This document shows, piece by piece, positions 1 through 64,000 of a stretch of 64,000 nucleotides of DNA. Where the stretch lies: contig JARVGK010000003.1 of assembly GCA_029762535.1 (NCBI GenBank), forward strand, positions 62,001 through 126,000. The letters run 5' to 3'. The stretch is from Thermoplasmatota archaeon. Lineage in GTDB: Archaea > Thermoplasmatota > Penumbrarchaeia > Penumbrarchaeales > Penumbrarchaeaceae. Below the pieces are notes generated by a model. It ran no database searches, was not told where the DNA came from, and saw only the letters and a program-made list of their open reading frames with translations. How positions within the stretch are numbered: the first letter of the stretch is position 1; the number at the start of each line of letters is the position of its first letter. Made by a program: the position numbers and the translations under genes.

Positions 1-1
1 G

Positions 2-727
2 TCCATGGAGCTCAAACGCCTTCTCAGGTCCGTGGGCAGTAGCGATGGACCAATTCATCCCATCGGTTCTTTAAGGCCGGATCTTGAGATGCAGGTCCTT
101 CGATCAGGCGGTTTGTCCCAGGCCGTAGAATGCTTGGAGCATCACCCTCTAGGCAAGGATATATCATCATTGACAAGGTCGGGAGACGTCGACCTGAGCT
201 CATTGGACATGGCCCTTGACAGGGCGGTCATAGGGTACATGAGACGCGTTGAAGGTGTGCCAAAAATTGCAAAGAAGGGCACAATCGATCTAGGAGACAC
301 TCTTGCTGACGCCTACAACATCAACATGATGCTGCGTTTGAAGGGGGGATCGACCGACAGGGAAAAGGCAATGACATTTGTTGTTCCCGGGGGGACGATA
401 AGGCCGGACCGCATCGAGGGAATGGCCGAGGCGACCACGGTCCATGAGGCCGTTCAGGTCCTATCCGGGACGACCGCAGAGGAACATCTAAAGAGGTCCG
501 AGGTCTCAGGGACCATCAATATGGACGTGGCCATGGACCGGATGGTCCTCGATGGCGCTGTGAGGATCGGACAGAGGTATTTCAGCGGAATAGGACCGAC
601 GATAAGGCATGTGATCTCCCTGGAGATGGAGATGAGGAACCTCAGGACGTTGTTTCTCGCTTCGTTCTACGGCTGGGAAAGAGAGAGGACGATCAGCAAC
701 CTTGTACTCCAGGAGGAGAGCGTATGA
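2..727 (+). CDS. atpC: A-type ATP synthase subunit C, 3' part
   Basis: Central-stalk/rotor connector subunit of the archaeal A1Ao ATP synthase, which links the rotating shaft to the membrane c-ring. About 240 residues are visible and the reading frame stays open to the window edge. Family members are usually 340-390 residues, so the first third lies outside the window and the ATG at 5 is probably internal. The visible part is helical and ends in the family-like EMEMRNLRTLFLASFYGW segment, typical of the C-terminal repeat of subunit C. The stop codon overlaps the next gene start (ATGA), as expected for the C-F-A order of archaeal atp operons. The assignment rests on this order and on overall resemblance. 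Confidence 0.85.
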   Translation, partial: SMELKRLLRSVGSSDGPIHPIGSLRPDLEMQVLRSGGLSQAVECLEHHPLGKDISSLTRSGDVDLSSLDMALDRAVIGYMRRVEGVPKIAKKGTIDLGDTLADAYNINMMLRLKGGSTDREKAMTFVVPGGTIRPDRIEGMAEATTVHEAVQVLSGTTAEEHLKRSEVSGTINMDVAMDRMVLDGAVRIGQRYFSGIGPTIRHVISLEMEMRNLRTLFLASFYGWERERTISNLVLQEESV

Positions 728-1056
728 TGGAAGAGAACCTCCACGCCGCTCTCGATGATGACATGGCCCTGGGCTTCTCGTTGGCGGGGGTCAAGGACAT
801 TTTCATTGTCACGGACGGGGAGGGCGATGGCGGATTGAAGGAATGGTTCCTGTCCAGGCTGAAGGATGAGGGTGGTCTGATCATCCTCTCCATGGAAGCG
901 GCTGAAGGACTCAGGGACGAGCTTTTCACTAAAAGGGCCAGGGGGGCGCTTTTACCTGTTGTAGTGATTCTACCCGGAAGCGGAGAGGACAGTATCGCCA
1001 AGGACCTTGTCCGGAGGGCCATTGGAATGATGCCACACGGGGAGGGAACATCATGA
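724..1056 (+). CDS. atpF: A-type ATP synthase subunit F
   Basis: Small central-shaft regulatory subunit of the A1 sector. The 110-residue length fits the family. The N-terminal GFSLAGVKDIFIV stretch matches the hallmark G-F-x-L-A-G-V strand, and LLPVVVILPG matches the second conserved strand. The ATG overlaps the atpC stop by 4 bp; a second in-frame ATG at 727 is an equally possible start. It sits between atpC and atpA in the usual order. Translation is probably coupled to atpC. Confidence 0.88.
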   Translation: MMEENLHAALDDDMALGFSLAGVKDIFIVTDGEGDGGLKEWFLSRLKDEGGLIILSMEAAEGLRDELFTKRARGALLPVVVILPGSGEDSIAKDLVRRAIGMMPHGEGTS

Positions 1057-1093
1057 AGGTATTGAACGGCTCGAACATTGAGGAGGCCGGATA

Positions 1094-2878
1094 ATGAACG
1101 ATGATATGCATGGACAGGGATACATAGAGATGATCGCAGGACCGGTGGTCAAGGCCAGGGGCATGCGCGGTTCGAGGATGTACGATGTGGTGGCCGTTGG
1201 GAACGAGAAGCTCATTGGCGAGATCATCGGCCTGGAGGATGATATGGCCGTCATCCAGGTATACGAGGAGACAACAGGCATCGCCCCGGGCGAGCCGGTC
1301 TTGGCCACTGGAGTGCCCCTTTCGGTAGAGCTAGGACCTGGTATCATGTCGATGATCTACGACGGGATACAGCGTCCGCTGGAGAAGATCATGGATCGGA
1401 CAGGGGATTTCATAGCCCGGGGGGTTTCCGTAACCGCTCTGGACCATTCCCGCAAATGGCATTTCGTTCCGGTATGCTCCCAGGGGGATAGGCTGTTCGG
1501 GGGGGACGAGATGGGAAACGTCAAGGAGACCCCCACCGTCCTTCACCGGATACTTGTACCTTCGGGAGCGGACGGCACGGTGGATTGGGTCGCTCCAGAA
1601 GGGGATTACGATATAGATGAGGCCATTTGCCGTCTCAAAACATCTTCGGGCCAAAGGGAGCTGAACATGCATCAGAAATGGCCTGTCAGGATGGCGAGGC
1701 CCTACAGGAGCAAGCTCGATCCGGCTAGGCCGTTGATCACTGGTCAGAGAGTACTTGACACATTCTTTCCGCTCACCAAGGGCGGAACCGCGGCAATACC
1801 CGGAGGATTCGGCACTGGAAAGACGGTCACCCAGCATCAACTGGCGAAATGGTCCGATGCGGACATTATAGTTTACATCGGTTGCGGAGAAAGGGGAAAC
1901 GAGATGACGGATGTATTGAGGGAGTTCCCCCATCTCGAGGATCCTCGGACCAAGGAGCCTCTGATGTCGAGGACCGTGCTTATAGCTAACACCTCGAACA
2001 TGCCGGTGGCCGCAAGGGAGGCATCTGTATACACAGGTATCACGATAGCGGAATACTTCAGGGACATGGGATACGATGTAGCTCTTATGGCGGACTCGAC
2101 CTCTCGATGGGCCGAAGCTCTGAGGGAGATCTCGGGGCGGCTCGAGGAGATGCCGGGAGAAGAGGGTTATCCGGCATATCTAGCGAGTAGGCTGGCGAAT
2201 TTCTACGAGAGAGCGGGGCTCGTTCAGACCATCGGATCCAAGCCAGAGGAAGGCTCGATCTCGGTCATAGGAGCGGTATCTCCGCCTGGAGGTGATTTCT
2301 CCGAGCCCGTGACCCAGAACACGTTGAGAATAGTCAAGGTGTTCTGGGCTCTGGACGCGCTTCTGGCCGACAAGAGGCATTTCCCATCCATCAACTGGTT
2401 GAAATCCTATTCCCTATACCTTGAGAAGGTGGAGACATGGTGGAAGGAGAATGTCGACTCCAATTGGCTTTCTATGCGCAACGAATCGATGGCCCTTTTG
2501 CAGAAGGAGGCCGAGCTGCAGGAGATAATTCAGCTCGTCGGTCCCGACGCCCTGCCTCCCTCCCAGCAGGCGGTCCTGGAGGTTACCAGGATGCTGAGGG
2601 AGGATTTCCTACAGCAGAACGCATTCCATGATGTGGATTCTTACTGCTCAGAGACAAAGCAGGTCTCGATGCTGGGGGCCATCCTTCTTTTTCACAGGCT
2701 CTCCTCGCAGGCCGTTGATAGAGGGGCGACGATCGATATGGTCCGATCGTGCAGGTCCAGAGTTGCCATTTCCCGTCTTCCCAAGGTGGATGAGGCATCT
2801 TTCCCGAAGGAGATCGAAACCCTGAAAAAGGATATGATACAGGAGTTCAAGGCCATGGGGGCTCATTCCCGGCAATGA
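1094..2878 (+). CDS. atpA: A-type ATP synthase catalytic subunit A
   Basis: Catalytic nucleotide-binding subunit of the A1 head, hydrolysing or making ATP. 594 residues, normal for the family. Visible features: N-terminal beta-barrel beginning [16 protein letters not shown], the A-subunit-specific non-homologous insert (about residues 110-200), Walker A GGFGTGKT near residue 240, the catalytic GERGNE loop, and the Walker B region [19 protein letters not shown] good Shine-Dalgarno (gaggagg, about 1079-1085) precedes the ATG. No intein is present; the P-loop is contiguous. The gene that normally follows, atpB, is absent: the next gene encodes a response regulator. Confidence 0.97.
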
Positions 2879-2949
2879 GACCAGGAGAGAAACGTATTTC
2901 TATCTGTTCCATAGTTCCAATCGTGTCCGGCATCCGGAGGTAGGTCATT

Positions 2950-3312
2950 TTGCCCAAGGTGATGATAGTCGATGACGAACCCACCATCCAGCAGCTTCTG
3001 AGGATAATCATGGAGGACATGGGATACGAGGTCGTTGCCCAGTCGATGAACGGGGAGGCGGCCCTCAAGGCATATGACGGGATGGACCCAAAGCCGGATG
3101 TCCTGATCATAGATCACCGAATGCCGGTCATGACAGGATTGGACCTGGCGAAACGCGTTCTCGAGAAGGAGCCTGGTCAGAAGATCCTATTCCTCACAGC
3201 AGATGAGACCATCAAGGAACGCGTGAAGGAGATCGGCGTGACCTCCTTCCTCGAGAAGCCAGCTGAAATAGATGTCATAAGGACATCGGTCAGATCCCTC
3301 ATAGGCGAGTGA
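2950..3312 (+). CDS. CheY-like response regulator (stand-alone receiver domain)
   Basis: Single-domain phospho-acceptor protein of two-component signalling. The 120 residues are just a receiver domain: acidic pair DDE at 8-10, phospho-acceptor Asp in VLIIDHRMP (about residue 54), the conserved Thr in FLTADE and the Lys in LEKPA. There is no output domain, so the partner is a histidine kinase or another protein elsewhere. The start is TTG at 2950, chosen because a strong Shine-Dalgarno (ggaggt) lies just upstream and the protein begins directly with the first beta strand. It follows atpA by 71 bp. Confidence 0.9.
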   Translation: MPKVMIVDDEPTIQQLLRIIMEDMGYEVVAQSMNGEAALKAYDGMDPKPDVLIIDHRMPVMTGLDLAKRVLEKEPGQKILFLTADETIKERVKEIGVTSFLEKPAEIDVIRTSVRSLIGE

Positions 3313-3314
3313 CC

Positions 3315-3668
3315 TCATTTCACTCTTATCTTCTGCACCTTCTTTCGAGGCCTGGCATCGTCCTTCTTCTCCATTCCCAGAGCTACGCTCTGTGGTATGG
3401 CGACGACGCGGGTAGAAGGGCCTTCGATGTCGGCCGAGAGCAAGCCCTTGAGAACATCCTGGATCCTCTGGGCGCAGGCCTTGGACATTATGAGCTGTGC
3501 ATTTGATATGTAGAACTCGCCCGCCGATGACTCGACCACCTCGTTGTAGACGTGCAATCTCACATCGTCCTCTGTAACGGACGCGATCCCACCTATGATG
3601 TAATGGCTCCTGTGGTCCGAAGTCCTGACGACGCGTATCTCATCCTTGGAACCTTTCTCATCCTTCAC
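3315..3668 (-). CDS. DUF3467-like small protein
   Basis: 117 residues, function unknown. The core (about residues 18-85) reads YIIGGIASVTEDDVRLHVYNEV followed by a segment with AQLIMSKACAQRIQDVLKGLL, resembling DUF3467, a widespread family of small beta-rich proteins with no assigned activity. The C-terminal tail is basic (RPRKKVQKIRVK). The start is a GTG that directly abuts the stop of the upstream winged-helix regulator, so the two form an operon. Its 3' end lies 2 bp from the response-regulator stop, a tail-to-tail arrangement. The family match is from memory and moderate. Confidence 0.6.
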   Translation of the reverse strand: MKDEKGSKDEIRVVRTSDHRSHYIIGGIASVTEDDVRLHVYNEVVESSAGEFYISNAQLIMSKACAQRIQDVLKGLLSADIEGPSTRVVAIPQSVALGMEKKDDARPRKKVQKIRVK

Positions 3669-4085
3669 CTAGCCCAACCTCCCGTGAACGAAACATCTGG
3701 GTAGATTCCCCCAGGAAACGATGACGATCTTGTTCGGAAGCTCTCTCGCCGGTTCTGGACCGCCCTCCCTCGACAACTCCTCTCCTATCGCTATAAGATG
3801 AAGACAACGAGGTGTAGGGATGTAGAAAGAATAGTCCCTTCTCCCCTCTTTACGGCAGACCACGTTCTCCACGAGACCCCTATCCCGCATCAGCCCAAGA
3901 TGATACGCACATAGCGAAGGAAGGGATCCGATATTCGATGAGAGCTCGCTGATGGAAGATCCGTTCTCACCGCTCTCAATGATGTATGAGATAATTTTCC
4001 GTCGTATGGGGTGTTCGATCCAATCGATATCTCTAAGGACATCCTTGCCCGACCTTAAATTTCTTGACATCATATTGGGCCCCAT
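3669..4085 (-). CDS. ArsR-type winged-helix transcriptional regulator
   Basis: 138 residues. Residues about 15-85 form a winged helix: WIEHPIRRKIISYII, then SISELSSNIGSLPSLCAYHLGLM as the recognition helix, then the wing REGRRDYSFYIPT. This is the ArsR/HTH_20 pattern used by many archaeal repressors; no clear metal-binding CxC motif is seen. A likely TATA box (minus-strand ATATATA near 4105-4111) is only about 23 bp upstream of the ATG, so the message is probably leaderless. A 9-bp inverted repeat surrounds the promoter, suggesting autoregulation. The C-terminal third has no recognised domain. It is transcribed with the DUF3467-like gene. Confidence 0.72.
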   Translation of the reverse strand: MGPNMMSRNLRSGKDVLRDIDWIEHPIRRKIISYIIESGENGSSISELSSNIGSLPSLCAYHLGLMRDRGLVENVVCRKEGRRDYSFYIPTPRCLHLIAIGEELSREGGPEPARELPNKIVIVSWGNLPRCFVHGRLG

Positions 4086-4090
4086 TTTAA

Positions 4091-4128
4091 ATTCAAATAA
4101 TGTTGTATATATTCAAAGCTATTTGAAT
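4091..4128. promoter_or_regulatory. Inverted repeat and promoter of the ArsR-like gene
   Basis: ATTCAAATA (4091-4099) and TATTTGAAT (4120-4128) form a perfect 9-bp inverted repeat with a 20-bp spacer that contains the minus-strand TATA-like element and a third ATTCAAAG half-site. This is a reasonable operator for the adjacent regulator. Binding itself is inferred. Confidence 0.5.
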
Positions 4129-4202
4129 ATTGCTGTGAAAAAACATGGTCACCTCGACATTTTCGGCATTTTCGATATCAGCGAAGGGGTTTTTCCTCGT
4201 AA

Positions 4203-4212
4203 ACTATATAAA
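4203..4212 (+). promoter_or_regulatory. TATA box for the first giant surface protein
   Basis: The element actatataaa at about 4203-4212 is a good archaeal TATA box. Initiation about 25 bp downstream would leave a roughly 40-nt leader containing the Shine-Dalgarno-like aaaggtga before the ATG at 4278. Confidence 0.5.
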
Positions 4213-4277
4213 GGATGTTCATGAGATATCTGGGAATAATCGAACAGTATCTGATTTGACGGAAAGGTGAATGACCT

Positions 4278-7200
4278 ATGAACATCAAGATCGTATCCGC
4301 AGCCATGGTTTTGTTAATGATCGCAACCTCCGGGATCGTCCTCTTCGGAGCGCAGGAGGCAGAAGGGGTTCCCCCGACGAGGGCCATACCAAGGACCTTC
4401 ACCGGGTTCATAGATAACTATACCTTGGCCAACAGAGGAGATTTCGTTGCGAACATAACGGCAGAGACAGTGGACCCCTCGGTCCAGCCGCCTCTACAGA
4501 TAGGTCCGTTCTTTGGCATGTTCAATGAGACGCATCCCGCGCTCGAATTCAGGATCTCGGTGGATATCCAGTCCGTTCCTGCCGGGTCCCCTTGGACGAT
4601 CAGGATAAACGACAGGTATGGCTGGAACGAGACCGGTGGAGGCTCGATATCGGTCACCCCCTATCCGGAATTCTACTGGCAGAACGGCAGCGCGAAGACC
4701 GTATACGTTCTGGAGAACGGTTCCTCGGACCAGCCAGCTTACCTGCCGGGGGTTTTCGGCAACCTGTCCTTCACGATCTTGAACGGTTCTTCCGGAGAAC
4801 CTCTAGAGGGAGTCGCTTTCGATTTCGACAAACACAAGGGGCACTCGACCTCGACCTCCGGCAACTATACGGACCTCTCAGGCAACGTCACGTTCCGGAA
4901 CATGCAGCTCGGCATCGACCAGGACAACAATGTGAAGGTGACCTTCATCAAGGAGCATTTCAACACGGTCGATCAGACCGGATATTCCTTCTTCGAGTTG
5001 AGGGAGGGCGTTGACACCCATCACTTCTTCACCTTGATCGAGGATCCGCTGGTCAGGTCCGTCGCTCCAGCCGACGGAACGATGAACGTGAGGACGGAGA
5101 AGGACATCGTGAACATCTTCGTGAGGTTCACCGATCTCATCAACGTATCGACGATAAACCAGAACACGATATGGCTCGAGAACGGTTCTGGGGCCAAGGT
5201 TCCAGTGAGCTACACGTTCAACAACGACACATTGCCCTCCACATGGGCATATCTACAACCCATCGAGGACCTGGAATACGATACCGACCACAAGCTCGTG
5301 GTCGATACGGGAGTCAAGACCACGGTCGGAACGAGCTCCCTTTGGCGCAGGTACGAATCGAGTTTCCGGACCTGGAAGGCCCCTGGCATACTCAGGGGAA
5401 CGGTCTTGGTCGAGGGAACGTCCAACCCCGCTCCGGAAGGAACGAGGATCTGGCTTGATGGGGTTCTTCCGAGGGATCTCGTGGACGGGGAGTTCGTTTT
5501 CGATCCAGTCTCCGAGGGCGTCCATACGTTGAAGACCGTTGGACCTACCGTTGGGGGAATAGACGAATACCTCTATACAGGTATGGAGACTGACCCGATA
5601 ACGGTGGTCAGGGGCGACGATATTGACGTCCAGGACCTGACCGTCACGAAAAGGCCCACCGTCAGCGTCATTATCACGGTGACCGACAGGTCCGGCATAC
5701 CCTTGGAGGGGGCGACGGTCACCCACGTGATCACCGATGCTCAGAGCATCTCCGATCCCAATGGAAGGGCCGTTCTCTCCGACATCAGGGCATCCTATAC
5801 TCAGCAGTTCTGGGTGAGGGCCGAGAACTATCAGGACAGCATTGTACCTCTGGATGTTGGTGATTCGGATCCGGCCCAGTTCACTGTGGCCCTTTCCGAG
5901 AGCCCGCTTCCATTGACGATAACCGCAAGGAACGGAGTGGAAGTGACACTCGACGAGGGGGCCGTTGTCGCTGTAAATTCCTATTTCGTTCTTACTTTCG
6001 AGGATCTCATGAACCCCGATACGATGACGACCGCGAACATAAAGGTCTTTGACAGCACGAACGATCCCCTCTCCCTCAGGATAGTTAACGACACGAACAA
6101 TATGAAGAGATGGTACATAACTCCAGTATCGAACATGATGTGGGGATCCGATTACAGGCTTTGGATAAGCAGCCTCGTCGCGGACTCCTTGGGGGACAAT
6201 CCTCTTTGGCGCGATGTGGAGATCGCCTTCAAGACACATCCATTGAACCCCGCCAGCGTCTCAGGAAGGGTCGCGATAAACGACAAGGGGTTGGAGGGAT
6301 TCGACGTTGTACTGAAGAATGGCGAGGATACCTTGGGTAGTGCGGTGACCGGCCCCAATGGCGCATTCTTCCTCTACATACCCATGAGCGTCGAGACCCT
6401 AACTGGCGTCGATGCGCTTGTGAACGGTTCGGAATACGGTCTGCTCGAGGGCAGGAGGACCGGTCTGACCTTGAACGCGGACGAGGCGCTGGACGATGTG
6501 GTCATAAACATGGTCAGAAGGCCTAATTGGTTCCGTGTAACATATCAGGTGGACGACACGGGCAGGATGCTGAGGAACGGGAACATCACAATCTCCTTCG
6601 ACAGGGAATTGGACCATACATCCGAGGGTTTCCAGAACAATTTCACGCTCGGCAGCATGCGGATATCCGTCACGCCTTCCGCTGACGGTACCGGTGTAGT
6701 GATCATCCCCGAAGAGCCTCTGGAGTATGACACGGAGTATGCACTGACGATCTCGGTCTTCAGCGATGTGGATTATCACAAGGAGCTTAGGTTCGCGGAT
6801 GGGAAACCCGCTTTGATAAGGGGCGATACCGTGACCCTGAGGACCGAACTGCGTCCTTTGACAGTGACCCTCCAGTCACCATCCGGCGACCTGCTGAACG
6901 CCGTTGCCAAGGACGAGCGGTTCGTTGTGAGGTTCTCCACTGCGGTCGTAAGTGAGGTCGTGGAGGAGGAGATATCGATGGTCAGGTTCGTCGACGATCG
7001 GCCCGTGGGCAACATCGCTTTCGAGTGGAGGGACGACTTCCGAGCTCTGGATATAACCCACGAGAACTTCATGCCCGAGACAAGGTACGTCATAAGGCTC
7101 GGTTCCGGATCATACGGTCAGAACGGCGCCAAATTGATGGAGGACTTCGAGGTATTCTTCAGGTCCGATTCCTGGACCGATCCTGCCCTCAGACCTCTCC

Positions 7201-7862
7201 CGAGCCTGCCTGAAGGATCGATGTTCGCATCTCCTATAGTGGTTTCCTTGAGCAATTCCAAAGGATATCCCATCAACGTTTGGATAGGATACAGGATCAA
7301 GGATACGACACTCGCCCCGACCGAGCTTGTGAACGAGACCCTCGCGGCCCTTGAATCGAACCGTCAGGTCACTCTCGATCTTTCCGAGGTGCCCGTTGGC
7401 GTTTACGAGATCAGGGTCATCGTAAGGGACGCCACGGAGGGTTCCGTCCTCAATGAATACCCATTGTACCTCACTATAGAGGAGAGGACCCCGGACACGA
7501 CCAGATCATGGATCATCATAGTCGTGGTGGTCCTTCTCCTGATCGTCATAATAGGCGTTGGGGCCTTCCTCTATCTTCAGTCCCGAAAGGGAAAGGAGGA
7601 AATGGCCGTCCGCGAGGAGTTCGAATGTCCAGAGTGCCACAACACCGTTGGCGCGGATGATACGGTGTGCCCCAACTGCGGTGCCGAGTTCGAGGAGGAG
7701 GCCTACAAGTGCCCGAAGTGCGGCAACATGCTGGACCCCGAGGACGATGAGTGCTCCGAATGTGGTTACGATTTCGCCGATGAGGACAAGATGGAGATCG
7801 ACGAGGACGATTATGAGATCGATGAGGGCGAGGTCGAAGAGCTCATCGACATGGAGGAGTGA
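4278..7862 (+). CDS. Giant membrane-anchored surface protein with Ig-like repeats and cytoplasmic zinc ribbons
   Basis: 1194 residues. Signal peptide at 1-29 (hydrophobic AAMVLLMIATSGIVLFG). The exterior alternates SbsA-type Ig-like modules (for example the segment ending LWRRYESSFRTW, again NPLWRDVEIAFKT) with carboxypeptidase-regulatory-like beta sandwiches (GRVAINDKGLEGFDVVLKNG). One transmembrane helix at about 1077-1100. Inside follow two Cys4 zinc ribbons, CPECHNTVGADDTVCPNC (about 1117-1134) and CPKCGNMLDPEDDECSEC (about 1145-1162), and an acidic end finishing LIDMEE. Likely a cell-surface or adhesion protein. Zinc ribbons on the cytoplasmic side of such a protein are unusual. The next gene encodes a related protein. 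Specific ligand unknown. Confidence 0.82.
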   Translation: MNIKIVSAAMVLLMIATSGIVLFGAQEAEGVPPTRAIPRTFTGFIDNYTLANRGDFVANITAETVDPSVQPPLQIGPFFGMFNETHPALEFRISVDIQSVPAGSPWTIRINDRYGWNETGGGSISVTPYPEFYWQNGSAKTVYVLENGSSDQPAYLPGVFGNLSFTILNGSSGEPLEGVAFDFDKHKGHSTSTSGNYTDLSGNVTFRNMQLGIDQDNNVKVTFIKEHFNTVDQTGYSFFELREGVDTHHFFTLIEDPLVRSVAPADGTMNVRTEKDIVNIFVRFTDLINVSTINQNTIWLENGSGAKVPVSYTFNNDTLPSTWAYLQPIEDLEYDTDHKLVVDTGVKTTVGTSSLWRRYESSFRTWKAPGILRGTVLVEGTSNPAPEGTRIWLDGVLPRDLVDGEFVFDPVSEGVHTLKTVGPTVGGIDEYLYTGMETDPITVVRGDDIDVQDLTVTKRPTVSVIITVTDRSGIPLEGATVTHVITDAQSISDPNGRAVLSDIRASYTQQFWVRAENYQDSIVPLDVGDSDPAQFTVALSESPLPLTITARNGVEVTLDEGAVVAVNSYFVLTFEDLMNPDTMTTANIKVFDSTNDPLSLRIVNDTNNMKRWYITPVSNMMWGSDYRLWISSLVADSLGDNPLWRDVEIAFKTHPLNPASVSGRVAINDKGLEGFDVVLKNGEDTLGSAVTGPNGAFFLYIPMSVETLTGVDALVNGSEYGLLEGRRTGLTLNADEALDDVVINMVRRPNWFRVTYQVDDTGRMLRNGNITISFDRELDHTSEGFQNNFTLGSMRISVTPSADGTGVVIIPEEPLEYDTEYALTISVFSDVDYHKELRFADGKPALIRGDTVTLRTELRPLTVTLQSPSGDLLNAVAKDERFVVRFSTAVVSEVVEEEISMVRFVDDRPVGNIAFEWRDDFRALDITHENFMPETRYVIRLGSGSYGQNGAKLMEDFEVFFRSDSWTDPALRPLPSLPEGSMFASPIVVSLSNSKGYPINVWIGYRIKDTTLAPTELVNETLAALESNRQVTLDLSEVPVGVYEIRVIVRDATEGSVLNEYPLYLTIEERTPDTTRSWIIIVVVVLLLIVIIGVGAFLYLQSRKGKEEMAVREEFECPECHNTVGADDTVCPNCGAEFEEEAYKCPKCGNMLDPEDDECSECGYDFADEDKMEIDEDDYEIDEGEVEELIDMEE

Positions 7863-7932
7863 TCCCGCCCTAATCGAGCCAAGGACCCGAATGTGAAGTA
7901 TATCGGATACACGTATTAAGAGGTGGTTCAGG

Positions 7933-10900
7933 ATGCAGTCGAAGAACATCGTTACGATGTTACTGGTGATCTTGTTGATAGCCATGGCACAGCCCGCGAC
8001 CGGTGATCGGTCGGAGGGCGATCCAACGCGCGGAACGCTGGACGCCTATGTCGCCGGGACGGTCCTCAATGCAACGGGGGGCCATCCCGTCAGCGTCTCC
8101 TCAAGGGAGCTGAGCAGCAACATGTTCATATACTTCAACGGAACGACCGATAACCTGGGAAGGTTCAATATCACCGTGGACTCGGACCCGGTGGACCTCT
8201 TGCCCTACACCGTGTCGATCGCTGAGGTCTATTTTCAGGTCCCATCATTGGGGACGTACAACTTCGACACCACGATCGGATCGGGCCAGACGCAGCATGT
8301 GCCAGAGGGTATGCTTGAGCTTGTGGATGCCGCCCTGGGGGACCTGAAGATCACCATACTCAACGGTTCCTCGATGCGGCCGCTGCCGCACCCCCTTCTC
8401 AACATAAGGGCGGATTCGGTCCCGGATCCTCCATTCCCGACCGCTAAGATGGGTGACGCACAGGGTACGGCCGTTTACCTGGGGATCAGGGCGGTCACGA
8501 CGAAGGTGATTGCAAGCAAATCGAACTTCCTCACCTTGGAGGATTCCACTTCCGACGATATCGTTGAAGTGCTTCCCGGGGTTCAGACCGATGTGACCTT
8601 CGTGCTCGATGAGAGGCCATGGCCTTTCACAACGGACCCTGCGGACGGTTCCGAGGACGTTAACCATACCCAGCGCATGACCGTTTACTACGGACAGGAG
8701 ATGGACCCTCTGACCATCGCCGACGCTTCCAACTTCATGGTCTACCCTGCCGAAGGAGGGGATGCCCTCGAGCTGCAGGTGGAATCCGCGGGAGGCAACA
8801 CCCAGACCAGGATCACAACGATCGCTCCCATGGAATACAACACCTCATGCATTCTACGGATAGACAACACCGTGAGGACCAAGCTGGGTGCGAAGCCTCT
8901 CTGGAGGGCGATGGAGGTCAGTTTCACAACGGAGCTCGCGCCGGCCGTGGTCAGCGGGAGGTTAGTGGACTCATCGAGCGGATCCCCTGTCCCTGGGGTA
9001 TCACTTCGGTTGAAGGATATGCGGGCCAGATCGAATGGGTCCGGCCATTTCATCTTCCCTCTGGTCGTTCCTGAAGTTTACACCCTTGAGGTGGAACCAA
9101 GCTACCTGTTCCTCGGGACAAGCATCACTTCACTAGATATAGTGAAAGGGGAGATCAGGGACCTCGGGGATGTGGAGATCGATCCAAGGCCGAACGGGTC
9201 CCTCGAGGTCCAGGTCCTATCAGGCCCCTTCCCGCTGCCGGGAGCCTGGGTCCATATCGAAGGGTCCGATCTCAACCTGACGACCTCTGACGACGGCATA
9301 GCCTACTTCGAGAGGACCAGAACGGGACTTGTGACCTTGATGGTCGGGGCGGAGCATCATGCGATGGTCGTCGAACAGGCCACCGTGTCGGAAGGGCTAC
9401 GCTCACATCTATCAGTGGCCCTGGTCGAGGATCAAATGCTCGTAAGCGTCGTACCGACCTTGCCCCTCGGCGGTGGCATCGTTGAACCGGGGACGAAGTT
9501 CGTCCTGATAATGCCTGAACCTATAGATTTCTCCACCCTTTCCGTTTCCCTGTGGGAGACCGACAATGAACTGAACAGGGTTCTTCAGATGCCCACACTC
9601 CCGGTCAGCGCAGGGGAGGCTATCAATACATACATGGTGTCCCCCACCTCCGCCCTCCCGATGGAGAGGAGCTATGTCCTCCTGATCGATATGGGTCTTG
9701 CGTCCTCCGGTTCGGGGGATCCTCTTCTGTGGAGGGACCTATCATATTATTTCAGCACGCCTGATTACCCTCTATCCTACGTTTCCGGTAAAATACTGCT
9801 CGACGACAGCCCCTTTGCAGGGCTCGAGGTGAACTTCGGAACCTTCGTTTCTCAGACCGGGGACGACGGGGAATTCAACATCACGGTCGACCTCTCCGGT
9901 CCCACGCTGGATGGGATACTATCCTTCAACGGCTCCGCATGGGGATACGAGAGCCTGAGCCAGTCCATCAGTATTACCCCTGGGGTCGTCGTTGATGCCG
10001 GGACGATCCATCTGGCGATGCTGCCCGGAAGATGCACGATCGATCCGGAGGATGGGTCTAATAATGTAGAACCGGACATTGCCGTATCCTTCACCTTCTC
10101 CGAACCTGTCATCGTACCGGAGGAGGGACTCTCTGCAAGGCTCTTTCTGTCCAGGAATGGATCTACTACCCCCATTCCGGGGTCATATGAGGCTTCGAAC
10201 GGGAACAGGACCATAACGTTCTCCCCAACGTTCCAATTGGAAGAAAGTATGGTTTACGTCGCGACCGTACGGAACGCGCTCATGCTTGGGACGGGATACC
10301 CGGCCTGTCCTGTGGGACACACCTCCCGTTTCACTGTCAGGATGCCGATGGTGCGCATCTCGCTCCTGTCCCCGGATACGTCCATCCTCGAAGAATTGCC
10401 CCTCGACGAACCCATTGTCCTGTCCTTCTCGATGCCGGTGAACCGGACAATGGTAGAGTCATCGTTGGTGATCGATCCGGACCCGCTACTGTTACGATAC
10501 CTATGGAGGACATCCACGGAACTGGAGATCGTCCTCTTCATGACCCCTCTGTCGGAATACACCCTTACCCTGCCCAGATCTGACTTGGGTATGGATGGTC
10601 AGATGGGCATGGAGGAACTTTCGATACAGTTCACGGCGGGAAGATCCTATGCTCGCAGCCACGAGGAGAGGTCCTTCTCGATACTCCCGGACACCATACC
10701 GGAGGTCAAGCCGGGTCAGGAGATTCGCTTGAACGGCCTGATCGACGGCTCTAAGGGATATGATGTCGTCGTGAAGCTGACCGGGAACGGAATGGAACAG
10801 GAACACGTCGCACAGGTGGGAGAGGACGGGTCCTGGGACATAGCCTTCAAGGCTCCGAATGCGTCAGGCACCTACACGATCTCTCTGACCATAGGGGTGC

Positions 10901-11133
10901 CAGGGGCACCATCATGTATAGAACCCAGGTCCTATACTATAGAGGTCGGATCAGAGAAGGAGGTGGATGAGCCCTACGACATCCAGGGTTTGATGGTACC
11001 GGTCCTGGTCGGTTTATTCATACTGATCATCGTTCTTGTGGCGATCGCCGTGTTCTTTGTTCAAAGGAAGAGAGCCAGAGAGACCCTCGAGAACATAGAT
11101 TACGACTCCGTCGATATCGACATGGAGGAATGA
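7933..11133 (+). CDS. Giant membrane-anchored surface protein, paralogue of the preceding gene
   Basis: 1066 residues. Signal peptide about 1-24; extracellular region with the same alternation of SbsA-like Ig modules (KPLWRAMEVSFTTE; DPLLWRDLSYYFSTP) and regulatory beta sandwiches (VVSGRLVDSSSGSPVPGVSL; SYVSGKILLDDSPFAGLEV). One transmembrane helix about 1021-1043, then a short tail ending VDIDMEE. It lacks the zinc ribbons of its neighbour but shares the acidic IDMEE ending. A Shine-Dalgarno aggtgg lies 8 bp before the ATG. Probably a tandem duplication product and a partner in one surface complex; the partnership is inference. Confidence 0.8.
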   Translation: MQSKNIVTMLLVILLIAMAQPATGDRSEGDPTRGTLDAYVAGTVLNATGGHPVSVSSRELSSNMFIYFNGTTDNLGRFNITVDSDPVDLLPYTVSIAEVYFQVPSLGTYNFDTTIGSGQTQHVPEGMLELVDAALGDLKITILNGSSMRPLPHPLLNIRADSVPDPPFPTAKMGDAQGTAVYLGIRAVTTKVIASKSNFLTLEDSTSDDIVEVLPGVQTDVTFVLDERPWPFTTDPADGSEDVNHTQRMTVYYGQEMDPLTIADASNFMVYPAEGGDALELQVESAGGNTQTRITTIAPMEYNTSCILRIDNTVRTKLGAKPLWRAMEVSFTTELAPAVVSGRLVDSSSGSPVPGVSLRLKDMRARSNGSGHFIFPLVVPEVYTLEVEPSYLFLGTSITSLDIVKGEIRDLGDVEIDPRPNGSLEVQVLSGPFPLPGAWVHIEGSDLNLTTSDDGIAYFERTRTGLVTLMVGAEHHAMVVEQATVSEGLRSHLSVALVEDQMLVSVVPTLPLGGGIVEPGTKFVLIMPEPIDFSTLSVSLWETDNELNRVLQMPTLPVSAGEAINTYMVSPTSALPMERSYVLLIDMGLASSGSGDPLLWRDLSYYFSTPDYPLSYVSGKILLDDSPFAGLEVNFGTFVSQTGDDGEFNITVDLSGPTLDGILSFNGSAWGYESLSQSISITPGVVVDAGTIHLAMLPGRCTIDPEDGSNNVEPDIAVSFTFSEPVIVPEEGLSARLFLSRNGSTTPIPGSYEASNGNRTITFSPTFQLEESMVYVATVRNALMLGTGYPACPVGHTSRFTVRMPMVRISLLSPDTSILEELPLDEPIVLSFSMPVNRTMVESSLVIDPDPLLLRYLWRTSTELEIVLFMTPLSEYTLTLPRSDLGMDGQMGMEELSIQFTAGRSYARSHEERSFSILPDTIPEVKPGQEIRLNGLIDGSKGYDVVVKLTGNGMEQEHVAQVGEDGSWDIAFKAPNASGTYTISLTIGVPGAPSCIEPRSYTIEVGSEKEVDEPYDIQGLMVPVLVGLFILIIVLVAIAVFFVQRKRARETLENIDYDSVDIDMEE

Positions 11134-11147
11134 GCCTCCGACCAAAG

Positions 11148-11156
11148 TTTATAATC
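11148..11156 (+). promoter_or_regulatory. TATA box for the 11.2-kb membrane protein gene
   Basis: tttataatc fits the archaeal TATA consensus and lies in the 81-bp gap after the surface-protein stop, so the downstream gene set (membrane protein, OPT transporter, PqqD-like) can be transcribed independently. Confidence 0.45.
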
Positions 11157-11214
11157 CGATTACGGCATAACCCGAATATTCGAAACAGCGGTCTTTGGGC
11201 CAGCCGGTGGACTG

Positions 11215-11847
11215 ATGAAAGGTTATGACAGATATGTCGTCATCTCAGGAACGGTATTCCTTTTCATGATAGTCATCACTTCGTTGATGTTCGGGGCGAA
11301 CGTCGGGGGCGATGGAGGCGATAGACCCGTTGAAAAGGGCTATCTCGAACCATTGGAGCTGAAGAAGGAGACCATCAGTAACGTAGGCCAGCTTGACGAG
11401 GGCATCGAGGACCTCATCACGATAGCCCAGACCGGCAAGGCCATAAGGAACGTTTCGGCCGTCCTCACATGGGTGGACGAATCGGACAGGCCCGGGATGC
11501 CAAGGCTTCGCCGCTACGAGAACCAGCCGGACACCTTCGAGTTGAGAACACAGCCTCCAGTGGGCAACGGAAGCAGCCAGACAGCTCAGAACCCCGTCAA
11601 CTCGGAGGGCAGGATAGAGCTCTCCCATTCGCATACTCTGGACGAGCTCTACACGATGATCGATGAGGCGAGATCGTCGCAGAACTCGACCCTACCCGAC
11701 TGGGAACTGGCCGTCAAGCTCGTGAGTGCCGGAAATTGGGTTCCGGTACTCCCTCCCAAGTTCATAGGTTACATCGACGATTCGAACTCCTACATACTCG
11801 AGGTCACGATCGAGTATTATGATATTTCTGGTCTTATGGAGGGATGA
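11215..11847 (+). CDS. Single-pass membrane protein of unknown function
   Basis: 210 residues, family not recognised. An N-terminal hydrophobic helix at about 8-27 (YVVISGTVFLFMIVITSLMF) acts as signal anchor, and the remainder is hydrophilic and presumably outside. Sequons such as NGSS and NST suggest an exported N-glycosylated domain. Towards the C-terminus, DSNSYILEVTIEYYDISG looks like a beta strand end. It precedes the OPT transporter by 15 bp, so it may be an accessory subunit of that transporter or a processing factor. The link is by position only. Confidence 0.5.
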   Translation: MKGYDRYVVISGTVFLFMIVITSLMFGANVGGDGGDRPVEKGYLEPLELKKETISNVGQLDEGIEDLITIAQTGKAIRNVSAVLTWVDESDRPGMPRLRRYENQPDTFELRTQPPVGNGSSQTAQNPVNSEGRIELSHSHTLDELYTMIDEARSSQNSTLPDWELAVKLVSAGNWVPVLPPKFIGYIDDSNSYILEVTIEYYDISGLMEG

Positions 11848-11862
11848 GGGGGTTATTTTCCG

Positions 11863-13884
11863 ATGGCTGACCATTACGAACCTTATATTTCACCGGACGT
11901 GGATATCAGCGAGTTCTCCATCAAGGCGATCGTCGTCGGTATCATCATCACCATCGTGATGGGCGCGGCCAACGCCTACCTGGGACTATTCGTGGGAATG
12001 ACCGTATCGGCGACCATCCCCTCTCTGGTCTTCGCACTGGCCATCCTCAAGGTGTTCAAAGGGAATATCCTCGAGATAAACATGTCCAAGAACATTGGTG
12101 TGGCCGGTGAAGCTCTTGCGGCAGGCATCATATTCACCTTTCCCGCATTGATAGTGATCCATTCCATAACCGGTGGCAGTGCCGGCTGGGAGGATATGCT
12201 CCAGATCAGGAACCTCCTGATCATGCTCGTCATATCCACCGTGGGCGGACTGTTCGGGATACTGTTCACCATACCCTTGAGGAAGGTCTTCATACAGGAC
12301 CTCGACCTGCCCTATCCCGAGGGCGTCGCCGCGGCCGAGGTGCTCAAGGTCATGGAGAAGGGCGGCAGGGGCATTTACCAGATCGGAATAGCTGCGGGTA
12401 TTGGAGGTGCCATGAAGTTCGCCGCGGAATCCGGCCTCTCGCTCTGGAAGGAGAGGCTCGAAGCGGTGGTCGGGGGCGAGAGGATACGATTGTTCGGCGG
12501 TTTCAACATCTCGCCCGCCCTGCTAGGCGTTGGATACATCATCGGTTTCAGGATATCGCTCATAGTCTTCGCCGGAGGCATAGTAGGTTGGGTCTTTGCC
12601 ATACCTTTGATCGGTCTTTTCAAGGGCTGGCCGACCGTCGATTTCCAGGGAAATCCGGTCGATGCGATAGGATCGATCTATGCGGTATGGTTCAACGAGA
12701 CCAAATGGATCGGCATAGGAGCGGTCCTGACGGGCGGGATCTACACGCTGTTCTCCCTCAGAAAGACCATAGTCCAATCCGTCAAGGGCATGTTCGCCAA
12801 GAAGAGGGCCTCCTCGGAACCAGCCCCGCTGCGGACGGAGAGGGATTTCCACGTCAACCTCGTATACATCATCATCCTTGCGGTCATCGTTGCGATCATC
12901 TATTTCTTCGTCACGGGAGAGATATTCACCGCGATATTGCTGGCACTGGTGATGATAGCCGCTACGTTCTTCTTCACGGCCGTTGCGGGGTATCTGGCAG
13001 GCATAGTGGGCTCCTCCAATAATCCCATCTCGTCCGTGACGATATCCACGCTCGTCGTCACGGCCCTCCTTTTACTTCTTCTCGGGGGCATAGGAGTGTC
13101 GAACATGGGCATGGACCTGGGAATGACCGCGACTATACTCGTCGCCGCCATAGTCTGCTGCTCCGCGGCCATTGCGGGAGATTCTATGCAGGAGCTCAAG
13201 ACCGCCCAGATCCTCGGGGCCACCCCGGTCAGGATACAGTGGGGGCGATTCATCGGCGTGATCGTTGGCGCATTGACCATCCCGGTCATCGTCGCACTGC
13301 TCGCACAGGCGTACGGGATCGGCTCCCCCGCCCTGCCCTCACCGCAGGCGGTCATTATGGGCTCTACCGTCCACGCGATATTCAACTTGAAGTTCAACGT
13401 TTTGATGTTCGGAATAGGTGTGGCCATCGCCGCGGGGTTGATATTCTTCAAGCTGCCCGTTATGGCCGTTGCCATCGGGATATACCTCCCATTCACCCTT
13501 ACTACCCCGATCTTCTTCGGCGGTATACTCGCCTGGATCACGAACAGGTTCGTGGCCGTGAAGGAGCGGCTTTTCAGCAACCTCTCCGGAACCGAGCTGG
13601 AGGCCAGGACCAAGGCCTCACAGGAGGTTACCTACAACCGAGGTCTCCTCTTCGCCGCGGGGCTCGTCGCGGGCGAAGCGATCATGGGGGTGGTCGTGGC
13701 CGGCATCATAATATTCCTGGGGCCGGGTGCTATCACCATATTCAACGATCCCAGCTGGATCCCCGGATTGCTGGCGCTCATCTATCTGCTCTTCCTGATA
13801 ATATACATGGTCCTGAGGGACGACATCAAGGACATGAGCAGGCGCGAGATCGGGTCGGTCTTCGGAAGGTTCTTCGGCAAGTGA
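11863..13884 (+). CDS. OPT-family oligopeptide transporter
   Basis: 673 residues with about 14-16 predicted transmembrane helices, the normal size for the OPT superfamily (proton-coupled uptake of oligopeptides or metal chelates). Family features: the opening helix with GAANAYLGLFVGMTVSATIP, the NIGVAGEALAAGIIFTFPALIV segment, DLPYPEGVAAAEVL after a helix, and the late GDSMQELKTAQILGATP loop, all typical of prokaryotic OPT proteins. It overlaps no neighbour and is 15 bp after the single-pass membrane protein and 6 bp before the PqqD-like gene, so the three probably share a transcript. Substrate cannot be read from sequence; peptide uptake fits a heterotrophic archaeon. Confidence 0.9.
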   Translation: MADHYEPYISPDVDISEFSIKAIVVGIIITIVMGAANAYLGLFVGMTVSATIPSLVFALAILKVFKGNILEINMSKNIGVAGEALAAGIIFTFPALIVIHSITGGSAGWEDMLQIRNLLIMLVISTVGGLFGILFTIPLRKVFIQDLDLPYPEGVAAAEVLKVMEKGGRGIYQIGIAAGIGGAMKFAAESGLSLWKERLEAVVGGERIRLFGGFNISPALLGVGYIIGFRISLIVFAGGIVGWVFAIPLIGLFKGWPTVDFQGNPVDAIGSIYAVWFNETKWIGIGAVLTGGIYTLFSLRKTIVQSVKGMFAKKRASSEPAPLRTERDFHVNLVYIIILAVIVAIIYFFVTGEIFTAILLALVMIAATFFFTAVAGYLAGIVGSSNNPISSVTISTLVVTALLLLLLGGIGVSNMGMDLGMTATILVAAIVCCSAAIAGDSMQELKTAQILGATPVRIQWGRFIGVIVGALTIPVIVALLAQAYGIGSPALPSPQAVIMGSTVHAIFNLKFNVLMFGIGVAIAAGLIFFKLPVMAVAIGIYLPFTLTTPIFFGGILAWITNRFVAVKERLFSNLSGTELEARTKASQEVTYNRGLLFAAGLVAGEAIMGVVVAGIIIFLGPGAITIFNDPSWIPGLLALIYLLFLIIYMVLRDDIKDMSRREIGSVFGRFFGK

Positions 13885-13890
13885 TGTGCC

Positions 13891-14403
13891 ATGGACGATA
13901 GTGGACCGGACGAGGATCCGAAAAAGGGCAAAGGCCGGCCGTCGAAATGGTGGAGGGAAGGCGACCGCAAGCTCGTTCAGCACAGGATCGAAGAAGTGAC
14001 CTCCTCGATGGGTTTTAAAAAGGTGGACCTGGACGATTCCGACAGGGAGGCCCTTGTTCAGGAGGCCAGAAAAAGGGATCCCCGACTGAGGAACATGCTC
14101 GATGTCGTATTCGAGAGGGCGGATCGAGTCAGCAGGGAAGGTGAATACCTAACCATTCCCATTTACAGGTCCAAGATGGGAGAGAGCATCGCCAGGGCGC
14201 TCAGGATCCGGACCAGGAGGCGTATAAGGCTCGACGGATACGGCTGGGCAGTTTGGGAACTCCTTGACGGCCGCAGGACGCTGGAGCGGGTCGGGGAGGA
14301 ATTGAAGAAGCGCTTCGGGGACGAGATCGAGCCCATCTATCCCCGGCTCGCGAGGTTCATGACATATCTCGTCAACCTCGGATTGGCAAGGGAGAGGGCG
14401 TGA
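13891..14403 (+). CDS. PqqD-like domain protein
   Basis: 170 residues. The C-terminal 85 residues match the PqqD/RRE fold: RIRLDGYGWAVWELLDGRRT, then EELKKRFGDEIEPIYPR and LVNLGLARE. In RiPP pathways this domain binds leader peptides for radical-SAM enzymes. The first half (acidic-basic, KKGKGRPSKWWREGD) has no recognised domain. No radical-SAM maturase or precursor peptide is visible nearby, so it is an orphan. Stand-alone archaeal PqqD-like proteins of unknown role are common. Position directly after an OPT peptide transporter is suggestive but not proof of a shared job. It meets the following minus-strand gene tail to tail with no gap. Confidence 0.7.
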   Translation: MDDSGPDEDPKKGKGRPSKWWREGDRKLVQHRIEEVTSSMGFKKVDLDDSDREALVQEARKRDPRLRNMLDVVFERADRVSREGEYLTIPIYRSKMGESIARALRIRTRRRIRLDGYGWAVWELLDGRRTLERVGEELKKRFGDEIEPIYPRLARFMTYLVNLGLARERA

Positions 14404-17400
14404 TCATTTTCTCTTTACTCTCTTCCTGGTCCTGACAGTGGCCCTTTCCGATCCATCGTCATCTGGGGGTGTTTCTGCGGACATGTCCTCTTCAGAGGTC
14501 TCGACCTCGGGGCCTACCTCATCGTCCTCAAGGACCTCATCCTCGAGATCTTCCTCATCTTCATATCCCTCCTCCTCTGCTCCCTCCTCTTCGTCCTCGG
14601 GCTCCCCTTCGTCCTCCAGGTATTCCTCATCTTCCAGGTCCTCATCGGCTTCCTCATCCGCGTCCCCGTAAGCCTCCTCATCGAGATAGTCATAGCTGTA
14701 AGGATCGAACTCCTCCTCATCGGTTCCGAGATCGTCGTCCCTGGGCTGTTTGATGTATATGTATACGCCGATGGCGATGATGATGATCGCGAAGATTGCA
14801 AGGGCCGCGTACATCACCTCCCTCGGTATCCCATCGGATCCTACGATGGTCCTCTCGGTCCGGAAGGTCCATGTATTGTTGGTGTAGCCCTGAGGGAAAC
14901 CGGCCCCTTCTATGGACCTGGCCTCGGTCCCGATCCTCACGGTGTATGATACGCGGTTGCCGAGCCCGTCGTGCAGGATCTCGAGGCTCTGATTGTTATT
15001 GGTCCATACGTATCTCGCACCTTTGAGGGGGGGGTCGATCGTAGTGTATGATTCGATGGTAAGGGTGTCCATGGGCTGGTTGAACATGATCCTTATGGAG
15101 GTATCGAGGTCCCTGACCGTACCTACCGGGGTCCTCCAGAGCACCAGGAGCTCCCTGGGCGGCGGAGTGAAATCCAGATAGTCCAGCCTGATCTCGAACC
15201 TGCCCCAGTATGGTTCCTGGGAACTTACCTCGAACGTATTGGTCATCTTCTGCAGATATCCCGCTCTCTTCCCGGGGATCGCCGAGACGGATTCCGGAGG
15301 GGTGACCTTGAACCTGCCAATGAAGGGGAGCGTCCTGATGCTGAACGTCGCCTCTCCCAGGTTGTTCGTGGTCCTGTTCTCGAGGACGACATCATCCATC
15401 GAAAGCAGTTCTATCAATGCGTTGAAGACCGCCCCGCTCCTCGGACCCTCTCCGAATGCGACGAAAACATCTATCGAACCGGTCTCCGGTCTGAGATAAT
15501 ATGTCAGAAAGAGTTCAGTGAAAAGATCGGGGTTCGGACCTGATGCGGATATGAACGTGCTGGTGTTCGAGAGATAGCCTGAGCGAACGCCGATCTCTCC
15601 TCTCAACGCGGCCTCCGGAGCTCCTTCCAACCTGTATTCCCCTCCCATCTCAAGGGAGGAGAATCCAACAACTCCGTCCTCCTGGGCTTGGGCGCTCTCG
15701 ATCAGAGTGCCGTTGAAGGACAGGAGACGTACTATGGAGCCCTGCGCCCCCTGGCCTGAGAGCGGCCCTCCCTCGTAAAGGACCGTCACTTCAAGTGAAT
15801 AGAGCATGCGTTCGGTCGTTCCCTGGAATACGGGAGTGTAAGGGGAATAGTTGTATGATGTATCGAAGGCCAGCATCCTGAAGCCATAAAGCGTCCCGGG
15901 GACAAGACCTCCTAGGGTGTACGACGTTTCTCCGGGACCGAGCGTCACAAGCGTTTCGAACTGCGTCATGGAGGGGGTAGAATTCATCTCGATGATGAAA
16001 CCTTCAAGATCGGTCTCGGAGCCGGGGTCCCAGGATATGGTGAGATGATCGACGCCCTTGTCGGAGATGATCGCGGAGGTTGGCGTGGCGGGCGGGGTCA
16101 GGTCCGACGTGATGTTGGTCGCTGGCTGGGAAGGAGCCCCTTCCCAAACTCCGTCAAAGGCTGACACTCTGAATATTCCCCGCGTGGAAGGGCCTATCTC
16201 AGGGGATATCCAGGATGTTGATGGATGGTCGACCTCCCCCGAGAGTATCCATTCTCCCGAGGAGAATGAGTATATCCTGTAGGCGATCGTGTCGTCGTCG
16301 TTGGGGTCCCATTTTAGCTTTATGCTCTCGAGCGTATCCAATGAGTCCGCCGTCAGGTTCAGGACGGATTGTGGAAGGTCTATGTCAGGTACAACAAGTT
16401 CGACCGACATCGGAGCCGATGTGTCGATATCGTAGACATGATCCCATATCATCGCCGTTCCCGGAACGTGAACGGTCGCGTTGGTCCTAACGTTCATAGG
16501 CGCGTTGGATCCGGGATAGATCATTTTCAAGGCCACGAATGGTGCTATTCCGCCATCCGGTCCCGTGACCGGGTCGCTCCCCCCGAAGTAAGGGGTCGAG
16601 TGGAGGCCGCCTGTCCTTTCGTTCACTACGTGGAGCTCCACTCCTTCCATGGGCTGCACGTCCTTGTACAGGACGCGAACTCCGATCGTGTTGCTTATCA
16701 TTACGTTCGACATGGGGTCGACATCGAACGAGGACACGGTAGTGTCCAGGACCTCGACCTCAGCTCCTTCGTATGCGGATAGGGCCGTCCCGCTGGCGAC
16801 TATATCCGATCCCACAACGGCATGGTCCCCCTCCCTGAATATCACGCTCCTTTGTGCGTCCACCTTGCTGTTGTTCATGAGCAGTCGGGCGCTATTCGAT
16901 TCCAGGCCGATGCCGGCGCTCTTGACGATGACGTGGTCCAGGACGATATCGTTTCCGGAGAGGTCGAGGGCGGCCATGGTGGTATTGGACCAGATGATGA
17001 CGTCCTTCATCATCATGCTGGTCGTATCGTGCCCCGTTACTATCGAATGGCCTGTGCCCGGATCGGAATGGATCATGGTGGTCAGGATGCGTAGATTGGT
17101 AGTATGCGGAGGCACTGGGCCTGCCCTTATCCCTGTCGATCCCTCTCCGATGAGGTCGATGGAACAGCCATCGATCACCCCTCTCCTTACGTCCCCGAGA
17201 ACGTCTATCCCCGTACCGGGGCCGTTCAGATATATCTGGGAGTATACCACCTCGTTATTACTTCCGCCCAGATGGAGTAGCCAACCGTCGTTGAACGATG
17301 TGAGGGTGGAGTCGATAAGGACGTTGTCCGTTCCCGAGAGGATCGATCCGCTCGAAGCTTCGCCCCAGACTATGAAGGTCGAATCTCGGATCTCCGTCTG

Positions 17401-18735
17401 GTCCGCTCCAACCCGGACCCCGAAGGAGTTGTCCGCCCTTATGGAATAGCTGTTCGAAGAAAGGAGCGCCCCCCTGCCCGGACCGAGAACGATGCCGTTG
17501 GTCATCATACCGCTGGTCATGATGATGTCATTGATCAGGGTGAGGTTCCTGTGGTCGGAGAAGGCCGCTATGATCGATCCATTCCCCCCTTGGTAGAAGT
17601 TCGATCCCGATATGGACATATCAACGCATCCCAGTAGGAACGACCCGTTCACAAGGCCCCCGGAGAGGGATATGCCCGTTTGATTATCCCCCTTCGAGGA
17701 ATAGGACAGGTCCATGATCGAGCATCCTATGAGATGGGTGCCATTGAGGAAGGACGAACCGTTCCCGAGCATGTTCACAGATGTATTGCTCAGCATGACA
17801 TCCCTCACGTTGAACACCTCGATACCTCTGGCTCCCGAGTCCAGGAAAAGGGCCGTCCCGTTCATTGTGACGTTATCACACGATGAAAGTTCGATGCCGT
17901 GTGTGTTCTTACCGGTCATGGTGAGGAAGCAGCCCTCTATCTCTATCCCGGAACCGGAGAGGTGCATCGCCGTTCCGACCATCTCGATGATCATGGCATT
18001 GAGCTCGAGGTCTGTACCCTGGAAGTGGATCCCAGATGCTCTCCCGGTCGATGTGATGCTGGAGTTATGGAAGTGGATGGAATCTCCCGAGATGATGAAC
18101 CCCTTTGAACCGGACCCGAGTCCTATGTCCATGTCCCTGAAGGTGATGTTCGAGACATTGATGGCATGGCATATCGTGGATCCCGATCCGTCACTTGCCA
18201 TTTTCCCCAATATGATGTTCGATGAATTGGCTATGTTCACGCAGATGTCCGGCGATCCCGAGAAGGATGCTCCGTCGATCTCGATGGACTTCGACGACTC
18301 TATGTTCAGAGCGATGCCGGTCGTTGACCTGAAGCCGATCCCCGTCAGATCGATGTCGTTCGAGGAGATGTTGAGAGACCGACCGACGAAGGTCATGCCG
18401 GCCAATGTTACGAAGGGAGCGGTCACACTGCTGTTCTTGCCATACGGGCCTGAGATAAGTACCGATGCCGTATCATTACCCCTGAGCGTTACGGAACGGG
18501 TCCCGACACTGATCGATTCGTTGTAATTGCCGGATGCGATGACTATTACATCGCCCTCGACGGCATCGCCCAGGGCTGCCCCTATGGTGGAATAGGTGGA
18601 TCCCGTCCCGACGTAAAGTACGAGTCCGGATGCCCCGCGTGGGGTTATCAGCAGGATCCCCGATGTGAATAACAATAATACCATGGCCGTTGCGATGAGC
18701 TTACCTTTGCGTTCCCCGGCGTGTACTTCGATCAT
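14404..18735 (-). CDS. Giant beta-helix surface protein with fibronectin III domain and charged cytoplasmic tail
   Basis: 1443 residues. N-terminal signal (LIATAMVLLLFTSGILLI, about 13-30). Residues about 40-690 form a right-handed parallel beta-helix: GSTYSTIGAALGDAVEGDVI opens a pectate-lyase-like fold, followed by many short N/S/D-rich turns such as NNSNITF-type repeats. A fibronectin III domain follows (about 880-960, GLVPGTLYGFRMLAFD), then beta sandwiches and an SbsA-like Ig module (TSIRIMFNQPMDTLTIESYT). Transmembrane helix about 1308-1329, then a strongly Glu/Asp-rich tail of about 100 residues ending in basic RTRKRVKRK. Likely a carbohydrate-binding surface protein; no catalytic residues can be assigned. 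Confidence 0.8.
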   Translation of the reverse strand: MIEVHAGERKGKLIATAMVLLLFTSGILLITPRGASGLVLYVGTGSTYSTIGAALGDAVEGDVIVIASGNYNESISVGTRSVTLRGNDTASVLISGPYGKNSSVTAPFVTLAGMTFVGRSLNISSNDIDLTGIGFRSTTGIALNIESSKSIEIDGASFSGSPDICVNIANSSNIILGKMASDGSGSTICHAINVSNITFRDMDIGLGSGSKGFIISGDSIHFHNSSITSTGRASGIHFQGTDLELNAMIIEMVGTAMHLSGSGIEIEGCFLTMTGKNTHGIELSSCDNVTMNGTALFLDSGARGIEVFNVRDVMLSNTSVNMLGNGSSFLNGTHLIGCSIMDLSYSSKGDNQTGISLSGGLVNGSFLLGCVDMSISGSNFYQGGNGSIIAAFSDHRNLTLINDIIMTSGMMTNGIVLGPGRGALLSSNSYSIRADNSFGVRVGADQTEIRDSTFIVWGEASSGSILSGTDNVLIDSTLTSFNDGWLLHLGGSNNEVVYSQIYLNGPGTGIDVLGDVRRGVIDGCSIDLIGEGSTGIRAGPVPPHTTNLRILTTMIHSDPGTGHSIVTGHDTTSMMMKDVIIWSNTTMAALDLSGNDIVLDHVIVKSAGIGLESNSARLLMNNSKVDAQRSVIFREGDHAVVGSDIVASGTALSAYEGAEVEVLDTTVSSFDVDPMSNVMISNTIGVRVLYKDVQPMEGVELHVVNERTGGLHSTPYFGGSDPVTGPDGGIAPFVALKMIYPGSNAPMNVRTNATVHVPGTAMIWDHVYDIDTSAPMSVELVVPDIDLPQSVLNLTADSLDTLESIKLKWDPNDDDTIAYRIYSFSSGEWILSGEVDHPSTSWISPEIGPSTRGIFRVSAFDGVWEGAPSQPATNITSDLTPPATPTSAIISDKGVDHLTISWDPGSETDLEGFIIEMNSTPSMTQFETLVTLGPGETSYTLGGLVPGTLYGFRMLAFDTSYNYSPYTPVFQGTTERMLYSLEVTVLYEGGPLSGQGAQGSIVRLLSFNGTLIESAQAQEDGVVGFSSLEMGGEYRLEGAPEAALRGEIGVRSGYLSNTSTFISASGPNPDLFTELFLTYYLRPETGSIDVFVAFGEGPRSGAVFNALIELLSMDDVVLENRTTNNLGEATFSIRTLPFIGRFKVTPPESVSAIPGKRAGYLQKMTNTFEVSSQEPYWGRFEIRLDYLDFTPPPRELLVLWRTPVGTVRDLDTSIRIMFNQPMDTLTIESYTTIDPPLKGARYVWTNNNQSLEILHDGLGNRVSYTVRIGTEARSIEGAGFPQGYTNNTWTFRTERTIVGSDGIPREVMYAALAIFAIIIIAIGVYIYIKQPRDDDLGTDEEEFDPYSYDYLDEEAYGDADEEADEDLEDEEYLEDEGEPEDEEEGAEEEGYEDEEDLEDEVLEDDEVGPEVETSEEDMSAETPPDDDGSERATVRTRKRVKRK

Positions 18736-18812
18736 ATCCTTCGCCCTCCCCGGCGCTATCGCCTATCCATATGCAACAACGCCATCAATTAATTTTCCTG
18801 ACATATGTAAAA

Positions 18813-18822
18813 GATTTAAAAG
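18813..18822 (+). promoter_or_regulatory. TATA box for coaBC
   Basis: gatttaaaag centred about 27 bp upstream of the coaBC ATG at 18844, followed by a purine-rich run. Initiation would fall at or next to the start codon, implying a leaderless transcript for the CoA genes. Confidence 0.5.
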
Positions 18823-18843
18823 GGGGACGCTTTCATCCTGCTC

Positions 18844-20076
18844 ATGCATCCGACGGATGAGTTGAGGGGCGCAGCATCGACCCTCCTCGAAGGTAGAACG
18901 ATCGTCCTTGGCGTAACTGGGTCCATCGCTGCGGTCGAGTGCGTCAAACTCGCCAGGATGCTAATCCGTCACGGCGCTGCAGTTCATGCTGTCATGACGG
19001 CGGAGGCCAGGAAGATAGTGGGGGAGTACGCCCTCGGCTTCGCAACGGCGAACCAAGTCATCACCGAGCTGACCGGAGACCTCGAGCATGTGGCTATGTG
19101 CGGGGACGTTGAAGGGCGGGCGGACCTTCTCCTGATCGCCCCCTGCACCGCCAACACCCTCGGGAAGATCGTCAACGCTATCGACGATACCCCCGTCACG
19201 ACGTTCGCCACCACGGCGATAGGGACAGGGATCCCGTTGATCGTCGTTCCCGCCATGCACAATACCATGTACGCCCACGAGGGTGTGGCCTCCAACATCA
19301 AGAAGGCCAGGTCCATGGGCATAGAGGTTGTGGACCCGGTGCTCTCCGAGAAGAAGGCCAAAATGGCCCCGGTGGACACCATAGTCGAGATCGCGATAAG
19401 AAAGCTCTCCGGAGGGGGCCTTCAAGGTCGAAAGGTTTTGATCGTCGCCGGGGCCAACCGGGAGGAGGTGGACGATATGAGGCTCCTTACCAACAGGGCG
19501 ACTGGAAGGACCGGGATCCATCTGGCCATGGAGGCTTTCAGAAGAGGGGCGGACGTGACCCTCCTTGCCGGAGTATCGGTCCACGGGATCCCGCCTCACT
19601 TCAGGACGGTTCGCTTCGGAGGGGTCATGGACCTCTGGGAGAAAGTGGAGGAGGAATTGTCTTCCTGCGACCAGTTCGATATCGCCCTCTTCCCGGCGGG
19701 GATCTCAGACTACATACCTTCCAGGTTAGATGGGAAGGTCCCCTCGGGACGGGAGGAGATGACTCTCGAGCTCAAACCCGCCATAAGGATCATGGATCGC
19801 TTCGTGAAGAGGGGCGGTAGCCGCCTTATCGTGGGTTTCAAGGCCGAGAGCGTATCGGGTGAGGAGCTCCTGAGAAGGGCCTACAGGAGGCTTAAGGAGG
19901 TCGGGATGGACCTGATCGTGGCGAACGACCTTTCTCAGGTGAAGGAGGATTCCAATCACGTTATGATAATATCGAACGACAGGGAGGTCCTCGACATCGA
20001 GGGATCGAAGGCTGACATCGCTTCCGTGCTCATGGCGAGATGCCAGGAGATGCTCGTCGGGATAAAGGAGAGTTGA
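18844..20076 (+). CDS. coaBC: Bifunctional phosphopantothenoylcysteine decarboxylase/phosphopantothenate-cysteine ligase
   Basis: 410 residues. The N-terminal half is the CoaC flavoprotein: LGVTGSIAAVECVKLARML nucleotide loop, catalytic His in DLEHVAMC, and PAMHNTMY for the PAMNxxM motif. The C-terminal half is CoaB: KVLIVAGANREEVDDMRLL (variant of the usual GGTxEPID), ITNRATGRTG-like strand seen as LTNRATGRTG, GFKAES, and IVANDLSQ. It joins 4'-phosphopantothenate to cysteine with CTP and decarboxylates the product for coenzyme A. The pantoate kinase gene follows 3 bp after the stop, so this is a CoA operon. It precedes the ole genes on the same strand. Confidence 0.95.
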   Translation: MHPTDELRGAASTLLEGRTIVLGVTGSIAAVECVKLARMLIRHGAAVHAVMTAEARKIVGEYALGFATANQVITELTGDLEHVAMCGDVEGRADLLLIAPCTANTLGKIVNAIDDTPVTTFATTAIGTGIPLIVVPAMHNTMYAHEGVASNIKKARSMGIEVVDPVLSEKKAKMAPVDTIVEIAIRKLSGGGLQGRKVLIVAGANREEVDDMRLLTNRATGRTGIHLAMEAFRRGADVTLLAGVSVHGIPPHFRTVRFGGVMDLWEKVEEELSSCDQFDIALFPAGISDYIPSRLDGKVPSGREEMTLELKPAIRIMDRFVKRGGSRLIVGFKAESVSGEELLRRAYRRLKEVGMDLIVANDLSQVKEDSNHVMIISNDREVLDIEGSKADIASVLMARCQEMLVGIKES

Positions 20077-20079
20077 ACC

Positions 20080-21273
20080 ATGGTACTGCGAGGTGGAGCT
20101 TTCTGCCCCGGGCATATCACCGGGCTTTTTTCCATACACGACGATACCGAGATGTACCTCCACAAAGGCTCCAGGGGGTCCGGGGTCTCCGTTACCCTCG
20201 GGGCCTCCGTTTCCACTGCACTGTATCCCCCTGAAGATGGGAACGGGACGGAGAACCTTTCACTGGAGCTTCATGTAAGGGGAGTTGACAAGTTCCCCGT
20301 GAACGATCCGATATACCGCCAGGTCCTGAAGGAGATGCTTCCCAATTCAGGTATCGGATGGAGGGCGGCTGTAAGGTCGAACCTGCAGCTGCCCGTAGGT
20401 CAGGGGTTCGGAATGTCGGGAGCCGGCGCCCTAGCCACCGCAATTTCCGTCTGGGAGGCCCTCCATTCGACCATTCCGCGCTGGGACCGAAAATTGAGGT
20501 TCAAGGGACAGCAGGAGATGTTCTTCTCGATGAAAACGTCGGAGTTCAGCGTCAGGCCGATAAGGAGGAGGATGCGCTCACACCTGCAGCTTCTGTCAAT
20601 GAAGGAGGAACCCTCGCTGCCTGTCCAGCCTTTCGGCAAACCCTCAGGAATGGTGGAGGAGGGAGGGGTCAGGCCCCCCATGAGGTGGCTCAAGGACAGC
20701 GAGGCCGAAAAAGGGTCCGGTGGGATCACGTACGCCGATTGCGTGAACGCGGCGCACAGGGTCGATGTCATGATCGGCGGAGGTCTGGGCGATGTGATCT
20801 CACAGGCCAGGGGCGGCGTGGAGATCAGGATGTCTCCCGGCGTCCCGCCCTACGGGGAGATCCACACCATCCCCGTGGAGCTGGACAACACCCCGAAAGT
20901 GATCGCCGCCACGGTGGGGCCCCCGATAGAAACTTCGAGGGTGATAGGGAATCCCGCAAGAAGAGAAAGGATACACGGGGCGGGCGAGGCGGCGTTGAGG
21001 AGGCTGACAGAAGCGCCATCGATGACCATGATGATGTCAGAGAGCAGGCAGTTCTCCATCGAGGCCGGGATCCAGAGCATGATGGTGAGGTCCGCCCTCT
21101 CCGAAGTCGATGCGATGGTGAAGGCCTCGCAGATAATGATCGGCAACAGCGTGTTCACCATGGTACCGAGCAAGGATAAGGACCTCGTCAAAAGTATCAC
21201 GGAGATCTGGGGAAGGAGAGGAAGCGTATTCTCCATGGACGTGGACCTGATCGGTGCGAGGCCCTTGACCTGA
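20080..21273 (+). CDS. Pantoate kinase with a large insertion
   Basis: GHMP-family kinase that phosphorylates pantoate in the archaeal CoA pathway. 397 residues, about 90 longer than usual pantoate kinases (around 300). The opening AFCPGHITGLFSI and the GHMP ATP loop LPVGQGFGMSGAGALAT (about residues 105-121) are clear, as is GGGLGDVISQARGGVEIR later. The extra length is a basic and proline-rich stretch at about 135-215, between the ATP-loop helix and the helix starting YADCVNAAHRVDVM. A Shine-Dalgarno (aaggaga) precedes the ATG. Its partner, phosphopantothenate synthetase, is not in the window. Confidence 0.9.
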   Translation: MVLRGGAFCPGHITGLFSIHDDTEMYLHKGSRGSGVSVTLGASVSTALYPPEDGNGTENLSLELHVRGVDKFPVNDPIYRQVLKEMLPNSGIGWRAAVRSNLQLPVGQGFGMSGAGALATAISVWEALHSTIPRWDRKLRFKGQQEMFFSMKTSEFSVRPIRRRMRSHLQLLSMKEEPSLPVQPFGKPSGMVEEGGVRPPMRWLKDSEAEKGSGGITYADCVNAAHRVDVMIGGGLGDVISQARGGVEIRMSPGVPPYGEIHTIPVELDNTPKVIAATVGPPIETSRVIGNPARRERIHGAGEAALRRLTEAPSMTMMMSESRQFSIEAGIQSMMVRSALSEVDAMVKASQIMIGNSVFTMVPSKDKDLVKSITEIWGRRGSVFSMDVDLIGARPLT

Positions 21274-21575
21274 CCAGCAGGGGTTCCTAAAGTTCCCAAG
21301 AGATGATACCGCCTTGTACACGAAGAAGAATATTGAGGCCGATATCTTCATTTGAATCCGATCAGGGCCGATCGGATCCTATCACTGAAGCGAACTTCGT
21401 ACGATCGGAGCCATCCATTCGATCCCTATTGACCCGACACGGGAGGGATCACATTGTTCTTGTTTCGCTTCTACCCAAACGTGATATAGTTAAAAAGCCT
21501 AACCGGGAAAGAAAAACCCTTATAGGCCATCCCTTTTGAGCGCACTGGGGTGATCGAAAAAAACAATGAAGGCGA
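21274..21575 (+). other. Intergenic region with oleA1 promoter
   Basis: 302 bases with no credible gene. It holds two AT-rich promoter candidates for oleA1: gatatagttaaaaag near 21483-21497, and ccttatagg near 21518-21526 preceded by a purine-rich BRE-like stretch (gaaagaaaaa). A GATC-rich imperfect palindrome lies near 21357-21378. The leader before the GTG start would be about 30 nt from the second TATA. Confidence 0.4.
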
Positions 21576-22646
21576 GTGTTGATCATGTTGGAGGACCAGC
21601 TTTCCACATCCAGGTTCGAGAGCGTTGGGGTCAATGTCCCCTCCAGGTCACTCACGACCACCGACCTTATGAGGTCCATGAAGCACAGGATCGGGCTAGA
21701 CCTCGAGAGGCTTACGGGCATCCATGCTAGGAGGGTCTGCGCCCCAGGAGAGTCATCATACACATTGGCCCTGAATTCCGCCAGGGACTGCCTCAGCCAT
21801 TCGAGATACAAGCCGGATGACCTGGAGGTTATAATAAACTGCTCCATATCCCGTTCAAAGGACCGGAACATGATAGTCTATGAACCATCCATGGCCCATT
21901 ACATCCGTCAGGCGATCGGGGCCAAGAACGCAATGGTGTTCGATATCAACAATGCATGCGCTGGAATGCTAACGGGCGTTCAGATACTAAACGGTTATAT
22001 CAGGAACGGAATATTCAAGAACGGCATGGTCGTCAGCGGAGAGCATATAACGCCGATCAGCGACAGCGCGACAAGGACGGTCAGGTCGATAGCGAGCAGA
22101 CAGCTCGCCTCCCTTACCGTTGGAGACGCGGGAGCCGCGGTAATACTCGAAAAAACGGGGGATCGGGGCAACGGGATGTCGGTCACCCAGTTCACCACCC
22201 TCTCGAAGTTCAGCAGGCTCTGCATAGGAAAGCCGCTCACCAACGATATCGGCGGAATGATGGTGGCAAAAGCAAGGAAGATCCACAGGGTGGCCCTGGA
22301 CCACGCCCCTCAACTGATCAAGGGGGCCCTCATCAAGGCGGGACTGACCATAGACAGGATAGATCATCTCATCCCGCACCAGACCTCGAAAAGCTCAATA
22401 AAGAAAGGCATAAAGGAGATGGCCGACCATTTCAAAGCGACTCCCAAGAACGTCGTCATCAATCTGATGGAGTATGGGAATACGGCCTCGACGACAGTGT
22501 TCCTTGCCCTTCATGACATGCTCAAGGGCGGCATCGTGAAGAAAGGCGAGAAGATCATGCTATTGTGCTTCGCATCGGGCCTGGTCGTTGGGGTTATCAT
22601 CTTTACAATGGACGATCTGGTGGATCGATATGGGATCTCGAATTAG
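21576..22646 (+). CDS. oleA: OleA-like head-to-head acyl condensing enzyme, catalytic subunit
   Basis: Thiolase-superfamily (KAS III-like) protein, 356 residues. OleA condenses two acyl-CoAs without decarboxylation to a 2-alkyl-3-keto acid. Visible: LERLTGIHARRV substrate loop, catalytic Cys128 in DINNACAGM, His268 in LIPHQTSK and Asn302 in EYGNTAS. Glu103 in VYEPSMAH sits 25 residues before the Cys, matching the spacing of bacterial OleA Glu117 and Cys143 (the base for condensation). Start GTG at 21576; ATG at 21585 is an alternative. It overlaps the next ole gene by 17 bp. HMG-CoA synthase was considered, but the presence of oleB, oleC and oleD alongside makes OleA much more likely. Confidence 0.82.
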   Translation: MLIMLEDQLSTSRFESVGVNVPSRSLTTTDLMRSMKHRIGLDLERLTGIHARRVCAPGESSYTLALNSARDCLSHSRYKPDDLEVIINCSISRSKDRNMIVYEPSMAHYIRQAIGAKNAMVFDINNACAGMLTGVQILNGYIRNGIFKNGMVVSGEHITPISDSATRTVRSIASRQLASLTVGDAGAAVILEKTGDRGNGMSVTQFTTLSKFSRLCIGKPLTNDIGGMMVAKARKIHRVALDHAPQLIKGALIKAGLTIDRIDHLIPHQTSKSSIKKGIKEMADHFKATPKNVVINLMEYGNTASTTVFLALHDMLKGGIVKKGEKIMLLCFASGLVVGVIIFTMDDLVDRYGISN

Positions 22647-23526
22647 GTCAGCCGCATTCGTTGGGAAGAGCCTCAACCCTTTCTCCAGAGGCGCCATATC
22701 ACTGGGTGTCAAGGCTGCGAGGAAATGCATCCATAACTCGGGTATAGACCCGTCAGACATAGGACTGCTCATCTTCTGCGGAATATACCGGGACGAGAAC
22801 ATCGGGGAGCCGGCCATCGCCTCGCTCATACAGTCCAATCTTGATATCAACCTCCTGAGCGAGGGTGAGAAGGGGACGTTCGCGTTCGACATACTGAACA
22901 GCGGTTGTGGGATGGTGACCGCGCTCCATGTGGCCGACAGCCACCTCCGATCGGGTGGAGGTGAATATGCGATGATAGTGGCCTCCGATCACATACCCAT
23001 CCCGAGCCATACCGAGGGTTACCCTTTCCAACCCGGGGGAGGCGCACTTCTGCTCGAACGCTCCGACGAGGACAGGGGCCTTACCGATTTCAGGTTCGAT
23101 ACATATCCGACCGACAAGGAGGCCTTCCACTCGTTCATCGAATACAGGGACGGAAAGGAGAAGGGTAAAAAGAAGGGGCAGTTCCTCAGGTTCGAGGAGG
23201 ACCCACATTTCCTGGAAAAGGGCGTATCGGGTGCGCTTATGACGGTTAATAAACTCCTTGAGAGGAATTCACTGAGCATCGATGACGTACGGTCGATCCT
23301 GCCATCCCAGAGCCCGACAGGCTTCCCCATTGCCCTTGGAAAAGGGTTGGGCCAAGAGAAGAGGACCATTGACCTTACAAGCATCCATGGGAACCTCCAC
23401 ACGGCGGGATTGGCGGCCTGTCTCGAGAGCGCCATGGAGAGCGATAAGCTTCCTGCGAACTCGAACCTCCTTCTCGTAAATGTTGGATCGGGAATATCGG
23501 TGGGCGCGGCCCTTCTCCGAACATGA
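22630..23526 (+). CDS. Second OleA-like subunit lacking the catalytic His
   Basis: 298 residues, KAS III-like fold shorter than its neighbour at the N-terminus. It keeps Glu60 in GEPAIAS, Cys93 in LNSGCGM and Asn255 in HGNLHTAG, but the active-site His position reads LPSQSP (Ser226). It therefore probably cannot run the full reaction alone and may form a heterodimer with the upstream OleA, giving the Glu across the interface. Heterodimeric OleA-like pairs are known for lipstatin (LstA/LstB) and nocardiolactone synthesis. The frame is open upstream to a TTG at 22588, but ATG 22630 gives the conserved opening and a short 17-bp overlap with oleA. The heterodimer is inference. Confidence 0.75.
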   Translation: MGSRIRSAAFVGKSLNPFSRGAISLGVKAARKCIHNSGIDPSDIGLLIFCGIYRDENIGEPAIASLIQSNLDINLLSEGEKGTFAFDILNSGCGMVTALHVADSHLRSGGGEYAMIVASDHIPIPSHTEGYPFQPGGGALLLERSDEDRGLTDFRFDTYPTDKEAFHSFIEYRDGKEKGKKKGQFLRFEEDPHFLEKGVSGALMTVNKLLERNSLSIDDVRSILPSQSPTGFPIALGKGLGQEKRTIDLTSIHGNLHTAGLAACLESAMESDKLPANSNLLLVNVGSGISVGAALLRT

Positions 23527-23557
23527 ACCATAGACCGGCCGGGACCTGTTATATCCG

Positions 23558-24553
23558 TCAGATCGGATGCCCCTTCAGATATTCTCCATACCTCTTCATA
23601 CCCTCCGCCGTGGAAATCCTAGGTCCGTAGCCAAGGTCCCTTTTGGCCGAGGAGATATCGAACCAGTGTGAACTGGTCATCTCCTCCACAAGGAACCTGG
23701 TGACAATGGGCTCTCCTCTCCTTCGAAGGAGGAAGTGGGTCAATTCCATGATCCCCGCTAAAGCCATGGCCGTCCATTTGGGAATGGACCCCCTGATAGG
23801 AGGGGCCCCTGCAAGGGCCAGGAAGTCATCGATGGCATCCCAGGCATTCACTGGCTCACCGTTGGTGATGAAATATGCTCTGCCCCTGCATCGTGGGTTC
23901 TCCTTGAGCGCTTTGAGGGCCAGGATATGGGCCTCGGCGGCGTTTTCAATATAAACCATGTCCACAACGTTCTTTCCGCCCCCTAACCTCTTCAACCTTC
24001 CGGCCCTTGCCCCCTGGACGAGCCGAGGGAGCAATCGGTCGTCCCCCGGACCCCAGATGAGATGCGGACGCAGTGCAATGGTCCGAATATCATCGCCGTT
24101 CGCTGAGAGGACCATACGCTCGGACGCCGCCTTGGTCCGGTTGTAATGCGACCCATGCACTGCGGGATACGGTGCGCTCTCATCGGCGCCCTCCATGTCC
24201 TTCCCATCAAAGACAACGGAAGGGGAGCTTGTGAAGACGAGGTAACCCACTCCGTTACTCCTGCATGCTTCGATCACGTTCCGGGTCCCCTCAACGTTCG
24301 TCCTGTGGAATTCGTGATAAGGCCCCCAGAAACCCACCCTGGCAGCAGTATGTATGACCGCATCCATGCCCCCGACGGCATCCACCACCGTTCGCTGGTC
24401 CCCTATGTCCCCTGATATCGTCATGATGCCGCTCTTCCCAAGTTCAGGATAGCTGCCTCTGGAGAAGCTCGTGACATCATGGCCCTGATCCCGGAGCATG
24501 TGACATATGGCTCCTCCCAGGAACCCGCCTCCGCCGGTGACGAGGACCCTCAT
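23558..24553 (-). CDS. oleD: OleD-like NADPH-dependent 2-alkyl-3-ketoalkanoate reductase
   Basis: Extended short-chain dehydrogenase, 331 residues. Rossmann motif VTGGGGFLGG (6-14), HTAARVGFWG (68-77), catalytic Tyr137 and Lys141 in YNRTK, and the RPHLIWGPGD loop, all as in OleD and 3-beta-HSD-like enzymes. Expected role: reduces the OleA product to a 2-alkyl-3-hydroxy acid. The start is the ATG at 24553, which overlaps the oleC stop by one base (TGATG), so translation is coupled; an upstream in-frame start at 24574 lies inside oleC and is unlikely. Last gene of the oleB-oleC-oleD operon; its end lies 31 bp from the end of oleA2, tail to tail. Confidence 0.85.
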   Translation of the reverse strand: MRVLVTGGGGFLGGAICHMLRDQGHDVTSFSRGSYPELGKSGIMTISGDIGDQRTVVDAVGGMDAVIHTAARVGFWGPYHEFHRTNVEGTRNVIEACRSNGVGYLVFTSSPSVVFDGKDMEGADESAPYPAVHGSHYNRTKAASERMVLSANGDDIRTIALRPHLIWGPGDDRLLPRLVQGARAGRLKRLGGGKNVVDMVYIENAAEAHILALKALKENPRCRGRAYFITNGEPVNAWDAIDDFLALAGAPPIRGSIPKWTAMALAGIMELTHFLLRRRGEPIVTRFLVEEMTSSHWFDISSAKRDLGYGPRISTAEGMKRYGEYLKGHPI

Positions 24554-26175
24554 CAGAATTGCCTCCCGGCCCATTCCGCAAGCTCTTCCCTGAGTATCTT
24601 GGCATTGTGGCGAACGTCCATCGGGAATCCGTCATGGATCAGGATATCTCTAATATCCTCGGTCAGAATATTGGCCTTTCCCAAAGCCAGGAGCTCCTTT
24701 TTGATCCTGTCCGGATCGCCGATATTTTGGTCCTTCTTAAGCTCGACAACGATCACAGGCCTCTGGTTTCCTATTTGACCCACACCGACTAGTGCCGACC
24801 TGAAGACCAAGGGGTGTTTGTTGAAGATCGCCTCACATCTGACGGGATATAGCGTTCCTTTCTTTGTCACGACCCTGTGCGCCTTCCTCCCGCAGAACCA
24901 GAGCATTCCGTCCTCCAGATAGCCCGTGTCCCCCATTCTGTGCCATATGGTCTTGCCATCCAGTATCTTGGCGTTTTTGGTATGCTCAGGCTTCCTGAAG
25001 TATTCCTTGGTCACCGAGGGCCCCCTCACGCATATCTCACCGACTTCCCCATCCGGTAGGACCTCAGCGGACCCCCAATCCGCGACAGGTCCGTCCGTGA
25101 TCCGAATGATCCGAACCTCGTTGCCAGGTAGCGGCCTACCCACGCATGTTCCTGCTCCGGTCTCGGTCCTGCGGAGGGAGTGCTCCAGTATCACATCGCT
25201 GGAGATATCAGTTACTGGCAGTGCCTCGGTCGCCCCGTAAGGAGTATGGATAAGAGCATTTTTTGGCAGTATTCGGTGAAGATCGACCATGAGGTCGGGA
25301 CGTATTGGAGCTCCCGCGGTCACGATCCTTCTCACCGATCCCAGGGTCAACTTCCTCTCTATCCCGTAACGGGCCAGGTTCGTCAAGAGCGCCGGGGAAC
25401 CATAGACATTGGTGCATTTCTGGTCCTCAATGGCCCTGACTATGTTCTTAGGATCGGCCTTTCCGGGCTTGGTAGCATCCATGTAAGGGATGACCGAGGT
25501 CAGCCCCAGGTTGGCGTCGAATAGGGCGAAGAGCGGGAACGTCGCCAGGTCAACATCTCTCTTTTCGTATCCGAAATGGTCCTTTAGGAATCCGATCTGA
25601 TGGTCGAACATGGAATGTTCGTAGACCACTCCCTTCGGGGGGCCTGTGGAACCGCTGGTGAAGAAAATACCGACGGTATCCTCAGGCCTTCTCTTGACCG
25701 AAGGGAAAGGAGCGGGATCGGAGGATCGAACCTCTTTAAGCCTCTTACCGCCCCATGCACCTGTGGTTATCTTCAGTTCGACGGTCCTGAAAGCGGACGG
25801 TGAGAGTATCCTGAGTACATGGGCAAGGGGCGTCCCGATGAACGCCTTGGCCTCGACCTCCCCGAGGGAGGAGACGAGCCTCTTCTTGCCCATACCAGGG
25901 TCTATCATAACAAGGACAGCCCCCATTTTTAAAAGGGCGGAAGTGAGGGAAAAGAACTCTATCGAGGGTTTGACCATCAGGATGGCCTTGTCGTCCTTCT
26001 TGAGCCCCGCATCGATCAACCCCCTGGCGTATCTGTTCGATTCCTCCTCTAGCCTGCGGTAGGTCATGCTCCTATATCGAGGAGACGGATCGACCTGGAC
26101 CACCACAGCCGCCTTATCAGGTTGTGTCCTTGCTAACTCCGTCAACCTCTCCGAGAGGTTCGTCGTCGAATCCAT
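24553..26175 (-). CDS. oleC: OleC-like beta-lactone synthetase
   Basis: ANL-superfamily AMP-forming enzyme, 540 residues. In bacteria OleC uses ATP to close a 2-alkyl-3-hydroxy acid to a beta-lactone. Features: phosphate loop FFTSGSTGPPKGVVYEH, the OleC-like DLATFPLFALFDANLGLTS and VIPYMDATKPGKADPKNI segments, NVYGSPALL, AGAPIRPD, HTPYGATEALPV, and the C-terminal hinge GDTGYLEDGMLWFCGR. These OleC-specific stretches separate it from ordinary acyl-CoA synthetases. It starts 4 bp after the oleB stop and overlaps oleD by one base. Closest alternative is a generic fatty-acid ligase, less likely given the neighbours. Confidence 0.87.
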   Translation of the reverse strand: MDSTTNLSERLTELARTQPDKAAVVVQVDPSPRYRSMTYRRLEEESNRYARGLIDAGLKKDDKAILMVKPSIEFFSLTSALLKMGAVLVMIDPGMGKKRLVSSLGEVEAKAFIGTPLAHVLRILSPSAFRTVELKITTGAWGGKRLKEVRSSDPAPFPSVKRRPEDTVGIFFTSGSTGPPKGVVYEHSMFDHQIGFLKDHFGYEKRDVDLATFPLFALFDANLGLTSVIPYMDATKPGKADPKNIVRAIEDQKCTNVYGSPALLTNLARYGIERKLTLGSVRRIVTAGAPIRPDLMVDLHRILPKNALIHTPYGATEALPVTDISSDVILEHSLRRTETGAGTCVGRPLPGNEVRIIRITDGPVADWGSAEVLPDGEVGEICVRGPSVTKEYFRKPEHTKNAKILDGKTIWHRMGDTGYLEDGMLWFCGRKAHRVVTKKGTLYPVRCEAIFNKHPLVFRSALVGVGQIGNQRPVIVVELKKDQNIGDPDRIKKELLALGKANILTEDIRDILIHDGFPMDVRHNAKILREELAEWAGRQF

Positions 26176-26179
26176 CAGC

Positions 26180-27082
26180 CTACCCCCTGCGCAGGGCTTT
26201 CCCCACCTCTTTCAGGATGCGGTCCCTGGCATCCTCTATGACATAATGTCCAGCATCCTGATATGTCACGAATCGGGCCTTCGGGAATCGAGCCCTCCAG
26301 ACGTCTAATATATCCATATCGAATATGAAATCCTTTTCACCCCAAATAACGAGCATCGGCTTCCCCTTTAGCTTTGACAGGTTCTCGTCGATCCACTTGA
26401 GCGTGCCGTAGCTTGGGTCCTTTGGTACGAGGGGTATGTCCTGAACGAACCTGAGCGTGGATAGGCGGTTCCTCCACGAGTTGTACGGGGCGACGTAACC
26501 CTTCCTTACATGGGGGTCCATCCTCTTTTCAACGCCGATATGGGACGCTATTCTGGAAAAAGCGTTGAGACCCCTGATGAGAAGGGTCGGTGAGATCAGG
26601 CCGTACTTCACGTAATAGAGAGACAGGGGCAATCTCTTGCCCTCCGGCATCCTGAAGGCCGCGGTGTTCATGAACACGAACCTCGAGAACCGCTCCGGAT
26701 GTCCGACCGCGACCCCTGCTCCGATCACACCCCCCCAATCATGGGCTATCAGAGTGATATCCTCATCGATGCCCAGGTGATCGAGGAGCGCTTCCACATC
26801 CTGGATCCTGGATGCGATCCTGTATTGGTATTTGTCCTCTCCTGGTCGGTCCGACAGCCCCATTCCCATATGATCGGGCACGATGCATCGGTGGTCCGCC
26901 CTGAGGTCCTTGACCAGCTCCCGGAAATAAAAAGACCAGGTCGGGTTGCCGTGAAGAAAAAGAACGGGAGGTCCCCTGCCCTCGTCGAGATAATGATGCC
27001 TCAGACCGTTCCTCTCGAACCAGTGATGTTCGAACGGGTAAATGTCCCTGAAAGGGGTAATATCGAAAGGTGTTCCATGCAT
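26180..27082 (-). CDS. oleB: OleB-like beta-lactone decarboxylase (alpha/beta hydrolase)
   Basis: 300 residues, haloalkane-dehalogenase-like fold. OleB removes CO2 from a cis-beta-lactone to give a cis-alkene. Visible: oxyanion loop HGNPTWSFYFREL (44-56), nucleophile Asp115 in AHDWGG, PDHMGMGLSDRP, the OleB-like cap stretch YVAPYNSWRNRLSTLRFVQD (196-215), candidate acid Asp251 in WGEKDFIFD, and catalytic His279 in AGHYVIED. The cap and PFEHHWFERNG opening match OleB better than epoxide hydrolases or dehalogenases. First gene of the minus-strand operon; a weak AT-rich promoter lies near 27108-27120. Confidence 0.87.
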   Translation of the reverse strand: MHGTPFDITPFRDIYPFEHHWFERNGLRHHYLDEGRGPPVLFLHGNPTWSFYFRELVKDLRADHRCIVPDHMGMGLSDRPGEDKYQYRIASRIQDVEALLDHLGIDEDITLIAHDWGGVIGAGVAVGHPERFSRFVFMNTAAFRMPEGKRLPLSLYYVKYGLISPTLLIRGLNAFSRIASHIGVEKRMDPHVRKGYVAPYNSWRNRLSTLRFVQDIPLVPKDPSYGTLKWIDENLSKLKGKPMLVIWGEKDFIFDMDILDVWRARFPKARFVTYQDAGHYVIEDARDRILKEVGKALRRG

Positions 27083-27194
27083 TGTATCCGGGGACCAAGG
27101 TCCATATCCTAAATTAAGATTGCTTCGGGGATGATCCGCTTAGATCGATCTATTATCATCCATCATCATTCATGAACCCCGGGATGTTTAATTA

Positions 27195-27226
27195 TGGTCG
27201 AGTGGGGTTCGAATCCCGTGCGTCGC
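27195..27226 (+). other. tRNA 3'-half-like fragment
   Basis: Contains the T-arm-like core gggttcgaatccc followed by a seven-base acceptor-like run. No matching 5' half is present and the T-stem pairs poorly at its outer end, so it is at most a tRNA remnant, 23 bp from the 3' end of tRNA-Leu and in opposite orientation. Confidence 0.25.
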
Positions 27227-27248
27227 TAGAGCTACAACAAATTAGATA

Positions 27249-27335
27249 TGGTGCAGGGGAAGGGATTCGAACCCTCGAACCACTAAGGACCAGACCCTGA
27301 ATCTGGCGCCGTTGGCCAGGCTTGGCTACCCCTGC
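27249..27335 (-). tRNA. tRNA-Leu (anticodon CAG)
   Basis: Read on the minus strand, the acceptor strands GCAGGGG and CCCCTGC pair fully, with discriminator A and an encoded CCA. The D-stem is GCC/GGC with loop AAGCCTGGCCAAC. The anticodon arm CCAGA-TTCAGGG-TCTGG gives U33 and anticodon CAG, reading CUG Leu codons. The variable arm is long (about 13 nt), as in class II tRNAs. The T-arm is GAGGG-TTCGAAT-CCCTT. No intron is present. Length 87 nt with CCA. Its 5' end runs directly into the 161-bp tandem repeat. Confidence 0.96.
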
Positions 27336-27657
27336 ATGTTTTTGCGTTTGTGCCTGGGTAGCGTATGGCCAACGGCGCCCCGAGACGCAGTCTCGGTGAT
27401 GGCGCCTCGGATGGGTGGCATGTGCCACCCGTCCCCTTCCGCGAACGCTTTGGTGGTGAGACCAAAGGGTTCTTGGGCAGGCTTGGCTACCCCTGCATGT
27501 TTTTGCGTTTGTGCCTGGGTAGCGTATGGCCAACGGCGCCCCGAGACGCAGTCTCGGTGATGGCGCCTCGGATGGGTGGCATGTGCCACCCGTCCCCTTC
27601 CGCGAACGCTTTGGTGGTGAGACCAAAGGGTTCTTGGCCAGGCTTGGCTACCCCTGC
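27312..27657. repeat. 161-bp tandem repeat carrying copies of the tRNA-Leu 5' end
   Basis: Two near-identical units, 27312-27472 and 27473-27633, then a 24-bp partial third (27634-27657). Each unit begins with a copy (minus sense) of the first 24 nt of tRNA-Leu; copy two carries one change (gggcagg for ggccagg). The rest of the unit holds three strong hairpins: CCGAGAC/GTCTCGG, GGGTGGCA/TGCCACCC and CTTTGGT/ACCAAAG. It also carries an inverted stretch, tggccaacggcgcc, matching the tRNA D-region. No protein gene is credible; frames through it are repeat artefacts. This fills the 396-bp gap between the tRNA and the transporter gene. Confidence 0.9.
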
Positions 27658-27732
27658 GATATCTGGGCATCGTTGATACGATGTCGCCTTTAACGACCGT
27701 TCGATAATAAAGATATCGATGAGAAGGTCTCA

Positions 27733-29997
27733 TCAGGTGATGACGAGATCCTGGGACGATGAAACGAACAGTGTATCTCGAACTTTGTCGAACCTCGTGA
27801 AAATCTCAGGACCCATGTTCTCGATCTGCTCCTGAGTGAATCCAACTATGGTGAGATCCGCTTTTTTCGAGATCCTGTTGATCTTATCCCTCATCTCCTC
27901 ATCGCTCTCATATACCTTGGACTTTACCGATCTCATCGAGATCGGCAGCCTCCCCTCGGATACCAAAGCCTTCACCCTCTTGGCAAGGGCTGCGCGATCC
28001 CCTTTGGGAAATAGAGTGAATATCGAGATCTTCGTCCCTTTCCATTCATCATGCTCCATAATAATATAGGACAGAAGTATCATGAGATTGACGTTCCTGA
28101 AATCCTCCTTGGTTATCCATAGATGTATATTCTGTCTATGTCCGAAGTTATGCTCCGTGGATCTCAACACGAGCTTGTTGTAGTTCACTATGGATGCCAT
28201 CCTCAATCCCGTTATGATGTCGGTGAGGTCATCTTGTCTATTCTTGTGGAACTCGAACATTATGGTGTTATTGTCCATCCCTGAGATACCGGAGATCTGC
28301 ACGGTCTGGGCAACTGCCGTAAGCGTAGAAGGAGAAACCAAGGTGGTTACCGAATAGTTCGCCTTTGAGCTTCTCATCTCCTCTATTAGTATTCTCTCGT
28401 CCTTTTTCGAGGATTTGACGGTCTCCGGGTCCAATTTTCCCCTCGTCATATGTACCAGGGTCCCGAAACCGTAATGATGCGAGATCCACCTAAGCATGTC
28501 CTTGGGTCCCTTCCGCTCGATGGCATTGGTGGAAATGGCGATTATCGAGGGCCTCCAGTTGAACTTGTCGGGTTTTGACATGGTCCTCTGGAGGGTGATC
28601 TTCATCAACCTGCTGAGCTGGAACATCACACCCTGGAATATTATGGCGAACGACCGCGACCTTTTATGCCTCATACCTAATAGATAATAGATCCCTCCCA
28701 TTATCAGAAGGGTAAGGAACGCGTAACCCGCGCTCAACTGGAACATGATACCGAATGAGAATACGGCTCCAACAAGGGAGATATACCACTTGGTCTTGAA
28801 TGTTGGACGATAGGAGGGATTACCCGCAAAATGTTCGAGGAATGAAATGAGACAGACCGAGCCGTATGCGATCAGGAAGAACATGGTGATGATCTGGGCC
28901 ACCATGTTGAGGTTGCCCATGAAGATGAACACGATCGCGATGATCGCAGATAAAAGTGTTCCGTTGATAGGTTCGTTCTCCTTTCCCTTGCCATATCTTA
29001 TGAAATCCCCTATTCTCTTGGAGTAGAACACCTTGTCCTTGCCCAGGGCCTGGAGCGTCCTTGGTCCGATCAGAGCGAACCCAACTGCTGATGATATCGT
29101 GGCACCGAAAAGGCCTGCGAGTATAACGTATCCCAGATGCAGGTTCCCGATCCCGTTGGCCATATCGAACATTATCAATGTGTTCGATGCGAGGACATCA
29201 ACCGGGGCGCTCAGATAGAGCTTGACCATCATTGCCAGATAGACGAAGAACCCGATCACTATGGCGAAAATGATACCCTTTGGGATCGATTTCCCCGGGT
29301 CCTTGAGGTCTCCCGAAAGACCTACTCCTGCCGTCATGCCTGTGAACGCCGGGAATGCAATTGCGAAGACGGGTAGGAACCCCAAAGAGTTCTGTGATGT
29401 AGCGGTTATCCCGGACGGGGCGCCGGGTAGGGGTGGGCTTATCATAAAGATGATTATTGAAGCGACCATCAGTGTGAATACCACCCAAAGGAGTTTGATA
29501 CCGATCTTGGCTCCCTTGGTGAGAATGATGCTGAATAGTATGAGTGCCAAGGGAATGCTGATGAGCCGGGGATCGTAAGTTATTGAGATCGGCAGAGGAT
29601 CGAGCAGATATCTCTGGATCGGTTCTTTCAACGCCTCGAACCCTTCGGCAAAACCGATGATGTAGAAAGCCACGGATATGGACTGGGCCGCATACAGCAT
29701 GACGCCGATCGTAGCGCCAATCCTCGGTCCAAAGGATCGGCTGATGATGTAATACTCGCCACCGCCGCCAACCCTTAGGTTCGTGGCGATCTCGGATATG
29801 GCTACCCCGGTGGGAAATGTTACCATGTGCCCTAATAGAACTATCGCGATGGCCCCTATGAATCCGACGTTGCCGACCGTGAAACCAAAACGCAGGAACA
29901 TGACGGCGCCTAGTATGGCGCAGATCGAGGTGAGGAAGACGGGGGCGGTACCGAAACCGTATCCGCCCTTGATAATGTTCCTTATCCTTCTGACCAT
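27733..29997 (-). CDS. SLC12-like cation-chloride cotransporter / APC-superfamily permease
   Basis: 754 residues: about 12 transmembrane helices in the first 460 and a soluble C-terminal domain of about 290. The opening GTAPVFLTSICAILGAVMFLR, followed by VGGGGEYYIISRSFGPRIGA, matches the SLC12 (NKCC/KCC) and related amino-acid permease pattern (GGGxYYxISRxxGP). The C-terminal domain, with alternating strands such as NKLVLRSTEHNFGHRQN and SIFTLFPKGDRAAL, resembles the SLC12 cytoplasmic domain. Role: ion-coupled uptake, perhaps K/Cl homeostasis; substrate not provable here. A clear TATA box lies upstream. Confidence 0.85.
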   Translation of the reverse strand: MVRRIRNIIKGGYGFGTAPVFLTSICAILGAVMFLRFGFTVGNVGFIGAIAIVLLGHMVTFPTGVAISEIATNLRVGGGGEYYIISRSFGPRIGATIGVMLYAAQSISVAFYIIGFAEGFEALKEPIQRYLLDPLPISITYDPRLISIPLALILFSIILTKGAKIGIKLLWVVFTLMVASIIIFMISPPLPGAPSGITATSQNSLGFLPVFAIAFPAFTGMTAGVGLSGDLKDPGKSIPKGIIFAIVIGFFVYLAMMVKLYLSAPVDVLASNTLIMFDMANGIGNLHLGYVILAGLFGATISSAVGFALIGPRTLQALGKDKVFYSKRIGDFIRYGKGKENEPINGTLLSAIIAIVFIFMGNLNMVAQIITMFFLIAYGSVCLISFLEHFAGNPSYRPTFKTKWYISLVGAVFSFGIMFQLSAGYAFLTLLIMGGIYYLLGMRHKRSRSFAIIFQGVMFQLSRLMKITLQRTMSKPDKFNWRPSIIAISTNAIERKGPKDMLRWISHHYGFGTLVHMTRGKLDPETVKSSKKDERILIEEMRSSKANYSVTTLVSPSTLTAVAQTVQISGISGMDNNTIMFEFHKNRQDDLTDIITGLRMASIVNYNKLVLRSTEHNFGHRQNIHLWITKEDFRNVNLMILLSYIIMEHDEWKGTKISIFTLFPKGDRAALAKRVKALVSEGRLPISMRSVKSKVYESDEEMRDKINRISKKADLTIVGFTQEQIENMGPEIFTRFDKVRDTLFVSSSQDLVIT

Positions 29998-30070
29998 TTC
30001 CCTACCCCCTTGGATGACACTGGTCCGTCATCTGTGCCTCTGGTGCGTCCCAGTGTCAATTCTGGCATTG

Positions 30071-30079
30071 ATATTTATA
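30071..30079 (-). promoter_or_regulatory. TATA box for the SLC12-like gene
   Basis: Minus-strand tataaatat, a near-consensus archaeal TATA box, about 75 bp upstream of the start codon, giving a leader of about 50 nt. Confidence 0.55.
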
Positions 30080-30123
30080 CGTTATGTCATCCTTCCATAA
30101 CTCTCGATCATTCGTTATGGATC

Positions 30124-32421
30124 TCAAGGATAGGAGCCGTAGCACTGCTGCATGATATGATACGACGCTTTGAGCCTGGGCACATATTCGGGTATGTCCC
30201 AGTTATCCCAACCATAGAACATGAAGTCCACTCTCCTGAACACGCCTGAGAGGGGGCGGGGGATCGAATCGGATATCGGGGGGTGATTCGTCCCGTGACT
30301 AAAATTTCCGAATGCATCAGGCTTGTAGGTGATGACGGCGAGGTGAATGCCATCTATCCTCTGGCTCGCCTTCAATCCATCCCTCCACATATCCCCCATC
30401 ACCTCCTTTCTTGAAGGGTCCCTGAAGTTTAAAAGCAGCCAGGGGATCCTCATCTCTAAGGAGTCATCCCCCCATGAGATATCGGCAAGGGAGTTGTAAT
30501 TGGGCATGGCCGGGTCCGCCACCCCCCATCTCAGCTTGCCGGTCTCGTGAGTGGAGAAGTTCGCGCTGATGTTGAACCTCTCGATAATATAACCGCGTTC
30601 ATGCGTGAGTTCTATGGTGTGGAATATGCCATTGTCCTTGCGGTTTGCATATTCCACGATCGGGATGACGCCTTCGTCCACCGCGTAATCGTAATGGTTG
30701 ACGTCGTAGTACGAATCGACGATGACCCTGGACTCCTCTCCGTTCAGTTGGATGAGGAAGTCTATACCCCTCTCGGATACGATCCCCGATCCGAAGGGCA
30801 TGACATGTACGCCCTGGTCCTGAACCGTGTCGAGGAGGACCATCGTCCTCATCCTCGACCAATCGGGAGGGCCCTGAAGGTCCATGTATTCCAGCCTGAG
30901 GTAGAGATAAGCGGCGTCATGGTGTACTTGAACGGCCTGGAGATCCCTGCCGTCGTCGTACCCGTCATCGAATATATTGTAGCGGGATCCGGCCGTCCTT
31001 CCGAGGGGGTCCACCCTTTCCCAATCGCCGGAGGATCCGTCGATGACGATACGATGCTCGGAGACGGGATCGAAGGCGAGCATGCCGTAGCATTGTTCGC
31101 ACGTCTGTACATCGTTCCAGTAAGGCCTTCTTCCCGGGTTCATGTAGTCCATGGTGTTCCATGCCCGCTTGAACCATTCGTCCTGCCACGAGAACAGAAG
31201 CCCTCCTGCGTAACCCTCATCAATAATATCGTTGAACAGTGAGGAAGTATAGGCTCCCTGTTCTTTTTCCGTTAAACCCCCATGGTGCATCCCATTGTTA
31301 TTGAAGTGAGCGATCCCACGAGAGGAACTTATACCATATTCCGCGACCAGTATCGGAATGGAAAGCGTCTTTTTCAGGTCATTCAGGTATGATGCATAGG
31401 GGGAGGCCCTTCCATATTTTGATATGTAATTTGCATAAGAGGGATCCAGATTAAGGAAATCTGGATAGTTGGGATATACATGGTATGAGGCGAAGAAACC
31501 GGGATAGAAATGGGACTTAACACGAAAATGCCTATCATCGATAGTCTCCCAATCATCATACAGCCTGGGTTCATATTTATGCTCCAGAGGATCGGTGGTT
31601 GGCCAGTTGATAAAGCTTTGAGCCCTCTGACAGTCGTAGTTGTCATATTCATAACCTGCGCAGAAATCCATCATCCTGGCCAGCCAGATCTCCATCGGGC
31701 TTGCCTCCACGGTTCTGAAGAACCTTCCATCGAGCTGGTGGATCCCCCGGTTGTTGGAATTGGTCCCGTTGACGATGTAGGGATCGTATTCGATCCCGAG
31801 GATGTATCCAAGGACATATTCTGAAACATCATGCCTGTATATGCCGTCGGCGATCCCCACGGTCGGTTCGACCTTCCTGTTGCCGTGGATTATGTCAACG
31901 GCCATGGCGATGTTGTCTATGAATACCGTGCTTACCTCATCATCGAAGGCATCGCAGCGCTCATGGATCGCGATCTCGTCCAAGGTCACGCCCTGGAAGA
32001 GGAATATCGGATCGGGGCGCACTCTGTTGTACTCGAGCAAGGCCCTGTAGAAATCCGGAGGGTGATGCGTGTATATCCTGACGGCGTTCGCGTTCATCTC
32101 CCCAATGAGTCGGAACCAATCCCTGTATTCGGAATAGGTTATCGCGGCCTCCCCGGGGAAATATCCCGGCTTGGCGGCCCCCATGTTCACTCCTTTGATG
32201 ATGATGTCCGTCCATATACCATCCTTCATGATCTGGAAACGCTCCTCTCCCACCCGGGACGTGATCCATGCCCCTTTTCCCCCGACATCGAAATATGCCC
32301 CCTCCATGTGATAGCGGGGGATCTCCCTGTCCCTGATCAAAAGAGGCCTCACGGCGAGGGCCGAGAGCAGCAGCATCCCGGCAATGAATACCGCATACTT
32401 TAGAGGACCTTTCCACTCCAT
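30124..32421 (-). CDS. Membrane-anchored glycoside-hydrolase-like protein
   Basis: 765 residues. An N-terminal hydrophobic helix (AVFIAGMLLLSALAV, about 10-24) anchors or exports it. Residues about 60-430 look like a GH-A clan TIM barrel: GVNMGAAKPGYFPGE, MNANAVRIYTHHPPDFY, and LVAEYGISSSRG, where the Glu is placed like the nucleophile on strand 7, followed by GGLLFSWQDEWFKR on strand 8. A beta-sandwich domain follows (about 460-740), with DGSSGDWERVDPLGR resembling family 9 carbohydrate-binding modules. Likely acts outside on polysaccharide. The acid/base residue is not certain and no GH family number is claimed. Upstream of the start it faces a divergent exonuclease gene. Confidence 0.65.
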   Translation of the reverse strand: MEWKGPLKYAVFIAGMLLLSALAVRPLLIRDREIPRYHMEGAYFDVGGKGAWITSRVGEERFQIMKDGIWTDIIIKGVNMGAAKPGYFPGEAAITYSEYRDWFRLIGEMNANAVRIYTHHPPDFYRALLEYNRVRPDPIFLFQGVTLDEIAIHERCDAFDDEVSTVFIDNIAMAVDIIHGNRKVEPTVGIADGIYRHDVSEYVLGYILGIEYDPYIVNGTNSNNRGIHQLDGRFFRTVEASPMEIWLARMMDFCAGYEYDNYDCQRAQSFINWPTTDPLEHKYEPRLYDDWETIDDRHFRVKSHFYPGFFASYHVYPNYPDFLNLDPSYANYISKYGRASPYASYLNDLKKTLSIPILVAEYGISSSRGIAHFNNNGMHHGGLTEKEQGAYTSSLFNDIIDEGYAGGLLFSWQDEWFKRAWNTMDYMNPGRRPYWNDVQTCEQCYGMLAFDPVSEHRIVIDGSSGDWERVDPLGRTAGSRYNIFDDGYDDGRDLQAVQVHHDAAYLYLRLEYMDLQGPPDWSRMRTMVLLDTVQDQGVHVMPFGSGIVSERGIDFLIQLNGEESRVIVDSYYDVNHYDYAVDEGVIPIVEYANRKDNGIFHTIELTHERGYIIERFNISANFSTHETGKLRWGVADPAMPNYNSLADISWGDDSLEMRIPWLLLNFRDPSRKEVMGDMWRDGLKASQRIDGIHLAVITYKPDAFGNFSHGTNHPPISDSIPRPLSGVFRRVDFMFYGWDNWDIPEYVPRLKASYHIMQQCYGSYP

Positions 32422-32551
32422 TGAGCCTTATGAGCCGCATATCATAACTTAAACGTTGTCCAGTCATTCTCCTCGGCCCCCCAACATGGCCGACCGGATC
32501 CAAATCGTTGATTATTTATGCCGCGTGCCCGATACGTGGCGGAGGTTCAAA

Positions 32552-33118
32552 ATGACGACCAGGAAGACCCATATAGTGTTCGATCTGGAGGCCACTTGCT
32601 GGAGGGAAAGGGGGGATCCCGATCGAATGGAGATAATAGAGATCGGAGCGACAAGGCTCGATACGGTCTCATTCGACGTCACGGAGGTGTTCTCCACCTT
32701 TGTGAGGCCTTTGAGGGAACCTCAACTTAGCGATTTCTGCAAGGAGTTAACCAGCATCAGGCAGTCCGATGTTGACGGCGCCCGCCTATTCCCTGAGGCC
32801 ATGACCTCCTTCCTAGGGTGGATCGGGTCCGTTGATGCCGTTCTCTGCTCATGGGGGGCATATGACCTCAAGCAGATGAGAACGGACCACAGCAGGCACG
32901 GTATGCCCGAGCCCGATATCCTGAACGATCATATCAACCTAAAACAGCTTTATGCTGACCTGTTCAAAAGGAAACGATGCGGGATGAAGAAGGCCCTGGA
33001 GCAGCTGGGGATCCCGCTCGAGGGGACACATCACCGCGGCGTGGACGATGCCAGGAACATCGCGAAGATCGCCAAAGTGATACTGCCGATGTACTACGAT
33101 CGAAATTCCGATCGATGA
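32552..33118 (+). CDS. DEDDh 3'-5' exonuclease (DnaQ/ERI-1-like)
   Basis: 188 residues. Exo I motif FDLEATCW (Asp and Glu metal ligands), Exo II around VLCSWGAYDLKQM, and Exo III HRGVDDARNIAKI with catalytic His and Asp. The motifs and size match the KapD/ERI-1 branch of RNase T-like exonucleases, which trim RNA or DNA 3' ends. Start ATG at 32552 chosen because ggaggt lies 6 bp upstream and the protein opens directly with the first strand; the frame extends further upstream to 32456, across the promoter region. It stands alone between divergent and downstream genes. Confidence 0.88.
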   Translation: MTTRKTHIVFDLEATCWRERGDPDRMEIIEIGATRLDTVSFDVTEVFSTFVRPLREPQLSDFCKELTSIRQSDVDGARLFPEAMTSFLGWIGSVDAVLCSWGAYDLKQMRTDHSRHGMPEPDILNDHINLKQLYADLFKRKRCGMKKALEQLGIPLEGTHHRGVDDARNIAKIAKVILPMYYDRNSDR

Positions 33119-33124
33119 GGGAAT

Positions 33125-33196
33125 GGCAGGGGCGGCCGAGGGTTTTCATGGGGTGAGTGTGGTTCGGGAGGCCAAAAAGAAGCGGCCGCTCCTGCC
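33125..33196 (+). ncRNA. Hairpin element 1 (putative structured RNA)
   Basis: A 14-bp stem (33125-33138 with 33183-33196, 13 Watson-Crick pairs and one G-T) closes a 44-nt loop. The loop shares GGGTTT, GTGTGGTT and AGGC blocks with element 2 after the C39 gene, and both end CTCCTGCCC. Sits 6 bp after the exonuclease stop and 40 bp before the C39 TATA box. Strand unknown; it could also be a mobile repeat or terminator. Confidence 0.45.
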
Positions 33197-33235
33197 CGGC
33201 TTCCTTATCCTTGAGAATAATACGTCACTGAAGGG

Positions 33236-33243
33236 TATATAAG
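33236..33243 (+). promoter_or_regulatory. TATA box for the C39-like peptidase gene
   Basis: tatataag, a near-perfect TATA box. Initiation about 26 bp downstream falls on the in-frame TTG at 33265. Confidence 0.55.
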
Positions 33244-33264
33244 ATTTGTAGTACAACGTTCGTA

Positions 33265-33912
33265 TTGAGATCCTTTCATGCGTTCGGGATAAATACGCTG
33301 ACGGCATCACCCGATGTTATGGATCAGGTCCACAAGCAGTCATATGGATTCTCCTGCGGCCCTGCCGCACTCCTCTCAGTTCTTCACTGGATGGACCCGT
33401 CCATTCCGCTCGAGCATGACGTGGAGTTGGACCTCTGGAGGGATGCCAACCTCGGAGAGTCCCGGGCCACCTCCGCACACGGATTGGCCCTCGCCGCGCT
33501 CAGGTTGGGCTTCAAGGCCCGGATCATCGCGAGCGGCGAGGGAATAGGTTTCGATGGGAGGTTGATGGAGCATTTCCCATCGATCCGCCCGGAATTGCTC
33601 CATGCCCTGTTCGATCACACCAGAAGGAGGTCCTTATCCTTGGGACTCATAGAGGAGATCGCACCCGTAACGCTTGATATCATCGGATCGCATATAGGGT
33701 CCGGTCATCTTCCGATAGTTCTGATCTCGACCTCTCTGATGGGGGAGGATCCGGGGATCCCGCACTGGGTGGTCGTTGTCGATGTGGATGATGGGATAAG
33801 TATCGCGAATCCGGAGACCGGAGGGATCGAGAATCATTCCATTCAAGAATTCTCGAATTCATTCGGTTATGACGGATACTCCGCTTGCGTTCTGGTATGG
33901 AAGGAAGAATGA
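33265..33912 (+). CDS. Peptidase C39-like (papain-fold) protein
   Basis: 215 residues from TTG 33265. Catalytic Cys in SYGFSCGPAALLS, then ATSAHGLALAALRLGF, and catalytic His in IPHWVVVVDVDDG followed by SIANPETG (Asp/Asn position): the C39-like Cys-His-Asn arrangement. C39 members cleave double-glycine leaders or act as stand-alone proteases. There is no ABC transporter and no signal peptide, so it is probably cytoplasmic. The start is uncertain: TTG 33265 coincides with the expected transcription start (leaderless), while ATG 33319 begins just before the domain but lacks a ribosome site. The gene is bracketed by two related hairpins. Confidence 0.75.
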   Translation: MRSFHAFGINTLTASPDVMDQVHKQSYGFSCGPAALLSVLHWMDPSIPLEHDVELDLWRDANLGESRATSAHGLALAALRLGFKARIIASGEGIGFDGRLMEHFPSIRPELLHALFDHTRRRSLSLGLIEEIAPVTLDIIGSHIGSGHLPIVLISTSLMGEDPGIPHWVVVVDVDDGISIANPETGGIENHSIQEFSNSFGYDGYSACVLVWKEE

Positions 33913-33914
33913 TC

Positions 33915-33985
33915 GGCAGGAGGGGCGGACAAGAAGGGTTTGATGATGTGTGGTTGGAGGCTTACAATATTCGCCTCCTCCTGCC
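33915..33985 (+). ncRNA. Hairpin element 2 (putative structured RNA)
   Basis: An 11-bp stem (33915-33925 with 33975-33985) closes a 49-nt loop. Its stem differs from element 1 at several paired positions but stays paired, and the loop keeps GGGTTT, GTGTGGTT and GGAGGC. It begins 3 nt after the peptidase stop codon. It may be a processed RNA, a terminator or a repeat element. Confidence 0.45.
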
Positions 33986-34060
33986 CAAGTGTAGTCTCTG
34001 AAGGAAAAGACGTTCTTTAACCCTTTATAAACCTATTGGTACACTTTAGGATTGAAAACC

Positions 34061-34966
34061 CTATCTATCCGCTTTGACCTTCATGGATGGAGGTACCCTT
34101 GCCCAGCTGTGGAGGGCGATCCCGGCCGTTATCAGGACCAATCCCGCAAGGGTCGTGAGTAGTATCTTCTCCCCCAGGATCAGGTTTATGAAAACCAAAG
34201 ACAGAAAAGGCCCCAGATAGATCAGGCTGGTGATGCGCGTAGTGTTCGAGCTCAGGGTCAGCGCCCTCATCCATAGGAAGAACGTGACACCCATCTCGAA
34301 GATCCCGACGTAGATGGCAGCTCCTATGGGGATGATCCCTGTTATCGTTGGTCCGCCCGCGATGAGAGCTATAACGGCCAGGATCGGGATGGAAGAAACG
34401 AAGGACACGAGCATCACCACGTCCCTATCCCTTCTCTCCTTCAGCATGGCTATCCAGTAGATGGACCATAATATCCCGGAGGACAGGGCGAGGACGACAC
34501 CCATTGCGTTGGGGACATCGCTGAACAAAAATCCCTTCGTCGATATTACCATCACTCCTGCGAATCCAAGAAAGAGAGCCGCGATGTTCAATGCCCTCAA
34601 TCTCTCCTTTAAGAACACTATCGACAGGAGGCCCATGATCATGGGCCATGTATAGTTGAGAGGCTGGGCCTCCTGCGCCTTCAGCAGGTCATATGCATTG
34701 AAGAGCACTACGTAATAGAGAACCGGGTTGAGGGTTCCAAGAATGCAGAATTTCAAGAGCCTGAGCGGGGGCAGGTTCCGGACCCGGGAGATCCCCCCGT
34801 TCAATGAGACAACGATGAGAAGGGATAGTGACGATGCGCATGTGGCAATGAACAGCAACGTGTACGGGTCAAGATAGCCAAGTGCGATCTTGAAGGCGGT
34901 GGCGACGGTGGACCATATTGCGACAGCGGTCAGGGCGAACAGGTATGCCTTGCCTTGGTCATTCAC
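34061..34966 (-). CDS. EamA/DMT-superfamily transporter
   Basis: 301 residues, about ten transmembrane helices in two repeated EamA halves: first half opens AYLFALTAVAIWSTVATAFKIAL, second half has AMGVVLALSSGILWSIYWIAM. These proteins export metabolites or amino acids; the substrate is not readable. The start is taken as GTG 34966, because a TATA box at 35001-35007 (minus ATATAAG) would start transcription around 34978. The ATG at 35014 in the same frame is upstream of that TATA box and unlikely. Good family call, weak substrate call. Confidence 0.85.
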   Translation of the reverse strand: MNDQGKAYLFALTAVAIWSTVATAFKIALGYLDPYTLLFIATCASSLSLLIVVSLNGGISRVRNLPPLRLLKFCILGTLNPVLYYVVLFNAYDLLKAQEAQPLNYTWPMIMGLLSIVFLKERLRALNIAALFLGFAGVMVISTKGFLFSDVPNAMGVVLALSSGILWSIYWIAMLKERRDRDVVMLVSFVSSIPILAVIALIAGGPTITGIIPIGAAIYVGIFEMGVTFFLWMRALTLSSNTTRITSLIYLGPFLSLVFINLILGEKILLTTLAGLVLITAGIALHSWARVPPSMKVKADR

Positions 34967-35000
34967 GAGTCCGAAGAGATGCAATAGGTATAATAATGAT

Positions 35001-35007
35001 CTTATAT
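35001..35007 (-). promoter_or_regulatory. TATA box for the EamA transporter gene
   Basis: Minus-strand atataag, about 38 bp upstream of the GTG start. It decides the choice of that start over the upstream ATG. Confidence 0.45.
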
Positions 35008-35073
35008 GATGCAAAAAGTAAAACTATAATAGATAAAAAGGTCATGATATCGCATCAGATAAGGGGGTTTCAA

Positions 35074-35412
35074 ATGGCGAAAGACGATCTGGAGAAAGAG
35101 CTGAAGAAGAAGGCCAAGAAGGCCAGGAAGAAGGCAAAGAAATTCGCTGAGGACATCGGAGAGGACATATCCAAGGTGGATCTGGAGAAGGAGGCGCTGG
35201 AACTGGTCAGGGGCGTCGAGTCGGCATTCTTCGCCATGTCCGAAGACCTCAAGAGGAAGAGGGAGGAGATGGAGGCCAAGGGGGTAAAGGACACAGTGAA
35301 GAAGGACGCCAAGAGGACTGCCAATACCGCCAAAAAGGTCGCTTCAGAGGTCATAGACGATCTGGAGAAGGCCCTGTCAGAACTCAGGGATAGCATAGAT
35401 AAGGCAGAATGA
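35074..35412 (+). CDS. Small lysine/glutamate-rich helical protein
   Basis: 112 residues, almost entirely helical and highly charged: LEKELKKKAKKARKKAKKF at the start, then a Glu-rich middle and a second basic run KKDAKRTANTAKKVA, ending with an acidic helix. Likely a coiled coil; the basic N-terminus could bind nucleic acid or membranes, and phasin- or apolipoprotein-like repeats look similar. No family recognised. The ATG is preceded by a strong Shine-Dalgarno (aaggggg). A TATA-like aactataatag lies near 35021-35031. The HxlR regulator gene follows 15 bp after the stop, so they probably share a transcript. Confidence 0.65.
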   Translation: MAKDDLEKELKKKAKKARKKAKKFAEDIGEDISKVDLEKEALELVRGVESAFFAMSEDLKRKREEMEAKGVKDTVKKDAKRTANTAKKVASEVIDDLEKALSELRDSIDKAE

Positions 35413-35427
35413 TGCTTTAGAGGATAC

Positions 35428-35787
35428 ATGCACTCGAACTGCACCGTATACAAGACCATGGACTTCCTCGGCAAGAGATGGACCCTCCTCATCTTGCTCG
35501 AGCTATACAAGGGCAGGGAGGAGACCAGGCGCTTCTCCGAGCTGAAGGGGAAGCTCCCGGATATCACGCCGAAGATGCTGTCATCGAGACTCAAGGAATT
35601 GGAGCGGGAGGGCATGATAGAGCACACGATCGACGATTCGACCAAACCCTCGAAGAGCATGTACACTCTCACCCAAAGCGGCAAGGAGTTCATGGCCGTG
35701 ATCGGCGATATCAAATCATGGGCCCTGCGCTGGAAGTTCGATGACCCTGTGTGTGGATCGCTCGAGTGCAAGGATTGCCAACTATAG
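35428..35787 (+). CDS. HxlR-family winged-helix regulator
   Basis: 119 residues. N-terminal MDFLGKRWTLLILLELYKG, followed by FSELKGKLPDITPKMLSSRL (recognition helix) and LEREGMIEHTI with the wing, match HxlR (MarR-like) regulators closely. A Cys near the N-terminus (NCTVYK) and a Cys-rich end CGSLECKDCQL could sense redox or metal; many HxlR proteins respond to reactive electrophiles or oxidants. Likely target is its own operon or the downstream glycosyltransferase, whose promoter carries an inverted repeat; this is inference. Confidence 0.88.
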   Translation: MHSNCTVYKTMDFLGKRWTLLILLELYKGREETRRFSELKGKLPDITPKMLSSRLKELEREGMIEHTIDDSTKPSKSMYTLTQSGKEFMAVIGDIKSWALRWKFDDPVCGSLECKDCQL

Positions 35788-35799
35788 AATATATATTAT

Positions 35800-35823
35800 A
35801 TATCGAATACATATTTTCGATAT
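35800..35823. promoter_or_regulatory. Perfect inverted repeat upstream of the glycosyltransferase
   Basis: ATATCGAA (35800-35807) and TTCGATAT (35816-35823), 8-bp arms with an 8-bp spacer, just upstream of the glycosyltransferase TATA box and 12 bp after the HxlR stop. Good candidate operator for an HxlR dimer. Confidence 0.5.
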
Positions 35824-35838
35824 TACAAATCACAAATC

Positions 35839-35847
35839 ATTTATAAC
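35839..35847 (+). promoter_or_regulatory. TATA box for the glycosyltransferase
   Basis: catttataac centred about 25 bp upstream of the ATG at 35868, implying a leaderless transcript. Confidence 0.5.
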
Positions 35848-35867
35848 AGTAATAAATCCAATACAAC

Positions 35868-37157
35868 ATGCAGCGCGGGACTGGCCTTAAGAATGCACTT
35901 ATCATATCGATGGTCATACTTCTGGCCCTCTTCGCAGGTTTTTTATGGTACACGTTCAAGTTCCGGTCCCTTTACGGGGTCGTATCCCCGGTGTTCCTTA
36001 CGCTTGCGGTCCTCTACACCCTGCTGATACTCGTCTATCTGCCTATAAGGATCATACTCTACACCCTCTACAAGCCTTACGAGGACAGGGGTTACCGCCC
36101 GTCGGTGACGGTCGTCGTCCCGGCATACAACGAGGGTAAGTTCATAGAGAGAACGATAGACGCCCTGGTCCAGAGCGATTATCCGAGGGACAAACTGGAG
36201 ATCGTCGTTGTGGATGACGGGTCAAAGGACGAAACATACAAGCACATTCTCAATGCATCCTCCCGTCATCCTGGATGGATCCGCTCGATCAGGTTCGATA
36301 GGAACAGGGGCAAGAGGGAGGCCATGGCCGAGGGGGTCTCCAAGGCCAAAGGCGAGATAATAGTCTTTATAGACTCCGACACGAGGGTCGATAAGGACTC
36401 CATAAAACATCTGGTCGCTCCCTTCGAGCGGCCGATAGTGGGCGGGGTCACGGGCAAGGTAAAGGTCCACAACTGGAAGACCAATTTCCTCACAAGGATG
36501 ATGGCGGTCCGTTACATCATGTCCTTCGACTTCTACAGGAGCACGTCATCTGTGTTCGGCGGGATCAGCTGCCTGAGCGGGGTGATCTCCGCATACAGAA
36601 AGGAGATACTCGATCGGGTCATTCCGGCCTGGAGGGACCAGCATTTCCTTGGCCGAAAGTGCACTTTCGGCGACGACCGGTCCCTCACCAACCACACTCT
36701 GAGGCTAGGCTACCATACGGTCTATTCAAGAAAGGCCGTGGCCCACACGCTCGTCCCTGAGAGCTTCGGAAAGATGGCGAGGATGCTCATCCGTTGGAAC
36801 CGCAGTTTCACCAGGGAATCCATAATCCTTTTCGGATATCTCCTGAAATGGAAGGTTATTAAGAAAAGGAAGCTCCTGTTCTACGAGTCCGTGGGCAATG
36901 TCGTACTTCCGTTCCTTATGATGCTCATCCTTTTGACGCTCTACGTCAAGGTTATAATGGACCCGTTCTATCTGCTGACGGTGACTGCCTCGGTCATCGG
37001 CATGTCCATGATATACATGCTGTTCTACATACGCTCCGAGAGGAACTGGCAGTTCGTGTTCGGGATCGCCTACGCGTTCTTCTACATGTCCGTCCTCATA
37101 TGGCTCCTGCCTTACGCGATGATGACCGTTGGCAGGACGGGATGGGGTACCAGATAA
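35868..37157 (+). CDS. Membrane GT2 glycosyltransferase (hyaluronan synthase-like)
   Basis: 429 residues. Two N-terminal transmembrane helices, a GT2 catalytic domain and about three C-terminal helices, the layout of processive polysaccharide synthases. Motifs: VVVPAYNEGKFIERTIDAL, VVVDDGSKDET, FIDSDTRVD (DxD), TFGDDRSLTN (catalytic base region), and RMLIRWNRSF in place of the QxxRW motif (Arg-Trp kept, first Gln not seen). Likely makes or extends a surface polysaccharide from a nucleotide sugar. A possible HxlR operator and a TATA box lie in the 80-bp gap before the start. Confidence 0.87.
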   Translation: MQRGTGLKNALIISMVILLALFAGFLWYTFKFRSLYGVVSPVFLTLAVLYTLLILVYLPIRIILYTLYKPYEDRGYRPSVTVVVPAYNEGKFIERTIDALVQSDYPRDKLEIVVVDDGSKDETYKHILNASSRHPGWIRSIRFDRNRGKREAMAEGVSKAKGEIIVFIDSDTRVDKDSIKHLVAPFERPIVGGVTGKVKVHNWKTNFLTRMMAVRYIMSFDFYRSTSSVFGGISCLSGVISAYRKEILDRVIPAWRDQHFLGRKCTFGDDRSLTNHTLRLGYHTVYSRKAVAHTLVPESFGKMARMLIRWNRSFTRESIILFGYLLKWKVIKKRKLLFYESVGNVVLPFLMMLILLTLYVKVIMDPFYLLTVTASVIGMSMIYMLFYIRSERNWQFVFGIAYAFFYMSVLIWLLPYAMMTVGRTGWGTR

Positions 37158-37326
37158 GCCCCTTTTGTGAGGATCTAATTATTGAAGAATAACGTAATTC
37201 AGTAATTGGTCATAGCGTTCTGCGCTAATGCTATAATAGGTTTGCTTAAGGGCTATATATCACGCATCGAATGGATATTTTAACGGTTCGGAACCAAAAA
37301 AGGGCAATCTATTTATAGTTACAAGC

Positions 37327-37341
37327 AATAAATATATATAT
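37327..37341 (+). promoter_or_regulatory. TATA box for tfb
   Basis: aataaatatatatat, an extended TATA element about 70 bp upstream of the TFB start. The message would have a leader of about 45 nt with Shine-Dalgarno gggaggt. The 250-bp gap upstream of tfb has no gene but contains several AT-rich tracts. Confidence 0.5.
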
Positions 37342-37407
37342 GGCTTCTTACGTTCGGATAATCCCGATATAAAAAACCAACTGTCTATGTCCTGGGAGGT
37401 ATGCAAC

Positions 37408-38337
37408 ATGGTAGATAAGGTCCAGGTAGAGGAAGTCACGAAATGCCCCGAATGCGGTTCCGAACACATAATAAGGGATTACGAGAGGGGCGAGCTTGTT
37501 TGCGGAGACTGCGGAGTGGTAATAAACGACCTGCAGATAGACATGGGTCCCGAGTGGAGGGCCTTCGATTCCGCCCAGGGAGAGGCCAGGGCCAGGACCG
37601 GAAGCCCCATCACCCTCACAAGGCATGACAAGGGGCTTTCCACAGAGATAGGGTGGAAGAACAAGGATTCCTACGGAAAGTCCATTCCATCCCGTAACAG
37701 GGCTCAGATGTATAGGCTAAGGAAGTGGCAGAGGAGGATCAGGGTCAGCAACGCCACGGAGAGGAATCTGGCCTTCGCGCTCTCCGAGCTTGACCGTGTA
37801 GCATCCGGGCTCGGTCTACCCCGCAATATCAGGGAGACGGCCGCTATGATATACAGGAACGCGGTGAACAAGAACCTGATCAGGGGTAGGTCCATTGAGG
37901 GTGTTGTAGCGTCATCCCTTTATGCGGCATGCAGACAGTGCAACGTCCCCAGGACGCTAGATGAGATATCAGCGGCATCCAGGGTGAGCAGGAAGGAGAT
38001 AGGAAGGACCTATCGGTTCATGACCAGGGAATTGAACCTCAAGCTAATGCCCACATCACCTCAGGATTACGTGTCAAGGTTCGCATCCGAGCTCAAGCTC
38101 TCCGGAGAGACGATAACCAAGGGTTACGAGATCCTGAAACAGGCGGACCAGCTGGAGATCACTTCAGGCAGGGGGCCAACGGGCATGGCCGCCGCGGCGA
38201 TATACATAGCCTCCATCATGACCTCGGAGAGGAGGACCCAGAGGGAGGTCGCAGACGTCGCCGGGGTTACGGAGGTCACCATAAGGAACCGCTACAAGGA
38301 GCTTGCGGAGCAGCTCGGGATCGATCTCGAGATATGA
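37408..38337 (+). CDS. tfb: Transcription initiation factor TFB
   Basis: Archaeal TFIIB homologue that bridges TBP-bound promoter DNA and RNA polymerase. 309 residues. N-terminal zinc ribbon [25 protein letters not shown]-reader/linker with EWRAFDS and ARTGSPITL; two cyclin-fold repeats starting near [20 protein letters not shown] and [15 protein letters not shown]. The second repeat ends with the BRE-recognition helix-turn-helix [22 protein letters not shown]. Start ATG 37408 has gggaggt 8 bp upstream; a further in-frame ATG at 37387 is unlikely. The complete domain set suggests a functional general factor. Confidence 0.97.
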
Positions 38338-38353
38338 TCCAGGATAAGGTCGG

Positions 38354-38629
38354 GTGAGATATCTGAAGTTCGTACTCTATTCGCTGGAGAACTGCCCATT
38401 CTGCAAACATTTCATTCGACTGTTCGCGAACGCATTGCCCGACGGAGAGATCGTTATGATGGACGGGCACGGCGACGGTCTTTGGATCGAAAGGGGGATC
38501 GATTTCGTCCCGACGGTCATAGCCTACGACAACGGGGCGGAGGTGGACAGGATCTCCGCGGTGAAGATGGTGGGGATCCGCTACGGCGTCTGGCAGGATT
38601 GGATAGGCAAATACGGGATAAAGTCATGA
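38354..38629 (+). CDS. Glutaredoxin/thioredoxin-like protein
   Basis: 91 residues. Opens with a beta strand FVLYSLENCPFCKHFIRLF carrying a CPFC active site (Cys14, Cys17), then GIDFVPTVIAYDNG with the cis-Pro loop (VPT) of thioredoxin folds. The size fits glutaredoxin-like proteins. Substrate and reductant unknown. GTG start at 38354 after a weak ribosome site (aggataagg); begins 16 bp after tfb, so it may be cotranscribed with it. Confidence 0.8.
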   Translation: MRYLKFVLYSLENCPFCKHFIRLFANALPDGEIVMMDGHGDGLWIERGIDFVPTVIAYDNGAEVDRISAVKMVGIRYGVWQDWIGKYGIKS

Positions 38630-38720
38630 TCCGCTCTACAACTCCACCCCTTATTAAAGTAAACGTTGATATATTTTAATATACCACTTAGAACATCTCC
38701 TTATTAAAGAGGTTTTTAAG

Positions 38721-39869
38721 ATGGCTAATAGGGTCAGGGCGGGTACATACAGAGATACTGAGGAAGGTTACAGGGCCTTCGATCCCTTTCCGGTCCCGGA
38801 TATCGACGATATCGTCCTCGATAGGGAGATGCTGATCGCCCTCTCGAACGCTTCGATCTCGATCGGGAAGCTGGAGGGCATCTCCGGATCGGTCCCCGAA
38901 CCGGATCTTTTCGTCATGATGTACCTCAAGAAGGAGGCGGTGCTTTCGAGCCAGATCGAGGGGACGCAGGCCTCTCTGATGGACGTTCTGGAGTATGAGG
39001 GTCGAGCCCTTGACCCCAATGAGATGGCGGACCTGCCCGAGGTTCTCAATCATATCTCGGCGATGAGAAGGGGTGTCGAGAGGATAGGCAGTGGTGAACC
39101 TCTCGACCTTGGATTGATCAGGGACCTTCACAGGACCATGATGAGGGGCGGGCGCGGAGGGGACCTATCTCCAGGTGAGTTCAGAACGGTCCAGAACTGG
39201 ATCGGTCCCAAGGATGGACCATTGAACGATGCCGTTTATGTACCGCCGCCCCCTGATGCGATAAAAGGTGCATTGGAGGACCTGGAGTCGTATATCGGCC
39301 GGGGTAACGCCGCCCCGCCTCTGATCAAGGCGGCCCTTTCCCACGTCTGGTTCGAATCGATACACCCGTTCCTCGATGGGAACGGCAGGGTAGGAAGGCT
39401 GTTGATAACATTGATACTTCACAAGGATGGGGTCCTGAGTCGTCCCCTTCTATATCTTTCACATTATTTCAAGAGGAACAGGTCAGCATATTACGATAGA
39501 TTGCAGGCTGTGCGGGACGGAGATGATATCGAGGGTTGGCTCGGTTTCTTCCTCAAGGGCGTTTCGGCCGTCTCGGTCGAATCCCATGCAAAGATATTGC
39601 AGATCACCGTACTCAGGGACCGCTGTAGAAAGAACGTAATGGACGGACTTGGTCAGTCGTCTGCGGCGGGAATGCGCGTACTTGACGCACTTTTACACAG
39701 GCCCGTCATAAACGTGAATTACGTCATGGAGGTCACGGGGCTCACCTACCCTTCCGCGAACAAGCTGACAGGGGACCTTATGGGTTTGGATATCCTCTCA
39801 GAGGTGACCGGGAACAAGAGGAACCGGGTCTTCGAGTTCAAGGAATACATGGACATTCTCGAGAGATGA
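38721..39869 (+). CDS. Fic-domain protein (AMPylator, class II)
   Basis: 382 residues. Fic motif IHPFLDGNGRVGRLL with catalytic His at about 215; inhibitory helix motif SSQIEGTQAS (Glu80) N-terminal to the domain, as in class II Fic enzymes, whose Glu blocks ATP until displaced. A C-terminal winged helix (about 310-382, VMEVTGLTYPSANKLTGDLM) is the usual partner of this family. Fic enzymes transfer AMP or other groups to Ser, Thr or Tyr of target proteins. Stand-alone here, with its own TATA-like element (about 38668-38682) and Shine-Dalgarno agaggt. Target unknown. Confidence 0.93.
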   Translation: MANRVRAGTYRDTEEGYRAFDPFPVPDIDDIVLDREMLIALSNASISIGKLEGISGSVPEPDLFVMMYLKKEAVLSSQIEGTQASLMDVLEYEGRALDPNEMADLPEVLNHISAMRRGVERIGSGEPLDLGLIRDLHRTMMRGGRGGDLSPGEFRTVQNWIGPKDGPLNDAVYVPPPPDAIKGALEDLESYIGRGNAAPPLIKAALSHVWFESIHPFLDGNGRVGRLLITLILHKDGVLSRPLLYLSHYFKRNRSAYYDRLQAVRDGDDIEGWLGFFLKGVSAVSVESHAKILQITVLRDRCRKNVMDGLGQSSAAGMRVLDALLHRPVINVNYVMEVTGLTYPSANKLTGDLMGLDILSEVTGNKRNRVFEFKEYMDILER

Positions 39870-39934
39870 TAATTAAAATATTTTGGTCTTTTCTTTAATA
39901 TGGCAGAAAGTCCAGGCCTTTTATTGAACCAGAA

Positions 39935-40441
39935 TTAACTATGGACAGGGCCGCTATGCCGCAGAAGGATCTCCACCGTCCATCTTGCCGCCCTACCCGC
40001 AACGGAGGTGCACTTGTCCTCATGACCTCCTGCTTCCTCGAATTCGATGTTGCCCTCCCTGGTCCGAAGATCGAAGGAACGGCCCATTATTCTCTCCTGG
40101 ATGTCGGAGCATGTGATGCTCCCGTATTCCTCTATGAACCTCTCATACAGCTTTATCGAGAGCCTGTAAGCGTCCCGGAACTCCCTCTCCTTTCCGAAGC
40201 CGTCGACCGGACGGCCGTAGAGGAGGCCGATCGCCATCAACCCTCCGGCAAGGGCCCCGCAGGTGCCCCGCCCGGAAAGGGCCGATCCCCCGGCAAAGGT
40301 GTAGCCAGACCTGACCACATCATCGGGGATCCCCCCAATGGTCTCCCTGACCGCCATTAGGACGGCCTGGGTGCACCCGCCGTATCTCCTCTCGTACTCG
40401 AAGGCCACGTCATATGCCCTGTCGGGGAGCGATCCGTCCAT
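39935..40441 (-). CDS. C_GCAxxG_C_C family redox-associated protein
   Basis: 168 residues. The Cys pattern defines the family: GGCTQAVLMAV near the N-terminus, GTCGALAGGLMAIG in the middle, ITCSDI and KCTSVAGRAARW later. Such proteins are thought to bind a metal or redox cofactor and often sit near oxidoreductases or transporters; no reaction is established. The fit is good and all four Cys positions are present. No operon partner is obvious: the next minus-strand gene ends 52 bp upstream. Confidence 0.82.
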   Translation of the reverse strand: MDGSLPDRAYDVAFEYERRYGGCTQAVLMAVRETIGGIPDDVVRSGYTFAGGSALSGRGTCGALAGGLMAIGLLYGRPVDGFGKEREFRDAYRLSIKLYERFIEEYGSITCSDIQERIMGRSFDLRTREGNIEFEEAGGHEDKCTSVAGRAARWTVEILLRHSGPVHS

Positions 40442-40492
40442 GAACGATGAATGCGCTGGTCGGATTTATCATTTGACATCTCTTGAACGGGA

Positions 40493-41260
40493 TCAAAGAA
40501 CGTTGATGAAGAGGGTGTATGCGATGAGAAGTCCGATCCCCCCGAGAATGACCCCCCCGGCGATGAGAGCCACCCCCTTCACCATGTAGTGGGAGGCGAT
40601 CACCTCCTCGCCCTTGGCCGAAACTATGAGAACCCTGTCCTTGCGTATGGTGTAGGGGTTCACCAGAGCTTCGTCCTTAAGAGCGCTCTCCATGTCCATC
40701 TCGGTGGCCGTTCCCAGGACGTAGATCTCGTGATCGATGGGAAGGGACCTCTCCCTTATCCTGTACGTCCTGTTGAGTATGCCCAGAGGTCCCTTGAGAG
40801 GAAGGCCAAGCCCTCGTAGGACCCTTCCGCTATCCGGATCCACCCCTTTGAATCCGGATGTCATGACATTGAACGTATTGGCCATATGCAGATCGGCATC
40901 CTTCATAAGAACCCTGGTCAGCCCGGATCGGTCCCTGACGAGGAAGCGATCCCCCTTGCTCTCGCTGAACCGCCTTACCCAGCGGCTCCTCTTTCCGCTG
41001 CTTACCCGCTCCTCCACGATGGCGGAGTAAGCTACGCATGGGACGTGCCCGAAGGGCGAGAAGTATCTTGAGCCAGGCACCGGATCCACGGTCCCTTTGA
41101 TCTCCATCATCCCCTCTTCGACGTCCACGCTCATGCTGGTGGGGATCTCCTTGATGAGCCTGAACCGTTGAAGGGCCCTGATCCCGAAGAGGATCATGAG
41201 GGCCATTCCCGTCAGGAAGAGGAGGATGATGAGGACTATGAAAATGAATAGCCATTGCAC
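40493..41260 (-). CDS. Membrane protein with GIDE-like domain
   Basis: 255 residues. N-terminal transmembrane helix (LFIFIVLIILLFLTGMALMILF, about 4-25), a soluble central part and a C-terminal helix (ALIAGGVILGGIGLLIAYTLF). The central part has EIKGTVDPV, PCVAYSAIVEER and LPIDHEIYVLGTATEM, the layout of the GIDE domain known from mitochondrial MUL1/GIDE ubiquitin ligase. No RING finger is present, so it is not a ubiquitin ligase as such. Function unknown in prokaryotes. Alone between neighbours; no promoter can be called with confidence. Confidence 0.68.
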   Translation of the reverse strand: MQWLFIFIVLIILLFLTGMALMILFGIRALQRFRLIKEIPTSMSVDVEEGMMEIKGTVDPVPGSRYFSPFGHVPCVAYSAIVEERVSSGKRSRWVRRFSESKGDRFLVRDRSGLTRVLMKDADLHMANTFNVMTSGFKGVDPDSGRVLRGLGLPLKGPLGILNRTYRIRERSLPIDHEIYVLGTATEMDMESALKDEALVNPYTIRKDRVLIVSAKGEEVIASHYMVKGVALIAGGVILGGIGLLIAYTLFINVL

Positions 41261-41302
41261 ACAGATGGAACGTATTGCTATGTTATGTGGTTTATCCTTC
41301 GA

Positions 41303-42799
41303 TCAGAGCGTGATCCCGTAGATCCCCGAGAACTTTTCTTTGAGATAGCGGATGAAATGGTCCGCATCCGGGGCGGATCCCGTGGCCTTCTCAATGAGGA
41401 CCTTCGGGGGATACAGCTTGCCCTTTGAATGTATCCTCTCCCTGAGCCAGGAGAGTATCGGCGCGAATTCGGCCGATGCGACCCTGGAGCCGAGATCGGG
41501 CATGTCCCTGAGTATCGCGTTGTATATCTGGGCCGAGTACAGGTTTCCCAGGGTGTAGGTGGGGAAGTAGCCGAACAGCCCCATGGACCAGTGTATGTCC
41601 TGAAGGCATCCGTCGGCGTTCGTCGGCGGTCGGATCCCCAGATACTCCTCGTACTTGTCGTTCCATAATTCGGGGATCTCATCGACGCCTATCTTACCCT
41701 CCATGATCCCGGTCTCCATCTCGTACCGGATCATGATGTGCAGGTTATAGGTGACCTCGTCTGATTCGGTCCTGATGAGCGAAGGCCCGACAGTGTTCAC
41801 GGCCCTGAACATTTGATCCAGGGTCACATCGTTCATGTTGGGAAAATGCCTTTTCAGCTCCGGGAGCATGTGGGACCAGAACGGCCTGCTCCGGCCGATT
41901 ATGTTCTCCCAGAACCTGGACTGTGACTCGTGTATGCCAAGAGATACGCCCTCGGCAAGAGGTGTGAGGTAGTTATTCTCGAGATAACCCTGCTCGTAGA
42001 GGGCGTGCCCGGTCTCGTGTATCGTGGAGAACACCGAGTTCTTGAGGTTGTCGATCTCGAACCTGGTCGTCATCCTGACGTCCCTCCTGGTCCCGCTCGT
42101 GAAGGGATGAGCGGAGATGTCGAGCCTTCCTTTGTCGAAGTCGAACCCCAGCACCTTGGCCAGATGGTCGCAGAAGGCCTTCTGGTCCTCGATGGGGTAT
42201 TCCCTTCTGACCACTGTTTCGTCGATGACGATCCCGGACTCCGTTATCTTTTTCACGATATCGACGAGCCTCGATCTGAGCGAGGAGAAGAGTTCGGTTA
42301 TCTCCGAGGACCTCGCATAGGGTTCGTAAACGTCCAGCAGTGCGTCGTAGATGACATCATCGTATCCAACGCATTCGGCCTCTCTTTTTTTCAGCTCCAC
42401 CATCTTCACAAGGTACGGGGAGAACATGGAGAAATCGTCCTTCTTTCTGGCGTTCTGCCATGCCTGCTGGGCCACGGACTGCGTGGATGCGATCTCCTTC
42501 ACCAGGTCCTCCGGGATGGAGGTCTGCCTCCTGTAGGCCCTCCCGATCTCCCTGACGACGGCCGATACCTCTTCTCCGAGTTCGCTCTTCTCCAGAACGG
42601 AGACGAGCCTTCCGATCTCGGGGTCGGTGACCTTTCTGTGGTGTATCGCCGAGAGGACGGACATCTGTCCCGCCCTGTCGAGTATAGCCCCTGGGGGCAT
42701 GAAGGTCTCCTGGTCCCAGGAGAGATGGTTGATGGCCTGGTCGATGTAGGAGATCTCCGAATAGAGCTCCCTGAGCCTTGCATACTCCTCTTCTGCCAT
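41303..42799 (-). CDS. Carboxypeptidase Taq (peptidase family M32)
   Basis: 498 residues, the full M32 length. Zinc site HETGH at 261-265 in STIHETGHALYEQGY, with the third ligand in the following GIHESQSRFWENIIGR segment. The N-terminal NHLSWDQETFMPPGA is a strong family signature. Removes C-terminal amino acids from peptides, a fit with OPT peptide uptake in this genome. Cytoplasmic (no signal). The downstream gene on the same strand is 42 bp away. Confidence 0.95.
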   Translation of the reverse strand: MAEEEYARLRELYSEISYIDQAINHLSWDQETFMPPGAILDRAGQMSVLSAIHHRKVTDPEIGRLVSVLEKSELGEEVSAVVREIGRAYRRQTSIPEDLVKEIASTQSVAQQAWQNARKKDDFSMFSPYLVKMVELKKREAECVGYDDVIYDALLDVYEPYARSSEITELFSSLRSRLVDIVKKITESGIVIDETVVRREYPIEDQKAFCDHLAKVLGFDFDKGRLDISAHPFTSGTRRDVRMTTRFEIDNLKNSVFSTIHETGHALYEQGYLENNYLTPLAEGVSLGIHESQSRFWENIIGRSRPFWSHMLPELKRHFPNMNDVTLDQMFRAVNTVGPSLIRTESDEVTYNLHIMIRYEMETGIMEGKIGVDEIPELWNDKYEEYLGIRPPTNADGCLQDIHWSMGLFGYFPTYTLGNLYSAQIYNAILRDMPDLGSRVASAEFAPILSWLRERIHSKGKLYPPKVLIEKATGSAPDADHFIRYLKEKFSGIYGITL

Positions 42800-42857
42800 G
42801 GAGCATGAAAACCCGATGTTGAATATGTAGTTTTGTCCGGCCTATTCCGGAGCGTCC

Positions 42858-43247
42858 TCATTTCTCGTCCTTTTTGCTTTTCTTTTTTTTTCGCGAAGCG
42901 GCAAAGGCGATGATCACGATAAGGAGCACTATGAGGCCGAGGAACGAGACAGAGCAGCAAATACCCACGATCCACCAGGGGAATTCTTGCCCGTCGACCG
43001 TGGGAGGATGTCCTCCGTCCAGAGGATGCGTTCCGTCCAGATATTCCTGCAGGTTCGTCCTGCCGTCCCCGTCAGGGTCCTTGTCCGCATCCTTCACATA
43101 CGGATCCGTGCCGAACGCGATCTCCCACCAGTCGGGGATCCCGTCGCCGTCCGTGTCCTCGGCGGCAGCCGCGTTCGATAAAAAGAGAGACGAATAGAAA
43201 AGCAGAACAACGGTAAACAAGATGGACAAAGTCCTTTTGAACTTCAT
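42858..43247 (-). CDS. Secreted TSP3-repeat protein with C-terminal anchor
   Basis: 129 residues from ATG 43247. Signal peptide (SILFTVVLLFYSSLFLSNAAAA), then calcium-binding thrombospondin type 3 repeats: DTDGDGIPDWWEIAFGTD and DKDPDGDGRTNLQEYLDG, a short linker, a transmembrane helix (WWIVGICCSVSFLGLIVLLIVIIAFAA) and a lysine-rich tail. Small calcium-binding cell-surface protein; adhesion or cell-wall packing is a guess. An in-frame start at 43271 would add eight residues ahead of the basic signal start and is less likely. Confidence 0.72.
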   Translation of the reverse strand: MKFKRTLSILFTVVLLFYSSLFLSNAAAAEDTDGDGIPDWWEIAFGTDPYVKDADKDPDGDGRTNLQEYLDGTHPLDGGHPPTVDGQEFPWWIVGICCSVSFLGLIVLLIVIIAFAASRKKKKSKKDEK

Positions 43248-43337
43248 TAAAGGATCCCCGTATGGTAACAAGGCTGATAAGGCTCTGTCGTAGAAGAAAA
43301 GAACAGATATTTAAAAAATATCCGGCATGATGGGCTA

Positions 43338-43679
43338 TCATCTGAGCTTTTTTAGCGTGCGGGGAGTCAAGGGCTCCTCCTTTTCGAGGATCTCGCCGCT
43401 GGTGTCCACGATCCAGGAGATGTAATCTGGGCCCAGCTCCTCGAAGATGGCCGCCTTGATGCGTTCCGGGACGTACATGTTGTGCAGCATGAAATCTATG
43501 GACGAGTCCTCGTGCAGCCCCCATATGTGTTGGAAGAGCTCCTCTTCAACGCCTTCCCTGGACCCACTGAACTCCACGCTGCAGAAAGGGCATTCGACGA
43601 CAACGTCGATATCGGGATCCTCATCTTCGTAAAGTTCCTGGCCGTCCGCTCCCATGGAGCGTCCTTCGATGTCCGTCAT
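43338..43679 (-). CDS. Small acidic protein with a single zinc-finger-like motif
   Basis: 113 residues, unknown family. ECPFCSVEFSG followed 17 residues after the second Cys by HIWGLH gives a C2H2-like spacing (C-x2-C-x17-H-x4-H). N-terminus is acidic (EDEDPDIDVVV); C-terminus has TPRTLKKLR. Such lone zinc fingers are common in archaea and may mediate nucleic-acid or protein binding. It is divergent from the thioredoxin-like gene at 43820. Confidence 0.55.
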   Translation of the reverse strand: MTDIEGRSMGADGQELYEDEDPDIDVVVECPFCSVEFSGSREGVEEELFQHIWGLHEDSSIDFMLHNMYVPERIKAAIFEELGPDYISWIVDTSGEILEKEEPLTPRTLKKLR

Positions 43680-43819
43680 GCGCTGCCTGCCTTGTTTCGG
43701 AGCCCCCCATGAAAGAGGACCTTATTTTATCTTTCTCCCATGGTGATACATATCCTGACAATTCAGGGACAATGATGATACACGACCGATCGATAACATA
43801 TCAAAAACGGAGGAACTAC

Positions 43820-44098
43820 ATGACCGATGAGGAGTATCTGGATTTCTACGGCGCCGAATGCGAGGGCTGCGCCATGGTATCGGGATTCATAGATGAGATC
43901 GAGGTGGAGGAGAAAGTGTCTTTCAAGAAGCTTGAGGTGTGGCACAATTCCAAGAACCAATCCCTCATGATGGAGCTATCCAAGGAGAGATGCCATACGG
44001 TTCCAATGCTCTACAACCGCAGGACGGATTCCGTCCTGTGCGGATCCCCGACCAAGGACGACATCCTGAAATGGGTCAGGGAACAGAAATCGAAGTGA
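43820..44098 (+). CDS. Thioredoxin-like protein
   Basis: 92 residues. Begins DEEYLDFYGAECEGCAMVSGFI: a CEGC motif in the usual place after the first strand, and CHTVPMLYNRRTDSVLCG with the cis-Pro position. Shorter than classical thioredoxin. The start ATG 43820 has cggaggaa 8 bp upstream; the frame is open further back to 43709 without a ribosome site. The stop is 5 bp before the E1alpha start, so it probably heads the 2-oxoacid dehydrogenase operon. Possibly a redox partner for it, by position only. Confidence 0.7.
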   Translation: MTDEEYLDFYGAECEGCAMVSGFIDEIEVEEKVSFKKLEVWHNSKNQSLMMELSKERCHTVPMLYNRRTDSVLCGSPTKDDILKWVREQKSK

Positions 44099-44103
44099 TC
44101 TCT

Positions 44104-45219
44104 ATGATATTCGGATCGTTCGATCCCCTCAAGGGGGATATGTTCCAGGTCCTTGACCCTGACGGAAAGCTCGTGGCGGAGGATCCCGGCCTTGATCCGG
44201 TCCTCATGAAGGACCTGTACAGATGGATGCTCTACGGGAGGCTAGCCGACGAGAAGGCGGTCAAGCTCCAGAGACAGGGCAGGATGGGCACATACGCTCC
44301 GGGCAAGGGCCAGGAGGCGTCCCAGGTCGGCCCAGCGCTCGCCATGGGGGATTATGACTGGCTCTTTCCATCCTTCAGGGAGCTTACCACATACATGATC
44401 AGGGGTTACCCTCTGGAGTACAACCTGCTCTATTTCATGGGCGATGTAAGGTCAAATCAGGTACCGGAAGGGACGAAAAGCCTCCCCATATTCGTCCCCG
44501 TGGCAACACAGGTGCCCATCGCCGCCGGAGCGGCGTGGGCCCTGAAGAAAAAGGGCAGCGGCTCCGTTGTGGTGTGCTACATGGGCGACGGCGCGACCTC
44601 TGAGGGCGATTTTCATGAGGGGCTGAACTTCGCAGGTGTGTTCCGCGTCCCTGCGCTGTTCATTTCCCAGAACAATCAGTGGGCCATATCCGTTCCAAGG
44701 AAAAAGCAGACCCTGAGCCGGACAATAGCGCAGAAATCGCTCTCATACGGGATCCCAGGCGTTCTCGTGGATGGCAACGATGTGCTGGCTATGTACATTG
44801 CCGCCAGGGAGGGGATCGAAAGGGCCAGGAACGGGGAAGGCCCGTTCTTCATAGAGGCCTTCACATACCGGAGGATGATGCACACCACCGCCGACGATCC
44901 CGGCAGATACCGGACTCCCGAGGAGGAGGCGGAATGGGATCTGAAGGATCCCCTTCGCAGATTCAGGGCCTATCTGGAGGGAAGAGGGATCTGGACCCCT
45001 GAATGGCAGAAGCAACTGGAAGCGGATGCGGAGGAGATGATTAAGAAAGCTGTTGAGAAGGCGGAATCATTGGGGCCCCAGGAGCCGGAGGACCTTTTCC
45101 GGCATATGTATGAGGAGATGACCCCCGCCCTTGTGGAGCAGCTGGAGTATCTGAAATTCTCCCTGGCCAACAGGGAAATAGAGGAAGAGGCCGACGAGAT
45201 AAAGGGGGGATTCCCATAG
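44104..45219 (+). CDS. 2-oxoacid dehydrogenase E1 component, alpha subunit
   Basis: 371 residues. Thiamine diphosphate motif GDGATSEGDFHEGLNFAG with the closing NN in FISQNNQWAIS, plus the family segment GRMGTYAPGKGQEASQVG. With E1beta it decarboxylates pyruvate or a branched 2-oxoacid and loads the lipoyl arm. Start taken as ATG 44104. Substrate cannot be decided; thermoplasmatal versions are often branched-chain enzymes. First gene of E1alpha-E1beta-E2, E1beta beginning 2 bp later. Confidence 0.93.
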   Translation: MIFGSFDPLKGDMFQVLDPDGKLVAEDPGLDPVLMKDLYRWMLYGRLADEKAVKLQRQGRMGTYAPGKGQEASQVGPALAMGDYDWLFPSFRELTTYMIRGYPLEYNLLYFMGDVRSNQVPEGTKSLPIFVPVATQVPIAAGAAWALKKKGSGSVVVCYMGDGATSEGDFHEGLNFAGVFRVPALFISQNNQWAISVPRKKQTLSRTIAQKSLSYGIPGVLVDGNDVLAMYIAAREGIERARNGEGPFFIEAFTYRRMMHTTADDPGRYRTPEEEAEWDLKDPLRRFRAYLEGRGIWTPEWQKQLEADAEEMIKKAVEKAESLGPQEPEDLFRHMYEEMTPALVEQLEYLKFSLANREIEEEADEIKGGFP

Positions 45220-45221
45220 AG

Positions 45222-46190
45222 ATGAACATGGTCCAGGCCATCAATTCCGCCTTGAAGGTCGAGATGGAGCGCGATCCCAGCGTCGTCGTACTCGGCGAGG
45301 ACGTAGGACTCAACGGAGGCGTGTTCAGGGCCACCGAGGGCCTTCAGGAGCTATTGGGCGAGGACAGGGTCATGGACACCCCTCTGGCCGAGTCGGGCAT
45401 AGTGGGGTTCTCCATAGGCGCCGCCCTCATGGGCATGAGGCCTGTGGCAGAGATACAATTCATGGGATTCCTCTGGCCCGCCATCGATCAGCTTGCGAGC
45501 CATGCCGGCAGGCTGAGGAACAGGACGCAGGGCCGCTTCTCGGTTCCGATGGTCGTCAGGTTCCCCTACGGCGGAGGCGTAAGGGCCCTGGAGCATCATG
45601 CGGAGAGCTACGAGGCTACGCTGGCGCACATCCCCGGACTCAAGGTGGTGATACCATCGACGCCGTATGATGCCAAGGGGCTGTTGATCTCCTCGATACG
45701 GGATCCTGATCCCGTCATATTCATGGAGCCGAAGAAACTGTACAGGGCCGGAAAGGAGGAGGTCCCCGAAGGGGAATACACCGAGCCGATCGGCAAGGCC
45801 AAGGTCCTTCGGGAGGGAGATGATATCACCCTAGTGGGCTGGGGATCCTTGGTCCCCAGGCTCTTGAAGGCGGCCCGGCTTATTGAGGACAAGGGGATCT
45901 CCGCGGAGGTGATCGACGTAAGGACGATCTCTCCATACGACGAGGGAACGGTCCACGACTCCCTGGAGAAGACAGGCAGGATGCTGGTGGCGCAGGAGGC
46001 GCATCGTAATCTGGGGTTCGCCTCGGAGATCGCGGCCAGGGCTCAGGAGAAGATGATGGATGTTATGGAGGCCCCGATCCTGAGGCTGACCGGTTTCGAC
46101 GTGCCGTTCCCGTTCTACAGGATGGAGAACTGGGCCATGCCCGATATTGACAGGATAATCAAGGGGATAAGGGAGGTGCTGACATGGTAG
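45222..46190 (+). CDS. 2-oxoacid dehydrogenase E1 component, beta subunit
   Basis: 322 residues, complete. Opens MVQAINSALKVEMERDPSVV (with a preceding MN), includes GEDVGLNGGVFRATEGL and DTPLAESGIVGFSIGAALMG, the standard transketolase pyrimidine-binding domain, and the C-terminal domain with EVIDVRTISPYD. With E1alpha it forms the alpha2beta2 decarboxylase. Overlaps the E2 start by 7 bp, so translation is coupled. The start ATG 45222 and ATG 45228 are both possible. Confidence 0.94.
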   Translation: MNMVQAINSALKVEMERDPSVVVLGEDVGLNGGVFRATEGLQELLGEDRVMDTPLAESGIVGFSIGAALMGMRPVAEIQFMGFLWPAIDQLASHAGRLRNRTQGRFSVPMVVRFPYGGGVRALEHHAESYEATLAHIPGLKVVIPSTPYDAKGLLISSIRDPDPVIFMEPKKLYRAGKEEVPEGEYTEPIGKAKVLREGDDITLVGWGSLVPRLLKAARLIEDKGISAEVIDVRTISPYDEGTVHDSLEKTGRMLVAQEAHRNLGFASEIAARAQEKMMDVMEAPILRLTGFDVPFPFYRMENWAMPDIDRIIKGIREVLTW

Positions 46191-47377
46191 TGGAGTTCAG
46201 GTTCCCCGACGTGGGGGAGGGAATAACCGAAGGCAGATTGAAGAAATGGCATGTCGCCGAAGGTGATCAGATCAAGGAGGACCAGATAGTCGCCGAGATG
46301 GAGACCGACAAGGCGGTGGTGGAGATGCCCTCCCCGGCCTCCGGCAAGGTCCTGAAATTGAACTTCCTCGAGAACGAGAAGGTCAGGGTGGGGGAGGTCC
46401 TCCTCGTCATAGGCGGAGAGGGTGAGAAGGCCGGGGACACTGTTCAGGCAACGGCGGCCGTGGCGCCCCCCAAGGAGGGTTCATTGGGGGGCCTTCTGGG
46501 CAGGAGAAGGCCTTCTTCGACCAGGGCGATCCCGCGGGTCAGGATGCTGGCCGAGGAGAAGGGGGTGGACATGGAAAGCATCCCGGGCACGGGACCGGAG
46601 GGAAGGGTCACCGAGGAGGACGTGCTCAAAGCCGCGGCGCCGAAGAAGAAACCCCTTAAGATCAAGTCGAACTTCGATTTCTACGGACACATAGATCACG
46701 TTCCGTACACTGGCATGAGGGAGGTAATCGGCAGGAGGATGTCGGAATCCAAGTTCACGGCTCCTCACGCCACGACCATGGACGATGCCGATGTGACCGG
46801 GCTCTACAAGCTTAGGAAGAGGATCAACTCCGAGAAGGATATACATCTCACTTTCATACCCTATCTCATCATGACCGTCGTAGAGGCCCTCAAGGAGAAC
46901 CCGATGCTAAACGCGATGCTTGATCCAGAGAACGAGGACATCATCGTGAAAAAGTACTACAACATCGGGATCGCAGTGGACACCCCCAACGGGTTGATGG
47001 TCCCCGTCGTAAAGAGGGTGGAGCAGAAGAAGATGAAAGGTATCCAGAAGGAGATAGAGGGCCTCGTGGAGAGGGCCAAGGATAGGTCGATCGACCTTGC
47101 CGATCTCAAGGGCGGGACCTTCACGATCTCCAATTACGGGTCGATTGGAGGGATATACGGGGTACCCGTCATCAATTTCCCGGAGGTGGCGATCCTTGGG
47201 GTAGGGAGGATAAGGGACATGCCCGTGGTCAAGGACGGGAAGATAGCGATCCGAAAGGTAATGGGATTGTCCCTGTCGATCGACCACAGGGTGGTCGATG
47301 GAGGCAACGCCTCGAGGTTCCTCAACAGGGTCATAGAGCTTCTGGAGGATCCGAAATGGCTTTCGGATAAGGTCTGA
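46184..47377 (+). CDS. 2-oxoacid dehydrogenase E2 component (lipoamide acyltransferase)
   Basis: 397 residues. Single N-terminal lipoyl domain with lipoylation site Lys43 in METDKAVVEMP, a subunit-binding domain (about 110-150, STRAIPRVRMLAEEKGVDM), and a catalytic core with the active-site stretch SIDHRVVDGGNASRFL (His and Asp). It transfers the acyl group from lipoamide to CoA, making acyl-CoA. No dihydrolipoamide dehydrogenase (E3) follows: the next gene is the AbiE antitoxin. The lipoylation enzyme is not in the window. Confidence 0.95.
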   Translation: MVVEFRFPDVGEGITEGRLKKWHVAEGDQIKEDQIVAEMETDKAVVEMPSPASGKVLKLNFLENEKVRVGEVLLVIGGEGEKAGDTVQATAAVAPPKEGSLGGLLGRRRPSSTRAIPRVRMLAEEKGVDMESIPGTGPEGRVTEEDVLKAAAPKKKPLKIKSNFDFYGHIDHVPYTGMREVIGRRMSESKFTAPHATTMDDADVTGLYKLRKRINSEKDIHLTFIPYLIMTVVEALKENPMLNAMLDPENEDIIVKKYYNIGIAVDTPNGLMVPVVKRVEQKKMKGIQKEIEGLVERAKDRSIDLADLKGGTFTISNYGSIGGIYGVPVINFPEVAILGVGRIRDMPVVKDGKIAIRKVMGLSLSIDHRVVDGGNASRFLNRVIELLEDPKWLSDKV

Positions 47378-47399
47378 TCCCGTAGTGAATTTTGTTTAG

Positions 47400-47422
47400 T
47401 TAGTTCTGCTCTGTGGAACTAA
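47400..47422 (+). terminator. Hairpin after the dehydrogenase operon
   Basis: TTAGTTC (47400-47406) and GAACTAA (47416-47422) form a 7-bp stem with a 9-nt loop, followed by an A/T tract. Could stop the E2 message or be part of the AbiE control region. Confidence 0.35.
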
Positions 47423-47465
47423 GTGAATAAAAATTACCATGTTTATAGTAAAATATAATTAGAAC

Positions 47466-47482
47466 TTCTACTATAAGTAGAA
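47466..47482. promoter_or_regulatory. Palindromic operator of the abiE pair
   Basis: TTCTACT-ATA-AGTAGAA, perfect 7-bp arms with a 3-bp spacer, ending 3 bp before the AbiEi start and directly downstream of a TATA element (tttatagta, 47442-47450). It covers the expected transcription start. AbiEi antitoxins repress their own promoters through inverted repeats, so this is a likely binding site. Confidence 0.6.
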
Positions 47483-47485
47483 TTA

Positions 47486-48277
47486 ATGGATACAAATTAC
47501 TATCTGACCCCTTCGGAACAGAGAATACTTAACGTCATCGATAACGCCTCTTTCATTGAAAAGAAGGCTCTCTCCGAACATTTGTATGGAATGAACGATA
47601 AGAATCTGGATAAGGGCTTGACCTCCCTCTCGAGAAAAGGGGAGATCTTCCGATTGAAGAGAGGTTTCTATATCAGGACGGGAGCCAGAGGCATCGATAC
47701 GACATTGATCCTGAGAGCAGCTCCAGTGGCATACGGAGGTTACATCGCCTTCGATACCGCTTTGCGAATCTACGACCTTCTCGATTATGAACCGTTCACT
47801 ATCATGGTATCAACTCCTTATCATTCGGGGTCGATCCCTATCTGTCAGTATGAGATAGTCTATACTTCAATGGGGGAAAGATGCCGGGGCCAGGTCAATC
47901 AAGATGGGATATGGGTGTCCGATCTGGAGAAGACCTTTTTCGATTGTTTCTACAGACCTGACCTTTCCGGAGGATACCAGAACATCTCCAAAGCAATAGC
48001 TCAGGTCAAGGACCTATCATGGAAAAGGTTCGGTTCCTATCTTCAGAGACTTGGGACCGACCCTCTCAGGCAAAGAGTTGGTTACATCACTTCAAAAGTC
48101 CTTGCATCAAGGATCGATGATGAGATCAAGGAGTTCCTTGAAGGATTGAAAGGATCGGTGAAGACACCGACCCGTCTGCTTCCAAGCGGCCCCACAGGGG
48201 GAAAATCGAATAAAGAATGGAAGGTTCAGGATAATTTGGGTATAAATGTTTGGGGAGAGTGGATGAGTGGTCATTGA
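47486..48277 (+). CDS. AbiEi-family antitoxin / transcriptional regulator
   Basis: 263 residues. N-terminal winged helix (TPSEQRILNVIDNASFIEKK, DKGLTSLSRKGEIFRLKRGF), then the AbiEi-type C-terminal domain (APVAYGGYIAFDTALRIYDL, VSDLEKTFFDCFYRPDLSGG). Acts as DNA-binding antitoxin of the type IV AbiE system and as autorepressor. Stop overlaps the toxin start by 11 bp. The AT-rich promoter differs from the GC-rich neighbours, fitting a mobile defence module, though no flanking repeats are seen. Confidence 0.88.
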   Translation: MDTNYYLTPSEQRILNVIDNASFIEKKALSEHLYGMNDKNLDKGLTSLSRKGEIFRLKRGFYIRTGARGIDTTLILRAAPVAYGGYIAFDTALRIYDLLDYEPFTIMVSTPYHSGSIPICQYEIVYTSMGERCRGQVNQDGIWVSDLEKTFFDCFYRPDLSGGYQNISKAIAQVKDLSWKRFGSYLQRLGTDPLRQRVGYITSKVLASRIDDEIKEFLEGLKGSVKTPTRLLPSGPTGGKSNKEWKVQDNLGINVWGEWMSGH

Positions 48278-49079
48278 TCCGGATGATATCGAAAGGATCT
48301 CCAGGAAGAGGGGTCTGGGACTAAAGTTCGTTTCAAAGGATATGAAGATATCCATTCTACTGGAGGCGATCTCGGCATGGGAGGGCCTGGATTTCGCCCT
48401 GAAGGGTGGGACGGCCATCAACAGACTCTACTTGAAGAATGACCAGAGGTTCTCCGAGGACATAGATATAGACCTTTTCGGCCCGGGAAGGATCGATGAG
48501 AGATTATCCAGGGTCAGAGAACTGTTCGATGATATCCAGGGGTTCGATATCATCGGCCCCAGGATGCTTTATCATAACGCCAGATTCGATGCGATCTACA
48601 CAAGCGAGTTCGGAGAAAAGGACCGGGTGATGCTCGATATCAACATAGGATATGACAGGTCCTACTGCGTGAACCCGATCGAGAGAAGACCGATAACGTC
48701 TTCGATTATAGCCTATCCCTCTGCGATGGTCCCGGTATATTCTATGGAGGATCTTTTGGCCCAGAAGTTCATGGCGCTTGAAAACAGGATCGAGGGGAAG
48801 GATGTCTACGACATCAAGATGGCACTAAATACCAAGTTCGATGTGGGGATTCTAAAAAGTTCGATCATCCAGCGACTTGAAATGATGAAAATGGAAAAAG
48901 ACCTGTCATCCTTCCTGGATTCCCTTATGGAAAGACGCGACCTCTTTTTAGACAATTGGGTTAGGATAATGAATGCGACCAATCATTATCTCCCAAAGGA
49001 CAGAAGACCCGATTGGCGCTCCTTCATTAGGACCCTCTTCGACGATATTCAAGATAAGGTCATAGGCGAGATCCAATAA
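48267..49079 (+). CDS. AbiEii/AbiGii-type nucleotidyltransferase toxin
   Basis: 270 residues. Nucleotidyltransferase motif FALKGGTAINRLYL followed by RFSEDIDIDLF, with the aspartates that bind metal and nucleotide. The later LLAQKFMALENRIEGKDVYDIKMAL matches the AbiEii region needed for toxicity. In bacteria AbiEii arrests growth, protecting against phage, by modifying tRNA or other nucleic acid. Start GTG 48267, overlapping the antitoxin gene by 11 bp, with ggagagtgga just upstream. Catalytic residues appear intact, so it is probably functional. Confidence 0.9.
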   Translation: MVIDPDDIERISRKRGLGLKFVSKDMKISILLEAISAWEGLDFALKGGTAINRLYLKNDQRFSEDIDIDLFGPGRIDERLSRVRELFDDIQGFDIIGPRMLYHNARFDAIYTSEFGEKDRVMLDINIGYDRSYCVNPIERRPITSSIIAYPSAMVPVYSMEDLLAQKFMALENRIEGKDVYDIKMALNTKFDVGILKSSIIQRLEMMKMEKDLSSFLDSLMERRDLFLDNWVRIMNATNHYLPKDRRPDWRSFIRTLFDDIQDKVIGEIQ

Positions 49080-49179
49080 ACTGTGAATGATCGGTGTAAA
49101 GGACGACTCTCTCGGGGTGGACATCCCTCCGATCGGTTGAGGTCGGGCATGGATCGCCAATGTTCAGGCGTTCGTAGGA

Positions 49180-49656
49180 TCACCCTTCGACATGCTTGCA
49201 GATCGCTATCGGGGATCTGTTCTTGATCCCCATCGCCTCCAGATCCAGAGGGCTCACAAGGATCCGGTCGTTGTCCCTGGCATCTATCTGGTGTGCCCTC
49301 AGTTTGCAGTTCTTGTCGCAATGGATGATGTCCACCATGTCCCCGCTCCTCAATTCGAGATAATCCATTACCACCTTGGGGATCATGACATGGCCCGTAT
49401 ATCCCATGGGCTCCTTCTGGATGTGGACCTTCTTCGTCTTTAGGTATCTTTCGGCGATCTTTTGATCCATATCGTCGAGGAGCCGGAAGACCTTGACCTT
49501 GATCTCATGCTCGGTGATCCCCGGATGGGGATCTATCATGTCCGCTATCATGTTCGATGAATCGCTGTCCAGGCCTACCGTCTTAAGCGATTCGACGATC
49601 TTCTTTCTGCGGAACCTCTCCTGGGTCCCATCTTCCAGTGTCACCCTGTCGCTCAT
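49180..49656 (-). CDS. ATP-cone plus SpoVT/AbrB-like domain protein
   Basis: 158 residues. First part (about 5-75) is an ATP-cone: LEDGTQERFRRKKIVESLKT, then ITEHEIKVKVFRLLDDMDQK and AERYLKTK, as in NrdR and ribonucleotide reductases. Second part (about 85-125) is an AbrB-like swapped-hairpin DNA-binding domain: YTGHVMIPKVVMDYLELRSGD. A nucleotide sensor fused to a DNA-binding fold suggests a (d)ATP-responsive regulator. Start ATG 49656 chosen because a perfect ggaggtgat lies just upstream; the frame also opens earlier. A TATA-like tttaaata lies further up. Confidence 0.75.
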   Translation of the reverse strand: MSDRVTLEDGTQERFRRKKIVESLKTVGLDSDSSNMIADMIDPHPGITEHEIKVKVFRLLDDMDQKIAERYLKTKKVHIQKEPMGYTGHVMIPKVVMDYLELRSGDMVDIIHCDKNCKLRAHQIDARDNDRILVSPLDLEAMGIKNRSPIAICKHVEG

Positions 49657-49822
49657 GTTATCACCTCCAATATGAAGATCCCACCCTCCCATCCAGAAGA
49701 AGATGAGAGATCCGTGAATATATTGTTCCACAGGGTATTTAAAGGTTCATGCTAAGCGAAGACCGATGTTTTTGACCATATACATTCTGATGCGGTTCAC
49801 AAGAGGTTCAATATTGTTGAAC

Positions 49823-51580
49823 TCATTTGATATTGCGGAGGAAGCCCCTCTCGATCCACTGCTTGAACTTTTCCTTATCCTGGGCTTTCACCTCGACGAC
49901 GTCCCCTGCCTTGTACTTCGTCCTCGTGGACCAGTCCACGAACTTCGATGCCACCTCGTACCTGTCGATCCGGTCGTCGAGGGTCATGAGGTCTATTCTG
50001 CCCTTGACCTCGGAGTAGTTCCCCGGGAACACCTTCATCTCCCCGTCGTTGAGGACGGCGGTCCGGGTGCAGATCCCGTCCAGCAGATACCTGTCGTGGG
50101 ACACGAGTATTATCGTCCCCGTGTAGTTCGAAAGCCCTTTTTCCACCGCGTCCCTGGACCTGATGTCAAGGTAATTTGTCGGCTCGTCCAGGACGAGCAG
50201 GTTCCTTCCCGATACCATGAGGTTCGCCAGGGCCACCCTCGCCCTCTCCCCGCCGGAGAGGGTGGAGATCCTCCTCTCAGCGTCAGTCCCCGTTATCAGA
50301 AAGCTCGAGAGGGTCTTCCTGGCAATGGCCTTGCCGTCCGGGCCCGTGGCCCTCATCAACTGCTCCTCGGGGCTGAGTTCAGGGTCGAGGCCGTCGTGGG
50401 CCTGGGCGAAGTACCCTATGGTGGCCCCAGGAGCTAGCCAGAACTTCCCTTTGTGCGGGAGCTCTCCCATGAGCGCCTTGATGAAGGTGGATTTCCCGGA
50501 ACCGTTGGGGCCGAATATACCCAGCCTCTCTCCTGCATCAAGGTCCAGCTCCCCCAGCCTTATAACGGGCGTTCCATTCCTCTCGATCACCATGTCCCTT
50601 GCCATGATCACGTTCACCCCGCCCCTGGGGGTGGTCCGGATGCTGAAGTCCATCTTCTTATCCCGGACGGGAGCCTCCTTCACGGCGGTCTTGTCAAGGA
50701 GTCGTTTCCTGGTCTTGAAGGTGGTCATATATCCCCACCTCCTCTTCTGCTCGGCGATGATCCTCTCCTGTCTCTGTCTCTCGGCGAGGTTCTTCTGCGC
50801 ATCCTTGGTCCTCTGCCCCTCCTCCATCTCCCTTGCCATCGTGTACTCGGTGAACGATCCGTTGTAGGACCTCGTCAAACCGGATCGGACCTCGACGATC
50901 CTCGTCGCGACACGGTCCAGGAAATATCGATCGTGCGATATCGTGACGATAGCGCCCGGAAAGTCGATGAGCATGTCCTCGAGCCACTCGATGGTGCCCA
51001 CGTCCAGGTGGCTCGTGGGCTCGTCGAGGAAGAGGACGTCAACGTCCTTGGACTGGACCAGTATCCTCGCTAGCATGACCTTGGTCACCTCGCCGCCGGA
51101 GAGCTCCGACATTCGACGCTCCAGAAGGTTTAGCGGCATCTCCAGCTTTTCCAGCGCTTCCGCCGTGTAGGTGGTGGAATACTTCGCCCGGTCCGAGGCG
51201 TATTCCTCCTGCAGCTTCCCGTACTCGGCGTTGATCGCCTCCCAGTCCGCGTCCGGATAGGACATCATATCCTCCAGCTCGGAGATCCTCCTCGTCACAT
51301 TCGAGGTCCTCCCGTAGGGGGCCTCTATGATGTCCTTGACTTTTGATGCAGGGGCGAAGTCCGGGATCTGGGGCAGGTATCCGATCCTGTCCGTTCTGAT
51401 GCGAATATCCCCTGAATCGGGTTTGACATACCCCATAAGCATTCGGATGAGCGTGGTCTTTCCCGCCCCGTTGTCTCCAACGAGGCCAATACTGTCCCCT
51501 TCCTCTATGATCAGGGAGGCGGATCCTATCACCTCTTTGTGGCCATATATCTTGGATAAGGATTCCGCACGGATCAGCAT
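49823..51580 (-). CDS. ABC-F family ATPase
   Basis: 585 residues, two ABC ATPase domains in one chain and no transmembrane helices: Walker A GDNGAGKTTL and GPNGSGKSTF, signature LSGGEVTKVMLARIL and LSGGERARVALANLM, Walker B LFLDEPTSHLD and LVLDEPTNYLD. A linker between the domains is helical and charged. The ABC-F class acts on ribosomes in translation or antibiotic resistance. An AT-rich element on the minus strand about 28 bp upstream (around 51603-51613) suggests a leaderless message. No drug-resistance role can be read from sequence. Confidence 0.93.
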   Translation of the reverse strand: MLIRAESLSKIYGHKEVIGSASLIIEEGDSIGLVGDNGAGKTTLIRMLMGYVKPDSGDIRIRTDRIGYLPQIPDFAPASKVKDIIEAPYGRTSNVTRRISELEDMMSYPDADWEAINAEYGKLQEEYASDRAKYSTTYTAEALEKLEMPLNLLERRMSELSGGEVTKVMLARILVQSKDVDVLFLDEPTSHLDVGTIEWLEDMLIDFPGAIVTISHDRYFLDRVATRIVEVRSGLTRSYNGSFTEYTMAREMEEGQRTKDAQKNLAERQRQERIIAEQKRRWGYMTTFKTRKRLLDKTAVKEAPVRDKKMDFSIRTTPRGGVNVIMARDMVIERNGTPVIRLGELDLDAGERLGIFGPNGSGKSTFIKALMGELPHKGKFWLAPGATIGYFAQAHDGLDPELSPEEQLMRATGPDGKAIARKTLSSFLITGTDAERRISTLSGGERARVALANLMVSGRNLLVLDEPTNYLDIRSRDAVEKGLSNYTGTIILVSHDRYLLDGICTRTAVLNDGEMKVFPGNYSEVKGRIDLMTLDDRIDRYEVASKFVDWSTRTKYKAGDVVEVKAQDKEKFKQWIERGFLRNIK

Positions 51581-51666
51581 CGTGCGGGAGTAGGTGACCC
51601 TCGAATAAATAATCGATGGGGGTCATCTAATTAAACCTGAAAATATATTGACCGACGGGAGAAGCA

Positions 51667-52869
51667 GTGAGAGCACCGATCGCGGCAGCATCCGTCCTCA
51701 TTCTGTTATTCGTCTCTCTCCTCGGGTCTTTCAACGCATTTGCAGGAGATGGGACGGTGTCGGACGGCATCTCATTTGACGTGACGATCGTCAGGGATTA
51801 CGAGTCCGGTCAGATCCTCTGGCCTCCGGTGATCGGCGAGGACGTGCTATGTTACACCCTTTTCCAATACCCTCGATCGACATTCCCGGTGGAATTCGAT
51901 TATGATCTGGTCCTCATCGATACCCGAACGATGCTCGAGGTGGACCTGGGACTCGAGGGACAACAGTTCTACCCCCATACAGACGGTTCATTGTTGACCT
52001 TCATGCGCTCCGTGGACCTCGTGGTCATGGACATCCGAACGGGGGATAAGGTCATCCTGAATGTGAGCACCTCGGAATTCTTGTTGAGCGGAGGGCATAT
52101 CTTTGTCGTCCAGAACCAGATGAACAGCGGTGATATCCTGTCCTACGATATTCGGGGAGGGACCTGGAACAGGATCACCGATAGCCCTTTCGATGAGGAG
52201 ATGCTGGCCGTTCGCGGGGACAGGTTGGCATACGTTAAGGTTTACAGCGGTGGATCGGTCGTGTGCCATAACGACGTCGTGGGGGGAAAGGAGACGGTGA
52301 TATCAGATCCTTCATCCAATATCATGTCCCTCTCCATGGACCGGAGGCATGTTATATGGGCCCAGGACGAGGGCATCCTGCTTCACGACATGGAGAAGGC
52401 CATAACGAGGACTATCGCCCCTGGTATGAAGGTCGGAGGCCTCTCGATAGACGGAGATATCGCGGTCTGGTCGGGAAGGTTCGACCGGACAACATATCGG
52501 AACAACCTGTTCCTGCATCACATCCCCTCGGGCAGGACGGTCGAGCTGTTCATGAACGCCTCCTCCCAGTTACATCCCTCGATCTCCGGGAACAGGATAT
52601 TCTATATCGAGAAGGATAAGAAGAGCGAGAGGGTGATGATGATAGAGATAACATCGATGCCGTCATATGGACCCCGAACATGGGGTCTGCCATCTAACGC
52701 CTCGAGCGCATATCCCTTGCTTCTCGCAGGGGACCTGACCTTGGTCCTTCTCCTTGCCTCTGCCGTCTTTCTGAGAGAAGGATCACCAACAGCGCGCCCA
52801 GGAGGATCGCGAGGACCATCGCGGACAGGACGGGGCGCAGGTCCCTTGAGGGGGCGTCCTCCTCCATAA
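51667..52869 (+). CDS. Secreted beta-propeller-like protein with C-terminal membrane segment
   Basis: 400 residues, start GTG. Signal peptide (ASVLILLFVSLLGSFNAFA), then repeated strands such as GDILSYDIRGGTWNRITDS and GDIAVWSGRFD spaced about 40-45 residues apart, as in TolB-like propellers. A hydrophobic segment AYPLLLAGDLTLVLLLASAVFL at about 348-369 is a probable anchor. The last 30 residues are Arg/Pro/Gly-rich and are encoded opposite the end of the minus-strand gene. Overlap with that gene is 176 bp, tail to tail. Function unknown. Confidence 0.6.
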   Translation: MRAPIAAASVLILLFVSLLGSFNAFAGDGTVSDGISFDVTIVRDYESGQILWPPVIGEDVLCYTLFQYPRSTFPVEFDYDLVLIDTRTMLEVDLGLEGQQFYPHTDGSLLTFMRSVDLVVMDIRTGDKVILNVSTSEFLLSGGHIFVVQNQMNSGDILSYDIRGGTWNRITDSPFDEEMLAVRGDRLAYVKVYSGGSVVCHNDVVGGKETVISDPSSNIMSLSMDRRHVIWAQDEGILLHDMEKAITRTIAPGMKVGGLSIDGDIAVWSGRFDRTTYRNNLFLHHIPSGRTVELFMNASSQLHPSISGNRIFYIEKDKKSERVMMIEITSMPSYGPRTWGLPSNASSAYPLLLAGDLTLVLLLASAVFLREGSPTARPGGSRGPSRTGRGAGPLRGRPPP

Positions 52870-54478
52870 CCCTGATGGTTACGTATGAGCTGGCCGTCGA
52901 TCCGTAGCCGTCCATTCCGGTGACGAATACCGCGTAAAGTCCCGGTTCGTCGAAGGTGTAGGAGGCGCTCGTCCCGTCTATTTCCATATGATCCTGGTGA
53001 GACGGGACGTGCCATCTGCATGAGGCGAGGCCTCCATCAGCATGATGTGGGACGGCCTCGAGGTCCACCCGATAGGGGGCCCCGCCTTCGGTCCCGCTTA
53101 ATCGTATCTCCATGAACAGATCGCTCTCGCGGACCTCTATCGTTACAGAGGCCTCGGCCAAAGCCAGATCGTCGTCCCATGCGAAGAGACGGATCCTGTG
53201 AACCCCCACATCGAGAGTGATCGCCCCCTCCTTGAGCTCTCCTGCTCTTCCCTTCATAACGGCCATGGAGTTCACTATCATCCCGTCCTCGTCAGACGCT
53301 TCCCATGTGATATTGACGGTGAGCGGGGCCTTCCCGTGTAGTTTGTCGGAGCGGATCTTGGCCGAGGGCGGCTTGTTGTTCGGCGCCGCATCGCTCCAGG
53401 TCAGATGCTCGAGCAGATATGTGTTGCTCACATTGATGAGCGCCACATGCAAACCGTTCTCATCGAAAAGGGAATCCACCTCGGTAGGAAAACATAGATG
53501 GATACCGCAGCTCATATGAAGTTCAGGGTCCAGATATGCGTTGTCGAGAAGCCTCATGCTCGAGTTTCTATCGATACCCAGGCTCAGTAGGTTGAGCCTG
53601 TAGGACTCATCGTACAGAAGAGCAGCGATATCTCCGCTCGGATATTCTCCGCACAGTATCAACAGCCCAAAATGGTCCCTGAACCGCCAAATGCCATCAA
53701 CCCGCTCCGCGATGCGAGATCGGTAAGTTTGGAGATTGGAGGGGTCCCGGTAGGATACCATCAATCGATCGCCGATGACCTTTACGGTCGGCATGTACCA
53801 TTCGCCGAAGATCTCCGCGGTCTGTATCACCTCATCGCTCCATGAGCCGAGCCATCTCGTCCAAAGGGATATGCTATCGGAATACGCGACGCAAAGGTAT
53901 GCGGTATCGCCATGTGCCGCTATCGCCATTTGAAAGGAGTGGCCCATATCCAGCTCCATGATGGACCGGGGCATGAACCCGCCGTCGAGGACGGCCTCTA
54001 CCAGTGAAACATCGTTCCTGTAAACGATAAGGGGTCCCTCATCGATAATGACGAGCTTCGGCTGCTCTCCCACACATAACTGGGTGTAGTTCCATTCCTC
54101 ACCCATCGAGTATCCGTGCATTATCTGCTTCTCGCCGTTCGGGGGCCCCATCGTGAAGACGATATGCGATGAGCCTTCCGGGCCGATGGCGTAGGTGAGA
54201 TCGTCAAGGACGGCGATGGTGCTATCGATCCTCCACAAGGTCCTTCGGCCCCACACACCATCATGGAATGAGGCTAAAACGATCTTCTGTTCCGTACCAG
54301 TGGCTGTGATATATGCTATTGTGGGCCCCTCCGCCATGGAGATGTCGGAGATCCCATCTTCCGAGGCGTCAACTACGCTGATGTTGATATAGGCATCATC
54401 CGGCAGGGAAGCATCCGAGTGGGGCAGGGCAGGGATCGATGCGAGGATGATGAAGAAGATGACGCACGAAACGCGCAT
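52694..54478 (-). CDS. Secreted protein with PKD-like domains and C-terminal anchor
   Basis: 594 residues. Signal peptide (VIFFIILASIPALPHSDA). A sialidase-like set of strands forms the N-terminal two thirds (for example GEWYMPTVKVIGDRLMVSYR), followed by two PKD-like modules: APLTVNITWEASDEDGMIV and APYRVDLEAVPHHADGGLAS. Transmembrane helix LSAMVLAILLGALLVILL, about 547-564, then an Arg-rich tail. Probably a surface protein binding sugars or proteins. Its 3' end overlaps the plus-strand beta-propeller gene; both encode transmembrane anchors near the overlap. Confidence 0.68.
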   Translation of the reverse strand: MRVSCVIFFIILASIPALPHSDASLPDDAYINISVVDASEDGISDISMAEGPTIAYITATGTEQKIVLASFHDGVWGRRTLWRIDSTIAVLDDLTYAIGPEGSSHIVFTMGPPNGEKQIMHGYSMGEEWNYTQLCVGEQPKLVIIDEGPLIVYRNDVSLVEAVLDGGFMPRSIMELDMGHSFQMAIAAHGDTAYLCVAYSDSISLWTRWLGSWSDEVIQTAEIFGEWYMPTVKVIGDRLMVSYRDPSNLQTYRSRIAERVDGIWRFRDHFGLLILCGEYPSGDIAALLYDESYRLNLLSLGIDRNSSMRLLDNAYLDPELHMSCGIHLCFPTEVDSLFDENGLHVALINVSNTYLLEHLTWSDAAPNNKPPSAKIRSDKLHGKAPLTVNITWEASDEDGMIVNSMAVMKGRAGELKEGAITLDVGVHRIRLFAWDDDLALAEASVTIEVRESDLFMEIRLSGTEGGAPYRVDLEAVPHHADGGLASCRWHVPSHQDHMEIDGTSASYTFDEPGLYAVFVTGMDGYGSTASSYVTIRVMEEDAPSRDLRPVLSAMVLAILLGALLVILLSERRQRQGEGPRSGPLREARDMRSRR

Positions 54479-54502
54479 GATGCATCATCGCCCTGAAGGT
54501 TA

Positions 54503-55093
54503 TTAAAGCCGTATGCTGCCGAACTTCTCCGGGTGCTTCCCCTCTATCCCTTCGTAGAAACGGGCTATGACCTCCATGTCCTTTTCCTGATCCCCGGTAA
54601 GGGTGTAGAACCTTCCGATCCCCCCCTCCTTCTTCTTGAAATCGAGATATCCGAATCCCAAGGGAACCCCGGCCCCCAGAGCGATGTGGTAGAACCCGCT
54701 CTTCCAACGTTCGGTCCTCTTCCTTGTCCCCTCGGGGGTGATGGTTATCATGAGCTCATCCATCTCCCTGAAGGCCTTTATTGTCTGATCCACCCGGTTC
54801 ATGGTCTTGCTTCTTTCAATAGGGATCCCGCCCAACCATCTGAAGAACCAACCCAAAGGAGGCTTGAACAGCGAATGTTTGCCGAACCAATGTCCCTTGA
54901 TATCCGTGGCGAACGCGATCGTGAAGATGATGACGAAATCCCAGTTGGAGGTATGCGGAGCGAGTATCAACAGGTACTTCTCATGTCCCGAAGGCCCGCC
55001 AACCGCCTTCCATCCGGTCGATCCGAGAAGGATCCTGGATAGCCTCCTCAGAGCAGGGTAGATGACGGGTGTGTCGAATATGGTCCGCTGCAT
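54503..55093 (-). CDS. PlsC-like acyltransferase
   Basis: 196 residues. The conserved acyltransferase motifs are present: HTSNWD (His47, Asp52, the HX4D catalytic pair) and TPEGTRKRTERWKSGFYHIA (substrate phosphate binding). No transmembrane helix is needed in this compact form. In bacteria these enzymes put an acyl chain on lysophosphatidate. An archaeon with ether lipids has no obvious need for it, so the acceptor may be another alcohol. Starts 24 bp after (upstream of) the PKD gene on the minus strand. Confidence 0.83.
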   Translation of the reverse strand: MQRTIFDTPVIYPALRRLSRILLGSTGWKAVGGPSGHEKYLLILAPHTSNWDFVIIFTIAFATDIKGHWFGKHSLFKPPLGWFFRWLGGIPIERSKTMNRVDQTIKAFREMDELMITITPEGTRKRTERWKSGFYHIALGAGVPLGFGYLDFKKKEGGIGRFYTLTGDQEKDMEVIARFYEGIEGKHPEKFGSIRL

Positions 55094-55220
55094 TGAACTA
55101 CTCCCGATACGGACCGTTAATGCGCGGCAATAATAAAAAACATGCTGGGTCTATCGCCCTCCGAGAAAACTTATATCGGCGCATCCGTTTATTGGTGTCG
55201 CGAAAGGGCGTGGTCCGAAG

Positions 55221-56693
55221 ATGTTGTACGATCGTCTGCAGAGATACTTCTCCATGAGCAGCGAGGAGGTAATTCGAAACCAGGAGGATAAGCTCAGGGA
55301 TTTCATACAGCATCAGCTGTACCCTTTCTCCCCATATTACAGGAGGCTCTTCGATGACAAAGGGATCGATCCCCGTTCTATAAGGAGGATCAAGGACCTC
55401 GAGCTGGTCCCGCTCACGAGGAAAGAGGACATCATGCCCTCACCTGAGAACCCAAAACGCTACAAGGACTTCATTCTTCAGCCGGACCCTGAAAAGATAA
55501 AGAGGCACTGGCCGAAGAGCGTGCTGGCCGGGATGAGGCTCAAGGAGCTGGTGGGCATCGATGTCAAGAAGGAGATCAGGGAGGAATACTACCCGAGCTT
55601 CATGATAGCTACATCCGGCACGACCGGGAACAACGTCCCGTTCATGTACACGAGGAAGGACATACTGCAACTTTCCGAGAACTACGCCTATACAAGGGAG
55701 CTCACGGGCATGAAGGACGAGTACGTCCTTCTCAACGTCTTTCCCTTCGCCCCGCATCTCGCCTTCATTTTCGCCTACTGGGTCAATATCGTGAGCAGTA
55801 TCAGGATGTTCCACACCGGTGGGGGGTCGATCACTTCTACCGACAAGACTCTGGATGTCCTTAGGGCCGTCGATGCCAACATCTTGGTCGGGATCCCGTC
55901 CTACGTGTATCATCTGTTAAGGAAGGCCCAGGAGAAGGGAACGGACCTCTCCTCGATCAAGCTCATAGGCACTGCTGGTGAGAAGCTATCAAGAGGGGCC
56001 AGGGAGAGGATGCTCGATATTCTCAAGGAAAGGGGCGCCAGGGACGTCGGGATCTTCGACCTGTACGGGACGACCGAGATGAGGGACGCCTACTGCGAAT
56101 GCGCCCCTGGATCGGGGACTTACCACATACATCCCAACATACACATAGCCGAGATCGTGGACCCGCAGACGGGGGAACAGAAGGCCGAGGGTGAGGCCGG
56201 GGCCCTGGCAATAACAAACATAGACGGGAGGGGGACCGTCGTGTGCAGGTACCTCATCGGCGACATATTCGAGGGGGGGCTGAAGTACGGAAAATGCCCT
56301 CACTGCGGTTGCAGCGTACCGAGGCTGGTCGGGCCCATAGGCAGGATGAGGGACTATTCCAGCAAGCTAGAGATGGCGAAGCTGAAGGGGACGCTCCTCA
56401 ACCTCAACGTCTTCCACGAGCTCCTGCCGGGGATAGATGGAGTTGATGAATGGCAGGTCATACTCGAGAAGAAGAACGACGACCCGCACGATCTTGATAT
56501 ACTCAGGATTAACATCGCCCCCGCCCCCGGTTACGATGCGGCCGATCTGAAGCGTGTCGTCGGCGATGCGGTCAACGACGCCATCGAGATAAAGGCCCTG
56601 GTCGATACCAGCTTCACCTCTGACCAGCTATTCGAAGCGATGGGGGGCAAGCTCAAGACGAAGAGGATCCTGGACAGAAGGCCCAGGGATTGA
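55221..56693 (+). CDS. Phenylacetate-CoA ligase-like AMP-forming enzyme
   Basis: 490 residues, PaaK-like branch of the adenylate-forming family. Features: IATSGTTGNNVPFMYTRKD ATP loop, LIGTAGEKLS, FDLYGTTEMRDAYCECAPG, and the Cys-rich GKCPHCGCSVPRLVG near residues 355-375, which resembles zinc-binding sites seen in some PaaK relatives. Converts an aryl or branched acid plus CoA to the thioester; substrate unproven. TATA box (cttatatcg) at about 55170-55178 and a start at ATG 55221. It divergently faces the PlsC-like gene. Confidence 0.85.
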   Translation: MLYDRLQRYFSMSSEEVIRNQEDKLRDFIQHQLYPFSPYYRRLFDDKGIDPRSIRRIKDLELVPLTRKEDIMPSPENPKRYKDFILQPDPEKIKRHWPKSVLAGMRLKELVGIDVKKEIREEYYPSFMIATSGTTGNNVPFMYTRKDILQLSENYAYTRELTGMKDEYVLLNVFPFAPHLAFIFAYWVNIVSSIRMFHTGGGSITSTDKTLDVLRAVDANILVGIPSYVYHLLRKAQEKGTDLSSIKLIGTAGEKLSRGARERMLDILKERGARDVGIFDLYGTTEMRDAYCECAPGSGTYHIHPNIHIAEIVDPQTGEQKAEGEAGALAITNIDGRGTVVCRYLIGDIFEGGLKYGKCPHCGCSVPRLVGPIGRMRDYSSKLEMAKLKGTLLNLNVFHELLPGIDGVDEWQVILEKKNDDPHDLDILRINIAPAPGYDAADLKRVVGDAVNDAIEIKALVDTSFTSDQLFEAMGGKLKTKRILDRRPRD

Positions 56694-56702
56694 GATATTC
56701 CC

Positions 56703-57170
56703 TCACTTCTTCTTGCATCCTTTTCGAGTGGGCCTGACGAGCATCACCGGGCAGCAAGCGTGTCTGGACACGTATTCGGCGACGGAGCCCAGAAGAAGGG
56801 ACGTGATCATGTTCCTGCCCTGGGACCCCATCACGATGAGGTCGAAATCATCCGAGGCTTCGACTATCTCCGATGATATGTTGCCTTTGGCGATGACGGT
56901 GTCGATAATGATGTCGTTCTCCTTACCCATCTTCTTGAACTTTTTGAGGTACTTCTCAACAGCGTTCACGCTCTCGCTCTCGATGAGGGTTATGGCGGAG
57001 TTTATCTCGGCCCCCTCGAAGCCCGTGTAGGAGAGTGATACCGGCTCGATGACGTGCAGGACCGTCAGTTTACCGTCTATCAGCTCGACCAGGGAGAGGG
57101 CCTTCTTGAAGGCCAGCTCGCTGAGTTCCGATCCGTCCACGGGGACTAGTATCCTCTTGAAATCCTTCAT
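56703..57170 (-). CDS. Universal stress protein (UspA family)
   Basis: 155 residues. KRILVPVDGSELSELAFKKAL at the N-terminus, VLHVIEPVSLS, and the ATP-binding GSQGRNMITSLLLGSVAEYV near the C-terminus are all family hallmarks (G-x2-G-x9-G-S). Probably ATP-binding. Alone on the minus strand; ends 9 bp from the PaaK-like stop, tail to tail. Confidence 0.95.
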   Translation of the reverse strand: MKDFKRILVPVDGSELSELAFKKALSLVELIDGKLTVLHVIEPVSLSYTGFEGAEINSAITLIESESVNAVEKYLKKFKKMGKENDIIIDTVIAKGNISSEIVEASDDFDLIVMGSQGRNMITSLLLGSVAEYVSRHACCPVMLVRPTRKGCKKK

Positions 57171-57222
57171 GTGGTCACCGATCGATAAATGTGCTCTCTG
57201 ACGTATAATATTTGGGGTCGGC

Positions 57223-58215
57223 CTATATTTCCTTTTTTGGGATCCTCAGCATCTTCATGTATTGGGCCCTGGTGTACGCCTCGGGATCCGGCGAGTTCGC
57301 CATGGACATGCTTCCCCTGAACTCTGATAGGGAGGAGAATCCTTTTGCCTCCATCCATGAGGAGAGGTCATCCAGAGCTGTCCTTATGTGGTCCACGCCG
57401 CTGCGGTATAGGGCGGAGACCATCTGAACGCACGATGCCCCGGCAAGGATGAGCCTGGCAGCGTCCTGTCCGGAGTATATCCCCCCGCTGCCGCAGATGT
57501 CCGCACTGATATGATCGTAGGCTATCCCCGTGAACCGCAGAGGCAGCTTGTGGTCCCCCTTGTAAGAGAGGTCGTTCTCGTATGCGGGGGTGAGGGTCTC
57601 GGTGTCTATGGTCGGCTGCAGGAACCTGTTGAACAGGACCAGGCCGTCCACACCTATTCGGTCCAGGGTGGTCATGAAGTTGAGGGGGTTCGTGTAGAAA
57701 GGGCTCAATTTGACGCTGAGCGGGACCTTGACGGCCTGCTTGACCGCCTCGAATATCCTCACCTGCTCGAGCTCGATGGAGTTCGAGTCCAGGTTGTGAT
57801 CGACGGGCGTCGAGTACATGTTCAGCTCCAATCCCGCGATCCCCGTACCCTCTAACAGTTTGGAGTATTCCACCCATATCTCGAGGTCCACGGCGTTGAG
57901 GCTGGCAATGACGGGAATGTCAAGCTCCTTCACCGCCTTCCTGACCCAGAAAAGATGGTTCTGCGGCCCTCTGTCCCTCAGGGTCGGCATCACATCGACC
58001 ATCTCGGCGTGAAGGTCATCGTACATTCGCATGCGCTCCTCCTCGATGAAGCGCTCCATGCCCTCCTGCTCCTGGAACAGCGATTTGATCACGACCGCTC
58101 CCGCCCCGGCTCCTGCTATCCTGTGAAGCGTGTTCATGTCGGATGTCAGCGAGCTGGCTCCGACGACGATTGGGTTCTTCAGCTTAAGTCCCATGTACTC
58201 CGTTCTCATATCCAT
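57223..58215 (-). CDS. Dihydroorotate dehydrogenase-like flavoprotein
   Basis: 330 residues, FMN-binding TIM barrel. Opens YMGLKLKNPIVVGASSLTSD, as in the DHOD-like family of Bacteroidota and archaea, which is distinct from PyrD. Further: VPLSVKLSPFYTN, DGLVLFNRFLQP (Asn-containing FMN loop), and DICGSGGIYSGQDAARLILAGASCVQMVSAL phosphate-binding end. No pyrimidine genes are near, so the substrate is uncertain and dihydroorotate is not assumed. Start ATG 58215; Met3 is an alternative. Confidence 0.85.
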   Translation of the reverse strand: MDMRTEYMGLKLKNPIVVGASSLTSDMNTLHRIAGAGAGAVVIKSLFQEQEGMERFIEEERMRMYDDLHAEMVDVMPTLRDRGPQNHLFWVRKAVKELDIPVIASLNAVDLEIWVEYSKLLEGTGIAGLELNMYSTPVDHNLDSNSIELEQVRIFEAVKQAVKVPLSVKLSPFYTNPLNFMTTLDRIGVDGLVLFNRFLQPTIDTETLTPAYENDLSYKGDHKLPLRFTGIAYDHISADICGSGGIYSGQDAARLILAGASCVQMVSALYRSGVDHIRTALDDLSSWMEAKGFSSLSEFRGSMSMANSPDPEAYTRAQYMKMLRIPKKEI

Positions 58216-58272
58216 TTATCTTTCCCCCGATCTCCTGTCGATATGTATCGAGATAGATAAAGATGCCCCCTC

Positions 58273-59667
58273 TCATGTATCGCACACTACCTGTGCCCCT
58301 TTCTTCTTTTTCTCAAGCGCGTCCGGCCTGAAGTATGCCTTCAGCCATACGATCCCCGCCATCCCCGCCAGGATGTTCGAGAGCGCGATCCCAAGGAATA
58401 TGCCCTCGAGACCCAGAAGATGACCCCCGATGAGCATGAAGGGTACCATGAAGGCTATCAGCCTGATGATGTTGAGAACGGCCGAGGGCATGGGCCTCCC
58501 CACGGCGTTGAAGGCGGATCCCGCGATGAAGCTTACGCTTATGAGGGTGTATCCCAGGCCCGAGAACACGAAGAAGCGCCAGTACGCGTCAATCACCTCG
58601 GGGTCCGACGTGAACAGTCTGGCAGTGAGCAGAGATGTGGATGAAAGCAGCAGGTATATGAGTATGCCCCATGCCGCGCTCAGCCGGTTCGAGAACCTTA
58701 TGGCCGTCCTCACCCTGTCCCACCTGGAGGCGCCGGAGTTCTGGCCTATGAACGGGATCAGAGCCACGGAGAGAGCTATCGGAGGCATCAGCAGGAGCCC
58801 CTCGAGCCTGGTCCCCGCCCCGAAGCCGGCGACCACCTCCTTTCCGTATCCCGCGAGAATGGCGGTTATGATGGCGGTGTTGACCGGGGCCAGGATATTG
58901 ACGAAGGTCGCCGGGACCCCCACCTTGAGAATGTCCTTCCAGGAACGCAGTATATTTTTGATGGGGACCATCCATTCGACGAGAAGCCCCTCCTCTTTCC
59001 TGAGGACGATCAAGGTCAACGGGAGCGTGACGAACCTCGCGATAACGGTGGCTATCGCGGCCCCTTCCATTCCCAGGGACGGGATCGGTCCGAACCCGAA
59101 TATGAGAATGGGATCCAGAACCACGTTGAGGACCACTGCCGCGATGAGAATGTACATCGGCCTCTTCATGTCCCCAAGGCCTCTTAGAACGCTTCCGCCC
59201 AGTATCGGAACGGATATGAAGACGGCCCCTAGATACCACCAGGTCATGTAGTCCTTGAGCATCTCCAGTATGGACCCGCTCGCCCCCAGTGCGTTGAACA
59301 GGGGCCCCATGGTAGCTATGCCAGTTACCGTCACTGCGATGCCGATGAGCAGCCCCAGGAGCAGGGTGGATATGGTAAGCGCGCTCAACCTGCTCGTTTT
59401 ACATGCGCCCACGGTACGGGAAACGAGCGAGGTCACCCCTGTCCCGATACCTATCGAGATCGAGTTGAAGAAGAACACCGCCGGGAAGGAGAACGATATC
59501 GCGGCGAGTTCGTCCGTGCCCAGCATCCCGACGAATATGGTGTCCACTAAATTGAATAGCAGCATGGAGACGAAGGCGAACACGAGTGGGATCGACAGCC
59601 TGATGAGGGTCGCTCCCACCCGGCCCTCGGTCAGGGCCGCCCTCTTCGCGTTACTGCTACCGGTCAC
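58273..59667 (-). CDS. MATE-family efflux transporter
   Basis: 464 residues, 12 transmembrane helices in two homologous halves, as usual for MATE (drug/Na+ or H+ antiport). Opening LIRLSIPLVFAFVSMLLFNLVDTIFVG and later LSIALSVALIPFIGQN-type stretches match. Start GTG at 59667 overlaps the stop of the upstream CysRS-like gene by 4 bp (GTGA), so it is translationally coupled to it. The exporter may remove a product made by that enzyme, inferred from this coupling alone. Confidence 0.93.
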   Translation of the reverse strand: MTGSSNAKRAALTEGRVGATLIRLSIPLVFAFVSMLLFNLVDTIFVGMLGTDELAAISFSFPAVFFFNSISIGIGTGVTSLVSRTVGACKTSRLSALTISTLLLGLLIGIAVTVTGIATMGPLFNALGASGSILEMLKDYMTWWYLGAVFISVPILGGSVLRGLGDMKRPMYILIAAVVLNVVLDPILIFGFGPIPSLGMEGAAIATVIARFVTLPLTLIVLRKEEGLLVEWMVPIKNILRSWKDILKVGVPATFVNILAPVNTAIITAILAGYGKEVVAGFGAGTRLEGLLLMPPIALSVALIPFIGQNSGASRWDRVRTAIRFSNRLSAAWGILIYLLLSSTSLLTARLFTSDPEVIDAYWRFFVFSGLGYTLISVSFIAGSAFNAVGRPMPSAVLNIIRLIAFMVPFMLIGGHLLGLEGIFLGIALSNILAGMAGIVWLKAYFRPDALEKKKKGAQVVCDT

Positions 59668-60905
59668 CTCAGATTCCCTCCGTCGAAAAGGACCTCGAGC
59701 ACCGAATCGATCCGGAGCAGGACATCCTTCAATTTCGAGGCTTGGCGTTTGGAGATCCCTTCTCTTTCCAGTTCCTTCAAGCCCTCTTCGAGGGCGGTCA
59801 ATGCGCCTCCCACGTTCAGATCGTCGTCCATGTTCTCGGCGAAGCCTTTGGGCATGCCCTCTATGATCGATGTGTTACCGGGGAGGTCCGGACCATCTCC
59901 GGCCAGAAGGCCGCAGATGGATCCCCTGATCCCGTCGAGGCGCTCGCCGGAGCGCTCGAAGGCGTCGTACGTCATGTTCATCCTCCTACTGTAATGTCCC
60001 TCGATGAGGAAGAATCGGATGTGCCTCCGATCGTACCCTTTTTCTATGAGGTCCTCCGGATAGATGACGTTCCCGGCGCTCTTTGACATCTTCTTGCCGT
60101 CGACAAGCAGATGGGCCCCGTGCAGCCAGAACGGAGACAGCTCCTCACCGCTGTAACCTTCGACCACGGCGATGTTGTAATCATGATGCCTGATGAGGTT
60201 GTCCTCTCCCCCGCACCAGATGTCTATGGACGGGCCAAGTGTGTCGAGGACCATCGCCCCGTCCTGAACGTTCCATGAGGGCCTACCGGATCCCAGCTCC
60301 TCGTCCCAGCAGACCCTGTCCTCTTCGGAGCAGCCGTGCCAGAGTATGAAATCCCCCCTGTTCCACCGCATTCCCGGGTATGTGTCCTTTGAAAAGCGCA
60401 TCCTTCTTTTGGGCCATTCGTTCATGTCGAGCCCGTAGAGCCGCCCGAAGCCGGAGAACTTCAAAGGGTCGTAGAAGATGTCGTTCTTGTATCGGTAGGC
60501 CATTCCCTTTTTCAACAGCAACTTGATGATCTCTACGGAGCGCGGGACCGATCCCGAGGCGCGGGGCAGCATGTCCGGCATCCTCATCCGGAGCAGCTCC
60601 CATTCCCGGAGCATATCCTCCTCGTTCCTCCTGGTGAGCTCCGATACGTCCAGCTCCCTCTTCATCGACTCCAATATGGCCTTGTCCTCGACGTCCGTGA
60701 TGTTCATGGCGCGCTTGACCCTCATTCCTCTGTAGATGAGGTATCTGACGAGTATGTCCTCGAACAGGAACGTCCTGTAGTTACCGATGTGCGGCCTCTG
60801 ATATATCGAAGGCCCGCAGGTGAAGATCCTGACCTCGTTCCTGTGCTCGAAGGTCATCTTCTTCTTGCCCAGGCTATTGTGAAGGGTTAATCCCGTCCGC
60901 TCCAT
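59664..60905 (-). CDS. Cysteinyl-tRNA-synthetase-like paralogue with altered zinc site
   Basis: 413 residues from ATG 60905. Class I fold: FTCGPSIYQRPHIGNYRT (HIGN at 39-42), MNITDVEDKAI, and GKKMSKSAGN (KMSKS, 272-276). In E. coli CysRS the zinc that reads the cysteine thiol is held by C28, C209, H234 and E238; here the equivalents are Cys30, Asp215 (SWNVQDGAM), His240 and Asn244, so two ligands are lost. A Cys at 231 (DIWCGG) might substitute. The C-terminal anticodon-binding extension is missing. A true CysRS is therefore unlikely; an MshC-like amino-acid ligase role is possible. Start chosen because a TATA box sits about 26 bp upstream. Confidence 0.78.
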   Translation of the reverse strand: MERTGLTLHNSLGKKKMTFEHRNEVRIFTCGPSIYQRPHIGNYRTFLFEDILVRYLIYRGMRVKRAMNITDVEDKAILESMKRELDVSELTRRNEEDMLREWELLRMRMPDMLPRASGSVPRSVEIIKLLLKKGMAYRYKNDIFYDPLKFSGFGRLYGLDMNEWPKRRMRFSKDTYPGMRWNRGDFILWHGCSEEDRVCWDEELGSGRPSWNVQDGAMVLDTLGPSIDIWCGGEDNLIRHHDYNIAVVEGYSGEELSPFWLHGAHLLVDGKKMSKSAGNVIYPEDLIEKGYDRRHIRFFLIEGHYSRRMNMTYDAFERSGERLDGIRGSICGLLAGDGPDLPGNTSIIEGMPKGFAENMDDDLNVGGALTALEEGLKELEREGISKRQASKLKDVLLRIDSVLEVLFDGGNLR

Positions 60906-60926
60906 GTCCCGGCCATATACTGTCAG

Positions 60927-60935
60927 CTTATATCC
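60927..60935 (-). promoter_or_regulatory. TATA box for the CysRS-like gene
   Basis: Minus-strand ggatataag, about 26 bp upstream of ATG 60905. Supports a leaderless start there and argues against the upstream ATG at 60938. Confidence 0.5.
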
Positions 60936-60957
60936 CATTCCCCTTGAATGATAGGGG

Positions 60958-63900
60958 TCACTCCTCCGAGTATGCGAGCCTTCTGCGAAGAAGGAGGAAA
61001 ACGATGGTGAGGAGCAGCATGACGGCGATTATCAGGACCGGGACCCATATCCACATGTCGGTCCTTTCAACACCCTCCTCCTCCGGAGGGACGATCTCCC
61101 TGGCGATGCATACGATGGGTACGGAACCTACCGTGTCGAGCCCCGTCCCGTCCATCACGATGTGTTCGAGGGTATACGTGCCCGGGGCGAAGGAGAGCTT
61201 GACCGAGGGATCCGTCGAGATGTTGACATCATCCAACCTCCACAGGTAGGTGAGCGAGGTCATGTCCGGGTCGAACGAATCCGACATGTCGAAGGTCACG
61301 TTCTCTCCCTCTTTCACTCTGATGAGGCCGCTCTCGTGGATGGTTCCGTTGATCCGCAGCACCATGACCGGCATCATGTCTATGACTAGGACCCTTGCCG
61401 AGGCGTTGTCGTAGAGCTCTCCGTCCCAGACCATGAGCCTGATGCTGTGAAGACCCGCCGGGAGCCTCATTGAGAACGTCGGCTCGACCGAACGGTGGAT
61501 CCCGTCCACGAACCATGAGTATTGAATTTCCGCCCCTTCGGGATCGAAGCTGCCCTCCGATTCGAACGTGACATATTCCATCACGCCGTAATGTGAGCCG
61601 TCAATGGGCGACGATATGTTCGCGACGGGAGGGAGGTTCACGGGAGGAGGGCGCTCGATCACCGAGACGATCACCGATGAAAAGCTGAACAGCTCCCCGT
61701 CGCTCACGTTGAGGGTCACGGTATGGTCCCCGATCGAGAGGAAGGTATCGAACTCCATCTCTTCCGAAAGGAGGCCGTCGATGGAACTGCTCCATGAGAA
61801 GGTTATGGGATCTCCGTCGATGTCATAGGACCCACCCCCGGAGAAGATGATCCTGGTGTCCGAGTAGAACACGGAGCCGGACGCCGGACTTGTGATGAAC
61901 GATGATGGGGGGTTGTTCCCGGGGACCACGCTGAAGGTGACAGTATCGGTCCCGTATCCACCCAGTCCGTCGGAGACGTTGAGGGAGACGTTGTGCGTGC
62001 CCGGAGCGAACCTCATCGAGAATCCGCTGGACAGCGATATTATCTCGTTCCGGTCCATGTCGGACCAGACGTATGTCAGGGGATCGCCGTCCGGGTCGAG
62101 GGTCCCCTCCGAGTAGAAGGATATGGATGTCCCCAGGAGGAACTTTTCCCCTTCGATGGGCGACGATATGTTCGCGACGGGAGGGGCGTTGCGGCGAACC
62201 ACGCTTATGTCGACCTTCGCCTTGGATGCGAATACGCCGTCATGGAACACCGTGAAGGTTATCGTGTGGTTCCTGATAGGCAGCGACATAGAGAACTCCA
62301 GCTCTTCGGAGATGGGTTCGAACAGGGCGCTGCTGGTCCAAAGGTAGGTAACGCGGTCACTTTCCCCCGGAAGGAGCCCTCCCGTGAACGTGATGGTCTC
62401 GTCCGAGTAATACGTCCCTGGAGACGGGCTCAGTATGATCGCGTCCGGGACCACGACAGCGGACTCGATGAGGACCCTCATCGATACGAAGGAGATCGTG
62501 TTCGGGGATAGGGCGCCTGCGACGATGTTGTAGCCGGGCCCGTCCAGGACCAGGGAGGCGTTCTTCCCCGGTTCCAGGAGTAGGATGTACGAGGGGATGA
62601 ATCCAAGACCGGAGCGGAACAGGGTGAGGTTCTCATCGTTGAGGACCATGACCGGAAGGGTCGAGGACCCGTTCCTTTCAAGGGTATTACCTCTCAACAG
62701 ATGGTCATCGAAGGACCTCGTTCGCTGCCGGAGATCGTTCAGTAACAGGGTGTAGCGAGCGTCCTGCCCCGAAGCGTTAACAGGCTCGTTCATGAACGGG
62801 AACATGGTCGAGTTCAGGGTCACGTTGTAAAAGTGGTCCTGTCCGATCCCCGCCAGCGGATAGGCTAGCGTCAGGGTGCCGGGTGTCTCGGGGTGGTCCC
62901 CAATGTGAGAGATGACCCTCACGTAGTAGTCGAAGTTGAAACCGACCTTGAAGGAGGCTGCCCCGGAAGCGTCAGTGGTATTGGCGATCAGCCCGATGCC
63001 GTAGGGGTTGTTGAAGGAGTCCTCCGTCCCGACGACGACAAGGGCGCCGTCAACTGGGATCCCGTGCGCGTCAAGGACGTTCACGGTCATGTTGGAGGTG
63101 AAGGTGTAAAGGGACGTCGCGTCGAAGACGGACCCGTCGGGATCCAGTGCGGAGAAGGCGGATACGGCTCCCGGGGATCCCTCCGCGAAGGGGTCGTCCA
63201 CCCTCCCGTCGTATGCGCGGATCAGGTGCCATCCGTCCTCGTAGAAATGGTTCCACGCATGCCATGTTCCGAAATCGACGACCTGCACTGCCGGGATCAG
63301 GGCGATCTTCAACGAGGCGGTCAGGAGATCCGAGTTCTCCCCGCACATCCCCCAGTGGTTCTTGTAATGGACGATCGGCTGCTTCGTCCTGTTGGCCTCC
63401 GGTGGGATCCCGAACTGGGGCATGACCTCCCGCTGCCAGCGGGCGGCAGCGCCGAGGGCCCCGTTGTCGTCAAGGTCGTTGACGTTCCCCTTCCAGAGAT
63501 ATGTCTGGTTCTTCAAATAGTCCTTCAGTATGGGATATCCTGGATCGTCCGTCATGTTGAATAGATGGCTCCTCCAGAAGGAGCCGTTCGCCCTGTCGGA
63601 GTGGGAGCGGGAGTCCGGATCGATGTATGATGGTAACTCCATCGTGTTGATGGGCGGGACCAGATACTTGTAGTAGATCTCGTGGGGGAGGGTCCTGTTT
63701 CCGCTCTGCAACCTGTATTCGACCGTGGACCTCTGCCCGTCGGCGTGGTCGGAATCGACGATCCTGACGTAGTCGAGATGGGCGTCCATAGAGTACATCG
63801 CGACGACGTTGTCGAGGAAGACCATCGGATCGACGAGCGGGTGGGAGAGGACCTCCTTGGGGGCGCTCGCTATGGAGAAGGCGATCTCGTCGATGTATTG

Positions 63901-64000
63901 TTTAGGTATGGACCCATCGTTGATGAGGGCGGAATATTTGGATCCGGTCGATGCGTCCAGAGAGAGCAGCTTCATGGTCAGGGAGGAGTTCAACCACTGA
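60958..64000 (-). CDS. Transglutaminase-like and PKD-domain surface protein, 5' end outside window
   Basis: At least 1011 residues visible; the frame is open to the window edge, so the signal peptide and N-terminus are missing and the TTG at 63993 is not a proven start. A transglutaminase-like domain at about 190-270 of the visible part carries HWGMCGENSDLL (Cys), FGTWHAWNHFYEDG (His) and LIRAYDGRVDDP (Asp). Then a regulatory beta sandwich (NVLDAHGIPVDGALVVVG), four or more PKD-like modules (for example PPVANISSPIEGEKFLLG), a C-terminal helix (WVPVLIIAVMLLLTIVFLL) and a basic end. Probable cell-surface protease or crosslinker. Confidence 0.8.
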   Translation of the reverse strand, partial: QWLNSSLTMKLLSLDASTGSKYSALINDGSIPKQYIDEIAFSIASAPKEVLSHPLVDPMVFLDNVVAMYSMDAHLDYVRIVDSDHADGQRSTVEYRLQSGNRTLPHEIYYKYLVPPINTMELPSYIDPDSRSHSDRANGSFWRSHLFNMTDDPGYPILKDYLKNQTYLWKGNVNDLDDNGALGAAARWQREVMPQFGIPPEANRTKQPIVHYKNHWGMCGENSDLLTASLKIALIPAVQVVDFGTWHAWNHFYEDGWHLIRAYDGRVDDPFAEGSPGAVSAFSALDPDGSVFDATSLYTFTSNMTVNVLDAHGIPVDGALVVVGTEDSFNNPYGIGLIANTTDASGAASFKVGFNFDYYVRVISHIGDHPETPGTLTLAYPLAGIGQDHFYNVTLNSTMFPFMNEPVNASGQDARYTLLLNDLRQRTRSFDDHLLRGNTLERNGSSTLPVMVLNDENLTLFRSGLGFIPSYILLLEPGKNASLVLDGPGYNIVAGALSPNTISFVSMRVLIESAVVVPDAIILSPSPGTYYSDETITFTGGLLPGESDRVTYLWTSSALFEPISEELEFSMSLPIRNHTITFTVFHDGVFASKAKVDISVVRRNAPPVANISSPIEGEKFLLGTSISFYSEGTLDPDGDPLTYVWSDMDRNEIISLSSGFSMRFAPGTHNVSLNVSDGLGGYGTDTVTFSVVPGNNPPSSFITSPASGSVFYSDTRIIFSGGGSYDIDGDPITFSWSSSIDGLLSEEMEFDTFLSIGDHTVTLNVSDGELFSFSSVIVSVIERPPPVNLPPVANISSPIDGSHYGVMEYVTFESEGSFDPEGAEIQYSWFVDGIHRSVEPTFSMRLPAGLHSIRLMVWDGELYDNASARVLVIDMMPVMVLRINGTIHESGLIRVKEGENVTFDMSDSFDPDMTSLTYLWRLDDVNISTDPSVKLSFAPGTYTLEHIVMDGTGLDTVGSVPIVCIAREIVPPEEEGVERTDMWIWVPVLIIAVMLLLTIVFLLLRRRLAYSEE

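Follow-up and report, generated by a model that had tools for sequence, protein, structure and literature searches.

A predicted two-subunit OleA-type condensing enzyme encoded beside oleBCD genes in an archaeon

Two overlapping genes, A1 and A2, in the window (the whole 64,000-nucleotide stretch of Thermoplasmatota DNA analyzed here) probably encode an obligate heterodimeric KAS-III enzyme of the LstA/LstB (NltA/NltB) type, with which olefin synthesis would begin; we put the probability of this reading at about 0.8. The analysis, which draws on MAG-based genomes, covered domains, catalytic register, family conservation, co-inheritance, OleBCD context and the intactness of motifs, and a physical A1:A2 heterodimer is strongly supported by this indirect evidence. 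The locus, from whose genes an olefin is predicted, would extend head-to-head hydrocarbon synthesis to Archaea, from which, as from Bacteroidetes, a 2020 survey reported ole clusters to be absent (PMC7158056). A search of the available literature found no description of archaeal ole clusters or of a heterodimeric OleA together with OleB.

The A1/A2 gene pair

Each protein matches both KAS-III Pfam domains (ACP_syn_III and ACP_syn_III_C) over the whole domain, and single-chain AlphaFold2 models compared by Foldseek have a FabH fold for A1 (pLDDT 91) and a confident FabH-like fold for A2 (pLDDT 90). Relative to full-length KAS-III proteins, A2 is missing an N-terminal segment only. An earlier note on this DNA had spoken of an OleA split into two genes; because A2 has both domains and a confident FabH-like fold, nothing is split, and that reading was rejected on the domain matches of the two proteins. 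What the note had said of two thiolase-like genes overlapping by 17 bp, which lie on the plus strand, and of A2 being shorter at its N-terminus was borne out. The A1 stop codon ends at 22646 and the A2 ATG stands at 22630 (Table 1), an overlap that likely couples translation of the two genes. An ATG giving the same 17-bp overlap occurs in 70 of 108 homologous pairs, bacterial as well as archaeal, a recurrence that makes it more than chance. Overlaps are 7-10 bp in the pairs of f18, another archaeal family of the same phylum, and in most Nlt/Lst-like pairs the two genes are no more than about 10 bp away from abutting.

Table 1. Features of the A1/A2 locus in window coordinates; A1 residue numbers count from the ATG at 21585
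Feature	Position	Strand	Basis
A1, catalytic KAS-III subunit (LstA/OleA-like), 353 aa	21585..22646	+	Pfam ACP_syn_III/_C, FabH fold
A1 alternative start, in-frame GTG (used in the earlier note)	21576	+	
A1 Glu100	21882..21884	+	Profile alignment with X. campestris OleA: aligns to OleA Glu117
A1 Cys125, nucleophile	21957..21959	+	Alignments
A1 His265	22377..22379	+	Alignments
A1 Asn299	22479..22481	+	Alignments
17-bp overlap, A1 3' end/A2 5' end	22630..22646	+	Sequence
A2, putative Glu-donor KAS-III subunit (LstB-like), 298 aa, without catalytic Cys/His	22630..23526	+	Pfam ACP_syn_III/_C
A2 Glu60, proposed to enter the A1 active site	22807..22809	+	Aligns to OleA Glu117; same number as LstB Glu60
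A2 Gly92, at catalytic-Cys position	22903..22905	+	Alignments
A2 Cys93, often conserved, one residue beyond catalytic register	22906..22908	+	Alignments
A2 Ser226, at catalytic-His position	23305..23307	+	Alignments
OleD, 2-alkyl-3-oxoalkanoate reductase (SDR)	23558..24574	-	NCBIfam NF042422 E 2e-119, below curated cut-off; GGGGFLG and YNRTK motifs
OleC, olefin beta-lactone synthetase (AMP-binding)	24553..26175	-	NF006754 above cut-off; NF045786 E 1e-169, below; TSGSTGPPKG motif
OleB, beta-lactone decarboxylase-like alpha/beta hydrolase	26180..27082	-	Pfam Abhydrolase_1; haloalkane-dehalogenase-type NCBIfam matches; HDWGG and GHY

Catalytic residues and their conservation

An A1 alignment, used to scan 84,980 species genomes, found 463 relatives. 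Among the best 80 of these 463, which were used here, an A2 homolog directly follows A1 in 78; one of the two exceptions (L074) has none beside it and the other (L143) stops at the contig end. The scan set, Actinomycetota clusters found via OleC and the archaeal families f1 and f18 make up 109 pairs, distributed over Bacteroidota, Myxococcota/Deltaproteobacteria, Actinomycetota, Aminicenantes and two archaeal families. Dereplication at 80% identity leaves 49 pairs, with A2 readable in 48.

Catalytic positions were assigned by alignment with E. coli FabH, Aquifex FabH and X. campestris OleA. A1 has Glu100, Cys125, His265 and Asn299, the full set that the earlier note had attributed to it. Its Cys, His and Asn are each present in 49/49 dereplicated pairs, and in the A1 homolog set Cys is found in 89/89 and His and Asn in 88/88 readable sequences. 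The window A1 also retains its own Glu, as does A1 in 42/49 dereplicated pairs, so that A1 might form a homodimer if judged by residues alone.

In A2, the FD-x4-Cys of active enzymes reads FD-ILNS-Gly92; Cys93 comes directly after this Gly, and the Gly that follows Cys93 is in register. The nucleophile position is Gly92 and the catalytic-His position Ser226; A2 therefore lacks the catalytic Cys and His. The loss of the His, already pointed out in the earlier note, holds across homologs (His in 0/48 dereplicated A2 proteins). Glu60, Cys93, Ser226 and Asn255, listed there for A2, are all present as numbered, but the Asn is unconserved (7/48), and Cys93, which had been taken for a retained catalytic residue, is noncatalytic: it lies one position off, and the true site holds Cys in 0/48. 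Cys93 was accordingly rejected as a nucleophile on the alignment register; a Cys occurs at this next position in 32/48. Glu60, present in 48/48, is the only strictly conserved catalytic residue of A2, which turns the single studied case of LstB Glu60 into a family-wide rule: no other catalytic residue is retained by every A2. In f18, whose A2 proteins are 234-237 aa long with much of the C-terminal half missing, the A1 Glu is replaced by Ser in 5/6 dereplicated pairs and the A2 Glu stays. A2 is therefore the sole source of a Glu in those pairs, and these archaea, with an A1 devoid of its own Glu, represent a natural complementation experiment.

Two residues past the Asn position, A2 has a His (His257, window 23398-23400; HTAG motif) that is shared by 17 of the 22 A2 proteins aligned; Tyr or Cys takes its place in the remaining five.

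Co-inheritance is seen in the distance matrices of A1 and A2 (Mantel r 0.93; 0 of 5000 permutations as high). A2 forms one clade in a quick tree whose deep placements are uncertain, and the Actinomycetota A1-A2-C-D clusters group with the window pair in the tree. The proposal of an LstAB-like heterodimer with divided roles, also made in the earlier note, thus draws support from residue conservation, the matrix correlation, the loss of the A1 Glu in f18 and the Actinomycetota clusters. Relatives of A2 were not found in the viral contigs searched.

Proposed reaction

A1 would hold the only active site, in which Cys125 would accept an acyl group; this group would condense with a second acyl-CoA in a non-decarboxylative Claisen reaction assisted by His265 and Asn299. 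A2 would complete the dimer, and its Glu60 would extend across the subunit boundary into the active site of A1 to play the part that Glu117 of the neighboring subunit plays in the OleA homodimer. OleD would then reduce the resulting 2-alkyl-3-ketoacid, OleC would close the product to a beta-lactone, and decarboxylation by OleB would leave a long-chain internal olefin. We infer the placement of Glu60, the reaction and the product; the one-active-site reading, in which A1 catalyzes and A2 gives Glu60, is adopted because of the LstAB precedent. Residues 55-58 of A2, a loop that precedes Glu60, form the sole stretch of at least three residues with pLDDT <50 in the AlphaFold2 model, and disorder of this loop would weakly fit its ordering by the partner subunit.

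The ole genes beside the pair

The OleD, OleC and OleB genes are convergent to A1/A2, and OleD ends 31 bp from the A2 stop codon. The window thus has what marks an ole pathway, OleB, OleC and OleD beside a condensing enzyme with their motifs intact. The presence of OleB beside the pair leads us to predict an olefin and not a beta-lactone as the end product. Against the reading as a whole, OleC and OleD do not reach the equivalog cut-offs that NCBIfam sets for known Ole enzymes. Within the window's archaeal family, OleB, OleC and OleD co-occur with the pair: B-C-D are present at 51-61% identity in the sister genomes G003 and G005 (in the former on a different contig from the pair), and B-C lie at the end of a contig in G004. 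A close OleC was not found in the pair-less sister genera g3 and g4.

The cluster order is A1-A2-B-C-D in Deltaproteobacteria and B'-A1-A2-C-D in Bacteroidota, Chlorobiota and KSB1; B' and the window OleB share only about 30% identity. Actinomycetota have the order A1-A2-C-D, often with an NRPS-like adenylation gene, a layout that matches the organization of the lipstatin and nocardiolactone clusters; no OleB match was found in these A1-A2-C-D clusters. A close OleC was not found in pair-bearing Mycobacterium and several pair-bearing Myxococcota/Aminicenantes genomes, and the pair is therefore not tied to olefins everywhere.

Possible acyl supply in an archaeal host

Archaeal membranes are isoprenoid, so the source of acyl substrates is a fair objection. 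The genome of the window encodes a 3308-aa PfaA-like type I fatty acid/PUFA synthase (L190:819-17261, G000 contig C17) with the domains KS-AT-four ACP-KR-DH-phosphopantetheinyl transferase and a second KS-type stretch. Beside it lies a gene for a 2142-aa multidomain acetyl-CoA carboxylase whose central region is eukaryote-type, and five acyl-CoA dehydrogenase matches occur in the same genome. KS matches in large frames are also found in sister genomes G003, G004, G005, G006 and G009. The PfaA-like megasynthase could supply acyl chains for the pair; G009 has a KS megasynthase and lacks the A1/A2 pair, and the link is therefore plausible only. A literature search found no paper on an archaeal PUFA-like synthase, and whether archaea, with their isoprenoid membranes, make fatty acids and olefins becomes a testable question.

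Genes for CoaBC and an archaeal-type pantoate kinase lie upstream of the pair. The pantoate kinase frame (window 20080-21273) encodes 397 aa, about 100 aa over the family models, and is matched in two separate pieces, so that an insertion or a frame error may be present. At window 43939-47377 this archaeal genome encodes E1 alpha, E1 beta and E2 subunits of the pyruvate dehydrogenase type.

Pair neighborhoods in other lineages

The f18 archaea (L038-L046) have a conserved cluster of A1, truncated A2, an approximately 550-aa protein without a Pfam match, an OleD-like SDR and a PaaK-like adenylate ligase, preceded in L039 by a fatty acid hydroxylase. This cluster looks like an Ole/Lst analog with a different ligase and without OleB. 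In the set from Mycobacterium and relatives (L091-L144), the Mycobacterium pairs adjoin what appear by eye to be universal stress proteins and an Acg-like nitroreductase, surroundings resembling dormancy-regulon neighborhoods. In Smaragdicoccus and a Nocardiaceae MAG (L135:8869-11310, L140:9028-11292), A2 is fused to an apparent wax ester synthase/acyltransferase with an HHxxxDG-type motif, and Antrihabitans has a similar wax ester synthase/acyltransferase-like protein encoded by a separate gene nearby (L127:10036-11436). The condensed product may feed storage lipids.

Alternative explanations

A1 might be an ordinary OleA homodimer, with A2 as an accessory, regulatory or decaying duplicate, given that the window A1 keeps all four catalytic residues, its own Glu100 included, and that A2 evolves faster (tree end branch 1.07 versus 0.37 for A1). 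We consider this quite unlikely: A2 is retained beside A1 across bacterial and archaeal phyla and is under purifying selection (dN/dS between sister genomes G003 and G004 of about 0.14, with about 0.07 for A1), keeps its Glu in 48/48 despite the loss of Cys and His, and is the only source of this residue in most f18 archaea. In addition, LstA alone is insoluble, and co-expression of the LstAB subunits is required for solubility (PMC12141560). Taken literally, the residue list of the earlier note would make both A1 and A2 catalytic, each via its own Cys. This is hardly credible; most A2 proteins do have a Cys at the place of Cys93, but it lies one past the nucleophile position in every alignment, is found in only 32/48, and is not accompanied by a His at the catalytic position.

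If the heterodimer is real, its end product might still be a beta-lactone, a ketone or the product of another lipid pathway instead of an olefin. The window OleB, with intact HDWGG and GHY and only 4 bp from OleC, and the retention of B-C-D in G003 and G005 and of B-C at the contig end in G004 make this rather unlikely here, although the Actinomycetota clusters without detected OleB, often with an NRPS-like adenylation gene as in lipstatin, and the Mycobacterium pairs without OleC speak for it. Bacterial contamination of an archaeal MAG, very improbable, would account for the bacterial-like genes and for the closest A1 relative, which comes from an Aminicenantes MAG (56% identity). It was rejected because an archaeal TFIIB (window 37387-38337), which marks the window as archaeal, lies on the same contig and the same pair is found in two sister genomes; the contig also carries the archaeal-type pantoate kinase beside CoaBC, and these two further archaeal MAGs of the family have the pair in other contexts. 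An obligate A1/A2 heterodimer that starts olefin synthesis is thus the preferred reading.

Comparison with known systems

The seed pattern of the 2020 survey, EPxx[AS]x(14,18)DxxNACL (PMC7158056), matches X. campestris OleA and only 1/109 A1 proteins. It misses A1 because it requires a Leu after the Cys, where Ala stands in 104/109. The window A1, with NACA and a partner gene, falls outside a canonical OleA defined by a single gene and the survey motif. This mismatch is likely a sufficient explanation for the survey's miss, to which the taxon sampling of 2020 may also have contributed. It is conceivable, though we would not quite bet on the whole of it, that ole clusters with an OleA of two subunits form a large branch, spread over Archaea, Bacteroidota and Deltaproteobacteria, that was invisible to that survey, and that a PUFA-synthase-like type I FAS feeds the pathway in this archaeal family. 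The products there would then be long-chain olefins derived from fatty acids, which might be polyunsaturated and might combine two different chains.

X. campestris OleA and canonical oleABCD clusters share with the window locus the KAS-III fold, the Glu-Cys-His-Asn set and the B, C and D partners, whereas OleA is a homodimer from one gene with NACL at its Cys and heterodimeric A1 proteins mostly have NACA. PqsBC of Pseudomonas is a KAS-III heterodimer with a short second subunit, as is predicted for the window pair, and the A1 profile matches PqsC; PqsB is absent among the A2-profile matches listed (best 60 of 73), and PqsBC belongs to a different pathway. NltA/NltB act in nocardiolactone biosynthesis. 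Nlt/Lst-like clusters, found when OleC served as a guide to the family to which Antrihabitans belongs, have the order A1-A2-C-D in its genomes, and no OleB homolog was detected there.

In the lipstatin pathway of Streptomyces toxytricini, LstA/LstB work with OleC/OleD-type partner enzymes. The window pair shares with LstA/LstB an adjacent KAS-III pair, Cys-His-Asn in A and Glu60 in B, a likeness judged via homologous Actinomycetota A1-A2-C-D clusters (A1 33-41%, A2 28-36% identity). Three features of the LstAB type are found: adjacent, co-inherited KAS-III genes, Cys-His-Asn in A and, in B, an invariant Glu equivalent to LstB E60. The catalytic residues of LstA are C128, H271 and N305, the E60A exchange in LstB abolishes activity, LstAB is known to join two different acyl chains, and the A-B cassette has been described as widespread in bacteria (PMC12141560). 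By analogy with LstAB, the window pair might also join two different chains, as the earlier note suggested. The window pair differs from LstA/LstB in its archaeal host and in the presence of OleB, hence the prediction of an olefin.
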